Assembly (NCBI GenBank): GCA_030272585.1
Contig: BSYQ01000003.1
Location: 3,968,001-4,032,000, forward strand
Source: Bryopsis sp. KO-2023
Lineage: Eukaryota > Chlorophyta > Ulvophyceae > Bryopsidales > Bryopsidaceae
DNA length: 64,000 nt
Direction: 5' to 3'
The translations under genes were made by a program, and so were the position numbers. Every line of letters starts with the position of its first letter. The stretch's first letter is position 1. Below, piece by piece: positions 1 to 64,000 of this stretch. The notes beneath the pieces were generated by a model. It was not told where the DNA came from. It worked only from the letters and a program-made list of their open reading frames with translations, and did not search any database.

Positions 1-949
1 GGATATCTGTGTTGGTGAATATTCGTGTAATCGATATAAATTCAAAAGAACCTGTCGTTATGTTGAAACTCATACAACAGTGACTTTCAAAAAGGTGAAA
101 AACGAACAATATGGATAGTTTTTATCCTTTCTACTGTCGTACAATCACGATACCAACTTTGTGGGTACAGCAAACCCAAATTGTTCGTTTGCCACTGCTT
201 CAAACATTTCGGGAATGAGCGCTGTGACATTTTTGAGATTCACAACCAAAATCTTGAGCGCCGACCATACGAAAAAGTAATAAATCAAACTAGCAACTTG
301 TGGTTTTATTAATTTGCGAGTTTATTGAGGGTCCACTCAGCCGCACATTGTTTCAGCAGCGCTGCAAGCTGGGGGGGGGGGGGGTTGTATCCAGTTGCGG
401 AGACGGTTTGTTCTGGGTAATTCTCGACACCATCTCAACTCGGCCTGGGGAACATAAGACGGCGGCTTTTGTCGTGGAAAATAAATAAGTAAATAGTAGT
501 TTACTTCGACTTTGCGTGTGTCTCCCAAAAGTCCTGAAGGTGCTCCAAGTTTTACAAGGCTCAACACGCACACCGCGAAATGTTTCCTCCACTGTCGCTT
601 GATATTTTTACCGCGGACGTCACGTAACACGGCCTTAGCTATATAGCTATTGGTTTCCCAGGCGTTCGCAAAAAACGTTGCTCAACGAGTCATTTTTGAA
701 TGCGACATGTGTTTTCTGGGGAGTAGCTGCGGCCACGGAACTGAAAGGGGCCGTTGCAAAAAGTCGGACGTATTCTTTCCTTCTTCGAGTTCACAGCAAT
801 CACGGAGTTTGATGAGAGCCACTCGAGAAGCTGGGGTTGGTTTGCTTCGCGGTTTGGATCGAAAACGCGAGGTTGCAACGAAATGTGATCAACTGGGTTT
901 GGATTTTATTTGTTAGTGGAAACTTTTGGAGGTTTTCATCGCAAAAAAT
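1..949. other. No gene seen
   Basis: I see no coding exon that joins to anything. The stretch has a 12-base G run near 370 and only short open frames without recognisable composition. Confidence 0.5.
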
Positions 950-951
950 TC

Positions 952-1228
952 GCTCACTTGCAACCCACTTGCAACCCACTTGTCGCTGTCACTTGCATGC
1001 AAATAATACAGCAAATGGCCACTTGCGGGCAAGTGGATTGCAAGTGACACGGCCACTTGCAGAGTCATTTGCGTGCAAGTGGTTGGTAACGCCCACAAGC
1101 ACTTGCTGTATCACTTGCATGCAAGTGGCTCCCACTTGTTGTATCGCTTGCGTGCAAGTGGGTGCTCACTTGCTGTATCACTTGCGTGCAAGCGGGTACT
1201 CACTTGCCGGCCCGCTTGCTCGCAAGTG
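952..1228. repeat. Palindrome array, left copy
   Basis: About seven copies of a roughly 16-bp palindrome of the form CACTTGC-NN-GCAAGTG, with single-base variants, start near 990, 1020, 1066, 1112, 1145, 1179 and 1213. Spacing is 30-46 bp. Further half-sites (CACTTGC, GCAAGTG) lie between them. Each unit is self-complementary, so the array could fold into a row of hairpins or cruciforms. It is related to the array at 2478-2790. Confidence 0.85.
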
Positions 1229-1391
1229 AGAAATCTGTGTAGGATGAATCACCCAATCATTTTCTCAATCGAACTATTACAACATCATGCTAAGACAAAT
1301 GGATTCAATCAACTACATTAACAAACATCCACACCCATCCATTACAATCTCATTGAGAGACAAATGCATCTATCGCATACAATCGAATATC

Positions 1392-1422
1392 AAATCCCCA
1401 GGCTGCCAGGAGTCGAACCCAG
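1392..1422 (-). other. tRNA-like B box and T-arm
   Basis: On the minus strand the stretch reads GGTTCGACTCC, an exact match to the RNA polymerase III B-box consensus. It lies in a possible T-stem (CTGGG with CCTGG, two wobble pairs). I could not find a matching 5' acceptor strand (CAGGCTG) or a good A box at the proper distance. A whole tRNA is therefore not supported. A decayed tRNA-derived SINE or chance are the alternatives. Confidence 0.25.
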
Positions 1423-1797
1423 CCCTGTGCCACATGCCTCTTCTATATGTTTCTTCCTCTTTCCCACAAACCATCCATTTATAGGAGTATAACTCCCTCT
1501 CCCCCTTTTACCGAAATCTGCCTTTCAAAATCATGAAAGATCGGATAATTCTTCAAAATCGATCAGCACGAATCCAGTTTACCACAATCCCTCCCGACCA
1601 ACCCCAAAGCTGCAGTTGTTGGGACAAGGTTGGGGTCGTTTTTCCACAGAAACCGGCTCCGATCTGCAGCCCTCGCAGTTGTTGAATTTCCCTGCTGAAC
1701 TGAGACCCATCACCTGATCACCTGAGGCTGTTCATCTACGAAAGCTCCTGCTGGCGGCAGAATTCATTTTCCAGCGCTGGTTGCTGTTGCTCGGAAA

Positions 1798-1828
1798 GTA
1801 CAGACATTGGTGTCGCCAATGTCTGTAC
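1798..1828. repeat. Perfect 13-bp inverted repeat
   Basis: GTACAGACATTGG and its exact reverse complement are separated by the 5-base loop TGTCG. No gene or exon covers it. It could be a hairpin, a protein site or the remains of a small mobile element. Confidence 0.85.
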
Positions 1829-2477
1829 ACCTCTCCAGGATCGTCCATTTATTGTACATGGCTTTTTGTCTTTTTTAGAAAGTTTTTCTGTTTCAGGCAT
1901 CGAACATGCTGTGCTTCATGGCAGCATTCTTGAAAATCATTCAGAATGTGGATTCTGGGACATCCTCAGCCCGGCACACATCCCACCCTTTGCAGCCTCC
2001 TTTTCCTCTTCATTTTTCCTCTGGAAAACTTTTGAGTAACACTCATTTTACTGTTAAAAAGCACCTCACACCAGAATGCATTCTGGCGCCGCTTCCACAT
2101 GGCAGCGACGCCATTCCCGAAACCTCATGAGGTTGATCATCCCCAGGCTTACTTGTAGGGAGCTGTCCCGTGGGCGTGGGCGACATGGGGCATGCCTGGA
2201 GTCTGCTTTTGTGTACGTGGGGTCTTTTTCTCCCACACCTACACTTTCAATTGCACACCACAAGTATCTCTGAGTACAAGGTAGCTAAACACTTCGTTCC
2301 TTTTTTCCGTTGGCGCCTTGAACGAACACCTTGCCTGCTTTTCGCCAGTCCAAACGCCTTGGTCGACTTGTCGTATGTTGATCGTCCCAAGTCCCAAGCA
2401 CCAACAGCAACTCTCTGCGGATCTCAAAATCGTGAACACCCCCACTCTGTGTAGATCTCCTTGTACCACGATCAGTC

Positions 2478-2790
2478 CACTTGTCGACAAGTGGGTGTGC
2501 AAGTGGCTCCACTTGTCGGCAAGTGGGTGTGCAAATGATTCCACTTGCCGGCATGTGGACCTGCAAGTGTTGCACTTGCCGGCATGTGGGTCTGCAAGTG
2601 TTGCGCTTGCATGCAAGTGGGTCTGCAAGTGTTGCGCTTGCATGCAAGTGGGGCTGCAAATGACCCACTTGCAAGCAAGCGGGTGTGCAAGTGGTGTGCT
2701 TGCGTGCAAGTGGGGCTGCAAGTGACTCACTTGTATGCAAGTGGAAAACAAGTGACACTTGCAACCTCACTTGCACGCAAGCACACAGAA
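2478..2790. repeat. Palindrome array, right copy (31-bp period)
   Basis: Nine 16-bp palindromes of the CACTTG(C/T)..GCAAGTG type start at 2478, 2510, 2542, 2573, 2604, 2635, 2666, 2697 and 2728. The period is 31-32 bp, so this is a true tandem array. The linkers carry an extra GCAAGTG half-site, often as GGGTCTGCAAGTG. A looser tail with more half-sites runs to about 2790. The left array at 952-1228 uses the same palindrome with a longer, irregular period. Confidence 0.9.
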
Positions 2791-2993
2791 TTTTTTGCGA
2801 TGTTTCGTCTGATTGTCAAACATTGGTTCGTTCTTTATCACGTATGGTTGCTACCCTTCAAACTCTTCCTACGTCGATAGTTGTGGAAAGGGCTTGGCAA
2901 AAGCTGTCTCTTTCTTTACACCGTTCGCAAGCTTATGCTTTGCTTGAACGGTCATCGTTTTCTAGTGATTCGATTTCTTTTGAGAGGGGGTGA
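2785..2993 (+). pseudogene. Possible hAT transposase C-terminal remnant
   Basis: The open frame ends with a block that reads L..MVATLQTLPTSIVVERA, followed by a serine/leucine-rich segment with H-R-S. The order 'A..L.T.PTS....ER...LS..H..R' resembles the hAT-family C-terminal dimerisation region (usually 'ip.ss...ER.fS'). Upstream, the frame runs into the palindrome array and holds no catalytic domain, so if the likeness is real this is a fragment. Nothing else of a transposase is visible. Chance similarity is quite possible. Confidence 0.25.
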
Positions 2994-3685
2994 TATCGTT
3001 TTTCTTTTTTGAATGACAAATCATTTGTTTGTAGATACGGACTTGTGTAATAAAGTTCACAGCAACTGAGTGATAGGGAGGTAAGAGTTGTTTTCAGTGA
3101 GCTTCAGACTGTGTGGCGGGGCGGTTTGGTGGCGGCTGACTGGACTAGGTGTGTGAAAGAAGGGCAGCTTGTGGACGTCAAATGAGGACGTGTCCGAGAA
3201 TGGTCTGAGAATGTGTGGCCATTTTGGTGAGAACATTTTGTGAACTTTGACGCCAGTTTCCAAGCCCGCTCGTTCTGGCTGACTTAACCTTGCTCGAGCT
3301 ACTAGCCCAACCACACTTCCTTGAGCACTCAGTCGAACCTTTTCAGCGAGGTCTTTCTGAAGTGGTCGCTTCTCCTTTCGCGCGAAGAAAGGTTTGGAGG
3401 TGTATACCATGCAGATCTTAAACCCCGCAGCTGTCCGTCAGGTATAGAGTGTTGTGTCATGTCTTGAGCAAACTGTGGTGTGTTTACAGTCTGTGTTTTT
3501 TTTGGTGGAAGTTTACTGTGGAGAGTCCTTGCTTGTAATCATATGAACCAAATTTTGCTGGCTCATAGAATCGATGATAAAATTTGATCGGTCCCAAACT
3601 TGCAGCCTTTTTGTATAGATCAAACTATTCAGAAATAAGATTAGATAAAGGAATGTGGCTTTGAAAATTTGATGATAGGATTCGT
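2994..3685. other. No gene seen
   Basis: An AATAAA at about 3047 could end a transcript from the fragment upstream. No exon with splice signals was found. Confidence 0.4.
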
Positions 3686-6634
3686 ATGGACGTGCATGTC
3701 ATCGATGGATCTGGTCTTCCACCAATCCCCGAGGCTTGTTGTGCTTCAGTTGTCTCAAACTTTCATTGGCCTATTGCCAATGCCAGAGACCCATATATAA
3801 AAAAATATCTCCAGCTCGCTCGAAATGAAACGCTAATGAAAAAACTATCTCCACAGGATCACTGCTGGAATATCCCACCAGTCTTCCACATTCCTCGGAC
3901 ACCTGTGGATTGGGAGCAAGGTCTGGATATGGGTCAAGTCTGGCTCAAGGGATTCTTCGGGATCCTTGGGAGCCATTTCTTGGTTTCCAAAATGATATTT
4001 TTCTGTGACCAAGGTATTGGCATTGTTTTTTTTTTGTTGATGGACCTCTCATCATTCTGATTTTTGCGACATAAACACATCATGCCAAAATTCTCACCTT
4101 GCCTCTCCCCCTGTCCTTTTTTTGCTGCTGAGGCTGCGACCTTGGTCAGAATGCATTCTGTGAAACCTTTTTCCTGACGTTTCTTGTTGTTGTCGATTGC
4201 CGCCTTGTTACAGAAATGTGCCCTCGAACGGGGAAGGAGCAGCTTGTGGGTGGTGAGGCAGCAAAATTACAACAGCACAAGAAAGTGGAGGGCCCCGCCA
4301 TGCCGCTCAGGAATGATCCAGACGATGAAAGGAGGACCCCAGAGTCCCTTGTTTTGCCTCCTTTCTTAAATCTTCCTGTTGCCGCTGCACAAGCCCACTG
4401 CAAGGTGACCTTATTTTTGAAAATCGAATCGGCACTCTTTGTGTTGATCTCTGTTGTGACATCGCTGATTAGTAATGCATTAGTAATGCAATCAGAAATG
4501 TCACCTTCACCTATGTGCCCCCCTTGGAATTGGATCGAAACAAGATTGCTGTTGATCGTTTCACTGGAAACCCTCCATTTTTTTTGTAGTTTTTCTAGGA
4601 TGTGCATTTATTTGAGTTTGGGTATGTATTTAAATGACACGCCAAAGAAAACCAACATCTTATTACCTGCGGTTCTGGATGTGTGCAGGGATTGACTGGT
4701 TATCTAATCGGTTATCATCTGCGAGGCCTCCTTTTGCAAATTCCACCTGAGCATCCCGCAGCGAAAGCTGTGACCATGGTTGTCTGTATTGAATGGCTGC
4801 AGCAGTACCTTGTCAGGTAGCTGCCCACTTTCCCCAACAGCAATCTATTGTTTCTTCTGGTGGTTTTTCGCCTCCCCGCACTAAGAGTGTTTGGTTTCTT
4901 TTTGCTGTCAGATACAAGTTGGCACCAAACATGGAAGCCGACCCCTGCTTGAATGCCACTGAGCTCTTTGGGCATTACGTCAAAGGATGGATCGCATCAG
5001 CCGAGGTGAAGTGTTTTCTATGGGGTTCAGAAAACCCGTTTGTTAACTGCAGGACCTGGGGCTTCATAGTCAGACATCTTGTCAAATCCGAGAATGATCA
5101 GGAGAAGCTTGCAGAACAGAAATTGGAATTGAAAACGAAGGTTGTCCGCAAAGATGGTGAAGCTCTAACTTTTTGCTGCTTTGTTTTCGACGAAACAGAT
5201 GCAACTGGTTGCAAGATGCACATCCCTGGAAGCTGAAAATGAAATGCCCCAATGGGGATCCCCAGGTAACACCACTCCAATACAAGCATCGAATCTACTG
5301 CCCTCAATCCTAACATTCCCCGAATGCCCCGTAGAAGGAAGATCAGAAAACCCATGCGGCGGGCTATCTCCAATGATTGCGGAAATGATCAAGCTGCTGC
5401 GGGACCAACTTGCGGAGTTCGAGTGGATTGCTGTGGACTGCCCTGGCCTGGGGCCATTCCTGGAGGAAGCAATCTCGTGCGTTGTCCGAGTCTCGCTTGC
5501 TGCCATGTCCAAGAAATGTGGGATGGTGTATGGCATCCCAAATCATCACAGGGAGCCTGGTTATGATGGGCGGCACATCAACCCGCTGACAGTCATCGGG
5601 GTAGCTGGCCATCGCCGGAGCCCACTCAGAAACTCTATCCACAAGGGGCAGAACAGGAACGAGGTGTGGCATTGGCAATGCCAGCCACATATTGAATCAC
5701 AACGCCATGGTGAGAGAGAGAGCCCATTCAGTTTGTTTTTCTTCCTGTACCTGAATGTCGGGGATATGCAAGTTTTGAAAAAACTTGTGTTTCCCCCCCC
5801 CCCCCCGTTAAATCAGTCGGAAGTGAAAAAGATTTGGTGTCCCGTTTTTTTTTCCCAAGAAGTTTTCTTGTGTTTTGGAAATTATCGCTTTCTAGAAAAG
5901 GTTCATTTCTATTTCGTGTGGCAATTGCCGGGGTTTTTTTTCGATATCATGAGGGTTTCTTGGATTTTTACTAACATCACCCCTCTTTGCAGTGACCACA
6001 GATCATCCAGAGCTCCCGGCGAATGAGGTAACGCACGTCAGTTTTTATTGGAGGTTCATCCATGAAAAAACTCAATTCAACGCACAACCATAAATACAAC
6101 ATCACCGTTCATATATACAACCACTCTTAAATGGAAAAACAAAACAAAACAACTGAGGTAACATACATTGAGCCTCAACGGTGCAGGCTGTGATGCTCAA
6201 CTCAATCAGAAGGTTACTTGGAGAAGTAACGGAATACAAGCAGACCCTCAACAAGTGGTCTGGATCAACAGAGGACAACTCAAAATCGTCGAGTGAGTCC
6301 AACCCCACCACCTTCTCTTCATTCACAAATCAACCCACCCATTTACCCCACCACAACATCGACCCAAAGGTATCGATCACTCGTGGGGGTCTTTCAACTG
6401 GTGGAAAATTGACGGGTTTTTCTTGCAGCCGCCGAAATGAAAGCTGCATCCAGCGATACCAGCATGCTCCCCACAATTGGAGCCCAACGCACACAAGTCG
6501 TCAAGGAACTCCGCACTGAGTACTCGAACGCCACCATCAATCAATGCCGCAGACTGGCCAAGACCATCCTATCGCAGCCGGGCAATATGGTGGCAAACTC
6601 CTCCATCGCCAACATGACTGGCACCGTCTTCTGA
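3686..6634 (+). CDS. Unrecognised 11-exon protein, about 490 aa
   Basis: I do not recognise the family. Exons with consistent splice sites and phases are 3686-4013, 4214-4404, 4689-4816, 4912-5010, 5053-5140, 5199-5265, 5335-5525, 5630-5663, 5993-6027, 6187-6292 and 6429-6634. They sum to 1473 nt, which gives 490 aa. The first exon codes a compact N-terminal region with several Trp and Pro. Exons 3-4 code a hydrophobic helical stretch (GLTGYLIGYHLRGLLLQ) followed by YKLAPNMEAD. Exons 5-7 look like amphipathic helix or coiled coil (DQEKLAEQKLELKTK; MIAEMIKLLRDQLAEFEW). The last two exons are again helical and end in NMTGTVF. No signal peptide or catalytic motif is evident. The exon 4 donor (GTGTTT) and the end of exon 7 are the least certain boundaries. 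A structural, cytoskeletal or complex-scaffold role would fit the helices, but that is only a guess. Confidence 0.55.
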
Positions 6635-8292
6635 CCTCGGATCATGTGCTGGCGGAAAAAGGAGAGAGAGGAAAAGTGCGAGAAAGTTTGAAACATCTGG
6701 GCGTACGATTACATTTCCAAGTTCATTATTGATTGAGTGAACACAATTCTGTACAACAGTTTTTTCTTTTTTATTTAGGGGTGTGGGGTTAACTTAGGAA
6801 AAAAATGCCAGCCAAACTTTGTCTGGGCATGAATAGCCAACCACAAATTTCATGTGGATGCGTTGCTGCTCGGAGGCGGTGAAAAAAAGGGGAAAAACTT
6901 TGATTGGCTTTTCACAGATATCGATTTGGAAACAGAGAGGGACTGGAGGGGAAGCCATTTCGTGGCTTCCCCATCCTAGTTGCCTGGCCAAAAAAGTCAA
7001 AAAAGGAAATTCTACAGCTTAGAGGATGAAGGGATCCATTTCAGGAAACAACAAAGCGGAAGTAACCGATACCCACTGTTCGAACAAAAAAGTTGTCACA
7101 GGATGAATGGGAAGTACGTATGTATGGAGTTATGATCAGGAGGGCATATTCTGACTGGGGATCGTCATCGACCCACATAGTTGGGGGCTTAGAATGATTT
7201 TCTAGTTCTTTTCGCTCTGGGTGGGTTGGAGACTTTGTATTCTTTCTTGGTTGGGAAAACTGATCTTTTTCTCATTTGACAGACATCTGGGGTTGACCTT
7301 TGCCTGTCGTTTCCGTGTTACTGGTGGAGAAGGGGTTCTGTGGTTTACTGTGTATCGATTTTTGGACTATTGTCGACTGGAAAGTTGGTGAAATCCTGAT
7401 GATTGTGACAGAGGGGAATGATGTAACTGCCCGTTATTGTTGTCAAGCAACCATTCGAGATTTGGCTTTCTGGTACTTCACCGATATTTGACATCGATAT
7501 CAAATTCTGCACTGGGAATGTTTCTGAACCCAGGAAAATGGGTAATTAAGAAAGCCCTTTTTCAACTATTTTAGAGTCCGCCGAATATTTGTTCTTTTCA
7601 TTCTTCTTGCCAGTGAAATTACCATACAAGAATATGAAAAGAAATGCTCACCGAAGAACAAGATTCTGTTACTTTTTGTGTTTCTTTTATGTGTATGTAT
7701 TTTGGATCCCCAATCACAATTGCTCAGTGAGGGCTGAGCCATTGGATAAGCTTTTTGTGATCAACTCTCATTCCTGAAAGCTCGTACTCCCAACCTTCTC
7801 GGGGTGCAGGGCTAAGGAGTTGATGGACGAATTACCTTTGCTTCAAATCCACTGTAGCTACAAACACCACATGCACACTTCCCACCAAATTTTCATCTTT
7901 GAAATATATCACTGGTTCCAGTTTTCCTCCCATCTCAGGTGGGAATTCTTTAGCAACTTCACAATACGTTTCAAGTTCAAAGATGTACCCCCAATAAAAG
8001 CAAACCCAAATCGCCTTGCACCCACTTCCCCAAACAATGTCGCTCATCAATTGGCTTCCAATTAGTATCACTTGCACCAAAGTCCCATTCTTTATTTTCC
8101 TCCAAACCCAACAATATCAATGCAACTCTCCCCCCCCCCCCCCCTTCCCCAACACATGCATGCCTCCAAATCAGACACACAAATCATTCCCCCCTTCAAT
8201 TCACAATTAACCTTTTCTCCATTGGTCTGTTTCTGCGCCCCCCTCCACAAACGGCTATCTTTATCCACCCTCTCTTTTTTTGCAATCATTTC
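6635..8292. other. Spacer with two weak minus-strand coding-like blocks
   Basis: No complete gene could be assembled. Two minus-strand open frames look more protein-like than chance. One, at about 7832-8000, ends at a GTAATT donor (..EFPPEMGGKLEPVIYF..). The other, at 6794-7000, ends in a stop (..KVFPLFFTASEQQRIHMKF..). I could not join them. The block at 8130-8150 is a poly-C tract. Confidence 0.3.
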
Positions 8293-10803
8293 CTAGCGGT
8301 GGGGTGAGGTTCTGCGAGCCCTTCGTCGAGTTCGCGGTTTTTGCCCATCCATTGCTCCCAGAGTGAATCCACCCCCACCTCCACCCGGACCTCCACCTCC
8401 ACCTCCAAATGCTGGTGCAGCTTGACCAAAGGCTGGTGTCACTTGGGCGTTTGGTGCAGCTCCAAAGCCAGGTGAAGCCACATTGAAGGCTGGAGGGGTG
8501 GGAGAATTCTGATTCTGCCCTCCGAACCCACCAAACTGAGGGATATTTCCTGAGAAACTGTTGTTGTTCAAGCTACCACCTTGACCAAATGATGGTGCTG
8601 ATGGTGCAGCAGGTGCCCCTGAAAACGAAATTGGAACAAGAAGTTGACAAGACCTCATACAAATTTCTGCCACAGCGACTGCAGCTTTTCCTAAGCTAAC
8701 TCAGCGAGGTTCAAAAACATGCAAACCATGATTCTGGAGACATCTCGCTACCTGGTACGCTGAACACCAGTTGCTGGCTTGAGAACGGGTTGGGATCAGC
8801 AGCTGCCGGTGCTGGAGCTGCACCACCAATGCCCTGAGACCCGAAGCCAAATGGATTTGCAGGTGACTGGGCCGTTGCTCCAAAACTACCGGACTGGGCT
8901 GGTGCTCCAAAACTACCGGACTGCGCTGGTGCTCCAAAACTACCGGACTGGAGGGGTGCACCTCCTGAAAGCCATGAATTCATATAGCTCTTATCGTCTT
9001 CCCAAACAAGCCGCTGCAGAGTATGGAGCCAGGGAAAAAGACGGGGCAGAATTCAAGTCAACATCACCCAGATGGATGGACTCAATACCTTTCCGGCAAG
9101 GGTGGGGTCGAAAGACAGCACCAGAGCTGATCAAAAACATTAGTAGACCCTCATCTTCCTTGTCCCCGAGCGACTGGGGAAGGAAAAGAACCCGGGGAGG
9201 GGGGGAGGGGTTGCATGATAATAAAACAAAAACTATTCACTTTTTTCCATCAGTGTATCGACATGGGGGTTGACAGATGGTCGATATAAACGTCAAAATA
9301 TTCGAGGGGCTCTCGTGGAGGTCAGCACCTCCAATATCCACCTAGAGTAAAGCAATTAGATCAATACAGGTCTTTTTCACGACATGTCAAGAAAAACAGA
9401 GAATAATCACGCCAGTCTGACCTCCTTAAGGCTTGCAAGCAAGAAAAGATGAATTTGCAAAAGAAAAACTGTGAAGTACCTTGGGAGTCTTGACTTCGAT
9501 TCCTTCTGGCGACGATTCTCTTCCTGTCTGGTCGCTGGACTGCAGGGGAAAACATGTTTCCGATTGTGGGCTGGGACTGAGCATCGACAGGAGTCGATCC
9601 AATGTTTCCAAACATAGGCACGGTGGCTTGGGTTGCATCCGAGCCGCCAAATACGAAAGATGAAGATGGTGCAGCTGTCGTTGGGATACTCGTTGCTGCC
9701 AGGTCCCTCTTTCCGCCTGTAGTCTCTTTCTTCGACCCTCCAGCAGGTTTATCTGAGTTTGATCCAAAAGTGATGGTGGTAGGGATGATCGGTGCTGAAT
9801 CGCTTGCTGGCGGCTGTGTGGTTTGAGGGGGAACGAACGGTGCCGGTGGGGCTCTTGGGGGGGAAACCACCTCCTCATCACACCAGTCCCAGTCGATTTT
9901 TGGCCTCGATGGCTTCATGGCTTCGAAATGTTCGCTTTTATCACGCATGTCGAACTTGGGCAGCGGATGTTCGATGCCTTTGACAAGGCCCTTCCCAAAC
10001 ACCTTTTCAGGGTTCCAGATGCAATCCTCCCACCGATCCTTAGTCCAGCCAGAGGCTCTGTCTAATTCCGAATGTCTGGCCTTCTTTTGTGGTGGCAGTT
10101 CAACTTCGTCATTGTCCTGGACTTCCCAGCCACCTCGTTTTTTCAGGTTCTTGAGCAATTCTTGGCACTTGGGGGACAGCTTCGACAGTTCTCCTTCAAC
10201 TTCCTCGATCACCGTTTCAACTGCTGGTCCAGCTTTCCCCCTCAAGTCATCCTCATCCTCCCGCCCTTGCCTTGGTTTCCTAACCGATCCCCGGCCTTTG
10301 GCCCCCTCCTTTATCCCTCGGTCCTCCTTTCCTTTTTTCAAAGCCGCTGAGGACAGCCTGGCATGCCTCAACCCCAGATTCTCGACTTTCTTCTTCTTGT
10401 TGGTCGATTTGCTGGTCCTGCTCTTGTTCAAGGGGGCTCTTGGATTGAACACTCCTCGCAGGAGAGGAAAGGCACGCTTGCCTCCTGTCTTCTTTTTGAC
10501 GACCGCGGCCGCCTCCTCCTCCTCCTCTGGCTCCCGCGACGCCTTCCTTTTTTTTCTCTTCTTGGCCTTTTCTTCAGGTCCAGAGGGAGCATCTGCCGTC
10601 TTGGGCGTCGTGGGGCCGTCTGCACCATCCAGAGCCTCAGCCATCCTACGGCTCTCTTCCTCCAGGCGCTCCTTCCATGTCGGACCCTTGCGTTCGGGTC
10701 GAGGCTTCGCCTTCACGAAATCAGGCAAGTCCGACATGATTCTTCGGTTGGGATCTGGCGGGGGCGGAGGGCCAGTCCAAAACGTGCGCATCCAGCCAAA
10801 CAT
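8293..10803 (-). CDS. FG-repeat nucleoporin (Nup1/Nup153/POM121-like)
   Basis: Predicted nuclear pore protein of 620 aa from three exons: 9480-10803, 8752-8964 and 8293-8618. All junctions are GT-AG and in phase. The N-terminus is a short Trp/Phe-rich segment (MFGWMRTFWTG) before a proline run. A long lysine/arginine-rich, disordered region with acidic patches follows (roughly residues 30-230), then a Trp-rich block (about 260-320). The C-terminal third carries FG, SFG, FGFG and PAFG repeats, a Gly run, and a basic tail ending RTRRRARRTSPHR. FG repeats bind transport receptors in the pore. A basic C-terminal tail after FG repeats is seen in Nup1/POM121-type proteins. The N-terminal aromatic segment could be a membrane-binding or pore-anchoring helix, which is inference. 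No zinc finger or Ran-binding domain is visible. A CAG acceptor just upstream of the ATG suggests a 5' UTR intron. Confidence 0.8.
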
Positions 10804-11250
10804 CGTGAACCCTGCAGAATGCCAAACTTATCAGGAGCGGGGCGTGAGAATCCAAGCCTTAGGAAGAGGCCCGTTTCCGACGTCAAGATACTCGTCAAAC
10901 AATCTCTAACCGCCATCACTCCCACAAGTTGTTCAAAATACAGAGCTATGGAGATCATAGCATACCGCAGTCCTTCTTCTCGTGGCCACCTCTTCCCACG
11001 ACGACGCAAGGGAAATGATGTTCTCCTTGGGGCTCGCAAATCGTTCCGTGGAACGCGCGCAAGCAGTTCAAGCCGCAACTCCTTCGAAACTCTGTCCGGA
11101 ACGCGAGTCAGCTTGTGGTCCGCAAGTCCACAGAGGGCCAATATCAAGGACGGAGCGAGAGTTAAAACCGTTGAAGTTGGAAACCACCACCCAAATCGTA
11201 CGAATCACTGGGTCTGACATGCGTTACGAACAGTTTCTGTGGTTTATGCC
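10804..11250. other. Nucleoporin 5' region, no separate gene
   Basis: On the minus strand this is the leader of the nucleoporin gene. A CAG about 10 bases before the ATG looks like the acceptor of an untranslated-leader intron. Overlapping frames here are arginine-rich and look like shadows. Confidence 0.45.
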
Positions 11251-11496
11251 TGTTACTCCGACCCTGTTACTCCGACTCCGTCCATGTCTGACATCGAGAC
11301 AGCTCCCATGTCTGACAGTCGGCGCGCGCCGGTATACCTCGCGGTCGCTCGACGCGCGCCGGTTCGCGCCGGTCTACCCCGCGCTTGTTTAGCCCACTCG
11401 CTTGGCGCGCGCCGGTCGCGCTAACCCTAAACCCTAAACCCTAAACCCAACCCCCCCCTTTTTTTGAGTCGGAGTAACAGGGGTCGGAGTAATGGG
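11249..11496. mobile_element. Small TIR element containing telomeric repeats
   Basis: The left end at 11251-11280 reads TGTTACTCCGACCCTGTTAC and continues to TCCGACTCCG. The right end at 11466-11492 is its near-exact reverse complement (GAGTCGGAGTAACAGGGG, then TCGGAGTAA). Inside are three copies of a GCGCGCCGGT-type GC palindrome (near 11319, 11351 and 11404), a CCCTAAA array at 11421-11448, and C and T runs. There is no open frame for a transposase, so it would be a non-autonomous, MITE-like insert. No clear target-site duplication was found. The GC content is far above the surroundings. Confidence 0.6.
11421..11448. repeat. Interstitial CCCTAAA telomeric repeats
   Basis: About four units of CCCTAAA (TTTAGGG on the other strand) sit inside the inverted-repeat element, flanked by genes on both sides. 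They are not a chromosome end. They may come from telomere capture or break repair, or be a normal part of the element. Confidence 0.9.
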
Positions 11497-12173
11497 GGTA
11501 CACCGTTTCTGTCAACAATGAGGTGCGCTGATTCTTGCCCAACTTTCAACTCTCGAGAAAATATGGGAACGACTAGGTGTTTCGGGTGCTGGCTTCTTGA
11601 ATTATCATCGACCCCTGATTTTGAGAAAAAAAGCAATCAGGAGTTCTCCTTATTATGTGATTTTGTCCACTGGCATTGAGGTGCAAAAATCTCCGCCATT
11701 TGTTTAAGCTGAGTCTCAGGCAGAAACCATTTTCCAAACTCATCATCAATCTTTTTCTTTTTTTTTCTTTTTGTAAATTCCTTGCCTTAAGCTACACTCC
11801 AGTTCTCAGAGAGGCCCCCCCCCCCCCTTTTCTGAAAAGCATGGCACCATCTGCAGAAATTATTACAAATTCGAAGAAAGGAAACAAGTATGAAAGAAAG
11901 AACTGCACCAGGCAGCAGATCAACCGAAACAAAAAAAAAAGTTGAAAAAAAAAGAAAAGAAAAAATAATTCCCCCGAAAGAATGCGGATCTTTCGTCAGA
12001 GACTCCCGCTCTCCCTTTGCCAAAACTTGCTTTTTGAATGCGATTTGCCAACAAATGCTCCATCAAATATCAAATATCATTTGAGGAGAGGTAGAATACA
12101 CGACTTGAGATGAAAACGGGGTGCTTGTGGTTCGACACCTAAAGAAAAAATTTCTTCGGGAATGAAAAAGAGA
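11497..12173. other. No gene seen
   Basis: AT-rich spacer with a poly-C tract at 11815-11827 and A-rich runs at 11930-11965. The part next to 12174 is probably the 3' UTR of the minus-strand glycosyltransferase. Confidence 0.45.
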
Positions 12174-13766
12174 CTAAGAGACTAAGGACAGCAGCGTGTA
12201 ATTCGTGTCGAACACATCGAACTGATAGCAATTTCGATTGAAGTCCACCGAGTCTTCCCCCGCCAGCAACGCACAGCATTCCACCACTTTCTGCTGAGCT
12301 ATTTTCCTCAGCGGTTTCTCGTGTTGCACCTCTTTCCAATCCACCCATTCGATGCCTCGTACATGCTCCGAAAAAACGTCCGACGCATCCTGAAAGGTGT
12401 AAGCCACCCTCACCCCCGGATCCACCACTATATCGTCGTAACCCAACCTTATGAAATCCTGACACATCAGGAAACATTCCGACCCCGAGCATTCCCCTTC
12501 CAAATGCCCTCGTGATCTGATTCCGGCAAAAAACGGTTTCGCATCCAGAACCACCATGCCGTTCCAGCATGCATCCACAGGGAAAGGCAGCCCCCTCTTT
12601 ATCCTATCTTTCCCGTATTCATCCTGCACGTACGGAGCATTGTTCAGAAAGTGTAGACCCATCGCATCGTGCGAAACCCACTTGTCGTAAAACACCAACG
12701 GCAGCTCCCCCAGGACCGCATCCCTCTTCCCTAAAAATCGCCTCCACTGTTTCAGGATCCAGTAATTCCGGGAAATCCCGTCCGCCACGCTTTGATAAAA
12801 CCCCATGTTTTTTACCAGATCTTTCACCATGATCTCCCTCTGCTCCCCCTTGGTCAATCCACCCATGGCCCTGATGAAATCCAACCCGCACACGATGTCC
12901 CCGTCGTTCCTCAGCAATCGCAAAACATCTTGCGGGCAAAAGAATATATCGTTCAGAAAAATGACCTTTGATGCGATCCAATCGGACGATGCTTTCCACT
13001 CCACCAACGGCTGCAGAGCCTCATTTCTGACTTTGGCCAGAAACTCGATTCTCTCCTCCTCGGGTTTTCGCACCATTCCCCCCATTATGACCCTGTTCCT
13101 GATTTCGAAGAAATCAAGCAATTCACGAAAGAGGGCCAGCCATTGGGGGGTCGAATCCAGACTCCCGCTTTCGTAAATAGACACCGCTACCCTCCCCTCA
13201 GGAAACCTGCTGATCGTCCTCAGCAGCTGATATATCAAATTTGGCATGATGGCCTCGTTGTTGTACAGATTCAAGGCAAAGAAAAACGTCCCTGTTGGCT
13301 GGGCCCCCTCCAGCAAATCCTTGTCTCTCTGACAGGGTAATATATCCCCTTTTCGACTGATTTGGGAAAGAATATCGCGAAGCTGGGAATGCAACCCCCA
13401 CGGACTGTCGACCTCAGTCCGATTCCCAGAAAAATTGCCGTCGTCCTCTGCTTCCATAGATCCGATCACCCGCTTCAGCAGCCGAATTCCAGCGGGTTTG
13501 GACGTCCCTGACTCCGCCCGCAACACCCTAGAAGCTAGCACGAAGAAGTCAGCGGACGAGGATGAGTGCACACCCTCTCCAGGGCCAGGCAAACTCACTG
13601 GAGTGGACATCAGCACGGTGATCGACCAGAGGCACGCCAACAAGACGCCCAAGGGAGCCGCCTTCCCGCGAAGCAAGGAGAAAAGCGGCATCAAAATTCT
13701 GCCCTTGTTTTTCTGACAAGTTGTTCTCCGACTCCTTCGCCTTCCCCCAGCAAAGGCGTCGTCCAT
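12174..13766 (-). CDS. GT69/CAP59-type glycosyltransferase, type II membrane protein
   Basis: Intronless 530-aa gene. An Arg/Lys-rich cytoplasmic start is followed by one hydrophobic segment (about residues 33-55, LGVLLACLWSITVLM), as in Golgi type II glycosyltransferases. The luminal part matches the family of cryptococcal capsule proteins CAP59/CMT1, alpha-1,3-mannosyltransferases of GT69. Matching points are a TFFFALNLYNNE opening, VSIYESGSLDSTPQWL, the KVIFLNDIFFCPQDVL block with its likely metal and sugar-nucleotide binding Asp, VCGLDF, and CWNGMVVLDAKPF near the end. The predicted role is transfer of mannose or a related sugar to a glycan in the Golgi. It is divergent from the CCDC90-like gene, with only 153 bp between start codons. 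Family membership is quite certain. Donor, acceptor and linkage cannot be read from the sequence. Confidence 0.85.
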   Translation of the reverse strand: MDDAFAGGRRRSRRTTCQKNKGRILMPLFSLLRGKAAPLGVLLACLWSITVLMSTPVSLPGPGEGVHSSSSADFFVLASRVLRAESGTSKPAGIRLLKRVIGSMEAEDDGNFSGNRTEVDSPWGLHSQLRDILSQISRKGDILPCQRDKDLLEGAQPTGTFFFALNLYNNEAIMPNLIYQLLRTISRFPEGRVAVSIYESGSLDSTPQWLALFRELLDFFEIRNRVIMGGMVRKPEEERIEFLAKVRNEALQPLVEWKASSDWIASKVIFLNDIFFCPQDVLRLLRNDGDIVCGLDFIRAMGGLTKGEQREIMVKDLVKNMGFYQSVADGISRNYWILKQWRRFLGKRDAVLGELPLVFYDKWVSHDAMGLHFLNNAPYVQDEYGKDRIKRGLPFPVDACWNGMVVLDAKPFFAGIRSRGHLEGECSGSECFLMCQDFIRLGYDDIVVDPGVRVAYTFQDASDVFSEHVRGIEWVDWKEVQHEKPLRKIAQQKVVECCALLAGEDSVDFNRNCYQFDVFDTNYTLLSLVS

Positions 13767-13919
13767 TTCAAGGGCTTCACCTTGCCAGTATCTGTAATGA
13801 CCGCATGACCGACAAACGGTGACTCGGCTTTCGGGTGTGTACGCTCACGCCTCCCCGACAAGGAAAACGAGAGTCGCCGAGCTGCTGGCGGTCGATTTCT
13901 GGAGCGCGCGTGTTTTTCG
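13767..13919. promoter_or_regulatory. 153-bp bidirectional promoter region
   Basis: The start codons of the GT69 gene (minus) and the CCDC90-like gene (plus) are 153 bp apart. Both 5' UTRs and both core promoters must share or overlap this interval. I see no TATA box at a standard distance from either start. Confidence 0.6.
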
Positions 13920-15688
13920 ATGTCAGTCTTTGCCTCTTTCCAGAGCTTATCCCGCGCCTTTCAAGCCAGCTCCTTAAATGCACTGGTAAACGCCGGAAAA
14001 CGGTATTTTTCGGTGGACACAAATCTTGTCTCCTCGAAGACCCATCTCGTCGACACGCTTGATCTGGTACAAGTCCCCCTCAGCCTCGCACCCTGGCTTG
14101 TGTATTGTTGAGTCGAATCAACGCTCAGGTGCGTGCGTCGAATCCCAAAATGTTGAAAGTCCCCGTTTCGCCTCTGATTGCAGATGCGCAAGTTCGAGAA
14201 AGTGGGGTTTTCGAGGGAACAGTCGGAAAACCTCACCCGTCATATCGCCGATATCCTCGAGGAGAGTCGCAACAGAATAGCGTCCAGATACGTCCCAAAG
14301 GCGTCTTTGGATAAGGCGGTCTTGGAACAAGAAGCCAAGATCAACTCTTTCTCGAGCGAGCTTCAGAAAGCCCAAGACTTGCAGCTGGGAAACGTTGTGA
14401 AAGAAACGGAACGGCTCCACGGCAGTCTGGAGAGAATGAGGCTGGATGTAAAGTGAGTGCAGTAAATTTCTTTTTCTGGTGCATTTTTTCTTTTTTTTTG
14501 GGGGGGGGATTTGAGTGCAGAAATTTATCACAGATTTGCTTAAATTAATTTTTCATCGTTGATGATAAAATGGAGCTGGGAAATTGCTTCCACGTTTGGA
14601 ATCATAAATGATCATTCCCTTCTCTGGCAATCCCGGCAGCAACACTCTGGATGCCGCGGGAAAAAAAAAATGCCAATCGATTTCTCGTCAATTATGCACT
14701 GCTCAGCTTGGTCACAATCGTTGATTGTGCAAAACCTTGTGCATTTTTTTTTTTCAATTCTTGACATGTGGGTTGTGCATCCAGGCATGAAATCGACAAG
14801 CTGACATCGAGCCAACGGCTGGATTTAAATCTGGAGAAAGGGTAATTCGCTCATGCAAATCGTTGCTGTCTAAAATCTAAAGATCCCTTCCAACCTCTTG
14901 TTTGCGAGGAGAGCCATTTTTTTGCTAAGTTTTCCTAGTTTTTTTATTATTTTCCTGCTTTCTTTTTAGCTGCACCCGCAAAGAAGGGGTCATGGTTTAG
15001 TCAGACCTGGTGTTTTATGGATATTCTCTGTGACATGTGGATGGCTGTTTTTGACAGGCTGTTGGGTGGTGCCTGACAGACGGATGCGCGATGAGCTGCA
15101 TGCGCTGAGGGACAAAACAAACGACCTCGAGTTGAAGATTGATCGGGTAATTATTTTTCAAAGATAGCTTCCGCTTCGGCTCCCTTACAAAGCGGATTTA
15201 ATTGTTTTAATTCTTTTTCAATTCATTCAGGATGAAGATGTTGAAATTCGATTGGAGTCAGGGTTGGGCCACAGCACTCATTTGGACTGGGACTGGCATC
15301 ATTTATATCTGAGAGGAAAAAATTAATAATTTGTCATCAAAATTGGCTGTGTTTTTGTTTGGGTGCAGGAAATCAATGCTTTGAAGGCAGCAGTCGAGCT
15401 CACCAAGAATGAGACGGTGAGGCCTACGACTCCAGGGCAAATACCCAACACTTGATAAAAGCAACACGCTGGGAAGCTTTTTTTTCAAAATTATCTGAAG
15501 CTGTGCGACCGTGTTTGAAGGACACCAGATAATCCATGGCAGGATGGTGATGATTTTTCCGGTCCATTTGTTTGTTTCTGCTTATGTGGGGGTGTGGTTT
15601 GTCTGTGGAGCAGATCAAGTACGTCGTGGCCATCTTGGGCACCTTCACTGCCGCAGGAATCGGAATCGCTCGGGTTGCAAAGGCTTAG
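13920..15688 (+). CDS. CCDC90/MCUR1 family inner mitochondrial membrane protein
   Basis: A 220-aa protein from six exons: 13920-14066, 14184-14452, 14785-14841, 15080-15146, 15369-15416 and 15614-15688. The N-terminus (MSVFASFQSLSRAFQ) is rich in Ser, Arg and Phe, lacks acids and looks like a mitochondrial targeting peptide. The body matches the DUF1640/CCDC90 family: DTLDL..RKFEKVGFSREQSE, then a long coiled coil, then the signature SSQRLDLNLEKGRMRDEL. A C-terminal membrane segment follows after NETIKY (VVAILGTFTAAGIGIARVA). In animals MCUR1/CCDC90 proteins bind the mitochondrial calcium uniporter or act in proline and respiratory assembly; yeast has Fmp32. An open stretch at 15231-15300 was left out because exons 4 and 5 join directly in frame and reproduce the family pattern (KIDREINALK). 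Confidence 0.85.
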
Positions 15689-16269
15689 TAAGCTCCATTC
15701 CAATGACATGCAAGGATTCCCACCCAACAGCTGGGGCTCCCGTCCAGCGACAATCGTGGCGAGCCTTGCTGCAATGCAAGACTTTGATTGTAGCAGTCTT
15801 TCCGATCCGTCTGGGGTGTTTGGGGAGTCCAAATTTTTCTTTTTTTAAAAAACTTTCGGAGCGGGGGCTTGCAGGAGCGTTGTATGATCGATTGGCTCGG
15901 TGGTGGAGTGACTTCATTTGGGATTGAGGGTGTTCGATTGAAACAGACACCTTCCCCAACCATGCAACTGGCAGTTGTAATGAGAAAGCAAAAAAGCGAA
16001 TTCGGTGGTCTCATCCAAAATCGAACAATATGCTTATCTAATTCACGGTTATGAGCCAAAACTTACCAGTTGAAGACAGAGTATCTTCACCCTGTGAAGA
16101 TTTTCGTCTCGTTCCCCTGACTGACTTGGGCTTCCATATCATGAGAGGAAATTAGAGAGACTATGCTGCCACACCCAGTTCAATGGGGCTCTTGGGTGGA
16201 CAGCCTTCTTCCAGCCATTCCCAGTTCATTCTCATTCTTATGTATTCTTTATGAGCCGTCGAGCGGCAG
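15689..16269. other. Spacer, no gene seen
   Basis: 3' end of the CCDC90-like gene and upstream region of the hydrolase gene. No joined exons were found on either strand. Confidence 0.45.
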
Positions 16270-18607
16270 ATGAAAGATCAACGGAAGAAATGGGAGACAG
16301 ATGAACCGCAACGTTTCTCAATCCCCAGTCAGGAATCAGATAGCCTGGCCTCATCCCGAAGGATTGTGCATGTGGACATGTTTTCGGAAGCAGAAAGGAG
16401 CGAATTGATACTCTGGCAAGCAGTCGGACGAGGCAGGCAACGCCAACCAGTCCAGGTACCAAACGAAAATAAGGAAATCGCCAAGTCGTGTGGAAGGAGC
16501 AGATTGGTCGAATGATCGCCGGCAAATTTGGGGTGTTGTTTTTTGTAGACGAGAGAAGCGCCATCTTTGTCGTCAACCGATGCTCGACGCCGCATGCTCC
16601 AGAGGCCGACCTCCATGACGGCAAGGGACCCCAGTCATGTTGATTTGGGGACGAACGGTAATGCATGCGTACTGATCTTTGGGAATCGGTATCCTCAATA
16701 AGGTTTGAAACGATATGCTTGACGGGTTGTTCAAGAAAACCATTCCTACCAGACAGACATGCTGCATTCCTGGCAAACTGCCGATGGCAATTGAGCCAAG
16801 GATTGATTGTGTTTGATTGAGGTGGACTACTGGATGTTGTGATGCAGATTTTGAAGTGGAGGATATTGAATACAAAACAGAAGAGGGGAGTCAAGGATGG
16901 GTACCATTGAAGATCATTCGCCCTGCACAGAAAGTGAACCTGGGACCCTTCCCCGTCGCAATTTTGCTCCATCCCACAGGCAAGCCTGGAATTTCAGCTG
17001 CGTTTGACAAAAAGATGCTCCTTTGAAATCAAGAGATGAAAATGGAGACTTTGGGTTCTGTCATGCTGACGAAATGTGTTGGATTCAGGGGCAAACAAGG
17101 AGTTCATGGTGCCCATGATGGCGAAATTTGCCAAGCATGGATACCTCACCGCATCTATCGATTGTCGATACCATGGCAGTCGAGCCCTTCGATGCGCAGA
17201 TCAACGGGACCTCTATGAAAAGTCATTGGTGAGGTGGGTTGGAGACAGAGTTCCAGCAAAAGGAAGCAATATCCCTCACCGCTCATTTTCTACACTTAGT
17301 GGATATGCTGCATGAGACTTTTTCGATGGTATATTTTGAAGGGAGAGATCCCAGGTTTTGCTTCAATTAGGAGTTTGTTTTTTTCTGTTGTGGTTGCTGT
17401 TCAGGGCATGGAAGGATGGTGAAGAAAGACCTTTTCTATTGGACAATGTCTGGGACCTTATCCATCTTCTCGACTACCTTGAGACTCGGCCAGATGTGGA
17501 CCCCCATCGAATCGGAATGTCAGGTAGCTGAAACAGTACCATTCCATTGAAACTGGCTGTGGGGGGGAATATGTTGCTGAGAAGGAGACATTCCTAGGGA
17601 TAAGCTTGGGGGGAATGCACACATGGTTGTGTGCCTGTGTTGATGAGAGAATCAAGGTAGCTGCTCCGATGATTGGCGTGCAGAGTTTCGGCTGGGCTGT
17701 CAGGAATGACCAGTTTCATGCGAGGGTGGCATCCATCCCTCAGGTAGGTTGCATTGTAGTAAAAATGAAGGGAATTTGTCGTTGGTGCAACTTATTCGAT
17801 TGCTGGGGTTTGGTGCGCTATATTGGCAGGATTAGGTTTTAAAATTAGAGGTTGTGGATGTAATATATATGGGGATTAATGGGGATTTGAAGGAACATGG
17901 TCATGCATCTTTCGTTTTTTAATAGAACACGTGTACTGTATGGATAGGAAGATTTTGATACCATTGTATGTATGATTTCCTTCCTTGTTCTTGAAGGTAT
18001 TCAATGCAGCAGCCGGGAGCATGCAGAAAAGCGAAGTGGACCACGAGGTGGTGGCAGCCGTTTGGGCTAAGATCCTGCCAGGTATCCAGTAGTGCTGCTG
18101 CTGCACTTCCTAATTTTGATTTCGTCTATTCAACCAAGAGATTGTGGATCATCTTGTAAAGAGGGGGGGGGTGGGGTCAATGCCTTGGGAGGATCGATCC
18201 TCCGTTTCAAAGGAAAGAGTTGCCCCTCGGTGAAGGTTACTTGATACACTTTTACTGATGCACTTTTACGGATGTATGATTTTCGTTTTCTGGGCCTGGC
18301 ACGGCCATGTGATTCGTGTCATGCAGGTCTCCTTGATTTCTATGATGCACCCATTTCCCTTCCCTCTTTGGCACCGCTTCCTTTGCTCGTAGTAAATGGA
18401 GAACTGGATGAGCGATGCCCTGTGGAGGGGCTGGAATCGGTGTTTGAGAAAACGAAGAAGGAATATGCTTGGCATGGGGCCGGGGACTCGTTCAGTGTTA
18501 GAATCGAGAAGGATGTCGGCCATGTGGCCACACCAGACATGAAAGCAGCAGTCTTGCAGTGGTTCGATCACCACCTTTTGGAAGGCAGTGTCCCTGAAAA
18601 AGATTAG
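16270..18607 (+). CDS. Alpha/beta hydrolase, dienelactone-hydrolase/acylpeptidase type
   Basis: A 400-aa protein from eight exons: 16270-16455, 16549-16657, 16848-16979, 17089-17233, 17405-17523, 17598-17743, 17997-18081 and 18327-18607. The fold is clear. An HPTGANKEF oxyanion-side loop is followed by GYLTASIDCRYHG, then DNVWDLIHLLDYL, then the nucleophile elbow G-I-S-L-G-G, split by an intron just before it. The acid is probably the Asp of VVNGELDERCP and the His that of DVGHV. All three triad residues are present, so it should be active on an ester, thioester or peptide bond. Close relatives in plants are uncharacterised. No signal peptide is seen, so it is probably cytosolic. Intron 3 begins with GC, not GT (AG|GCAAG); the GC donor is the only way to keep HPTG-ANKEF in frame. 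The first 62 codons are less certain than the rest. Confidence 0.8.
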
Positions 18608-18721
18608 ATTCTCATTCATATGTATGCACATTCTTTGAAGTTTCATACAAATGATGTCGATCGCTGGGATCTGGATGGTACAAATGTTTAGGCAAGTCTA
18701 CATCTTGAATGTAAATCTGTA

Positions 18722-21285
18722 TCAGATCGGCTCTGCTAGCAGCCTCTTGATATTGCTGGTCAAGTGAATCAAGGCAGAGTTGAGTGAATCGATGGTGACA
18801 TCGTTGCTCGTCTCCGCAACCTCCACAGTGGGTTGAATCTTCTTTTGTTTCTTCGGCTCCATCATCTCATGCACAAACGGGGGACAGTCACCCGAATCCG
18901 TATCTGGCCATTGATCCTTGAGAATCACACCATACCAAAAGGCAGTCAATCTCTCAGAAAAAAAAAAGTTCAAAGTTCAAAGTTCATTCGTTTCTGATGA
19001 GAAAAGCTCCCAAAAGCGAGATCATTTTTCCAATGAAAATCTGTGTTCCAACCAAGGTTGTCTGAAACGCACGCACCCAAGATGTATTGAAGCCCAGAAT
19101 TACCATCTGGCGCACAGTCTCGCAGAGTATGTACACCTCCACACGGGCTGAGACGATGCAATAGCGGATGCCCATGTCCTTGCTCAGTGGCATGTCGACG
19201 GTGGTTGAATCAGAAGTCATCTTGGTGCCATCGTAATGATCCCACGAAGAAAGAAGAGCGCCGTCTTCTTGATACACCTGACCCTTCTTCCCTTCGTTCG
19301 AAACTCGAAGAAGCATTTTTCCTTCTTTGTCTTGAACGAACCCATTTCCATTTGGCTCGAAACTTGCCGCCACCAGAGAGCTCCCCCTGTGTGCTGTGCT
19401 GCACAGTGGTATTAAGGTTTGCAGTGGTTCGCTGTGGGCATTTGCGCTTGGAGGGAGTTGCTAATATGAAAAATTATCACCGAGCAGGCGGCTTCAAGTT
19501 GGGAACACATACTTGCAAAGAGACGGTATTGAGGCTTTTCTTGCATCGTCTCGACGTCCACCGACACAGCGATTTGACCGTTGGGCCATTTCACCTCTGC
19601 AGACCCCTCCCTGCGAATGGCGACTGCCACCATATTTTGACTGTTTGCAAGGCTTCCCGCATACTTCTGCTGGTATACAATCTCTTTTTCAAGGCTGTCG
19701 GATCGGGAAACGACTGGTTTCGGTTTGGCGGAACGGCGGGGCTTGGGCGGCAGGGAAGCTGTAGAAAACTTGTTTTGAGCCGACAGAAAGCTTTGAAGAT
19801 TTTTTGAAATCGAAAACACTCTCGTGAGAGATAATAGAGGAGGCAATAGAGTACCAGGTTTCAACTTCAGTGAAGACAAGCCGTCAATAACATCTTGGAA
19901 GGTTGCCGTGCTTGATGTCTCGAGACATCTGGCGGGGAGTTTGTTGAGATCTGTGAATCTGCTCGAGCGGGAGCTCACAGACGCAACCTTCGACGATACT
20001 GCGCTGATCAAGCTTGCAGTCGAAGCTCCATCGAATGACGACCGCAGGCTCGGGCAGACGGATTCTGTACCTCCACGAGTGGAGCCCAGTGAATGGGACT
20101 TCGGCAAAGCGCATTTGGGAGGCCTTCTGCGCGGAACTCCACCGTTCACGGATCTCCGTCGACCGCAGCGAGGGACCAAAGGCGTGCCGTCCAGTATCTT
20201 TACAAAAGAGAGTGCTTAAATCCTCCCTGAAGTCGATTCAGCAGGTATTGCAGAGTGGAAATGATAAATGTACCCACTTTTGCGTGTGGGAGGGCATCCG
20301 CCACCTGGTCTCTGTAGTGGGAAACGGATGCGATAGCTGTCGCAGGGTTGTGCCGCAAGACAATTTCAACCAGAGACGTCAGACGGCCAAGGCCATACAA
20401 GTTCTTGAAGGAATCGATTCGGTTGTGATCTGCGTGCAACTCCTGGGGACAGAAAATTGACCCTCAGGCCAGGCAAGGAACACAGTCTTTGGATTGCAGG
20501 CCCAGTGCTTACTTTGAGCCGATTGCAGAATGACAGCGGCTGCAGGCTTTTGAGATTGTTGAAGGAGAGCTTCAAAGTCTCCAAACCTTTGCACAGTGCA
20601 CAAAAAAGAGCTCCTGAAGTTCAAACACAAACTGCACGAAAAGAGAGGTCTCGCATTCACACTGGTACAAACCTTCCAAGGCCGACAGTGGGTTTATAGA
20701 ATCCAGACTGTTGTGGCTCAAATTGAGAGTCTGGATGGTTTCCACCTGCAACCAACCGATCAAATAAGTGCTTTCGATTTTCACCACAAAGCTTGCTGTG
20801 CTTCGTATCTATGGGCAGTGCATTCCTTTACCTTTTGAAGCGCATGTATTGCCGTCAGACGATTGAACTACGAGCAAGGAAGCAAACCGATACATGTCAA
20901 TCCGTTAAGAAACCTGCAGGAGGCTTTTTGTGGCTTGAATCACAAAATCGCACCGCCAGATTCAAGACTCGCAGGCTGCTCAGTGCTGGGAGGCAAACTC
21001 CAAGATTCTCAATGTTCTGGGTTGGGAACACACAACCGCGTTCACAAGAAGTCGACCTGCAAGCTCGTAATTATCCTCTTCTAAATGTGTGTGTGTCGCG
21101 CCACCATGGCGCAACAGAAAGTTGACTTTCGTGTTCATGTGCTTTCGAGTGTGGGTTCGCGGCTTCGCGGAACCGTTGTTGTGTTGCCACATTTGCATCG
21201 TTGTTCCTAGTCCCCCTACTTTGTTGCTTAGATTGAGTTCTTCGATATCTTCAGCATCCGACCAAAACGATGCATGGTCGATTAC
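18722..21285 (-). CDS. Leucine-rich-repeat protein with FAM194-like C-terminal region (5' end open)
   Basis: Nine exons join in phase: 21220-21285, 20954-21016, 20832-20867, 20673-20745, 20513-20586, 20278-20442, 19509-20197, 19077-19386 and 18722-18952. They give about 569 aa without the start. The first six exons code short LRRs ([56 protein letters not shown]). The cap after the last repeat reads AKILDGTPL, typical of SDS22/ciliary-type LRR proteins. A Ser-rich linker follows, then a beta-rich block ([14 protein letters not shown] ... [17 protein letters not shown]) that resembles the FAM194/ERICH6 domain. No ATG lies in frame in the first exon, so an upstream exon must overlap the leader of Rpt4. 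The donor at 19508 (GTGTTC) is weak but is the only phase-compatible choice. LRR proteins with this cap often work in cilia or as phosphatase partners, which is inference. Confidence 0.7.
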
Positions 21286-21674
21286 CTGCGACAACACATC
21301 TTGAGAACAAGACGGCGGAAAATCTCTCAGGGCGTGCAGGGAACGAATCGAATGACGATGTTCCTACCGTACCCCCCAGTCGACGCTCATCCAGTGAAGC
21401 CTTTGGGTCGATTGTGGACGGAGTTCGGTTGACGCTTATCCTTGCAGTATGCAGACGTCAGGATTCGATTGAGGTTTTGATCCCAAGCGATGCCATTAAA
21501 CAAAAACCGAAAATTTTCGGGAGTGAAGAAAGTCGTACGGTAAACCCGCTTATCAAACGCACTCGTTTTGTCTACTTGTTCTGCTTTCTCGTCTTGTTAT
21601 ATTTTCGAGTGGCGCTTCCGTTTCGAACACGAACCAAGAGCAAGCCAGGTTTCAGCGCGCTCAGCAGGGGAATA

Positions 21675-22880
21675 ATGTCTGACGGAGACGATATCGAGAA
21701 GCAAGACGCGGTGAAGGATTACCGTCAAAAACTCTTGAGGCACAAGGAGGTAGATGCGAAAGTTCGCCAGCTTCGCACGGAAATGCGGGATCTCCAACGG
21801 GACTATGACAAGTCAGAAGATGAACTGCGGGCGCTGCAAAGCGTTGGGCAGATTATCGGGGAAGTCCTTCGGCAACTGGACGACGAAAGGTATATCGTCA
21901 AGGCCAGTTCGGGGCCTCGGTACGTCGTGGGGGTGCGGAGCAAGCTGGAGAAAACCAAACTGACGTCGGGAACTCGTGTGGCGTTGGACATGACAACGCT
22001 CACAATTATGCGGGCTTTGCCTCGGGAGGTGGATCCTGTGGTGTTCAACATGGTTAGCGAGGACCCTGGGCAGGTGGACTATTCTTCGATCGGTGGGCTT
22101 TCGGACCAGATCCGAGAATTGAGGGAAAGCATCGAGCTGCCTCTTTTGAACCCGGAATTGTTCTTGAGAGTGGGGATCAACCCTCCTAAGGGGGTGTTGT
22201 TATATGGGCCCCCCGGAACTGGGAAAACTCTTCTGGCTAGAGCGGTGGCTTCTAATATCGATGCCAGCTTTTTGAAAGTAGTTTCGAGTGCGATCGTGGA
22301 TAAGTACATTGGGGAAAGCGCCAGGATTATCAGGGAGATGTTTGGTTATGCCAGAGAGCACGAGCCTTGCGTAATTTTCATGGACGAAATCGATGCGATC
22401 GGAGGTAGGAGGTTCAGCGAGGGTACCTCTGCGGATCGAGAAATTCAAAGAACCCTCATGGAGCTTCTCAGTCAGTTGGACGGGTTCGAAAAAGTGGGGA
22501 AAGTGAAAATGATCATGGCGACGAATCGACCGGATGTGTTGGATCCCGCTTTGATGAGGCCAGGGAGACTGGACCGGAAAATCGAAATTCCTTTGCCCAA
22601 CGAACAAGCGAGGATGGAGATTCTCAAGATCCATGCATCCCCGTTGACCAAGGACGGGGAAATCGACTACGAAGCGGTGGTAAAACTGGCGGAAAGCTTC
22701 AACGGGGCCGATTTGAGAAACATCTGTACAGAGGCAGGGATGTTCGCCATCCGGGACGATCGAGACTACGTGGTGCACGAGGATTTCATGAAAGCTGTCA
22801 GAAAACTCAACGATGCCAAAAAGCTGGAATCCAGTCTGACATACGACACATCGTTCGGAGATGGTGGCAAAAAGTCCTGA
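21675..22880 (+). CDS. RPT4: 26S proteasome regulatory ATPase Rpt4 (PSMC6)
   Basis: Intronless 401-aa AAA ATPase of the 19S base, which unfolds ubiquitinated proteins and feeds them to the 20S core. The order is an N-terminal coiled coil (about residues 15-60), an OB domain ([17 protein letters not shown]), and the AAA module. Walker A is GPPGTGKT at 178-185 and Walker B is [11 protein letters not shown] with Asp237-Glu238. The second region of homology is present ([17 protein letters not shown], with both Arg fingers), as is sensor 2. The Pro of the NPELF...INPPKG block and the overall length fit Rpt4 rather than the other five Rpt subunits. The C-terminus (DGGKKS) lacks the HbYX motif, as expected for Rpt4. 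The chosen ATG starts MSDGDD. The frame stays open upstream to 21270 with further ATGs, but that part has no family likeness. Confidence 0.97.
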
Positions 22881-23193
22881 TTGGAACGGTCGGCAATTTC
22901 TTTTTCTTTTCGTTGTTTCGATTGGTGAGGCTGTGCGGTTGGGCTTTCAGCCGGCTCATGTGCTGTCAAAAATCGAAGGACTGGGTTGTAGAGTTAGAAA
23001 AAACATACACTTGTGGCTTCTATATATGTGAGGAGGGGTAACCTTGTGGGACAGGGCATGAGAATCATGGATGATTCTTTTTCTTGTAAATTTGAATGAA
23101 AAAGGAAGCGTGGAACCCCCCTCAATTGATTGCACGGATCTAGCAGCAGAATGTTTGGAAGAGAAATATTGGCACTAGAAACAAGTGGATATT
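22881..23193. other. Convergent 3' region
   Basis: 3' end of Rpt4 facing the 3' end of the minus-strand coiled-coil gene. No other feature is visible. Confidence 0.5.
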
Positions 23194-23817
23194 CTAGCCA
23201 TCCCCAGACATGATGGGGGTGGTGGAGGGTTGCTGCTTGAATGCTGGGACCTCATCGATGTTGCTGCGATTGAGCTGCCGTAGTTTGTCTTCCATCACAG
23301 CCTGGACCAACGAAGGGAAAAAACAAATGGAGAGGTTTTTGTCTGACTGGAAGGCAGGCCCACAAGAATTTGGCATTGTAACGTTTTAGAGCAGTCCAGC
23401 GAAAAAGGAAAAGAAGCCTGGTTGAGTTTTGCAGGGATGTGGTGTGTCAAATGCAATGGAGTGTTGGCACTCACAAAGGCTTCCTTCCAGCTGTTGAATC
23501 TGTCCGTAATATCTATCGCAGTTTTTGCCTCCTGCGTGCAATTTTTTTTTTGGCAGTTTCATTTGTCAGTCACAGAGAGCGCACGAAAAGCAGAAACTTG
23601 GAAGTGTCGGTCCAGTTTTCTTAGGTGGAATACCTTGATTGCAACAATATCATCTTCCAGATATGTCACTTTTCTGGTGAGGGTTTGCACCTCCTCCTAC
23701 AAACACCCAGTGGGGCATATCTGCATTTGATACAACATTGGGAAAACAAAATCAACTAAAATCGAGCAGTTCTGGAAGGACTGTCACCTGAGCAGCAATT
23801 AACTGTGGGTCCTCCTC
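23194..23817 (-). CDS. Coiled-coil protein, 3' exons only
   Basis: Four small exons join, all at phase 0: 23788-23817 (10 codons), 23634-23696 (21), 23475-23531 (19) and 23194-23301 (35 plus stop). They code EEDPQLIAAQ, EEVQTLTRKVTYLEDDIVAIK without its last residue, AKTAIDITDRFNSWKEAF and then AVMEDKLRQLNRSNIDEVPAF before a Pro/Ser-rich tail. The first two are clear heptad coiled coil. Further exons must lie upstream. A helical block on the same strand at 24490-24590 (YKATQLLALTSLARAVKLRL) and another at 23905-24025 are candidates, but I could not connect them in phase. I do not recognise the family. A subunit of a coiled-coil complex is plausible. Confidence 0.5.
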
Positions 23818-25217
23818 CTGCATGTGTGCTACACAGATTCAATCCACTGTGGAAAGATAAATAGACTAGCAAAGCAAGGTGCGATTGTCAGACCGTCATG
23901 GTGGATGCATCTGAAACTTGAGGACGGGCTTGGATTCCCTGGCCACATGTCTCAGGAAATACGCTTGTGCATTGGTCAGATGTACGCGGGGTGGCGTCGA
24001 TTTCAGCGTCGCAGGGAATCCTCTGCACGCAGAGGGACAATGAATGTGCAATGTTGGTTTTTAAAGGAATGTTCCCACAAATTATGTCTGTTATCAAACA
24101 AATCAAATCTGTGAAACTGTTCGTTTGCAGAAGAAAGATTGCATTTTTCAATATAGTCAATCATGCATGGTTGAAATGAATCAATCCAAGCCTCCCAATG
24201 GAATGTAAGAGTGGGATGGATGTCACGGATCCACAGAAAGTGCACATACTCGTTTTTTGAAGGGCCGCCAAAACCCAACCACAGTTCCAGCTAAAGACAC
24301 CCCCACCAGAGCTCTCCAAAACCTTGGAAAAACAGCAAAAGGATAAGCAATGCCCAATTGTGCTGCAGCACTTTCACATCGTGTTCAGAAGCTTCACACG
24401 CAACGCACGTACATCAGCAGTACTCTATCTCAACGCGTGGTGTGGAGTTTCACTTGGAACCTGTATTCATGTTTGTTTGTGCAGTTGGGACCCAGACGAA
24501 GTTTGACGGCTCTTGCCAGAGACGTCAACGCCAGCAATTGGGTCGCTTTGTATTCATCCACAGATGCCGCCGTCCTCTCGGGTCGACGAACATGGATTGT
24601 CTAGTTTTAACACTCATGAGGTGGAAAGAGGATTTGCATGTAATGAAAAGCACATGCAACACACTCTGCTTGAAATGTAATGTCTCTTGAACACCATCAT
24701 CTTTACATTGATACAACTTGAATACAAGCCCTCATGTAGAGGGGAACCACTCCTTTCACAGATTTCGATCATCCAGAAGAAACCGAAATTCTCCACACTG
24801 TGTTTCCACAAAAAAAAATCACAACCTACATCTTAACCTACTCCCCCTGATTCTACCACCACCTATTTGATGCCGCTGATACTCGCTTACACAACCCACT
24901 CTCATGTGTTTTCTTCCACCCCCCCCCCTCTTTTGTGCCCAGCACGATTTATACGTGTGTGTGAGTCTTGATGCCCTCATCAAGCCACAATAAATTGTTC
25001 ATATTTCTGTTTTCAATATGATTTTAATGCATCCCTGAATAACAGAGTAATGCTACACTCTGGCTGACGCAGAGATCCCCGCTTGCAGCAAGGCAAGGGG
25101 GAAAATAAATAGTTGTTTCGACCTTGGACTTGATGACCCCATTTCCAAACCCTCGGTCCCCTTGCTGAGAAAAATCCCAACAAAAAATAATCTGCTCCTG
25201 AATGAGCTGCCGCCTTC
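23818..25217. other. Spacer with possible upstream exons of the 23-kb gene
   Basis: Minus-strand helical blocks at 23905-24025 and 24490-24590 may be exons of the coiled-coil gene next door. The part from 24600 to 25217 shows nothing, apart from a C run at 24919-24928 and an AATAAA near 24990. Confidence 0.3.
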
Positions 25218-26987
25218 TTAACCGAAGTCTGGACATCTGATGAAGGAGTAGGTGTCCAACTCCACCATCCTCGTCTCGAACAATGTTTCCAGCTGATAAA
25301 CAGAAGAGCCATTCATTTATTTCTAAACCAAACGGAAAACATTAAAAACGATTCATATCAAATATAGATAAAACCATCCATTCAATGTATGGATGTGCAC
25401 GGATGCTGGGATTTTGCTCAAGTCCTGCATGCCAATCACCGTCAACTCGATTGGTCCCCCTTGACTTCGTGGGGAAGGGCTTTTTCATAACCCAGAGTTG
25501 TACAGCAAGCTTCTTTACATAGTGGAGCCCTCACCTGCAAGTGACCTTCAAGGAAGAATACTAGCTCATAGGGAAAGTATGAGCAGTGCCGCAAGACTAC
25601 TGCAATGTATTCCATCGGCACAAAGCTCGCATCCACTGATACGTCCACCTGATGATTAAAAAAAAACAGGGAAAAAAAATCGGGTCGATGTGCCATCGTA
25701 AATCGAAGCATCTATACATCCACCAGCCATCAACCCCCCCCCCAAAAAAAAAAAATAATAAAAAAAATAAAAAATGTGTCCTGGAAAGAAGAGGCTGGAA
25801 AAAAAGGATGTTTTTCTGACCTGCTCCTCAGCCCTCACTCCGACAGTCGTCTTGGGAACCAGCGAGCTCCCAGCCATTTGTTGATAATAATACATCGTCA
25901 CATTTCCTGACACCACGACCGGCAAATAATTTCGGTTCGAAATCGGAATGCCGACATCCACCACCAGCGTGTACGTGGATAGAGTTCTGGTCATTATGTC
26001 TTTGCTGATGTTGACTTGATCCACCACCACGCCTCGAGGCACCAGAAAGAAAACGGACAGGATGGCCCCCAAGCAAATCAACACCTGAGTCAGACAGTTG
26101 CCAAAGGTCAGCCAAAAAATGAAACCAATGCATGCAAAGCGTTTGATCCACCGAGAGTTCTTCTCTCGACCTTCAAAATGAAACCAATTTCATGAAAATG
26201 ATCTGCTTGGTGTGTTGTGCTGGCTACTGACATGATTTTTTTTTTTTTTTAAATTGAAGTGGAAATCCTTCTGTTGATGCGCAAAGCTTTCGAAAAGATT
26301 CCTACCAAGAGTGCGATGAAGCATTTGGGTATCTTAGGCTTCAATCGAGGATCTGAATGGACATGCACACATCTAATCAACATCGACACCACTGCTGGGC
26401 CATGAAGCCATCAAACAGCTGACTCAGGTCATTCCATATTTCATATCTATCCACTCTCTGATAATACAAATGCTAGAAACAACATCCTCAGCTTCTCGCT
26501 GTTCGGCATCAAAAGGGAATGAGAACTGATGCATAGAATCATGACAATGGCTGAGAATTCGGGCATGCATCCATGCATGCATGTTTTTAACCCAAGGCTC
26601 ACGGGTGAGGCCAGAAATGGTGCGCTACAACGCCACTGTCAAGGAATAATGAAACCCAAAAAAAAAATGCACGTCTCGACATTCTCGGAACCAGCAACAG
26701 AAACGATTACGAGACGGACCCGAAAAAAGCGCGCGAAACCAGATTCAACAGCCGGAGCACTCACCAGAAAGAGACACCGTGTCCGTCCCGAAGAAGTCCA
26801 CGCCATTTCGTATGATTACTTGGTATCCGCTGACTGCGCTGGGTTCCCGTGCTCTCCGTCGAAAAAAATTTGAAAAGCAGCATCGCCTCTTCTGACGAGG
26901 CGTGCTTGCATCTGATCGTCCGTCAGACTGATAGCCCTCGGGAACGGGCGGCATCAAAAGCCCCTCGTGGGGTCCACTCCCCGGCAT
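25218..26987 (-). CDS. TMEM106: TMEM106-family transmembrane protein
   Basis: A 253-aa protein from four exons: 26765-26987, 25821-26170, 25535-25648 and 25218-25292. Phases agree throughout. The cytosolic N-terminal part (about 75 aa) holds a basic, Cys-containing stretch (KRRCCFSNFFRRRAR). One long hydrophobic segment follows (FIFWLTFGNCLTQVLICLG into AILSVFFLVPRG). The luminal part matches the TMEM106 (DUF1356) pattern: FLVPRG.VVDQV.I, a beta-rich block with NVT-type glycosylation sites, EEQVDVSVDASFVPMEYIA, and a final region with a late Cys (SFIRCPDFG). Human TMEM106B is a late-endosome/lysosome protein, and this likely has a similar place. Length fits the family (about 250-275 aa). The first exon is the least certain part. 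Its join was chosen because the phases match, and the zinc-ribbon-like CPTCQG motif of animal members is not seen. Confidence 0.75.
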
Positions 26988-28514
26988 GGAATATCAGTGC
27001 GGCCTCCAAATCAGTCCGCAAGGGAACGACAGGCGACCGAAATCAAAACAAGTAATAGAGCACGCACTTAGCACTTAATGGCAGTCGAGCTGAGGTTTTC
27101 TCAATGCACGGAGACCTCTTGCTGGACGTTGTGTAAGGCACAACCTTTGAGCCTCTGTTGAGGGATGGCCATCACCGCCTCTAGGTTGCAACCAATTGGA
27201 GACTTCCAAGTGTGACGTGATCTGTCAGTACTTTTGACTGATGCACGTCTGTCAAAGGAAAGAGTGATGTCACCCTCCCCCCCCGAACCGCGGCCAATGT
27301 CCTCGCGGACACATACCTCGGCCGCGAGGAAATTGGCTGTGTGTTTGGAATCTGAGTTGCCTGGCTGTGGCCTCAACAGCACTCAACGTCAGCGAAGCAG
27401 GGAATTGATATTCCAAAGGCAATGACATGGGTTTTGTCAGACATCCACTGGTCCAGCATGGAAAGGGGGGAAGCAATCCACGCATGGACATCAGGACCCC
27501 TTTCCCTTCTTTTTCTTGCTCCTTGATACAAATCCAGACATGCATCCCACACATCTACAGAACAGACTTCACCCATTCTGTCTTTACAGGCTTGACACAA
27601 CTCTCCAATCACAGAAACCCGAGCCTGATAACGACACATCCCTCATACTTCCACCACACAGCTGACACTTCACAGCACTTTCGATACCCACTTAGAAAGC
27701 GACCCTTACAGCGACACCCCCACTAAAAAACATCAGAAAAGCCACGAAACGTTGAATAACCCTGATCTTACAACCCTGACTTTTTTTTTTTTAAACCCCT
27801 AAGAAGAATTCTCCTGCAGTCTTGCCTCCTGTTGAGATGATACCTCAAATTTCCCTCCATCCCCCCCCCCTTCTGCTGCCGACGGTCATTACGTCTATGT
27901 AGCGCGCAAAGGGCATCGGCACCTCTCAGCTCAAAACTTACCTCGACCTCCAGTCTCAATCCCCCAGAAAAGAAAAGAAAAGAAAAAAAATAACAAAAGG
28001 CATCATTGCCTGCCACCCGCCCTGCAATCACCACCCACACCACAACCCATGAAATCTCGATGCTTTCCCTCAAGAGAACTCACAGGCTGTTTCTATGCTG
28101 TGCTGTGAATAGCTGTCAATTGACAAGACCTTCAAAACAATTACCACTCCTGGCTTCAAAAAAAACATCCCCCCCCCCCCCCCCCCCCCCCAGCCAGATG
28201 GTTCCAAACCCAGTTGGATTTCATCTCGCACCCAAAAAAAAAAAAAAAAATGGTCAAAAAATTTCGACACTCTGCTCTCTTTTTCTTTCAAACCTTCTGT
28301 TTCTTTTTTTTTCTATATTTTGTTTGTTAACCTGAAGGACCTTGAATTCCTCTACTTTGTGATTAAAAAAAAACACAAAACTCTCCGAAGGGGGAAAAGA
28401 AAAACATATCAAGAAATCACTCATCTATATATCACTCTCGCCACACACATCACATATTCAAAAATTGAAGCTTGCTCTTCCAGTCTAATCTGCATTTTTT
28501 TCCGATCGGAGGCC
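26988..28514. other. Spacer rich in homopolymers
   Basis: No gene could be assembled. There are C runs at 27861-27870 and 28171-28190 and several A and T runs. A minus-strand open frame at 27373-27639 has four Cys in a short span but lacks splice partners. Confidence 0.4.
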
Positions 28515-31390
28515 TTACTCGGCACCCCCCTCCGCCACAATCCCACTATCTGAACCGGAGTTTTCTTTCTGCAACACAGCAGCAGCAGCAGCACCACCAC
28601 CACCACTTTTTTTCGGAGTTCTATTTCCTTGCCTTTGTTCATATAAATACGTCTCCAGCCTGGTCATTTTGGACGCCAGCAGCATGTTGGTTTCCCTCGA
28701 CTTGTACAGCTGATGCCGGATGATGGTGTGGGATTCGTGCAGCTCCGCCAGGCCAATCTTAGCATCGATCAATTCGTTCATGATTCTCCTGTCATCGTCC
28801 CCATTGTTACTGGAAATCGAAGCTTTCTGGAGCTGGTCCCGGATTTGGACAACTTCGCTCTCCAGTTGATTCTTCAAGCGCTCGAGATCCAGGCGATCGC
28901 TGGAAGCGTCCATCAGGGTGTGCTCCAGGGTCATTTTCTCCCTCGACATGTTTTCCCTAAAAAACGCTGAGTATGTTTAGGCACATTGCTGGTAAAATTT
29001 CAGTTCACTTATTGATATAAATGAAAAAAAAAATACTGTTTAAAATAAATAAATCAAAAACTGTTGATAGGACCACCCCAATCAGTCATGGACCCATCCA
29101 GCAATCGATTTCTTAGCTACTTCCAGAAGCCTGCAATTGGAAGTTACCTCCTCTCTTAGCATGGTTGGTAAAGAGGGAGTGAAAAAATATAAAAGCCACT
29201 TTCCTTCAATTTTGCGGGTTAACAGCGCCATCTTTCGAATCTGGTTTTTGCCCCATCGTTACCTGGCTCTTTCGCTCGATCGGAGTTGATTTTCGAATTT
29301 CATAGCCTCTTCCTGACAAGCCAGCAACTGCTCGTGCAAGTCATCCATTTCCTCCTTATTCTTTTGTTTCACTACCTGAGTCCCCAAAAAAGCCTTTTCA
29401 GCCCTGCCCACAATTTCAATGCATCATTTTTCAACAGTAGGCCAAATTCCTAAACATAAACTGACACCAGACATCGCATTTCAAACCAGCACACAACAGG
29501 ACGGCTCCTTTTCGTTTGGCAAGCATCCGACCGACCTTCATTTCGTCCATCAGTTTTTGATAGCGCACATCCCAAACCGCCACAGCTTTCTTCACGGCCT
29601 CCTCGACAGCATCCTCTCCGGCACTTTGAATTTGTTTCGACAATTGGGCTTCCAACTCCTCCTTTTCAGCCTTCTCGGATTCGATCTGGCGTTGGGCCGC
29701 ATCCATGTCGACTTGCGTCTTGGCTGCGATTTCCTTCAGCTGTTTTTCAAGCTCCGTTTTCTTCTGACGCTGCCCGGCCACCTTGAACAAGAATTCAAAT
29801 TCTTTGACCAATCCTCAGTCGGAGCATGCAGCAAATGCTGAAAGATATCCGACTGGAACGTGAGCTACCAAACCTTGTTTGAATCCCTCAAAACTTTTGA
29901 CACTTGATTGCATCCGTAACAGGAATCGATGCTTTCACCAAGAACAACCCATCCCTTCTCCTCACCTGTTCCTCCAGTTCATGGACCCTGTTGCGCAGCT
30001 CCGTGACCTCATCTTCATCAGCACCTGTTTTGATACTGTCGAAAGCCGCCATCTCGTTTTCGTCTTCTCTGGGGCTCTGGGCGTTTTCCAGAGGCTCCCC
30101 CAGCGCACCATATCCAGATAACTTACCAGACAAAACAGTTGGCATGGCTTTCTCCTCCAGGCTCGGTTGCTCAGCAATGGAATCAAATCCTGGAAGAAAA
30201 AAAAACAGAGGGAAATCACTCAAAACCTTCGATTTAGCACCTCGTTATCTGGAAAAAAACCCACCACCACACTCGAATCATGAACCGTCTTAATTTTCGA
30301 AAGATGGGGGCGGTCCCATACAGGTGGCAATCCGATGCAGTGAAAGCGATTCTTGATTTTGAGAAAATAGGATTTAACGAAGCAAGCTTTGGCCCACCTG
30401 ATAAATCCTGATCGATGTGCCCATCGAACGGGGACGAAAGGGCCGACAAGCCCGACATCACGGTCATCCCATCGTCCGCAGTCAGTCCCTTCATCATGTG
30501 GCTGGAAACCGAAATGTGGAGCTCCCCTTTGCCCAAGGGCTTCGTCCCTGCTGCATATTGAACAGGGACCACCACTTTTTTGGGCTCCTGCGCTTCATAG
30601 GTCGCGTGCCGCCCCAAATCGATCACCCCCTTTCCCACGGTGATGACGGCCTCTCCCTGGGGGACTTGGATTTTGAAGGAGTACTCCTGTATATTCATGC
30701 AAAATGAAAAAACATCTGGTCCTTTCCTTTCCTTTCTAAGAGAAAAAATCAAAAAAAATCAAAATAGTAAAATAATATATTTTGAGATATATAGATATAG
30801 TTTTTATTTATTTATTTATTTTCTGGGAAAAGGAATATAAATCGAACGGATTCGTCTCGCATACGAAGCCAATTTTCCGAATGTTGGCCATAGCGAGGCA
30901 CTCAACAAGTGTATAAAAAATTCCAAAGATTCCAATATTCCAATTTCCCAGTGGTGATTGCATGTCTTGCCTTGGACTCCATGCTGTTCCCTTGGCCTTT
31001 GTACACCGTTGCAACTTGGGCAAGGCTCTTTCCATCATATTTTGCTGCACCTGTGGGAATGGGCTCACTGTCAAATCCGCTCAAAAGCCGATTTGAATGG
31101 GGTCCTCAGTCAGACAGATGGGTGATTCGCCCCCCCAGCAAAACTCTCACAAAATTTTGAGAAGGCAGCGGCAACCCGCTGGATACACAAAGCCGCTGCT
31201 TTTTCGCACCGTCGTGGACTTGAGCAGCGTTCGTCATTTGAATCTTGGCGCCTCTGGCCCACACGACACGACAGAGATCCACTTTGGGAGGGATCCCGGT
31301 TAGCTCGTGAATAGTGATCTCGAAGCGGAACTTGATGGGGACCTTTCCATCCCGCTTCCTCTCTATATTTCTTTGAATCTTTTTGAACAT
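28515..31390 (-). CDS. NT-C2 domain coiled-coil protein (EEIG1/EHBP1 domain type)
   Basis: A 530-aa protein from seven exons: 31210-31390, 30971-31050, 30398-30686, 29966-30189, 29536-29781, 29263-29393 and 28515-28956. Residues about 12-170 match the N-terminal C2 domain of EEIG1, EHBP1 and plant PMI1-like proteins: IKFRFEITIHELTGIPPKVD, VVWARGAKIQ, then SLAQVATVYKGQG, then EYSFKIQVPQGE, then GKGVIDLGRHATYE and GKGELHISVSSHM. Such C2 domains bind membranes or Rab-linked partners. The rest is long coiled coil (KTELEKQLKEIAAK; REKMTLEHTLMDASS) with a Gly/Ala-rich tail. Intron 2 starts with GC (AAG|GCAAGA); only this donor joins SMESK to EYSFK in phase, as the domain requires. A role in organelle positioning or membrane trafficking is likely. 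The gene is divergent from GPHR. Confidence 0.8.
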
Positions 31391-31953
31391 ATTGGACGTC
31401 CCGACACGCGAGGCAGTGCGTGCTCTCCCTCAAAAAATCGCTTTTCCCAAAACCGAATCACTGCAAGAAAAAGCAAACGATCGAAAACGTACCCTCACAA
31501 CTTAGAAAAACGAGAATCCGAGAATAAGCAACCACACCGAACAAAGGCAGAAGATCCCCCCCCCCCCCCGAGCGAATAGACGAACGACACATGGTTCGCT
31601 ACGAAACTAAACGTACAGTAGGAAAATGGATCACTTTTCCAAAACTCAGCCCGCTGCAGCCGACCCTCGTGTTTTTCGATCGTCAATAGTTGACTTTCTG
31701 CAAAGGTCGTCCAGAAAACCAATACGTTCCACGGCTCTCGTAACCGCGGGCGCTTACTAAACTCATGACGTCCCACGTGATTTAGACGTCGTTTCTGGCG
31801 TTCTTTTGCCCACGTCAACCTTGGTTGAACTGGAGGTAAAAAAAAAGTGCGACCCTGTATTTCTCTTTTCGCTTTCGTATTTCCCCAGCGAAGGAGCTTT
31901 CGAAGGTTGCGGAAATTATCTGATGAAGGAAAAAGCGGCTCTGTTTTGGCGCC
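31391..31953. promoter_or_regulatory. Shared upstream region of the NT-C2 and GPHR genes
   Basis: 563 bp between two divergent start codons. It contains a C run at 31557-31569. No exon was seen. Confidence 0.5.
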
Positions 31954-33387
31954 ATGAAAATCCTGGACACCCTGGTCGCCTTTGGCTCGTTGGTGGTGCT
32001 GTTTCTCGCGGGAGGGCTGTTTTTGAACCTCAATCTCTATCGTGATTTGGAGCAGAAGGATCCCACCGTGCAGGCGCTCTTCTCCTTGGTGTTCGCCTTC
32101 TCATGCAACCTCCTGGAAATTCTGCTCTTCGAAATCACGGGGGTGATGGAGCCCACCACCCGAATTCTCACCTGGAAAATGGACATGTGGTGCTTGCTGG
32201 CCTTGCTGCTGGTGGTGCTACCCCTGTACCACAGCTTCAATATCATCATCGGACTCAAGAAAGTGGGACCTGTGAAATCTCTAGCTGCTGCAGCCGTCTT
32301 GGAGGGAGCTTTCTTGTACACCTTCTGGCGAGTGGGGACCTACTTGCCTGGAGTTCCATCAGGCCAAGGGATGTTTCGATTGGAGCAAGCTGTGAGTCGA
32401 CTGGGGGTGGTGGGGACCTGGTTGATCGCCATCCTTTCGGGATATGGTACGGTGGACTTGCCGTACTCCTACCTATCTCTGTTCATTCGGCCCGTGGAAA
32501 AAGCTGAAATCCAGGCGATGGAGGATCAATATCGGAGAGCTCTGGACACGTCCCTAGAAAAGAAAAAACGAATAGCGTTGGTGCAGAAGGACATCCAAGC
32601 GGGGGGCCGATTCGGAGGGGGTAAATCCAAGCCGACATCTTTCTTCGGTCGAATGGTTTCTGCAGTGATGCAACCTACCCATGCCTCCACTCCGGAGCAG
32701 ACCATTCATGCTCTGCAGATCGAGGTGGATGCTCTGGACACCCTCGGGCGGACCCTGTTCGTTGAAGTCATGGAAATGAAAAAGGAGAGGAAACGGGCGT
32801 TGATGAGCAGAACTCTGCTGGGGCACGTTCGCAATTTCTTGGGTTACTTGATGAGTGCTTACTGCATCTACAGAATGTATGCTTCCTTGAAATCGTTGGT
32901 GTTCGGGGAGGATTACTCATCGGACCCCGTCAGCAAATTCCTTGGGTTTGGGCTGCGGACGTTTTCCCATGGATCTATAAACATCGACGTGGAAGTCACC
33001 GCACAGTACGTAACGCTGGTATTTATCGGCAGCGTTTGTGCAATGTCCCTGAGGGGTTTTCTGAAAAACATGAGGAGATTCTTCTCAGCTCTCTCTGGGG
33101 CAGGAAACATTTCCATCCTGGTGTTGCTGCTGACTGAATTGACGGGCATGTATGCGATTTCGTCGCTCCTGCTGATTCGGCAGAAGCTGCCGGTGAAGTA
33201 CCGGTCCAATCTGGCAGAGGTTCTGGGAACGGAGCTGGAATTTCACTTTTTTCACAGGCACTTCAATTCTTTGTTTCTGGTGAGTGCCCTGTTGACGATT
33301 TTGTTGCTGTACGGGCAGTATCAGAGCAATGCAGGGGACTCGGGGGATATTTTGCCAACGAGAATGGCTGTAAAACAATCTTTGTAG
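31954..33387 (+). CDS. GPHR: Golgi pH regulator (GPHR/GPR89/GTG)
   Basis: Intronless 477-aa multipass membrane protein. It has the layout of the family: five N-terminal hydrophobic segments within residues 1-180, a long soluble coiled-coil loop (about 185-285, with EQTIHALQIEVDALDTLG), then four C-terminal segments. Family signatures include FAFSCNLLEILLFEI, LPYSYLSLFIRPV after G-Y-G-T-V-D, HVRNFLGYLMSAYCIYRMY, and the ELTGMYAISSLLLIRQKLP block. In animals GPHR is an anion channel that acidifies the Golgi; plant GTG1/2 have been linked to growth and hormone responses. Human GPR89 is about 455 aa, so this is full length. The ATG gives MKILDTLVAFGSLVVL, a fitting first membrane helix. Confidence 0.93.
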   Translation: MKILDTLVAFGSLVVLFLAGGLFLNLNLYRDLEQKDPTVQALFSLVFAFSCNLLEILLFEITGVMEPTTRILTWKMDMWCLLALLLVVLPLYHSFNIIIGLKKVGPVKSLAAAAVLEGAFLYTFWRVGTYLPGVPSGQGMFRLEQAVSRLGVVGTWLIAILSGYGTVDLPYSYLSLFIRPVEKAEIQAMEDQYRRALDTSLEKKKRIALVQKDIQAGGRFGGGKSKPTSFFGRMVSAVMQPTHASTPEQTIHALQIEVDALDTLGRTLFVEVMEMKKERKRALMSRTLLGHVRNFLGYLMSAYCIYRMYASLKSLVFGEDYSSDPVSKFLGFGLRTFSHGSINIDVEVTAQYVTLVFIGSVCAMSLRGFLKNMRRFFSALSGAGNISILVLLLTELTGMYAISSLLLIRQKLPVKYRSNLAEVLGTELEFHFFHRHFNSLFLVSALLTILLLYGQYQSNAGDSGDILPTRMAVKQSL

Positions 33388-33967
33388 CATCCTGTGCAGT
33401 GTATTTTTCTTTTAATTTTGCTGGCCCCCAAAATCATGAGTTTGGCGGCTTCATCTTCTTGTGATTTTTTTTTTCCACGAAAAAATAGAAATGTGGCCCC
33501 AACTCTAATGATACAAATTATCAGGTTTGGAGCACAACATCGATTTGCTTCCACCGGTTGTGTGATTTTTTTGGATTGGGCCGAAAAACGCACACACACA
33601 CTGCTCCTATGATTTTGAAATTCATATTTATTTTGGGAATCCTCTTGGATGGACTGTTGGTTCGTTCCAGCCAAAAAAAAAATCATGACTGCAAGGGACA
33701 CTCAAGTCCAACAGCATGAAAGGAATCGGCAAATAGTGAGTGTGCAACAGTCATATATGAGTTTCCCTCCCTGTTCTTTTCCCAAACTGGATCCATCAGT
33801 TGGAACGACTAGGAAGAAAAATTACACGAAAGACTCCATCCCAACTAGCTGCTTTTTCCCCCATCTATGCAAAAAATTGATATTGCGAGATTCTCAATTC
33901 TCTATCTATATAGCCACACCCCGGCTTTCATCCAGTACAAACTTGCATTCTACTCTTATTCAACCCT
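33388..33967. other. Convergent 3' region
   Basis: 3' ends of GPHR (plus) and SAC3 (minus) face each other over 580 bp. No other feature is visible. Confidence 0.5.
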
Positions 33968-36900
33968 TCAAACCATGGCAACCCTTTTCCGACCATTCCC
34001 TGCACCCTTTGGCTGACATCCATCTTCCACAAATTTCCGAAACAAATTCTCCTTTCTTTCGCTGAGGAACGCGCATTTCTCAGACAGAGGAAGCCCCGAG
34101 AATCGCTCGTCCAGAAAAGCCTGATACCCCATTTCTAAGGGGGGCAAATCAAATTCTCTCCGTTCTTCGATAGATCCACCCGCGACTTCTTTTACGATTG
34201 CGCCATTCCCGTTTTCACCCAACCTCCTCTTTTTGGAGGCCACCATTGCATGATCAGCTTGCCATATCGATTCCAAAACTCGGCTCCTTGCTCGGAAGTG
34301 TTCCTCGGATTCGATCTGGCTCACCCTCAATTTCTCGGCCTCTTTCTCCAACTCCCTGGCTTTCATCTGCTGTTCCAAGTAATCCGCCAAAGCCTCCACC
34401 GCCTTTTCCCTCTCTGCATCCAAAATCTCGTTGACCTTCCTTCGTCGCGGCGGGGCCTCCTTCGCAATCTTAGCGATCGCTTCCATTACAGGATCCATTT
34501 CCGGCGGCCAGTCTTCCCTCACCGATTCCGGGCATACAGCATCACAACCCCTCGCTCTGAAATAATCCACCCACTGGTTTTGGAAACCCTCGTAAATCTC
34601 CCCATGCAGCTTGGTCAAGTGAGGCATCATTTCGATAACCTCGACTTTCGGCCTCCGCACAAACCCCTCGGAATCCAGCAAACGCTCGACTCTCCCCACG
34701 ATTTCCTCCGAAATGCCCTGTTGGCTCCATCCAGACAAGATCGCAAGCTTGGGGAACACCACCAGGTTTCTCGGCATGACTTCCACCAGCTGCTTGATTC
34801 GTTGCAACCCCGCGTTTATATCCTCCCCATCGTCGATAATTGCGATTATGCCGCTGGACTCTTCGAACAGATACGTATCGTGCTTGTTCAGTCGATGGGG
34901 TTCGGGCTGCCAAATAACGTTTTGGATGGAAACGTGTTTCTGGTGTTGCTTCGAGAATTTCCTCTTCCATTCGTTCAGCAAGACAGGGCCTATCAAACAT
35001 GGCACATGACAGACTCACACATCCGCAGAAAATGGCTGGTGGGTATGCCTTCCATGTGGTGGATTGATCATCGCTTGATTGGACTTCTTTTTCACTTTTT
35101 GTTTACTCTATCAAGGTCCGACAACACGTAATGGGCTCAATACTCTGAAAATTTCACCAATTTGCGCAGCATATCTTTGGTATTTGCTATTTATTCATTC
35201 ATATCCGTAGCGTTGTTATATATTTTTTTTGTGAAGCATAGCACTGGACTGGAAGTGGAAACTGCCTACTGGAATGCTCACCTTTTTCCAACATCTGGTT
35301 GATGCTAGGGTCCCTCCCTGCTCCCACTCTCTTTGATGACAGACGGTTCAGCAACCAGTAGCTGGACAGCGAGGTACAGGATGCCTCCCCGAACGTATAA
35401 GGTCCCAAAACAATCAGCTTGAACATCATCTCGAAAGAAGCCCCATGATTCTTCCTCCAAGTCGTGTCGAAAACTGCGTCGGGAACGGACATCGGCTGGC
35501 AAAGGGGATGCTTCTTGACGCCCTCCAGGAAGTCAGCACCGGAAAAATTGACCGGGAATGTGTAAGGCACGATCGGTGGCTCCTGAAGAAGAAAGATAAA
35601 TTTCTATTGAATTTCCGGGAACAGGCCTGACGTTTTGCTAAAATAAATGAGTAAAAAAAAAAGGTGTCGGAAAATGCTAAGCCTTCCGGCTGCCTCACCT
35701 TGAATGGGGTGGATGGATTCCACATGTCTGACAAGGAACTGGGCTCCACTCTGAACCCTTCAGGAACCGTCCTCAAGAAATCCATCACTTGGGTTTTGTA
35801 TCGGGTTATGGACTTCGCATCTCCTTCCCTCAGCTTTGCAGACTCCAATGCCCTTGCCCTGCAACAATTTTTTTAATCAATTATTGCGGATTTAAGAAAA
35901 CATCACTCCTGTCAGAGTAAAATTCAGCGGAAGCAACATGAGATTGCATTTGAAAATCTGTCAAAGAGGACAAATTTCTCAAAAGACTGTCGAAAAAAGG
36001 AAGGGAGGGGGAGAAAGCTGTTTGTTTATGCAAAGCACCTTTCGATTGTTTCTTCCTCTTGCCGTGCCCTTTCCTCCAAATCGATCACGGTCGCATCAGA
36101 CTCCCCATCGGATGCGTGGCCATCGCTGGGTTCGGCTTTTTCTTGTTTCGTTTCTTTTGGTGAGATAAATCGTGGCAGCATCTCAGGCAAAACATCTGAA
36201 ATAAAACAAAAAAACAGAAAAAGAGATTTTGATACATATATATATATAAACTTTTAATACTTTTTTTCAGAAACTAAAACATGAAAAAAATACCAGCTCC
36301 ACCAGGTGCAACACCGATACAAAAGCCTGAAAACAAAAACACCATCCCGATCCGCATCAACCCACAGCTGCTGAAGGAAGCCCTTACCAGTTGGGGGTGG
36401 CGGAATTCCAGCAGCAGTGCCGGATCTCTCCTTTGCCGGCTCGGCTTCAACTTTTTTGTCAACAGGGGGTCCCATCGGAGCCTGTGCACTGAACTGGAAA
36501 GGAGCTCTTGGAATCGATCCTGGCCGTCCAGCCATCCCAATTCCATCGCTTTCGTGACTGGTGGCCAGAATATCGGCCTTCTTAGCTCCAGACGATGCTC
36601 TTTCTATTCTGGTAGGCAATGGGATGGTGGTTTTGTTGGCAGGGGGGGCGGCTGCTGGGTGCACTGGTCGTTGGAAGACTTGTTTTGGCTGCTGTGGGAA
36701 TTGGGCGGTGGTGAGTTTGGGGCGGGGTTCCTTTTTGGAGGCTGGACGTGATGGTTGGGGTGCGGTGGTGACCTGATTCACCCTCCGCCACGTGGTTTCC
36801 TGCAATAAAATCGAAAAGAAAAAAAATATCTTGAGAATTGAAAAGGTCGAAGTGGGGGTGTGAGATATCCAGTTGAAGCAGGGAGAACAATCGCATCGAC

Positions 36901-39900
36901 AAAAAAAAGTACACATTGCATGATCAAGCGAAAAAATGAGCTGAATGATGGCAAAAAAGAAAGCATTGCAGAAATAATAGAAACGAAGCAAAATTTGACA
37001 TCGATGGATTTTTCCTCCCCTAAAAAAGATTCAAGCGAACGTAAAAATTGATAACACGTTTTTTTGCAATCATAACAAAGAAGATGAAAACATCTCTGCT
37101 GTACAGAACATGCTAAAAAAAACACACCGCAAAGATCTTTTCTCTCGAAAAACAACGAAACGAAACGAAAAAAATTCACAAATATACACACACATATGTA
37201 AAGTGAACAAGGTGTCACCAGAGGTCCTATGGAAAACTCTCGTGATTTTTTCCCATCGAGTTCCGACGTCCAGCAGAGATGCGACTACACCACAATGCCC
37301 ACTCCGTGTGTTCTTTTGAGGCTATTTTTGTTCCAGTTGATGATGGGGTTGGGTTTAAATTCCGATGCTTCTTATTACCAAGCAAGCGTTTTGATATTCG
37401 TAGATGGCCTCCCCTTCCGAAAATCCATTCTGCTCCTGTTTCAATCAAAATTTATCGTCAGCAGGGAGAAAAAAAAGAAAAAAATTGAAGTACCAACAAA
37501 CGTTCGCTAAAGTTGAGGAAGGAATTTTTTTTTTAATCATTTTTATCTGTACAAAAAATGAGTCATATCGCCTCTCCCCAAAACAAGTAGGGCTGGAAAT
37601 AATGCATTAAAAAAAATCAGCTCAATATGCCATGAAAACAATGCTCTCGAATGCTCTCATATTTATATATATAAATCCTTACTGTCGCAACATTTGAATG
37701 ACAAATAGCAAGAAAAAAGAAAGATAAAAACTGCACGAGAATCTAACCTGTAATTTCTGCCATTCTTTGATGGCGACCCCGTAAGTTGGATAAGCCAACA
37801 TCCCGAGTTGAAAATCCTGGGGGAAAAAAACAAAAAATATTCAAGCGTTACACAACCAATAACAAGAAATTCTCATTTTTGTAACACAAAAACAAAAAAA
37901 TAATTTAAAAAAGTATAAAAAAAAAGTTTAAAAGTAGATAATATGTTTAGCAATGAAAAACAACGTTGAGACTAACCGCCAGGATATATTTATTTTTTTT
38001 TTCACAAAGCAGTTTCTTTTTTTCACTTTTCCCGAGAGAAAAAATAAAAATAAGTAAAATTACATAAATCTTTATGAAACTCGTCTCTCTCTCTTTCTCT
38101 CTTTAATTTTCTTTTCTTTTTTGTTTTGGAAAGGTGCAGAGAATACTGGGAGAGACAAAAAACAACACCACAGAGGGCCCCCTCACCGTGGCTGGCACTG
38201 ACGCTGGAAATTCCACCGGGATTTGGCTGACGAATCTACTCTTAGGGTAGCCCTCCATCAGCACTCCCCAATCAGGAATCTCACATCCGAAACGTGGAGG
38301 TTTTTTCACGGAATCCTTTTTCAACTTGGTCAAACCCTGTCAAGAAAAACATCCACAAAAAAACACATAAAAACAAACATATTGAAAAGGGAGCAACACA
38401 GGATCGCATATCCCATCTATTGAAAAATCGCAGCCAGTGTGTCTATTCACATTCCCTGAGCTCAAACTCTGAATCGATCCCTGGCAGACATGCACACCCT
38501 CGCTTTGAGGCATACCTTGATGTCCACTGTGTAGGCTCCGCTGGGTGTTTTCTCTGCTGTCAATCCGAAGGCTTGGCACAGTGAAAGAGCACCCTCCTCG
38601 TGGAGCATCAGCATGTCGCACAATTGGGTCATCGGCATCGGCCTAGCTTTCGGATCTGGAAAAAACAAACCCAGAATAATAAATATATAAATATCCAGAT
38701 GCAAGGCGAAAGCAACCAATTGCCTTGACTCAATCACTTCACTCAGGGATAAATATAGAACGGTTCAATCTAGTGTTTTTTTTAGGAAGCATCAGAGCTT
38801 TCTTTTGGTCAGAATATATATTTTTTATTATTCTTACTCAGGGCTCGGATGATTGTCTTGAGTGCATGTTCTCGAATGGAGGGAATCATCCGGCCGGCCA
38901 TAGCCATCGAAAAAAAACGCAGACGCTTGAAAGCATCGAAAAACCTGAGCCATTCTTTCAAGGCGAAGGATTCCTGCAGCTCCACGATATCTTCCAAATC
39001 GTCCTGGTGAATTGCAACCCAAAAAAGTTACAGCGAAGGAAAAGAATATGCGGAACAAAGTGAAAGCCACGAAACGGAAAAACACCCCCCCCCTGCTTAC
39101 CAAAACGTAACTTGGGCATGCCTTCAAGATTCTATGTACTTCCAAAGGGTGTGCCGGTCGACCCTGAACCGGAGTGGCTTGAAGAATGATTTGATATCCC
39201 CTGAAACAGCACCAGCAGCCATTTTTCACACGCACACTCGAACCACAGCCAAATTCCACCGTCCTCAATCTTTTCTCCTTCATCCCTGCTGTTCTCGGCC
39301 TTTTTGAACAAGTAATCAACCAACTCCTGGAGATCCATCCCCACATCAATGGCTTGATTGGGGGGGGGGGACCTCCTAAGGCTGGTCAACACCCCACTCT
39401 CATTCCTTCCTCACCTGAATTCACATTCGTTGCAGCAAGGCCGACCCAAGGTGCGAAGTTCGTCGTACAGTTCCATCAGAGTCACCAAGACTTGGTTCAA
39501 GAGCTGGATGCCCAACTCGACGTCGTATCGATCTGCAAAAATGCTTCCTTCTGCATCGTGGCCTTCGTTCGTTTCGCCCCACAGAAAATCCGCCAAGATC
39601 ATGAACCGAGCGATTTCCTCCAGCACCACCACTCGGAATTCGTCCTGGGGTAGCAGGTGGCGTTTGTTAAATGAGGCTCAAAAGAAAAAAGAAGTTTTCT
39701 TTTTCAAGAGAAGAAGGAGGGAGACAATGATGCCAGCAGCTTGACGCTTGAAATGTCAGGAAATTGGTGGCAAGTAGTGCAAAAGCGTCGCTGTGCACGT
39801 CATTTTTAACCGGAATGTGGAATATTGCCAAGCCAAATTTGACGTTTCTGGTGGATTTTTTGTCTGGGAATCATCACTCAAAAACAAGGCAGTCTGAATG

Positions 39901-40651
39901 CTGCGTATATATGTACATCTTTCCATGATTCTCGTTTATCCCAATATGTTCCAACATTCTTTCCCACCCACCCACCCGCTCTCCTGGTTTTTTTGTTTTA
40001 TAGTGCATGTTTTATTAGGTCAATTCAAGTGGTTTGGATGCAGAGGGGTTTTCCAAAAGCAAAAAAAAAAAAGAGTGAAAAAGTCAACAAGTAGAGTGCT
40101 CCTGCACGTGGTTACCTTCCAATTCTGGACGTGCATATCTTTCCAAATTCCTCTATATCGGTCTTGCAAGAACGAAGCCCTGACACTGAAAGACGAAGTT
40201 TCGTCGTCCATGATTTCTCGGAGCCTGTCCATCGTTTTCGAAATACCCACGCGCGTCCTGAAGAATTCCGGAGCATTGTTCCCTGTGTCGACGATTCGAT
40301 AGTGTCTCTTGATCAAGAGCGACGTGTCCTCGGGGTTTCCCTCCACTTTTTCGAATCTCTGCCAAACACAACACAAATTTTTTCTTCAAAAAATTAAAGA
40401 AAAAGCTACGAACGAAGCATTGCGACGAGGTTGGCGGCTGGGCACGATAAGGAGACTCTGTTTGGAGCCGGTCGTCAACGGTGCCTGGTGTCATGGACCA
40501 AGACTGGGGGGGGAAAAAGTGAGCAGTGATGCCACAAAATACCCACGTGCACGAGTTTGCTTGTAACTCTCTCTTCGATTTCTGCGTCTGGACACATAGC
40601 GTCGCACGTCCCGGTCGTGAAACCCGACTCCGTGAAGTCGGAACTCTCCAT
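33968..40651 (-). CDS. SAC3: SAC3/GANP family mRNA export factor
   Basis: A 1084-aa protein from 13 exons: 40547-40651, 40116-40358, 39415-39644, 39101-39200, 38838-39003, 38516-38655, 38187-38336, 37748-37816, 36388-36799, 36039-36195, 35699-35858, 35282-35582 and 33968-34989. The total is 3255 nt with no phase conflict. Diagnostic points are GTCDAMCPDAE at the N-terminus (the GTC.DMCP start of the SAC3 domain), FLQDRYRGIWKDMHVQN, EEIARFMILADFL, and CNECEFR joined to GYQIILQA. The PCI-like end follows, with MTQLCDMLMLHEEGALSLCQAFGL. The second half has a Pro/Ala-rich disordered stretch, then a coiled coil rich in Glu/Arg/Lys in the last exon. SAC3 is the scaffold of TREX-2, which links transcription to mRNA export at the nuclear pore. 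Low-complexity exon 36388-36799 carries no FG repeats. The start ATG is the first in frame before GTCDAMCPD. Confidence 0.88.
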
Positions 40652-41285
40652 TTTTCTGCACAAAACCAGGGGAAGGGCGAACCAAGCGCAAAATCTGTGT
40701 TTTCGACGATCCTCGCAAGAACTGATGCCAAAATCGTTCAACGCCTGTCGTCAAATCTACAGTTGATGCTTTTCATTTTGTACGATTGAGGTGAGAAGAA
40801 GACCGTCCATGACCGACAGGACCGGGCAGGACCGGAGCAGGAGTAAAGGGGACGATTTATGATGAAGGCTCAAAGGACACAGAGAACGCGGGCGCCGATT
40901 GTGTCAAAGGAACTGGTAGAAATGTGGTGCGAAATGTGTGCAGTTGTGCATGTGTGAGGAGGCGAAGTGGGGAAGGGAAAAGAGAGATAACGAAAGGGAA
41001 ACAGTGCTTTTTCGCTACGTGCGCCATAGTTGATAGGTTCCGCGTTTTCAGTGGTGTGTGTAGCCACTGGCGCGCGACACCAAAGCGCGCGCTGGACGGT
41101 TGATGGACACAGTCTCGACCCAGAGCGTCATGGCCCAGCATGGTGTAATCTCTGCTTGGCACCTTCTGAGTGGCATGTCAAAACCACAAAACAAAAACAA
41201 AACCAAATCAACTCATGAATAATCAACCCATTTCATTCACGTGGGTTGAACAGTGTCGTAAAATGTCACTCTGGAGGGGATTCTA
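40652..41285. promoter_or_regulatory. Shared upstream region of the SAC3 and glutamine-synthetase-like genes
   Basis: About 630 bp between divergent starts. It holds an imperfect direct repeat of GACCGACAGGACCGG-like words at 40808-40845 and two GCGCGC-rich blocks at 41070-41093. No exon was seen. Confidence 0.5.
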
Positions 41286-44200
41286 ATGACAGTCGGTGTG
41301 GAATCGAACACAAAGCAGGTGCGTAAGAAAGGCGCAATTTTTCGTTCTGCCAGCAGAAGCGTCCGGCCTCCAAAAGATCGACACTCGAGCGTCGTCATGG
41401 CTTCGAACGGTGGTACAGAGGGTATGTTTGAGGAGACCTGCGAACCCTGGATAGGAAGGGATATATCATTTGATTCGCGTTTGCCGCTGTCTTGTTTGGA
41501 TCTCGATCTCCCAAGTATTCTCGTCGTGTGACAGGTTCCCAGATCGTTGCTGTTCGATTGATTTTCTGCACATACAACGGAGTCAGGCGAGCCAGGTGTG
41601 CGCGGTCGCTCGCTGCTCGCTCCATGCTTTTCTTCCCATCCAGTTTCAATCCAGCCTGTGATCCCGTGTGAGCCGCCCTCTCGCTCTTTTCCTCAGGCTT
41701 CTGCCGATCGAACAATACGAGAAGGCATGCACGAATGGCGTCGGCTTGGCGGAGTGCGTCGTGTCCCTCCCGATACACTGCGACTTGATCAGCCCGCCAC
41801 TGACGCTCACACCCTCCAACGAGATGAGAATCATGCCGGAAACGGAGTCGGTCGTGACGTTACCATGGCATCCCAAACACAAATGCACAATCGGCAGGCT
41901 CGATTCCGTACCAGGTGCTGCACATGCACATGTTTAGATGACATGATGACATGCACATGCACATGTGCATGCACATCCATAGATAGCGAATCAAACACAA
42001 TCCTCTGCATCCAATCATGATGCTGGAGAAAGCCAAATATTTCTCGGGGAAACCACCCACTTGAACGGCGGCAGGCAGGACATATTGGTTATATTTATTG
42101 AAAGAGTTTGGTTCAATCCTACGATCGCATATCCACTAGGCGTGGCATTCTTGATTGATCAAACCACTGAGATGTGGATCGATCGAGTTTGCTCGCGAAT
42201 GTACCGGCGGAATTTTCTGTTTCTGCGTGCATGAGTTTGGACCAAGATTTGTATGTTAACAGGAACTCCTGCCCCTCATTGTTCGATTAATGCTCTCAAG
42301 CTGGCCTGTGATTATCTGAAGGAGAATTTCGGTTTCGAAGTCAAGGTAATGCTTGTAATTTTCTTTTAATTTTTTTTTGATTTGGTCGACCCCAATTTGT
42401 CGCATAATGAGCCTGAATGTTAGGTGGGTATTTTTTTTTATTACCTATGTTTTTTTCATGACTTGATGTGGTGGCAGGGTGTGTGGGTGTTTCCGATATT
42501 CTGCTTCAGAAATCACCGTGCAGGTTCTTATAGATTTTTGTTAATTTGGCGAGATGCTAAACAAAGCGTTAAGGAACTGCAGAAAAATCGTGGAGGTTGG
42601 GATGCTGCATGTCTGTTCAACCAGACAAATTGAGTGCAGCCCCATCTTCCACCTGCAACAAGCAAAACAGCACGAAAAATACAAAAAAAAAGCGTCAGTT
42701 CTCGACTTTCCAATCTGGATGACACTGTCTGACTCTCGACGGAAAAGAACCATTGGAGCAGAGCCATTTTCTCTTCCAGCAATCGTTCGATAAAAGCCTA
42801 AGTTCTTGGAGTAATGAAAAAACTGTTTTTTTTCTGTTTTCTGGTAGGTTGGTTTCGAAACAGAGTTTTGGTTGCTGGATCCTGCAAAACGCCACCCTTC
42901 GAATCCAAACCTGCCAGCTCCAGTAGAAACTTCCACGTATGCACTTGCGTCTGCGATTGACGTCGCAGCGGATGGTAAGATCAGAGAACCAGGGTAGCGA
43001 GGGGGCAAAAAAACCCAGAAAGAATGTAGCACTGGTAGATTCCATTTCGCCATGACAGACTTGACACCCATGGCCTCCACATTCTTACTTGTCCTCACAC
43101 ATTTCCAGCCTGAAGTCATGGAACCCTGGAATGAAACCTCATTTTGGGGAGGTGGGTGGTGTTTCTGATTTTCTGTCGGCTAGTGGTTTGCTATATTTTC
43201 CCAAAACGATACGATTTTTTTTTTTTTTATTTTTTTTTTTTTTTACGATTTTTTTCCGTTTCTGTTCCTTGCACGCATTTGCTTGCATGGACTCGCCTCA
43301 ACAAAAAGAGACTCCTTTTTTTCTTCTCACAGGGCAATGTGCCCCCCCATTTCCCCCTTTTACTTTGAACAGTTCTCGATGACATCATGCTGGCTTTGAA
43401 AGCTTTGGACATCTCGGTGGATCTCATACATGGGGAGTCTGGCCCGGGTCAATTCGAAGTCGTTACGGGTGCTTATCCTGTCATGGTCGCTGCAAACAAA
43501 TTGCTCCTCACCAGGGAAACCATAGCGGGGGTTGCTAGAAAACACGGCCTCCATGCAAGCCTCATTCCCAAGTATTTCGCCATGGAAGCAGGCAGCGGAT
43601 GCCATTGTCACTTCAGCTTAATGAAGGTGACTCCTTGCCCTCGTTGCTTATCTCTGCATGCGACTCTTTTTTTTTCACTTTTCCTGATGAATAGGATAGG
43701 TTGGATGTGGGGAAACGACACCAAGAAATTGTCAACTGGTGGTTGGGGTACTGTGAGTGACTCAGGACAGGGAACAGGGCTGGGGAATTGGTGTTTTGAG
43801 TCACGACGAACGATTTGGCAGATCTGAGGGATGAAGGCAGCCGACCGATCGCTCATATTTTTGCAAACTTTGTTGTTACGTTCTTCAAACAGTGTTTCTT
43901 ATCCCCATTGTGTGTTCGTGCCTGTCCCCCGATTCCCTTTTTTTTTTTCAGGATGGAAAAGACGCCACCGCTGGATCCACCAAAACCACATTGACATCGG
44001 AGGCTGATTCCTTCACCGCCGGTATTTTGAAGCACATGGGGGCAATACTCACCTACATTTCCCCGTCCAGCAACAGCTACAATCGGCTGAAGCCTGGCTG
44101 CTGGTCAGGGGCGTACAATGTCTGGGGCATCAGCAACAAGGAGGCTCCACTCAGATTGGTGCCTCGCCTGCCGTCTGTAGAGGGTGGAACCACCCATGTT

Positions 44201-45003
44201 GAATTGAAGCCCTTCGATGGGACGGCCAACCCTCATCTAGGGTTGGCTGCGATGGTCATTGCAGGCATTTCCGGTGAGTTTTTGGCCATAAAGTAAAGTT
44301 TTTGATGAACTGAAGGTAGGACAATTCCCCCCCCCCCCTCCTTTGTAGTTTGAACCTCATCGATTAGGTCTTTGTCAAACTATGACAAAACTGTAATGAA
44401 TATGGACAGAAGTCCATATTCATTCACCACAGTTCCTCATGATGGTGTCTTTTGAGCTGATGCCTGTCTGACTTTCCCTTAGGTCTTCAGCAAAAGCTGA
44501 AGTTGCCTGAACAAGTGGATGTTGATCCCGGCTCAGTTGCTGAGAAATTGGGGCTGGAAAGAATGCCAGATACCTTGGGAGAGGCGATTGAAGCCATCGA
44601 GAAGGACACAGCATTCAGTGATCTCTTTAAGAAAGGTGTGACGATTTGGGGGATTCGATTTTTTGAGAAACTATGTGCCCTCCTTTTCATCAATCATTTT
44701 CATTCATCATGACAGTAACGATGGCAATTGAAGATTCTGAGAACTTTCTGTGGGTTTTTAAAATTTCTCCAGTGGATCATCTGGTCAAATTTTTTCTTCG
44801 GTTCAAATGCTTTCATTGCTTTGGTGCCGACAAGTGATCTCAGGCCTCCAAGGGCTGGCTAATTGAGTGTGTGTTTCATTTTGTGTGCAGTTATCGGTGC
44901 TCCTTTGTTTGATGAATACCTTGCCCTCCGAAAGGTCGAGAACTCGCATTTCAGCAAGATGTCTTTCGACGAGGTCGTGGAGAGTCTTTACTTTCGTTAC
45001 TGA
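41286..45003 (+). CDS. Class-I glutamine-synthetase-like protein
   Basis: Nine exons: first exon to 41421, then 41535-41595, 41697-41914, 42263-42345, 42848-42974, 43373-43626, 43952-44273, 44483-44635 and 44891-45003. They give 451 aa from the ATG at 41397, or 488 aa from the in-frame ATG at 41286, whose extra residues are basic and could be a leader. The N-terminal beta-grasp part is AVRLIFCTYNGVRRARLLP; the catalytic part has VGFETEFWLLDP (metal-binding Glu), HGESGPGQFEV, CHCHFSLMKDGKDA, SNSYNRLKPG and a late THVELKPFDGTANPHLGLAA. These match type-I GS, nearest to the eukaryotic FluG/NodGS/lengsin branch, some of which lack GS activity. The key Glu, His and Arg residues appear to be kept. 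The substrate could be glutamate/ammonia or another amine. It is divergent from SAC3. Confidence 0.85.
41918..41976. repeat. ACATGC-type simple repeat in an intron
   Basis: A cluster of CACATG and ATGCAC words just after exon 3 of the GS-like gene. It includes the 12-bp palindrome TGCACATGTGCA. The unit is imperfect and it lies wholly in the intron. Confidence 0.75.
44395..44424. repeat. Perfect 13-bp inverted repeat in intron 7 of the GS-like gene
   Basis: AATGAATATGGAC and its exact reverse complement flank the loop AGAA. A smaller stem (TTTGTCA/TGACAAA) lies just before it at about 44370-44388. Confidence 0.85.
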
Positions 45004-45545
45004 CTGCAACATGTAATTTCTTTGAACACAGTCCAGATTTACTTTTACCAATTCTTTGAAGTGGAATGAGCGATTTCGATGGGGAACACCCTCCGGGTGT
45101 TCCTGCTGCAAGAAAAATATGTGATGGTTTTGCAAAAAAAAATGATGCTTTAGAAACTTTGAATCCCGCAAGAGCAATCTCGTTTATGACAGAATTACAT
45201 TGATACATTGCCATCCCATCCCATCCCTCCACTTGTTCCTCCACTTTGACGAAATAACATTTCCTGATTGCATGAAATGCTGGAAACCTTGCTACCAAGA
45301 AGGCTGTGATACCTATTGCATGACTAATCATCAACAACTTTAACAAAACATGAGGAAGATATTACTACATAATACTGGATGCTATTCCAATAGAACCCCT
45401 CATTCCATCATGTCTCTTCCAGCCATGGAATGCCACCGTCTGCATTACTCACAGGGTCAGGAAAAACAAAATTGTCAAAATACTAGAACCCCTGTATGTA
45501 TGTGTGAATGGATGGATGCCAGATTCATCCCCCTGAGATTAGAGG
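45004..45545. other. Convergent 3' region
   Basis: 3' ends of the GS-like gene (plus) and the SNM1 gene (minus). Apart from the stem-loop there is no feature. Confidence 0.5.
45083..45103. repeat. Stem-loop in the 3' UTR of the GS-like gene
   Basis: GGAACACCC and GGGTGTTCC pair perfectly over a 3-base loop, 80 bases after the stop codon. It could affect mRNA 3' end formation or stability. Confidence 0.7.
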
Positions 45546-47934
45546 CTATTTTGGTTGGCTTTTTGCCATGGCGGTTTGAATATTTTCCTGCCTGAGGAGA
45601 CCCAGCATTTTCTGAGTTTTTGGGCCACGGTCGTTTCCCACACTGGGAATAATCCGTTTTGGATCAAACCATCGAACAAATTCCACCAGCTCGTTGAAAC
45701 TGGAATGCTCTGAATATGGTACCTAAAGCAACAAGTCCAGCCAACCACTCAACCGAGTCACGCATCTCACTTTTTATTGCACAAATGAGTGAGTGTACTG
45801 CGACTTGCCACAGAAAAAAGGATTGAAAAAAAAGAATCAAGAGAATGTGGAATATGAACAAAATATGGATGATAATCAAGTGCCAACTGTGGGTCTTCAT
45901 TAAAAAAAATAAAAAATAAAAAACACAATTGTACCTGATATAGGATCATGTTCCCATGTTTTCTCCTTTTGCCGAAGGTTTTTTTCCCCATGCCTTTCGT
46001 GAATGTCCAGCCTGTCGGCTGAAAGCCCACCACCGTTGTATACTTGCCCCTGTACCTTTTCATGATGTTCCCCATCACATCCGTCCGTACCTGGTTCAGG
46101 GGCACCTGCACAAACGCGATGCCACATCGTGTGAAATCTCAGGGTTTTTTCTTGCATTCAGGGGCAAAAAAACCGAAATCAATTGCTTCTGAGGTGTGAT
46201 AATTTCCTACTGCATGGATGTTGGTTTCTTCATGATTCGTCGTCATCATGGCTTTCTCCTTGGCAGTCAAATCCAGACACCCCATCACTTCCCGTTTCGC
46301 CGCACTGATATACACTTTTTTTCCCACTGCTTTGGCCGCCTCCATGAACACACACTCTTTCCCGATCGTGTACGTCCCGAAAAGAAACAAAACCTTGTCA
46401 GAGAAGGACTCCGCCTTGACCGCATCCACCACGAAACTGATCACATCGGCCTGACATGGGAACGTGTGCTTCGGGTCGCAGTAGGTCGTGTCCAGCACCA
46501 AAATGGCTCGTTTCCCCCGCAGCTTTTCCAGCAATGGATTCGATTGCATGGATTTCACCAATCGGCAATCCCCCGTGTGCAGAACGGGCAAGGAGTCGGG
46601 CGGCTCGAACAGAATCATGACCGCGCCTGGACAGTGATTTGCATCCAAGAAAGTCACCCGAACACCTGCATTTAAGTTGAAAAAACACACACCCTGGTTA
46701 AAAAAATCACCAAAAACAAATCCATCAAAACACCGGAAATAAAAAAAAAGAATTCAATTTTCTGGAAGGAAGACTGTTCTGCTGATAACCACCCACCTCT
46801 TATCATTTTGGGTTTGTTGATGTCCAGTTCCACCAATCGATTCCAAGGCACTTTCAGCCGCAGGTTCACCAATTTTGCAGTTGGAGGGGAGCAATATATC
46901 ACCCCTTGATCGAAGGACTTCCCCAGACCACCGTAATGATCTGCATGGAAATGCGTCAAAAACCATGTGTCGCAATGGACACCCCAGATGTATTTGAATC
47001 TATCCACCACAAAACTGCGCCCACAACACACCATGCGATCACACTCTGGAAAAAACGTAAGGGGCAAAGGACACCCCACAGTGCAGGCTTTCAGACATGG
47101 CACCCTGGTATCACAGAAGAAGAAAAAAAGCAAACAAAAGCAAACAAAAAAACAATATCGCTCTTGCGCATTCAAGGCCAATCAAATAGTAACATAATTT
47201 AATTATATATATAAATAAATATATATATATATATTTGAAGTTGATCCAACAAGCTGACCTTGTTCCAGGTACTCTTTGCCACTCGGGAACCCATTTGCCT
47301 TTGGTGTTTTGCCTCTTGTTTTGCCGGTGCACATGTCCAGGTTTACTGTTCAACCCAGCACCTGTGTTCGTCGATCGCTGTTTCGACGGAGCCACTCCAT
47401 ACAGCTCAGAAAGGGTGGCCTGAAATTTTCTCTTCGTACTGTCCCCTTGGTTCTCTGCAGCCACACAACCAGACTCTCTTAAAATCAACTGCTGATCTCA
47501 TAACTCCCTGAAATAACTTCCTGACAAGAGCAGGAGCCGCTCGAAAAGATTTACGGGTGGGGTGAAAATTTATCCAGCTATCTACACCTTTTTGAAAGCT
47601 TTCTTTCAACATGGACCATTTTTTTTGCTGGGAATATGGACTGACCTTCAGCAGCACAGCCAACCGCTGGCTTGATCGGAGATTCTGTCAAATCCACAAC
47701 TTCCCTCTCGTTTTGCTCCTCGTGTTCGAAATCATGTTCTCGATTTTCGGCCCCCTCATCCCAGCTCTCCATTGCCCCATAAAAATCGATCTCCAGGTCG
47801 CCATCGCTGCGAATCGATGATGTCCCGGCTTCCACAGGGGGCTCAGGATTGCTGGGGTTCCCCAGCAAAGGGTGGCATTTCCTGCAGGCTTCGAGAATTG
47901 CTGTCTGGTGGTGGGCGTTTTGGACACCGATCTC
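45546..47934 (-). CDS. SNM1: SNM1/PSO2 DNA cross-link repair nuclease (5' end open)
   Basis: Metallo-beta-lactamase/beta-CASP nuclease, about 530 aa visible. Exons are 47646-47934, 47259-47454, 46797-47104, 46211-46665, 45935-46105 and 45546-45722. All signature motifs are present: the HxHxDH motif in FLTHFHADHYGG, LDANHCPGA, HTGDCR, motif A in LDTTYCDP, FGTYTIGKE, motif B His in NIHAVPLNQVR, and motif C in VPYSEHSSFNEL. These make the active-site metal ligands and the phosphodiester-cleaving beta-CASP pocket. The family (human SNM1A/DCLRE1A, yeast Pso2) removes interstrand cross-links as a 5' exonuclease. The N-terminal part is acidic (EENREHDFEHEEQNE-like), without a clear UBZ finger. The first exon may start earlier: an apparent exon at 47946-48014 is coding-like, but the gap to the next exon would be only 11 nt. 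That cannot be an ordinary intron, so I left it out. Confidence 0.85.
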
Positions 47935-48388
47935 CTACAAGCCACTGTTCCATGCTTCTGTAAACATTGCAATCCAAACGAATTCGGAAGAGAGCCCCTC
48001 TCCACAAGAAATTCCTGACAGGAAACTTTTTGAGCCTCATACCAGCAGATCGGATTCGGTGAGGTAAGGGAGGAGGGCACAGTCAACTTCTGCTAGCTCA
48101 AAGGCACTCAAGTATTCTGGAAACCCCAGGTTCCCCAACCTACAGACAGGAGCCTTCAACAGTCAGCTGCAACTGGAGTTCTGCCCATCAATGTGTACAT
48201 AATTCGCTTCCCACTTTTGAGGTAGAGGTTCCCCAAAAAAATCTCTGCAGGCTATCCCCACCATTTGGAAAGTACGTCGGTAGCTTCCATCTCGTCGAAG
48301 ACGCAGCGCAACTCGTCGCTAATCACGCAAACCAACCCTGGAACGCGAGTGGTTCCTTTCTTTCTTTTCCCGACGCCTTTACGCTCAG
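47935..48388. other. Upstream region between SNM1 and UGT80
   Basis: Divergent spacer. The part next to 47935 probably holds the first SNM1 exon (see the coding-like block at 47946-48014), but no start could be fixed. Confidence 0.4.
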
Positions 48389-51300
48389 ATGTTTGATGGT
48401 GCGACAGCCTACGCCCCTGTCAACAACTACGACCTCTTGGTTTCGAGCGACGCCCGAACAGCACGTGATACTGACAACACCAGAGTTGGGTCGTCGATCG
48501 AAGCGCTCAGCAAAGCTTCGCGCCAGTAACTGGACAGAATTTGATGAGGGGACGCCGTGGTGGCAGATTCAGATCAGTTTCGTCAGCCAGCTGATGAGCC
48601 CATGAGCTGATGGATTCAAAGTCGCGATTCCAAATCGTTCCAATCTTACGTACTCTCGAAAAAAAAAACCAGTGCTCACAGTCATGAGTCTTGAAGAGTG
48701 GGTCGTTGCGAAAAGATTCTCTCGTTGTGCTACAGAAAGTTAGGTTCTTCGTGCGCTTTCAGCCTGAGGGCGTGGGTCTGGCAGGTGCCCCTGTCTTGTA
48801 TAGCGCGTTTCTGTGGATTCCAGCGACAGCAGGGCGCTGGACGAAAAGTTATCGGTGCTGTCCACCCGAAAGCGAAGCGAAGCAGGACGTCTTATGAGCG
48901 ACAAGCGCTCCGGCGACCGAGCGAAGCGAGGGAGGCACTCGGGCGAGAGGTTCGAGGACGGAGGGGACATGGTGGGCTTCGGTGCCGTGCGATGGGCGTG
49001 GGCTCTGAACCCATTGTGGTCGTGGCTGGTTCGACCCGCGAGGAAACGTGGCCACGACCCAGCGCTGTCGAAAGAATTGCTGTTTCCGGAAGGCACCGAC
49101 CGCGACACCCTGCTCGACGTGTCGCCGGAGGTGTGTGGCGTGACGGAGGACGGGGGTGTAGAATTCGACATCTTGTTCGTGGAAGCGGAAAGGTTGTCGG
49201 GTGTTGGTGACGGGTCCACGACATCCAGCAGAAGCTCGGAATCTGAAGACGGTGTCCCATCTAGCCCATCCAGCCCGGGGTCCTCCCTTCCTCCAGTTCC
49301 ACATCTCGACATATGCATCATGGTGAGTGCGAAAGAAAAGGCCGTTCTGGCTGTCGATGACGTAGTATTTCCAACGGTTACTGGTCAGCGAAAACCGTCC
49401 TCCAAAATCCAAAAACTTCGGTTGCGGTTGGGCATGCTCCTGTTTTTCAAAAACAGTGGTTGCGACTGTCGCGCTAAGCGTTGCCGAAACTCGTAGAGTG
49501 TTTTTTTTTCGATACCAGGGAATAGTGCCAACTGTCACTTTTTTTTCTCAATTTATTTTTTCCTGCACTTGATCTCCTACCATCCATCATCATTTGCCCT
49601 TCTTTTCTTTAATAAAAAGAGTGACCGTTTTGAATGCATGGGGAAGGTTGTGTTAAGATGTGTGATTTCAGGTGGTGGGGACGAGAGGTGACGTTCAACC
49701 TTTTATCGCTCTGGGCAGGGGACTTAAAGACTACGGTCACAGAGTCAGACTGGCTTCGCACAGTGTTTACCGAGACTTTGTCCTGTCAGCCGGTTTGGAG
49801 TTCTATCCCCTGGGGGGTGACCCCAAAGTAATGATCGAATTAATTGTTAAAAACAGGTGAGGAACAGGGGAAAAAAAGAAGCAAAACTTAGAAAAATTGT
49901 GGAAAATGTTGAAATTCGGAAATCCAGGAACCCTGCTGGCAAAAAGAAAAAAGAAGGTGGGTTTTTTGAATTTGTTTTTTCTTAACAAAGACCCCACCTT
50001 TTAGGCCGCTTCGCCCCCCTGGTCTGAAGTTGAAAAAAAAATCTGAGAGAAATTAGAAAGTAATGATCTTTGATTTTTAAGCTGTTGAACTTCAAAATGC
50101 AACAAAGGCAAAAAAAAGTACTATCTTTAGTTTGATAACCTTTCTCAGCTTAAGATTCATTTTTTTTCTTTTGTTTACGGGTAGGAGCATCCTGCCACAA
50201 AGCATAGGGGACGTTCAGAAAAACAGAGAACAACTAAAAGATATAGTCTTTTCTACATTTGATGCCTGCATAGCAGATGATCCCGATGGAGGCAGAGCTT
50301 TCCAGGTCTGCTCAATTTTCCTTCAATTGTGCAATGTTTGCAAACTTCATTATCATTCATTGCAAAACATACCCCCCCTCCCAAAGAAAATACACCGTGC
50401 AATTTGCATTCCATTGAGAGCATATCAGCCAAAAAAACGAAAAAAAAAACACGAAAAAAATAGACACGAAGAAAAACAGGGGTGGAGGGTTTTTAACCTT
50501 CATGTTGTTTCGACATCAACAAGCTCATGCCTTCTGCCTAGATTTGAATTGTATGGTCTGGACGCCTGTTGTTCTTTTTTTCAGGCACAGGCAATAATCG
50601 CTAATCCGCCCTGTTATGGACATATTCATTGTGCCGAACGATTGGGCATACCCCTCCACATGGTATTCACGATGCCCTGGACACGGACTGTGGTGAGTTT
50701 TCGAAAGAGACTCCACTCTCAAATCATCGCACTGTAAAGACCCCAATTTGCTTTTTCCACAGCTTTGTTTTTAATCCGCTGTGTCCAGAATTCCAACCAC
50801 CACCAAACAAAAAAATAGCACCACCCATAGGGATCAAATCACTGCCAACCAATGCGAGTTCTGTGCCGTTTTCCTTCAGAAATTCGTGAATCCCCATGCC
50901 AGAATATCAGATACCGTCGTTTCCAAGCTGGAGTACATCACTGGACTCCTTCCGAAAGGCAGGGCAGAGAGGTGGAACAAATATGTCCGCGAACGTATGA
51001 ACTGGTTTTCCTTCATTGCCGTGGAAGACATCGTTTGTCTCGGGATCAAAGATATCATAGATCAATTCAGAGCCCAGAAGCTGGGCCTCGATCCTCTGCC
51101 GAACTCGACCTATACCAGACATTTGCTGGACTACAAGCGGTGAGCTCTTATCAATTTGAACAATTAAATCAGTTATTGCACTACGCATTCGGATCCATTT
51201 CGGCAATACGATGGAAAAAATAGACCTTGGGATAGATTTTCTTACGAGAAGCTGTGTGAAAATGAGAGTGGTAACCACCCAAGCAAAATCTTGTAATTTC

Positions 51301-52842
51301 AATTGGGAGGATGAAAGGTTTATGTTCCACTGGCTTCATTCATTCTTTTTTTTTGTCCCATTGTGTTTGGCCAGAGTACCGTTCACATACTGCTGGAGTC
51401 CATCGCTTGTTCCGAAACCGTGCGACTGGGGGGAGAAAATCGATGTGGTGGGTTTCTTCTTCTTCAACCAAATGGACGTGGAATCGTACGAGCCCCCCCA
51501 GGATTTGATAGATTTCCTGGAAAAAGGTCCGCCGCCGGTGTACATCGGGTTTGGGAGCATGGTCGTGGCAAATCCTGATGCCCTGATGAAAACGATCATA
51601 GAAGCGGTGGAAATAACTGGCTTGAGGGTGATCGTGTCGAGGGGCTGGGGGGGGCTCGGGGCTGGGGACGACCTCCCCGATTCCATATTCGTTGTGGGGA
51701 ACTGCCCTCATGATTGGCTGTTCAGCAGGTGGGTGGGTTGGAGAGTAAGATTCTGACATGGGGTTCAAAAACCTAGCAGCATCTCTGTTTTTGCCTGAGA
51801 ATTCCCGCTTTGCTTGAAATGCAATGGGTCTAGTCCAGGTTCCTCCATGGAGCACTTTTCAGAAAGTGCGGATTTCCCAAGACATTGATTTTTCTTGTTA
51901 CTGTCCGCAACAATCGAACAGTATATATCGATCTCGGTCCCGGACAACTTTTTTGAATGTGGGTTAGTTGGTGGATTGAACAGGTGTGAAGCCGTCGTTC
52001 ATCATGGCGGCGCCGGAACGACAGCCGCCGGGCTGCTGGCTGCCTGCCCCACTCTGGTGGTCCCGTTCTTCGGAGACCAGCCCTTCTGGGGGGAGTCTTG
52101 TTATCGAGCGGGGGTGGGGCCGGAGCCCATTCCGATCGATCAGTTGGACACCAAACGTCTGGTGTATGCACTGGGCTATTTTTCCTTCCCTCGAGTCAAA
52201 AGCAAGGTGAAAGAAATATCGGAGAAGATGAAACTGGAAAATGGAGTGGAAGGGGCAATCGAAGCTTTCCACAGGTATGCAAGAGAGAAGAAGGAGGGGG
52301 GGTGTTGGGGCCGGAGATTTTCAAAATAGAGGATTGATTGCTGCAATAAACAAGGATGCTGTTTTCCTGTAGGGCTTGAAATTTTTTCTTTCCCGAAACA
52401 AACCGTCTCAAATGCACCAGCTCACCAAGAATTTGATCAAGTGTTGTCTTTACACCATAAAGATATAGACCCATATCTCCAAAGATATATATCTGTGTAG
52501 ATATATATCTATCTTTCAAGAAGCTCCGCCATTGGATTCACTGTTCTTGTTTCTTTGTGCAGGCACCTCCCAAGAGATGCAGTGATCCACAAAAGGAAAA
52601 TGTTGTGGAACCTCAGCGGGCGAGACTCGGAGGTGGAAACCTCGCCGTCTTTGCCCGAGGTGCTCCCTCCCCGAAAACTGGGTCCACTGTATTGGTTATG
52701 GGGATGGATGTGCTGCCATACGCGAGGGAAAAGGAAAAAGCACCGTTACGGAGGTCCACGGGATGCCAGCTCCATTTCGACAGGGTTGTTATCGCATCCC
52801 TCCGTGTCCTCCATGAAATCGGAAAGCACAGACTGTGATTGA
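48389..52842 (+). CDS. UGT80: UDP-glucose:sterol 3-O-glucosyltransferase (UGT80 type)
   Basis: A 744-aa GT1 enzyme from nine exons: 48389-48525, 48824-49322, 49672-49856, 50185-50305, 50585-50692, 50880-51139, 51375-51728, 51984-52274 and 52563-52842. All phases agree. The N-terminal 210 residues are Ser/Arg/Asp-rich and disordered. The sterol-binding half begins at [19 protein letters not shown] and [13 protein letters not shown], with [12 protein letters not shown]. The UDP-sugar half has VYIGFGSM and the binding loop [18 protein letters not shown], then [10 protein letters not shown]. It makes steryl glucosides at the cytosolic face of membranes. There is no GRAM or PH domain of the kind found in fungal ATG26, so it is of the plant type. 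The C-terminal tail of about 90 aa is basic and not conserved in any way I recognise. The first exon rests on one phase-compatible join and is less certain. Confidence 0.87.
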
Positions 52843-55800
52843 GAATAGTCTGTGGAGAGGGGGCTTCTTTCTTTGTCGGAAGGAAGTATGGAGACTGGGA
52901 AAGGGAAAACAAAAGGAGCTGAAAAAAAGGGGAAAAGAGTGATAAAGTGTGGGAAATGGAGGGGAGAAACTTTTGTTACAAGAGAAAAGAAGGAAACTTT
53001 GCCAGCAGAATTGCTTAGGGGAGTTCAGCTGAGGTTCAAGACCCTCAAGTCGTTGCCGTTCAAAAAAAAAAAATCAGGGAGATTGTAGCTGTGGTTTTCT
53101 TGGTGTTTTTTCTTTTTTCTTTTTTTTTTTCAATTATATAGAGGGATTTTAGAGGTGGGAGGGATATAAAACGGTAGAAAAAAAAAAAAAAAAACGTCGA
53201 AGGAAATGTTTATTGAGGAGGTCTGAACAGAAGTGATCGTTGGCCCAGAGATATCAAATGAACGAAAAAAAAAAAAAAGGGCAAGGATATAGGATGAGAA
53301 TAGCAAATGAACGAAAGGGGAATGGAGGGTTTAATTAATCAACCTCAATTGAAGTCCCCCCAGAAATGGTTGCCTTATTGTCGTATGTATAGGGCTATTC
53401 TTACATAATACGTTCAAAGGAACGAAGCAAAAATAGAGCTGACTTAATATGCAGAATTGAAGTTTTGGCTGAGTTTGGGCAGCAAAGAAAGTTTCTCCTG
53501 GAAAAATTTCATCCCCCTTTTTTTGGTTTTCTGAATGTTTTGGAGGAGGGCCCCGACCGAGGAGTTGTGGAATGTTTCGTGGTTTGTTCGTTTGGGTTTT
53601 TTTTTCCTTTTCTTTTCTCAGCTGGTTGCTGAGAAAGGAAAGCAACAAGAGGAAGAAGGGAAGGAGGTGTATTATTGAAAAAAAAAGAAACAAAAAAAAA
53701 CAAAAAAAAGAATTAATAATTTGGAAAAAGAGGAGAAAATATGGAAGGGAAGATTTGAGGATTTCATATCAGGGTGGGGGAAAGAAGGAAAGAAAGAAAG
53801 AAAGAGAAGGAAAAAAAATCACAGAGCAAGATTTGCATGTGCGAATCCTGACCACACAGGGGTTCTTTCTGATATTGACCCTTGACCTCCCATCGTCTGA
53901 CTGCGCAGCACCACACCACACCAACCCCCTGATTTACCCTGACAATCAGGGAAAGGAGGGAAGCTTCTCTCATATTTCTTTCCACTGTGAACGAATAACT
54001 GATCCCTTTCTGCTTTAAAAAAAAAATTAAAAACCCGAGTATTCATTCGGGTGGGAAAAAAAAAAGTTGAAAAACGTATGGCTTTATTTCATTGGTTTAT
54101 GATTCTTAGAGGGGATCAAGGAGAGAAGCAAAGGAGGAAACAGTGGGGGGTTGGGTTTTTTTTTCTTTTTCTTTTTTTTTTCCTTGTGTCTTTTTTCTTT
54201 TTCCCTGATTCTTTTTTGCTCATCTGGTTTTTGGGGATCTTTTTCCTTTTTCTCTACAACTTTTTAAGTTTGATGGAGAGTGTGTTTAGAAAAAAAAAAA
54301 AAAAGGAAAAGGAGGAGGGGGTTCGGAGGGTGAATGGAAAACATGCAGAGGTTTTCCAATCGGTTTGTTTCAGAAAGGGGATGAGGAGAAACATTGAAAG
54401 CATTTATCGAAAATTGATCTGCTCCTTGAGAGTGTTTTTTTTTTCTTCTTTTTTTTCTGGGATTTTTTCTTTTTTTTTTTTTAAATGCAGTGTGGAGGGA
54501 GAGAAAAAAAAACGAAATTGTGAAGAGAAGAAAAAAAAACACGTGAACATTTAGGATGCAAAGTGGAAGGGTGGAAATGGGAAAAAAAAATTAAGAAATA
54601 GAAAGGTTCAAAAACAAGAAAGAGATCAATCCAATCTATCTTGCTTTCTGTTTTATTTTTATTTTTTTGAAATCCTCCTTGGGTGCACAAGAATAACTGT
54701 GGTTTCGAAAAGACTGTGCGTGTGTGTTTTAAAAAAAACAAAGATAAAAATAGGAATGAATAGGTACAGCAGATGTGACGATCATTGCTAAAATGATTGT
54801 TGAGGAGTATTGGTTGGGGAGGTGTGGAGTGGCCAAAAAAAAAAAAAAATCAGGAAAAGGAAAGGAAAGAAGTTCATTAAGGAGGAAAAAGAAGGGAAAG
54901 AGACGTGCATGGTCGGAAATCCGGAAGATGTTGTGTGTTGGTTTTCCCCCACAGATGCTTGTGTGTGTGTGTGTTTATAGATGAACGCAATGGATCCTAA
55001 AAGGAAAAAAAAAAAAGTGTATACAAAAAATGAAGTAGGAAAATGCATATACGCTCGCAAGCATGCATATGGGAAATCGGAACACCAACGACCCCTGAGT
55101 GTGGAATTCTTGCTTGGGATGGAAAAAAATGAGAGAGAAACCAAGTCTTATAAAAATGGAAATATGTTTGAATGTGCACATCTGTATGCATCATGTTCAT
55201 CCCTCTGTGTTTGTTTTCTTTGATTTGCGTTTGGGGGGCAGGGAGGGAGGGTGTTTTTTTTTTTTTCTTTTCTTTTTGTGTGGTGATGGATAGGCATTTG
55301 ATGGAGATTGTTGTAGAGCCCTGGAGACCGATAGAGGGAAAATTGCAAAAAAAAAAGAAGAAAAGAATCCGATCAATAATCTGTTCAGAAAAGAGAGAGA
55401 GAGAGAGAAAAAAGAAAGAAAGAATTGTGGGGGCATCTTTTGAGAGTTCTCAATTTCCCTCGAATTTAGCCGTTTGTAACGACGGGTTGATTTATTCAAT
55501 TATTCTATATTTGGGGTTGGGGGGGGGGGGATTATTTTACATAGCATTTAAGATTGCAGAAAAATAGATGAGGAAATGGCAGGGTTGGGTTGGGGGGGCA
55601 TCGGGGAAAAAGGGGGGGGGGAATTATGGTGTTTTTGGGCAAATGGGATCATTCGTTCAGTATTTGCAGATACCTGTGTCACAAGTTGAGAATTTTACAC
55701 AGGGTCGTTTCTTTTTTTTTAAAGGATTTACTGTTCCATCTTAGTGTCGTTTACTTCTAAAGAAAATATGGAATCATTATTCTCCTATGATTATTACTAT

Positions 55801-56665
55801 TATTACTTTTATGTCTGGGAAAATTGCTGTTGATGTACATGAAGAGGGGTCAGCTTGTCACTTCAAACCACCCCCTCCCCAAAGAGAACATATCAATCAA
55901 TCAATCATTACAACCCACAGCAAAAGAGAGCCACCACCCTCCATGATGCTGCAAAAAGGACAAAAAAGAGAAAAACCTAAAAAAAGAACATATGGTCTCC
56001 ATATCCACACTTCTACAAGGGATCTGCATGCTCCGCAATGATTGACTTCTTCCTCCACATGAGCCTTGATTTCCAGTGGGTTTAAAGTGTTCTCTTGCTT
56101 TTCCTTGCGTTACCGTGTAATATTGAACTGACCGGATCGGTTACAGGTCTGGGTGGGACATACGAGAAAAGACTTACACATAGTCCCAAACATCAATTTA
56201 CACCACCAAGCTTTGTCATGATCTGACCGGTCCGACCAACTCTCCCTCATCACCCAACCACTGACTCATCCTTGTTCCCTGTCTTCGTCTCAATCTTTCT
56301 TCCAGCAGTCGCCTCGTTACTTCACAGGGTTCACACCAAACCAAATCAGCCGAATTGCATCAAAATTCAATTCACATTTTTTACAGTAAGAAGTACGACC
56401 CCTATTCCAACCAAAGTCTCTTCAAATACCACAACCTGGAGTCCTGCAAGTACCCAACTGAATCAGCCCTTTCTACAAACTGTAATCCAAGACAGTGCTC
56501 AGTTCAAATCAGCCTACTTGCACTTGATACTTCCCCCCCACCCCCCCCCCACACACTTTGCATCCATAAAAAGTCTTTGCGTCGTACAGCGACGTAACGC
56601 TCTCCAGAGATCTCACACTGTAATTCCACTTAACAGGACGGAATGTACGTGGCTTCCCGTAACGG
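52843..56665. other. Gene-poor, homopurine and poly-A/T-rich spacer
   Basis: No gene was found over 3.8 kb. From about 52.9 to 55.6 kb the plus strand is strongly purine-rich, broken by T runs, with many A or T runs of 8-18 bases. Simple repeats include GAAA units near 53780-53812, GT units near 54959-54975 and AG units near 55390-55410. G runs lie at 55519-55530 and 55611-55621. From 55.8 to 56.6 kb the sequence is ordinary but without exons. Long predicted frames here are Lys- or Phe-runs made by the homopolymers. Confidence 0.6.
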
Positions 56666-58190
56666 ATGAAAGCTCTTGCAGAAAACAGCAAGCGTAGCCA
56701 ACCTGGGTCGCAACGCAGGATGAAACATAGTCCGAAGACACACAATGGTTTCATAAGAGTTATTTGTCACTGCCCGAGCATCGAGACGTGTATCTTGGTG
56801 GCGGAGGGTGAAGATCCTTTGGCTTCTAAGTTCATAGGTGATCAGACTTGTCGGCTCCTCGATGCGTTCTCTCGTTTTTCTGTCGCCTTGTGTCCCCCCC
56901 CTGCCACCCCCCATCCCCCAAAGAAAAAAAAGATGGCGAAAAACAACAACCAAAAGAATTCATTGTCGTCAATATGCGTTATGTTTTCTGTTATATTTGC
57001 TGGAACCGTTTGAGAGATGGCTACTGGGTTTTTTTGCAGTGCAAATTGCGGCGATAGGGAGGGTCACCCCCGATTGCGTGTCGCTGTACGTTCCTCTCGT
57101 GAAGGGTGGGAAGGAGCGTTACAGGGTTTTCCCGAACACCCCTCTCGTCGGTACGATTGATTGAACCAACCGTGTCGAAAAAAGACCAGAAGAACGCTGT
57201 GGGTTTTATCGTTTACTCTTTTTTTTGTCCAGAAAATATCCACGTGTAGTGTAGGGCATCGCGCCTTTTTTTTTTCTGAATGGACCATCCACAGGATCGT
57301 TTCAAATTTTCGTCGAGAAAAGAAAATTGACGTCTGTTGTTATGTCATTCAGATTTGGAGGATGGTACCTCCCTGTCTGCCATCATATCATATCCTGGGT
57401 CTGGTTTGACATTGAGGGATTATGGACCAGGTAAAGATCCTCATCCTCCACCCGATCCATCGATGCTTGATCAGCCTGTGTCTGATTCTTGTTCTGATTT
57501 TTGTCAGTGTTGCCTTCCATTTTTGAGTTGGAGAAATGAATGGATCCGGTCTGGTCGGCCGGAACAGATGCTGGTAAAAAGTTTCTGGAAGTTTCTGAGT
57601 GATGCCGATTTCATGGGAGGTTGACTGGATGGGGGGAGGGGGGGGGAAACAGATACACAACATGATGAAACGGTATTTTCTAAAAACCGACTTTCTAAAA
57701 CCCGACTTTCTGAGTGATACAGAGTCAAAAGCCTGATCGGCAATACCCCGGAGGAATTGCATCTGCATTTGCTGTATGATGATCAGCGCACAGATCAGAT
57801 CAGAAAAGAAAAAAAAAAAAAAAATCCAAGAGAAAACGATGCTCTATCTACGAAGACAGTTTTCTGGAAAGGTTGCCTGTGAGAGTGCATCAGTTGTGAT
57901 TCAGATGATCCGGAACATCCGGATAATTTGAAGCGCAGGGATGTGGTCATAGCCGGGAGGCGCACATCGAAGAGACGCAGGAATGTGGGTGTGGTTGGGC
58001 ATGGGAGTGAGAGTGAAAGCGACAGTGAGAGTGAGGACGAAGGAACGAAATTGATCGAAGGTGAGATGGCGGCGATATGGTCGAAAAATGCCAGCAATGA
58101 AGGATATGCTCAAACAGACGCCGATTGAATGAGAACCCACACTGGTAATTTTCCCATGGTGCAAAGGAGAAATGTTCCTTTTTTTTTTTG

Positions 58191-58221
<31 letters not shown>

Positions 58222-59820
58222 TTCTTCTCGTCGATTGAAGAGAGGGGCATTTTTGGACGATGCTTATTTGTTGTTGGGAATGTCCCTCACAGATCTGCCG
58301 GACTCCATGCAGGCTGCCAGACCTACACAGGCTGCTGGACCTGCACAGACCGTCGTTTTCAAGAGGGGGACCTCGGTGGATGATGTTGAAGAAGCCGTCG
58401 TGCTGGAACCAGCAGTTCAGCCCACCCCCAGCGACAGCAGGACCAGCGACAGTGACAGCGATTCAGATGAGGAAGCAGAGCAAGGTTAATAGGCACCCTC
58501 GCAATCCTGAAGTGAACACGCTTCAATATTTTGAAGCGTGTTCAAAATGAACGATTGTTCATTTTGATCTTTATTGTTGGATAAATCAACAATATTTATA
58601 CGATTGTTGTATAAATGAACAATCGTTTTTGGTGCACGAATTCATCAAGCACAATATGATGAAAGTCCTTTTGATTGTGTGTTTTTATTGAATGTGAAAG
58701 GTGGGCGAAACCCTCTGCTTGATGGGGAAAATATTCTGATCAAGTTGCTGGAGGTGGGGGGAGGGCAAGGTGATTTGCAGTGAGCCCACAGTATATGGAT
58801 ACATGTATTTTTATGGTGGTTTCTGTCCCATCCTGAGTTTATGTACTGCCCCAACAGTCTCGAGATGTACATTGTATGTATGTTCTGCATCAGGTTGCTG
58901 GTGGGAGGATCAGCACTCGGAACTGATTTTTGATTTTCCACTCCACACTGCACACAAGAACTTGTCGAAGTTGTTTTTGTTTTGTTTTTTTAATTTAAAG
59001 TTTTATATGTGGAAGATTCCGCTGATTCTGTGGCTGTTTGTTCAGTGGATGCACCCACCACGGAGCAAGCCAACGATCAGGTTTCAGAGGAGATCAAGGT
59101 TATTGATGTTCAGGAGCTGGTGGGGCAGGAGTGGGAGAGTTTTGACGAGGTGCCCTTCGCAACGCTGAAGGAAGTTGCTCTGTGGCGCTTGCCTGAGGTT
59201 CGAAAGGTTTCGTTAAGGATGCTTCGACTATATTCTTGCCGAGAAAAAAACGAGAACGGTGAGCTGCCTTCCCTGACGTTGATGTTTTGTGGGACGTTTC
59301 GATATTGGTTTTTGAAATTAGAAAGTGTGATTGGTTTTTGAAATTAGAAAGTGTGATTTGCATTTCTTATCCTTGAAATTGTTGCTTAAAACCTTGGAAG
59401 CAATTATTATTAACACTATGATTTGTGGGAGGAAAGAAAGGGGCACACATGTAAACAATGAATGTTTAAAAAATTTGATTTGAAAAGAAATGAATACACT
59501 GACACACTGGTCACCCCCCCCCAAAAAAAAAAAAAGAAAACTCGATAGGAAACAAAAAAACTAATTGAAAACTGATAAAGTGCAATAGAGTGCCCCTTAT
59601 CACTCACCTTATCGATAAGGTGCAGTTCGCTTACGAGTTTTGTCTGGATGCATGATTTTTGATGGTTTGTGGGGGATTTTTTTTTGTTTCAGTTCGCTGT
59701 TATTCATGGAAAGACCCCCAGCCCCCGTGGTGGCCGACTGACGTGCCGTACTGCAAACCCAATGGAAAAGTTGCGTGGGAAAGGGTCTTGGAGGCTTTGT
59801 GCAGGGAATACGGCAAATAG
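56666..59820 (+). CDS. Nuclear-type acidic protein with an NRF1-like C-terminal block
   Basis: A 349-aa protein from seven exons: 56666-56837, 57040-57150, 57353-57430, 57905-58060, 58293-58484, 59046-59258 and 59693-59820. All six introns are phase 1 and all join in frame. The first three exons code a folded-looking part (VQIAAIGRVTPDCVSLYVPL; LEDGTSLSAIISYPG). A nuclear-localisation-like run follows (RRTSKRRRNVG), then Ser/Asp/Glu repeats (SESESDSESEDEG; SDSDSDSDEEAE), a helical block (PFATLKEVALWRLPEVRK) and the end YSWKDPQPPWWPTDVPY with a helical tail. The Trp-Trp-Pro-x-Asp-Val core followed by a helix recalls the DNA-binding region of NRF1/Ewg transcription factors. This is a short likeness, and I do not claim the family. 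A nuclear, perhaps DNA-linked role fits the composition. Confidence 0.65.
58513..58627. repeat. Cluster of four hairpins inside an intron
   Basis: Four back-to-back inverted repeats lie in the intron after exon 5. Stem 1 is 14 bp (58513-58544, loop TATT). Stem 2 is 11 bp (58542-58567, loop GATT). Stem 3 is 8 bp (58572-58594). Stem 4 is 8 bp (58594-58616). An outer pair also exists: AACGATTGTTCAT at 58550-58562 and its exact reverse complement at 58615-58627. Nothing in the exons explains this. Confidence 0.85.
59304..59355 (+). repeat. 26-bp direct repeat, two copies
   Basis: ATTGGTTTTTGAAATTAGAA plus AGTGTG occurs twice, head to tail and nearly exactly, in the last intron of the gene above. 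A simple tandem duplication. Confidence 0.85.
59605..59622. repeat. 18-bp perfect palindrome
   Basis: CACCTTATCGATAAGGTG is fully self-complementary and has no loop. It lies in an intron 70 bases before the last exon of the NRF1-like gene. It could be a dimeric protein site. Confidence 0.75.
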
Positions 59821-60985
59821 GAATCCGGGGATGTTCTTTGTCGACTTTGGTGTGTTGATTTTCCTCTGCTGAGAGCATTTTAAACTCAAAAGTATCGAAA
59901 TTGTTGGTCTTTCAATCACGGAAGAGATCTTGTTGCGGATCAAAAAAATCCTAAAACGATGTGGTGACTGCAAAGAGGCCTTTTTACTGAAAAAGGTAAC
60001 AGGTGATGTGTAAACAGTTGCTCAAACTTCTTCCGGTTGCGTAAAGAATGGATTCGGGTGGTGCACAGGAAGTAAAAAAAATTGAGTGGCCTTGCTGCAA
60101 CTTGTGTTGAGGTGGAATGGAATGGTTGGAGAGAGCGACACTCACAGAGAGTGTGATTGAGTGGCTACAGTGGATTTGAAATTTTGTGGTGGGAAATTGT
60201 GTGGAACACAAAAATTTGGAACCATAAGGTATCACTTCTCTCTTGTTGTCGTTTACTGACACAACTTCAATATATATATATAAAACTTCTCCCACCATGT
60301 TTTTGGCCGTCAATGATCAGATGAGTTCTCTTGCAACGAAGCTCTGCTGCACACAACACAGCGTGATTTCTCAATACTTGGGCACGGGTTTGGATGTCTT
60401 TGCAAGCATAAGTCGCTTGAGAAGGGGAGCATAAGTCGCTTGAGAAGGGGGTCACAGGCTGTGACTCACAGCATCATAACCCCTCCAGCATTTGACTACC
60501 TGACACTGTTCCAACCGCTTGCATCCCTTGTCACTTCTTGGGTCCACAATAATGCTCTCAATACCAACAGAGGGATGTTTTGTGAATATTATTGGGGAGG
60601 GGTGGGGTACTAGATTTCTTTGATAGAGTTAAGGAAATAGAAATCCTGTTTACAGATCAGCATTGTGTCCTCCTCCCACCCACATTGCAAACCACTGGTG
60701 CTTGAGAAACGGTTTTCTGTGAGAAATGGTTCTGATGAGGTTGGGATGTATGCTAGAAGTCCAAAAAAAGTAAACAAAAAGTTCAAATTTTGGTGGAAAT
60801 TTGTGGATTTTGTCCTCCGTTTGGGCATTGGAAACTCCCCATTAAAAGTTCACATTTTGGTGAATCAAATTTCACACACAGGGGCGTCCCAGTGCTGATG
60901 CAATTCCCAGCAGCTGCGGTGGGATGTCGTTTGGCTGATTGAATCGTTTCGAAAAGTTTGAACTCGACAAGAAGGACAGGGAACA
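59821..60985. other. Spacer, no gene seen
   Basis: A short helical open frame at about 59880-59995 (ITEEILLRIKKILKRCG, ending at a GTAACA donor) could be a stray exon. It has no partner. Confidence 0.35.
60405..60450 (+). repeat. 23-bp direct repeat, two copies
   Basis: AGCATAAGTCGCTTGAGAAG plus GGG occurs twice in direct succession. An inverted GTCAC/GTGAC pair follows at once. Confidence 0.85.
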
Positions 60986-61953
60986 ATGGCACGATACGCC
61001 GGTGAGTTGGATGGCTTCGCGCCACCTCGAATCGATACAGCATCTCTGGGACTGTCTGCTGCGACCTTGCTTAGGAGCAGCACTCTCGAAAAGTGTTGAA
61101 AACTTTTTAAAGTTTTTTGTTTTTTTTTGTCTGGGGGGGGGAGTCCAGGTGGCAAAACGAAAAAGGAAAAAACGGCTGACAAAAGGCACAGACGCCTAGC
61201 GAACCGGGAGGCGAAGCAGAACGTCAAATGGGTGGGTGGCTGATTTAGCAGCAAACTGTCTTCAGGAATTTTTTGGAAGATGAGTTCACTCCAATGGGGG
61301 GGGGGGTTGGTTGGCCATGTATTGAGAAACCAGATGCAGCACCCTGGGAAAGCAAAAGGAAATTCACTCTTTTTTTACTTCTGTGTCAATTTGCAAGAGT
61401 CTGTCGATCATGCTGAATGGGGAAATCATCTGCAACACTCCCCCCCCAAAAAAAACAAACAAAAAACATGAACCCAATTGAATGTGATTTGAATTCAGAG
61501 CAGCTTTCTGCTGAAAGATTCAAAAGTACGGCTCTTTTTCTGAGAAGTTTTCGCTGGAAATGTTGATTCGTGATATTTTTTGAGGGTTGGGTTGTTTGAA
61601 TGCAGGTGTTGATTATCATCGCATCCTTGGTCGTTTTAATCAGCGCTCTGGTGTGGATGTCTTCCCGTGAGTCAGTCTCCAAGGCCAATCCCAAGGTCAA
61701 TCCCAAGGCCAATTCCAAGGCCAATCCGAAAGCCAATCCGAAAGCCAAAACCAAAGCCAGTTCCAAAGCCAATTCCGAGGTTGATCCCGAGGTTGACGAG
61801 GAGTTGGTCAAAATGTTCAAAGAGAAAATCGTGGATGCGATGGGGGCGGACGGAATCGAAGGAAACCTGGAAGAATTGTTGAAAGACGAAAACTTCAAGG
61901 AGGAATTTCAAAAAGCTATGGAACGGGAGATGTCCGGAAAAACCGAGACGTGA
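60986..61953 (+). CDS. Small single-pass membrane protein with KANP repeats
   Basis: A 148-aa protein from three exons: 60986-61001 (only 16 nt), 61149-61231 and 61606-61953. Phases agree. The order is a short, very basic N-terminus (GGKTKKEKTADKRHRRLANR), one membrane helix (VLIIIASLVVLISALVWM), a tandem run of four-residue repeats (KANP and variants, about residues 59-85), and an acidic helical C-terminus (DEELVKMFKEKIVDAMG). The repeat is coded by a 12-bp DNA unit (AAGGCCAATCCC type) with drift at both DNA and protein level. I do not recognise the family. The positive-inside rule puts the N-terminus in the cytosol and the repeat on the outer or luminal side. The very small first exon rests on a clean GTGAGT donor and matching phase. 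Confidence 0.6.
61680..61795 (+). repeat. 12-bp coding tandem repeat
   Basis: About nine units of the AAGGCCAATCCC type code Lys-Ala-Asn-Pro and variants (KVNP, KANS, KAKT, KASS, EVDP). They lie just after the membrane helix of the small membrane protein. Confidence 0.85.
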
Positions 61954-62838
61954 TGCAGAAATGCCGTGTAATTTGGACGAGGCTTCACTGAAATCGGCGT
62001 GTAGTGTCTGAATTTGCTGGCTTGGTGGGGAATTGGCGACGAGAAAAGGGAAAATGCAACAAAAAAGCAAAGAAAAGAGTAATAAGCAACAAATGAGGAT
62101 GCCATGGTTGTGTTTTTCCGTTCAAACCCGAAGGGTGGTGATTTTCGTTTCATACTTCTCTTTCTTTTTCTTTTCTTTTAATTCGGAATTGAAGGAACTG
62201 TTTTGTAATTGAGGGTGTGCAATGACAAGGAAGCATGTTTTTGTTGTTGGGTTTTTGTTGTTAGTTCGTTTATTTGGAGGGAATTGCCCTGTGAAAAAAC
62301 AGGGGGAGGAAAAAGTACAAGAAGGGCAATAAGAAAGATCAGGATTTGTGACTAGGAGGGGGGGTCTGCCTGTTTCAAGACGAGGTCTGTGAAAACCTTT
62401 TTTTTCGCCAGCCTGCGCTTTGCAGCGGCATACAGGATTATTCGACTTTTGCAATCTGAGTGGATGCAAATTTCCTGACTGATATTCCTAGACAGTACCA
62501 ACTTCGTCTGGTGGCACACACAATGGAAAAGCGTTTTCCTTAACACATTGTGAATGTAAATTCAGAAGAAACCCAGACCATTGTATACAGGGCACACAAG
62601 CTGCCATCCACTGTTTAATTATTATCAGCTGACTTATGTATTTTCCATACTTCAGAATTTAATTTCCAGAAAAACATGAAACCTCACATCCAACGGTCCT
62701 GTGAGGCATTCCCGCACGAATTCTGTTTGTTTGTTTTTCTCGTTTTTTCTGGCATTCGTTTGGGGTTGAGGAAGACGTCCCCAGGGACGTCACCCCCCGA
62801 AACTCGACATCCCAGAACAGTTCGGCCGGGAAAACGGT
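61954..62838. other. Spacer with a minus-strand coding-like block
   Basis: At 62352-62500 the minus strand carries a protein-like open frame ending in a stop (ICIHSDCKSRIILYAAAKRR, then LAKKKVFTDLVLKQ). No partner exon was found. The rest shows nothing. Confidence 0.3.
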
Positions 62839-63978
62839 ATGGACGACGATGATGAGCAGCGTGCCGTCTTGGCACTCAAGGAACTCTCCAACACCGACGA
62901 AATCGCCAAGATGCGGAACGCGGCAAAGGTAGCGTTGCATTGAGAAACCGAAAGACGTCACGCAACCGTTCAAAACGATTCCATGAAACTGTTTTATTAA
63001 CTTGGGAAATCCGATTCGAGTGTGCAGATTCTCAGTTTCATGATCGTTGATTTTTCAGGAGTGTTTGCTCAAAGGGGGGACAGCGGACGTTGAAGATATT
63101 ATGAGCAGGGTCAGAGAGGCACTGGTAATGGCATTTCTTTGAAATAAAATGGCAATTTTTTGCACTGGGATGGAGTTAAGAATATTAAGCACCAGAGATG
63201 CATATTAGTCATGTGCTTGTTTTTTTAATCCGGAAAGTAAAAGCAATTATCCTGTTAAAAATGCATGTCGGTTGAAATTAGTGCAGTGATCCTGCTGAAA
63301 ATAATAATGAAATCAGAAAAAAAATAATAAAATAAAAATAAAGTAAAATAAAATAATGATGAAATGATGAACGGAGATGGTCACTTTTTACGACTCTTTT
63401 GCTGAAGGATCTCCAAGGGTTCAAAACAAAGATAGAGAATTTTGGATTCAGCTATGCAAGGGGACTGGGCGTTCAGCATGCGAAGTTCGCCAGCCAGGGA
63501 TGCCTGCAAAAAAGATCACACTCCGAACAGGAAAAATCAAGTAAGCATGCACCCTAATTTTTAAAGGATTTTTTTTGTTTTTTAGTTTTTTTTATGTTTT
63601 TTTAAATGAAACTTGAAAGATGGAAAACATATTCTTTATGTTTCCTCTTAAGGACGTGGCAGGAGGATCGTTTCTTTACAGCAAGCAGTTTGTTTTCTTT
63701 TTTGTTTTATTATCCAAGCGGGATGGCCATCATTTCGATAAATGTTTTGGGATGTTTGGCCAGGTTGTACTCAGAGAACGAATTCCGATCATGAACATAT
63801 CTGGAAGAGACTCTTGATGGACAGACTGTGTGCCCTTCGAGAAGCGACGGGCGTTCCTTATGTCAGACCACCCAGGCGCCCAGAAGAGGCCGAAAGACTG
63901 CGATTGCAATGTAGGAATACACAGGCCATGGCCGCCTCGAAATTAGTTGTGGAAAGGAATCTGTGTTTGTTTGATTGA
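62839..63978 (+). CDS. Unrecognised small protein, 167 aa
   Basis: Four exons join in phase: 62839-62928, 63059-63124, 63408-63540 and 63764-63978. The product is 167 aa and starts MDDDDEQRAVLALKELSN. It is mostly helical: an acidic N-terminal helix, KECLLKGGTADVEDIMSRVR, then FKTKIENFGFSYARGLG, a polar linker, and a basic helical end (HIWKRLLMDRLCALREATG; RRPEEAERLRLQCR). There is no signal peptide, membrane helix or catalytic motif. I do not recognise the family. The last join (63540 to 63764) was chosen because it is the only acceptor there that keeps the long final frame open. Confidence 0.55.
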
Positions 63979-64000
63979 CACCGATCATATCGCCTTGAAA

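Follow-up and report, generated by a model that had tools for sequence, protein, structure and literature searches.

Palindrome arrays and a candidate transposon in the window

The analyzed window, a 64,000-nucleotide stretch of contig BSYQ01000003.1 from the genome of Bryopsis sp. KO-2023, contains three host-type genes, which code for a CAP59-like mannosyltransferase (window positions 12174-13766, minus strand), a proteasomal ATPase (21270-22880, plus strand), and a member of the Golgi pH regulator/ABA GPCR family (31954-33387, plus strand). A short run of AACCCTA repeats, a telomere-type motif, occupies an internal position at 11423-11448. Closer to the left edge of the window lies the palindrome array that is the subject of this work. 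A sequence-only reading had described it as nine CACTTG..CAAGTG palindromes with a period of 31-32 bp and with half-sites in the linkers; both observations hold, the former with unit starts from 2478 to 2728 and the latter upon half-site mapping. With up to 3 changes allowed, ten units fit the consensus CACTTGCNNGCAAGTG, spanning positions 2478-2783 and starting at 2478, 2510, 2542, 2573, 2604, 2635, 2666, 2697, 2728, and 2768, so that the tenth unit begins 40 bp past the start of the ninth. When the entire 64-kb window was searched for CACTTGNNNNCAAGTG with at most one mismatch, 14 matches were found, compared with a mean of 0.40 and a maximum of 3 in 100 shuffles. Six of these 14 matches fall at 1020-1228, within another array built of this motif (955-1228) that had not been noticed in the sequence-only reading and that forms the left end of the element described below.

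The two arrays are enclosed by a perfect 15-bp terminal inverted repeat (TIR), represented by CATCGCAAAAAATTC at 937-951 (plus strand) and its complement GAATTTTTTGCGATG at 2788-2802 (minus strand). The TIRs are flanked in turn by the dinucleotide TT (935-936 and 2803-2804), the target-site duplication. The resulting 1,866-bp element (937-2802), a putative non-autonomous Plavaka-type DNA transposon, consists of the left subterminal array at 955-1228 (plus strand), with 7 palindromic units at 990-1228, the inner ones 33-34 bp apart, and additional single half-sites; an interior without exact half-sites (1229-2477); and the right subterminal array of 10 palindromic units in the mirror orientation (2478-2783, minus strand). 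To approximately element position 880, the left portion of the interior shows 77% identity to the left portion of the 10.1-kb coding copy described below. Besides the TIRs and the TT/TT flanks, the delineation of this element is supported by 13 other places in the genome that carry both termini and by the rejoined flanks. When the flanks are rejoined with a single TT, they align straight across the join with sequences elsewhere in the genome, such as those on contigs C11, C12 (twice), and C6, at 96-97% identity. A 26-base piece spanning the join is found exactly at five genome places and with 1 or 2 mismatches at four more, and these empty sites contain five T residues, as predicted by a 2-bp duplication. 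The borders of the element and the length of its target-site duplication are therefore fixed. The flanking DNA (677-936 and 2805-3064) is itself repeated, with at least 44 matches in the genome (40 of the 151 candidates were scored).

Copies of the element in the genome

In the 91-Mb genome assembly (28 contigs), both termini of this family are found at 14 places. Six copies, including the one in the window, are ∼1.8-1.9 kb long, five are 2.5-3.0 kb, and the remaining three are 10.1, 17.3, and 24.7 kb; the five other short copies are 95-97% identical to the window copy. Array units are present at both ends of all 14 copies. Since the same architecture recurs at 14 places with different flanks, an assembly artefact is an unlikely source of the array. 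Matching 2-bp flanks (TT, GA, GT, CT, CA, TT, AA, TT, TG, CT, AT, and TC) surround 12 of the 14 copies, compared with a mean of 1.6 and a maximum of 9 for shuffled flanks; the two exceptions are the copy at C8:3431326 (CG/TC) and the 10.1-kb coding copy (TG/CG).

The genome-wide search for the termini returned 66 places, compared with 3 and 3 in the reversed-pattern control. Among the 31 exact matches, 27 represent ends of the 14 copies and four are single-ended (C5:2563706, C6:4785981, C9:5104538, and C11:2841224). Among the 35 matches with one mismatch, one is the other end of the 10.1-kb copy, and another (C7:622033) adjoins a fragment. The 2.5-kb copy located at C2:7197552 aligns with the 10.1-kb copy in collinear blocks (positions 1-1030, 2041-2738, and 9846-10097 of the latter, 84-94% identity) separated by unmatched stretches, which suggests a deletion derivative. 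The arrays of the 17.3-kb copy are interrupted. This copy also holds a 1,509-aa frame of a Ty3/gypsy polyprotein (C8:4350700-4355226, minus strand; L066:1-4527), truncated where the examined sequence stops.

The coding copy and its transposase

Plavaka transposases are relatives of the CACTA and RAG1 transposases. In the 10.1-kb copy (C2:395957-406053), transposase frames are present in several pieces, and the Plavaka domain PF18759 is recognized there with a score of 46.4 bits, above the curated cut-off of 26.3 (L032:2372-3217); in the genome search, the same domain scored 91.3 bits at C2:397359-398036. Inspection by eye reveals the motifs YSDKT, ADNPE, CVQC, HKEIRH, and FERHHKH, with the counterparts YSDKT, GDDPE or ADDPE, CEEC or CEQC, and ETDHK in two other Plavaka groups of the same genome. 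These motifs appear to fit the D, D, C(2)C, H(3-4)H, E pattern that Kojima 2025 gives for Plavaka and its relatives (PMC12730594). Two plausible introns, GTAAGG..CCCTAG and GTAAGA..CACAG, also seen by eye, join the last three transposase frames. Within the intron that precedes the final exon of the transposase (approximately C2:398800-398900), a long inverted repeat was likewise seen by eye, a mirror image of the exon end and donor site.

The frame upstream of the transposase contains a C2H2-like motif that falls under the Pfam cut-off (E value of 0.06), and the first Met of this frame past the array (C2:396500) is located 123 bp inside of the innermost palindrome. No near-identical transposase was found among the scored candidates elsewhere in the genome; the next matches had identities of 35% and 30% or were less convincing. 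The window copy, which is devoid of a transposase gene, can be tied to this coding copy because the two agree in their termini and arrays and share 76-89% identity at both ends.

A 39-aa stretch encoded within the 10.1-kb copy (C2:404916-405032, in the L013 frame 1207-1584) reads like the N terminus of histone H3. No match to it was seen in the examined parts of the other 13 copies, and the similarity suggests a captured fragment of a host gene.

Array architecture and sequence constraint

Exact copies of the half-site CACTTGC are confined to the ends of the elements: in 11 of the 14 copies, there are 366 of them in 7,480 bp of ends, taken as 340 bp each, while the interiors, which were counted from 400 bp inside the left terminus and 420 bp inside the right one and total 15,478 bp, contain none. 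The most frequent unit in the inward direction from each terminus is a triad that consists of a half-site, 5 bp, a second half-site, 2 bp, and an inverted half-site, repeated with a period of ∼34 bp on the left side of the element and 31 bp on the right. Counted across all 14 copies, triads with a spacer of 4 or 5 bp point inward 66 times at the left ends and 100 times at the right ends, compared with 14 and 7 times, respectively, in the opposite sense. Because both ends, read inward, repeat one and the same triad, the left and right arrays are mirror images of each other, as would be expected if a single protein assembled on both ends of the element.

The number of units varies among the copies. 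The right array comprises 8, 9, 9, 10, 11, and 12 units in the six short copies and, with the 17.3- and 24.7-kb copies set aside, from 7 to 13 units in the remaining 12. At the right end, the outermost two units begin 20 and 60 bp away from the terminus in all 14 copies; at the left end, the outermost unit is found at base 54 in 13 copies and at base 65 in one.

Sequence divergence was compared in five of the 14 copies, over 300 bp at the left end of each. Between the window copy and three diverged copies, 3.7-6.2% of positions mismatch in the half-sites and 20.7-22.6% between them, a 3- to 6-fold difference; in the adjoining interior, mismatch is 16.5% (one pair only). The weakest of the diverged pairs differs by 5.0% in the half-sites and 13.2% in the linkers (2.6-fold), and a pair of nearly identical short copies displays no contrast (0.6% and 0.8%). 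Since their mismatch stays below that of the linkers, the half-sites represent the conserved part of the arrays, in a comparison slightly biased by the choice of half-sites by similarity. Gene conversion or unequal exchange among the units may also keep them alike.

Other Plavaka groups

A second family is represented by a Plavaka transposase on contig C12 (26-41% identity over the matched parts). Upstream of it lies an array of CGCTTGCGCGCAAGCG palindromes that ends, read inward, in CGTCGGAAATTTGTTGCGTG; by eye, this array adjoins a sequence similar to a retrotransposon integrase. The half-site in this family is CGCTTGC, and the triad consists of a half-site, 4 bp, a half-site, 2 bp, and an inverted half-site. 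Counted from the terminus, the outermost palindrome begins at base 21, versus base 20 for the family of the window copy. Genome-wide, there are 20 exact occurrences of CGCTTGCNNGCAAGCG, at ten places, and the 14-base palindrome search produced 34 matches, compared with 16 in the control. At three of the ten places (C2:1616049, C2:4467095, and C12:1997574), a Plavaka match is found within 2 kb of the array, and two of these three matches contain stop codons. The search for the termini of this family, with 3 mismatches allowed, had a high background (52 and 45 matches versus 23 and 29 in the control), and only termini with 0 or 1 mismatch were used for pairing. Such termini pair in the inverted orientation at four places, on C12 (8.0 kb), C13 (2.9 kb), C3 (3.4 kb), and C4 (2.4 kb), with exact palindromes at one end only of each pair.

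A further Plavaka group comprises five copies (on C1, C2, C6 twice, and C9). No palindrome array was seen in the DNA examined for this group, which possibly stops short of the ends of these elements. A 112-bp tandem repeat in approximately four copies lies beside the transposase frame (L075:872-1431 and its copies). Yet another Plavaka transposase, at 5.507 Mb of C9, has inverted repeats of the TGCACAG/CTGTGCA type upstream of it (C9:5507401-5508277; L068:2212-3088). These repeats, which show no clear layout, were the only ones of this kind in the DNA examined there, where the CACTTGC-type layout was not seen; they are possibly the end array of that Plavaka family.

It is conceivable, at somewhat below even odds, that the related Plavaka families share a common end grammar, with triads that have 4- to 5-bp spacers and an outermost palindrome ∼20 bp from the terminus, and differ in their half-sites (CACTTGC and CGCTTGC). 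The array might then serve as a family-specific recognition code that coevolves with a DNA-binding part of the transposase, and such a code would keep each transposase on its own copies.

Comparison with known transposons

Kojima 2025 (PMC12730594) describes PlavakaB elements as having 2- or 3-bp target duplications and the termini CATCA..TGATG. The Bryopsis family resembles them in the PF18759 domain, the C(2)C motif, the H(3-4)H motif, and the last E of its coding copy, in its 2-bp duplication (matching flanks in 12 of the 14 copies and five T residues in the empty sites), and in the termini CATC..GATG. It differs from them in having CATCG..CGATG instead of CATCA..TGATG, so that 4 of the 5 terminal letters agree. 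Outside fungi, Plavaka elements have been reported in a green alga and in Amoebidium (PMC12633428, PMC11244446). The word “subterminal” does not appear in the main text of Kojima 2025 (PMC12730594), and its combination with “Plavaka” was not found in any single paper of the literature searched, which took in a minority of subscription papers. This hints that subterminal arrays of Plavaka elements might not have been described so far.

The closest parallel comes from the CACTA/En-Spm elements, in which the TNPA protein binds subterminal repeats; at the two borders of the soybean element Tgmt*, 2 and 12 palindromes are possible (PMC2613891). As in the Bryopsis family, short direct and inverted motifs form arrays near either end of these elements, in subterminal position, and the motif varies by family (PMC2613891). 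A further likeness would be that their deletion derivatives can be moved in trans if the ends are kept (PMC2613891). However, the termini of the window family are CATCGC..GCGATG rather than CACTA and its duplication is 2 bp rather than 3, so membership in the CACTA group is ruled out; furthermore, its transposase matches Plavaka, and a separate TNPA-like gene was not identified. In the best reading of this analogy, the arrays in the window would work like the subterminal repeats of CACTA/En-Spm elements, through predicted protein binding.

Probable role of the arrays

Taken together, the data favor, with a probability of approximately 0.8, the interpretation of the 937-2802 element as a non-autonomous Plavaka-type transposon, whose palindromes at 2478-2783 and 990-1228 are subterminal arrays that probably bind a protein. 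The array at 2478-2783 is thus real and largely explained rather than exotic. The earlier suggestion of a binding array for a dimeric protein comes close to this reading, in that paired half-sites would be gripped by a protein, although such binding is a prediction from sequence. An element-encoded protein could bind the half-sites as dimers or oligomers, perhaps via its N-terminal zinc-finger-like segment. The bound arrays would mark both ends of the element, pair them, and permit cleavage at the CATCGC termini, and a transposase like the one encoded by the coding copy would recognize the non-autonomous element in the window. Because the array of the coding copy sits just upstream of the presumed start codon, binding may also regulate its gene.

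That last arrangement lends some credence to a different possibility, whereby the arrays are bound not by the transposase but by a host transcription factor of the bHLH-like type that drives or silences the element. Both CACTTG and CAAGTG fit the E-box pattern CANNTG, the half-sites are constrained, and the innermost palindrome of the coding copy ends 123 bp before the presumed ATG. However, the arrays are mirrored at both ends, in non-coding copies too, and the second Plavaka family has the same layout built of CGCTTGC, which is no E-box, so that binding by a host factor is unlikely.

The symmetry of the units also raises the question of hairpins. Foldback elements have long inverted termini built of repeats, and the array had earlier been considered as a potential terminal array of such an element, in which the units would work through hairpins or cruciforms and base pairing would be under selection. 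As single-stranded DNA, the array indeed folds far better than its shuffled versions (z = -12, with none of 100 shuffles equal), but good folding is expected of any array of inverted half-sites. The sequence-only reading further held that paired changes preserve the palindrome in several units, which did not withstand counting. In the right array, 12 of the 70 arm pairs are changed from the consensus, 11 of them on one side and a single one, CACTTGTCGACAAGTG, complementarily on both; shuffling the right arms among the units gives a mean of 1.0 complementary pairs, and 71% of the shuffles reach 1. Among the 48 distinct units of the 14 copies, 50 of 336 pairs are changed, 44 of them one-sided, 3 two-sided and non-pairing, and 3 complementary, versus a shuffle mean of 1.6 (P of ∼0.21); with all 228 units counted, 8 of 193 changed pairs are complementary. 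As complementary changes show no excess over shuffles, the symmetry is best read as two inverted half-sites, not a conserved hairpin. The element shares with foldback elements the repeats of inverted symmetry at both ends, and the view of the array as the end of a mobile element stands, but its TIRs are just 15 bp long and the arrays are subterminal, so that a foldback mechanism is very improbable.

Exact CACTTGCNNGCAAGTG palindromes occur in the genome 79 times, 70 of them in the 14 copies, 6 beside the single-ended termini, and 3 more in the 24.7-kb copy (the interiors of the two longest copies were covered except for 21,157 and 1,910 bases), and the genome search found no motif arrays far from any CATCGC terminus. 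Despite the variable number of units, a trait also of satellites, the notion of a simple satellite, or of the previously proposed replication or segregation site, that sits beside a transposon by chance can be rejected as highly improbable, because all 79 palindromes belong to the transposon family or its fragments, and the outermost units keep fixed distances from the termini.

With the interpretation as subterminal transposon arrays, an odd satellite-like array becomes a defined part of a transposon, and Plavaka elements gain a concrete architecture of their ends that lends itself to testing, including a predicted recognition half-site of 7 bp. As the half-sites of two families in the same genome differ in one letter, they would permit a direct test of the coevolution of transposases with their end arrays.
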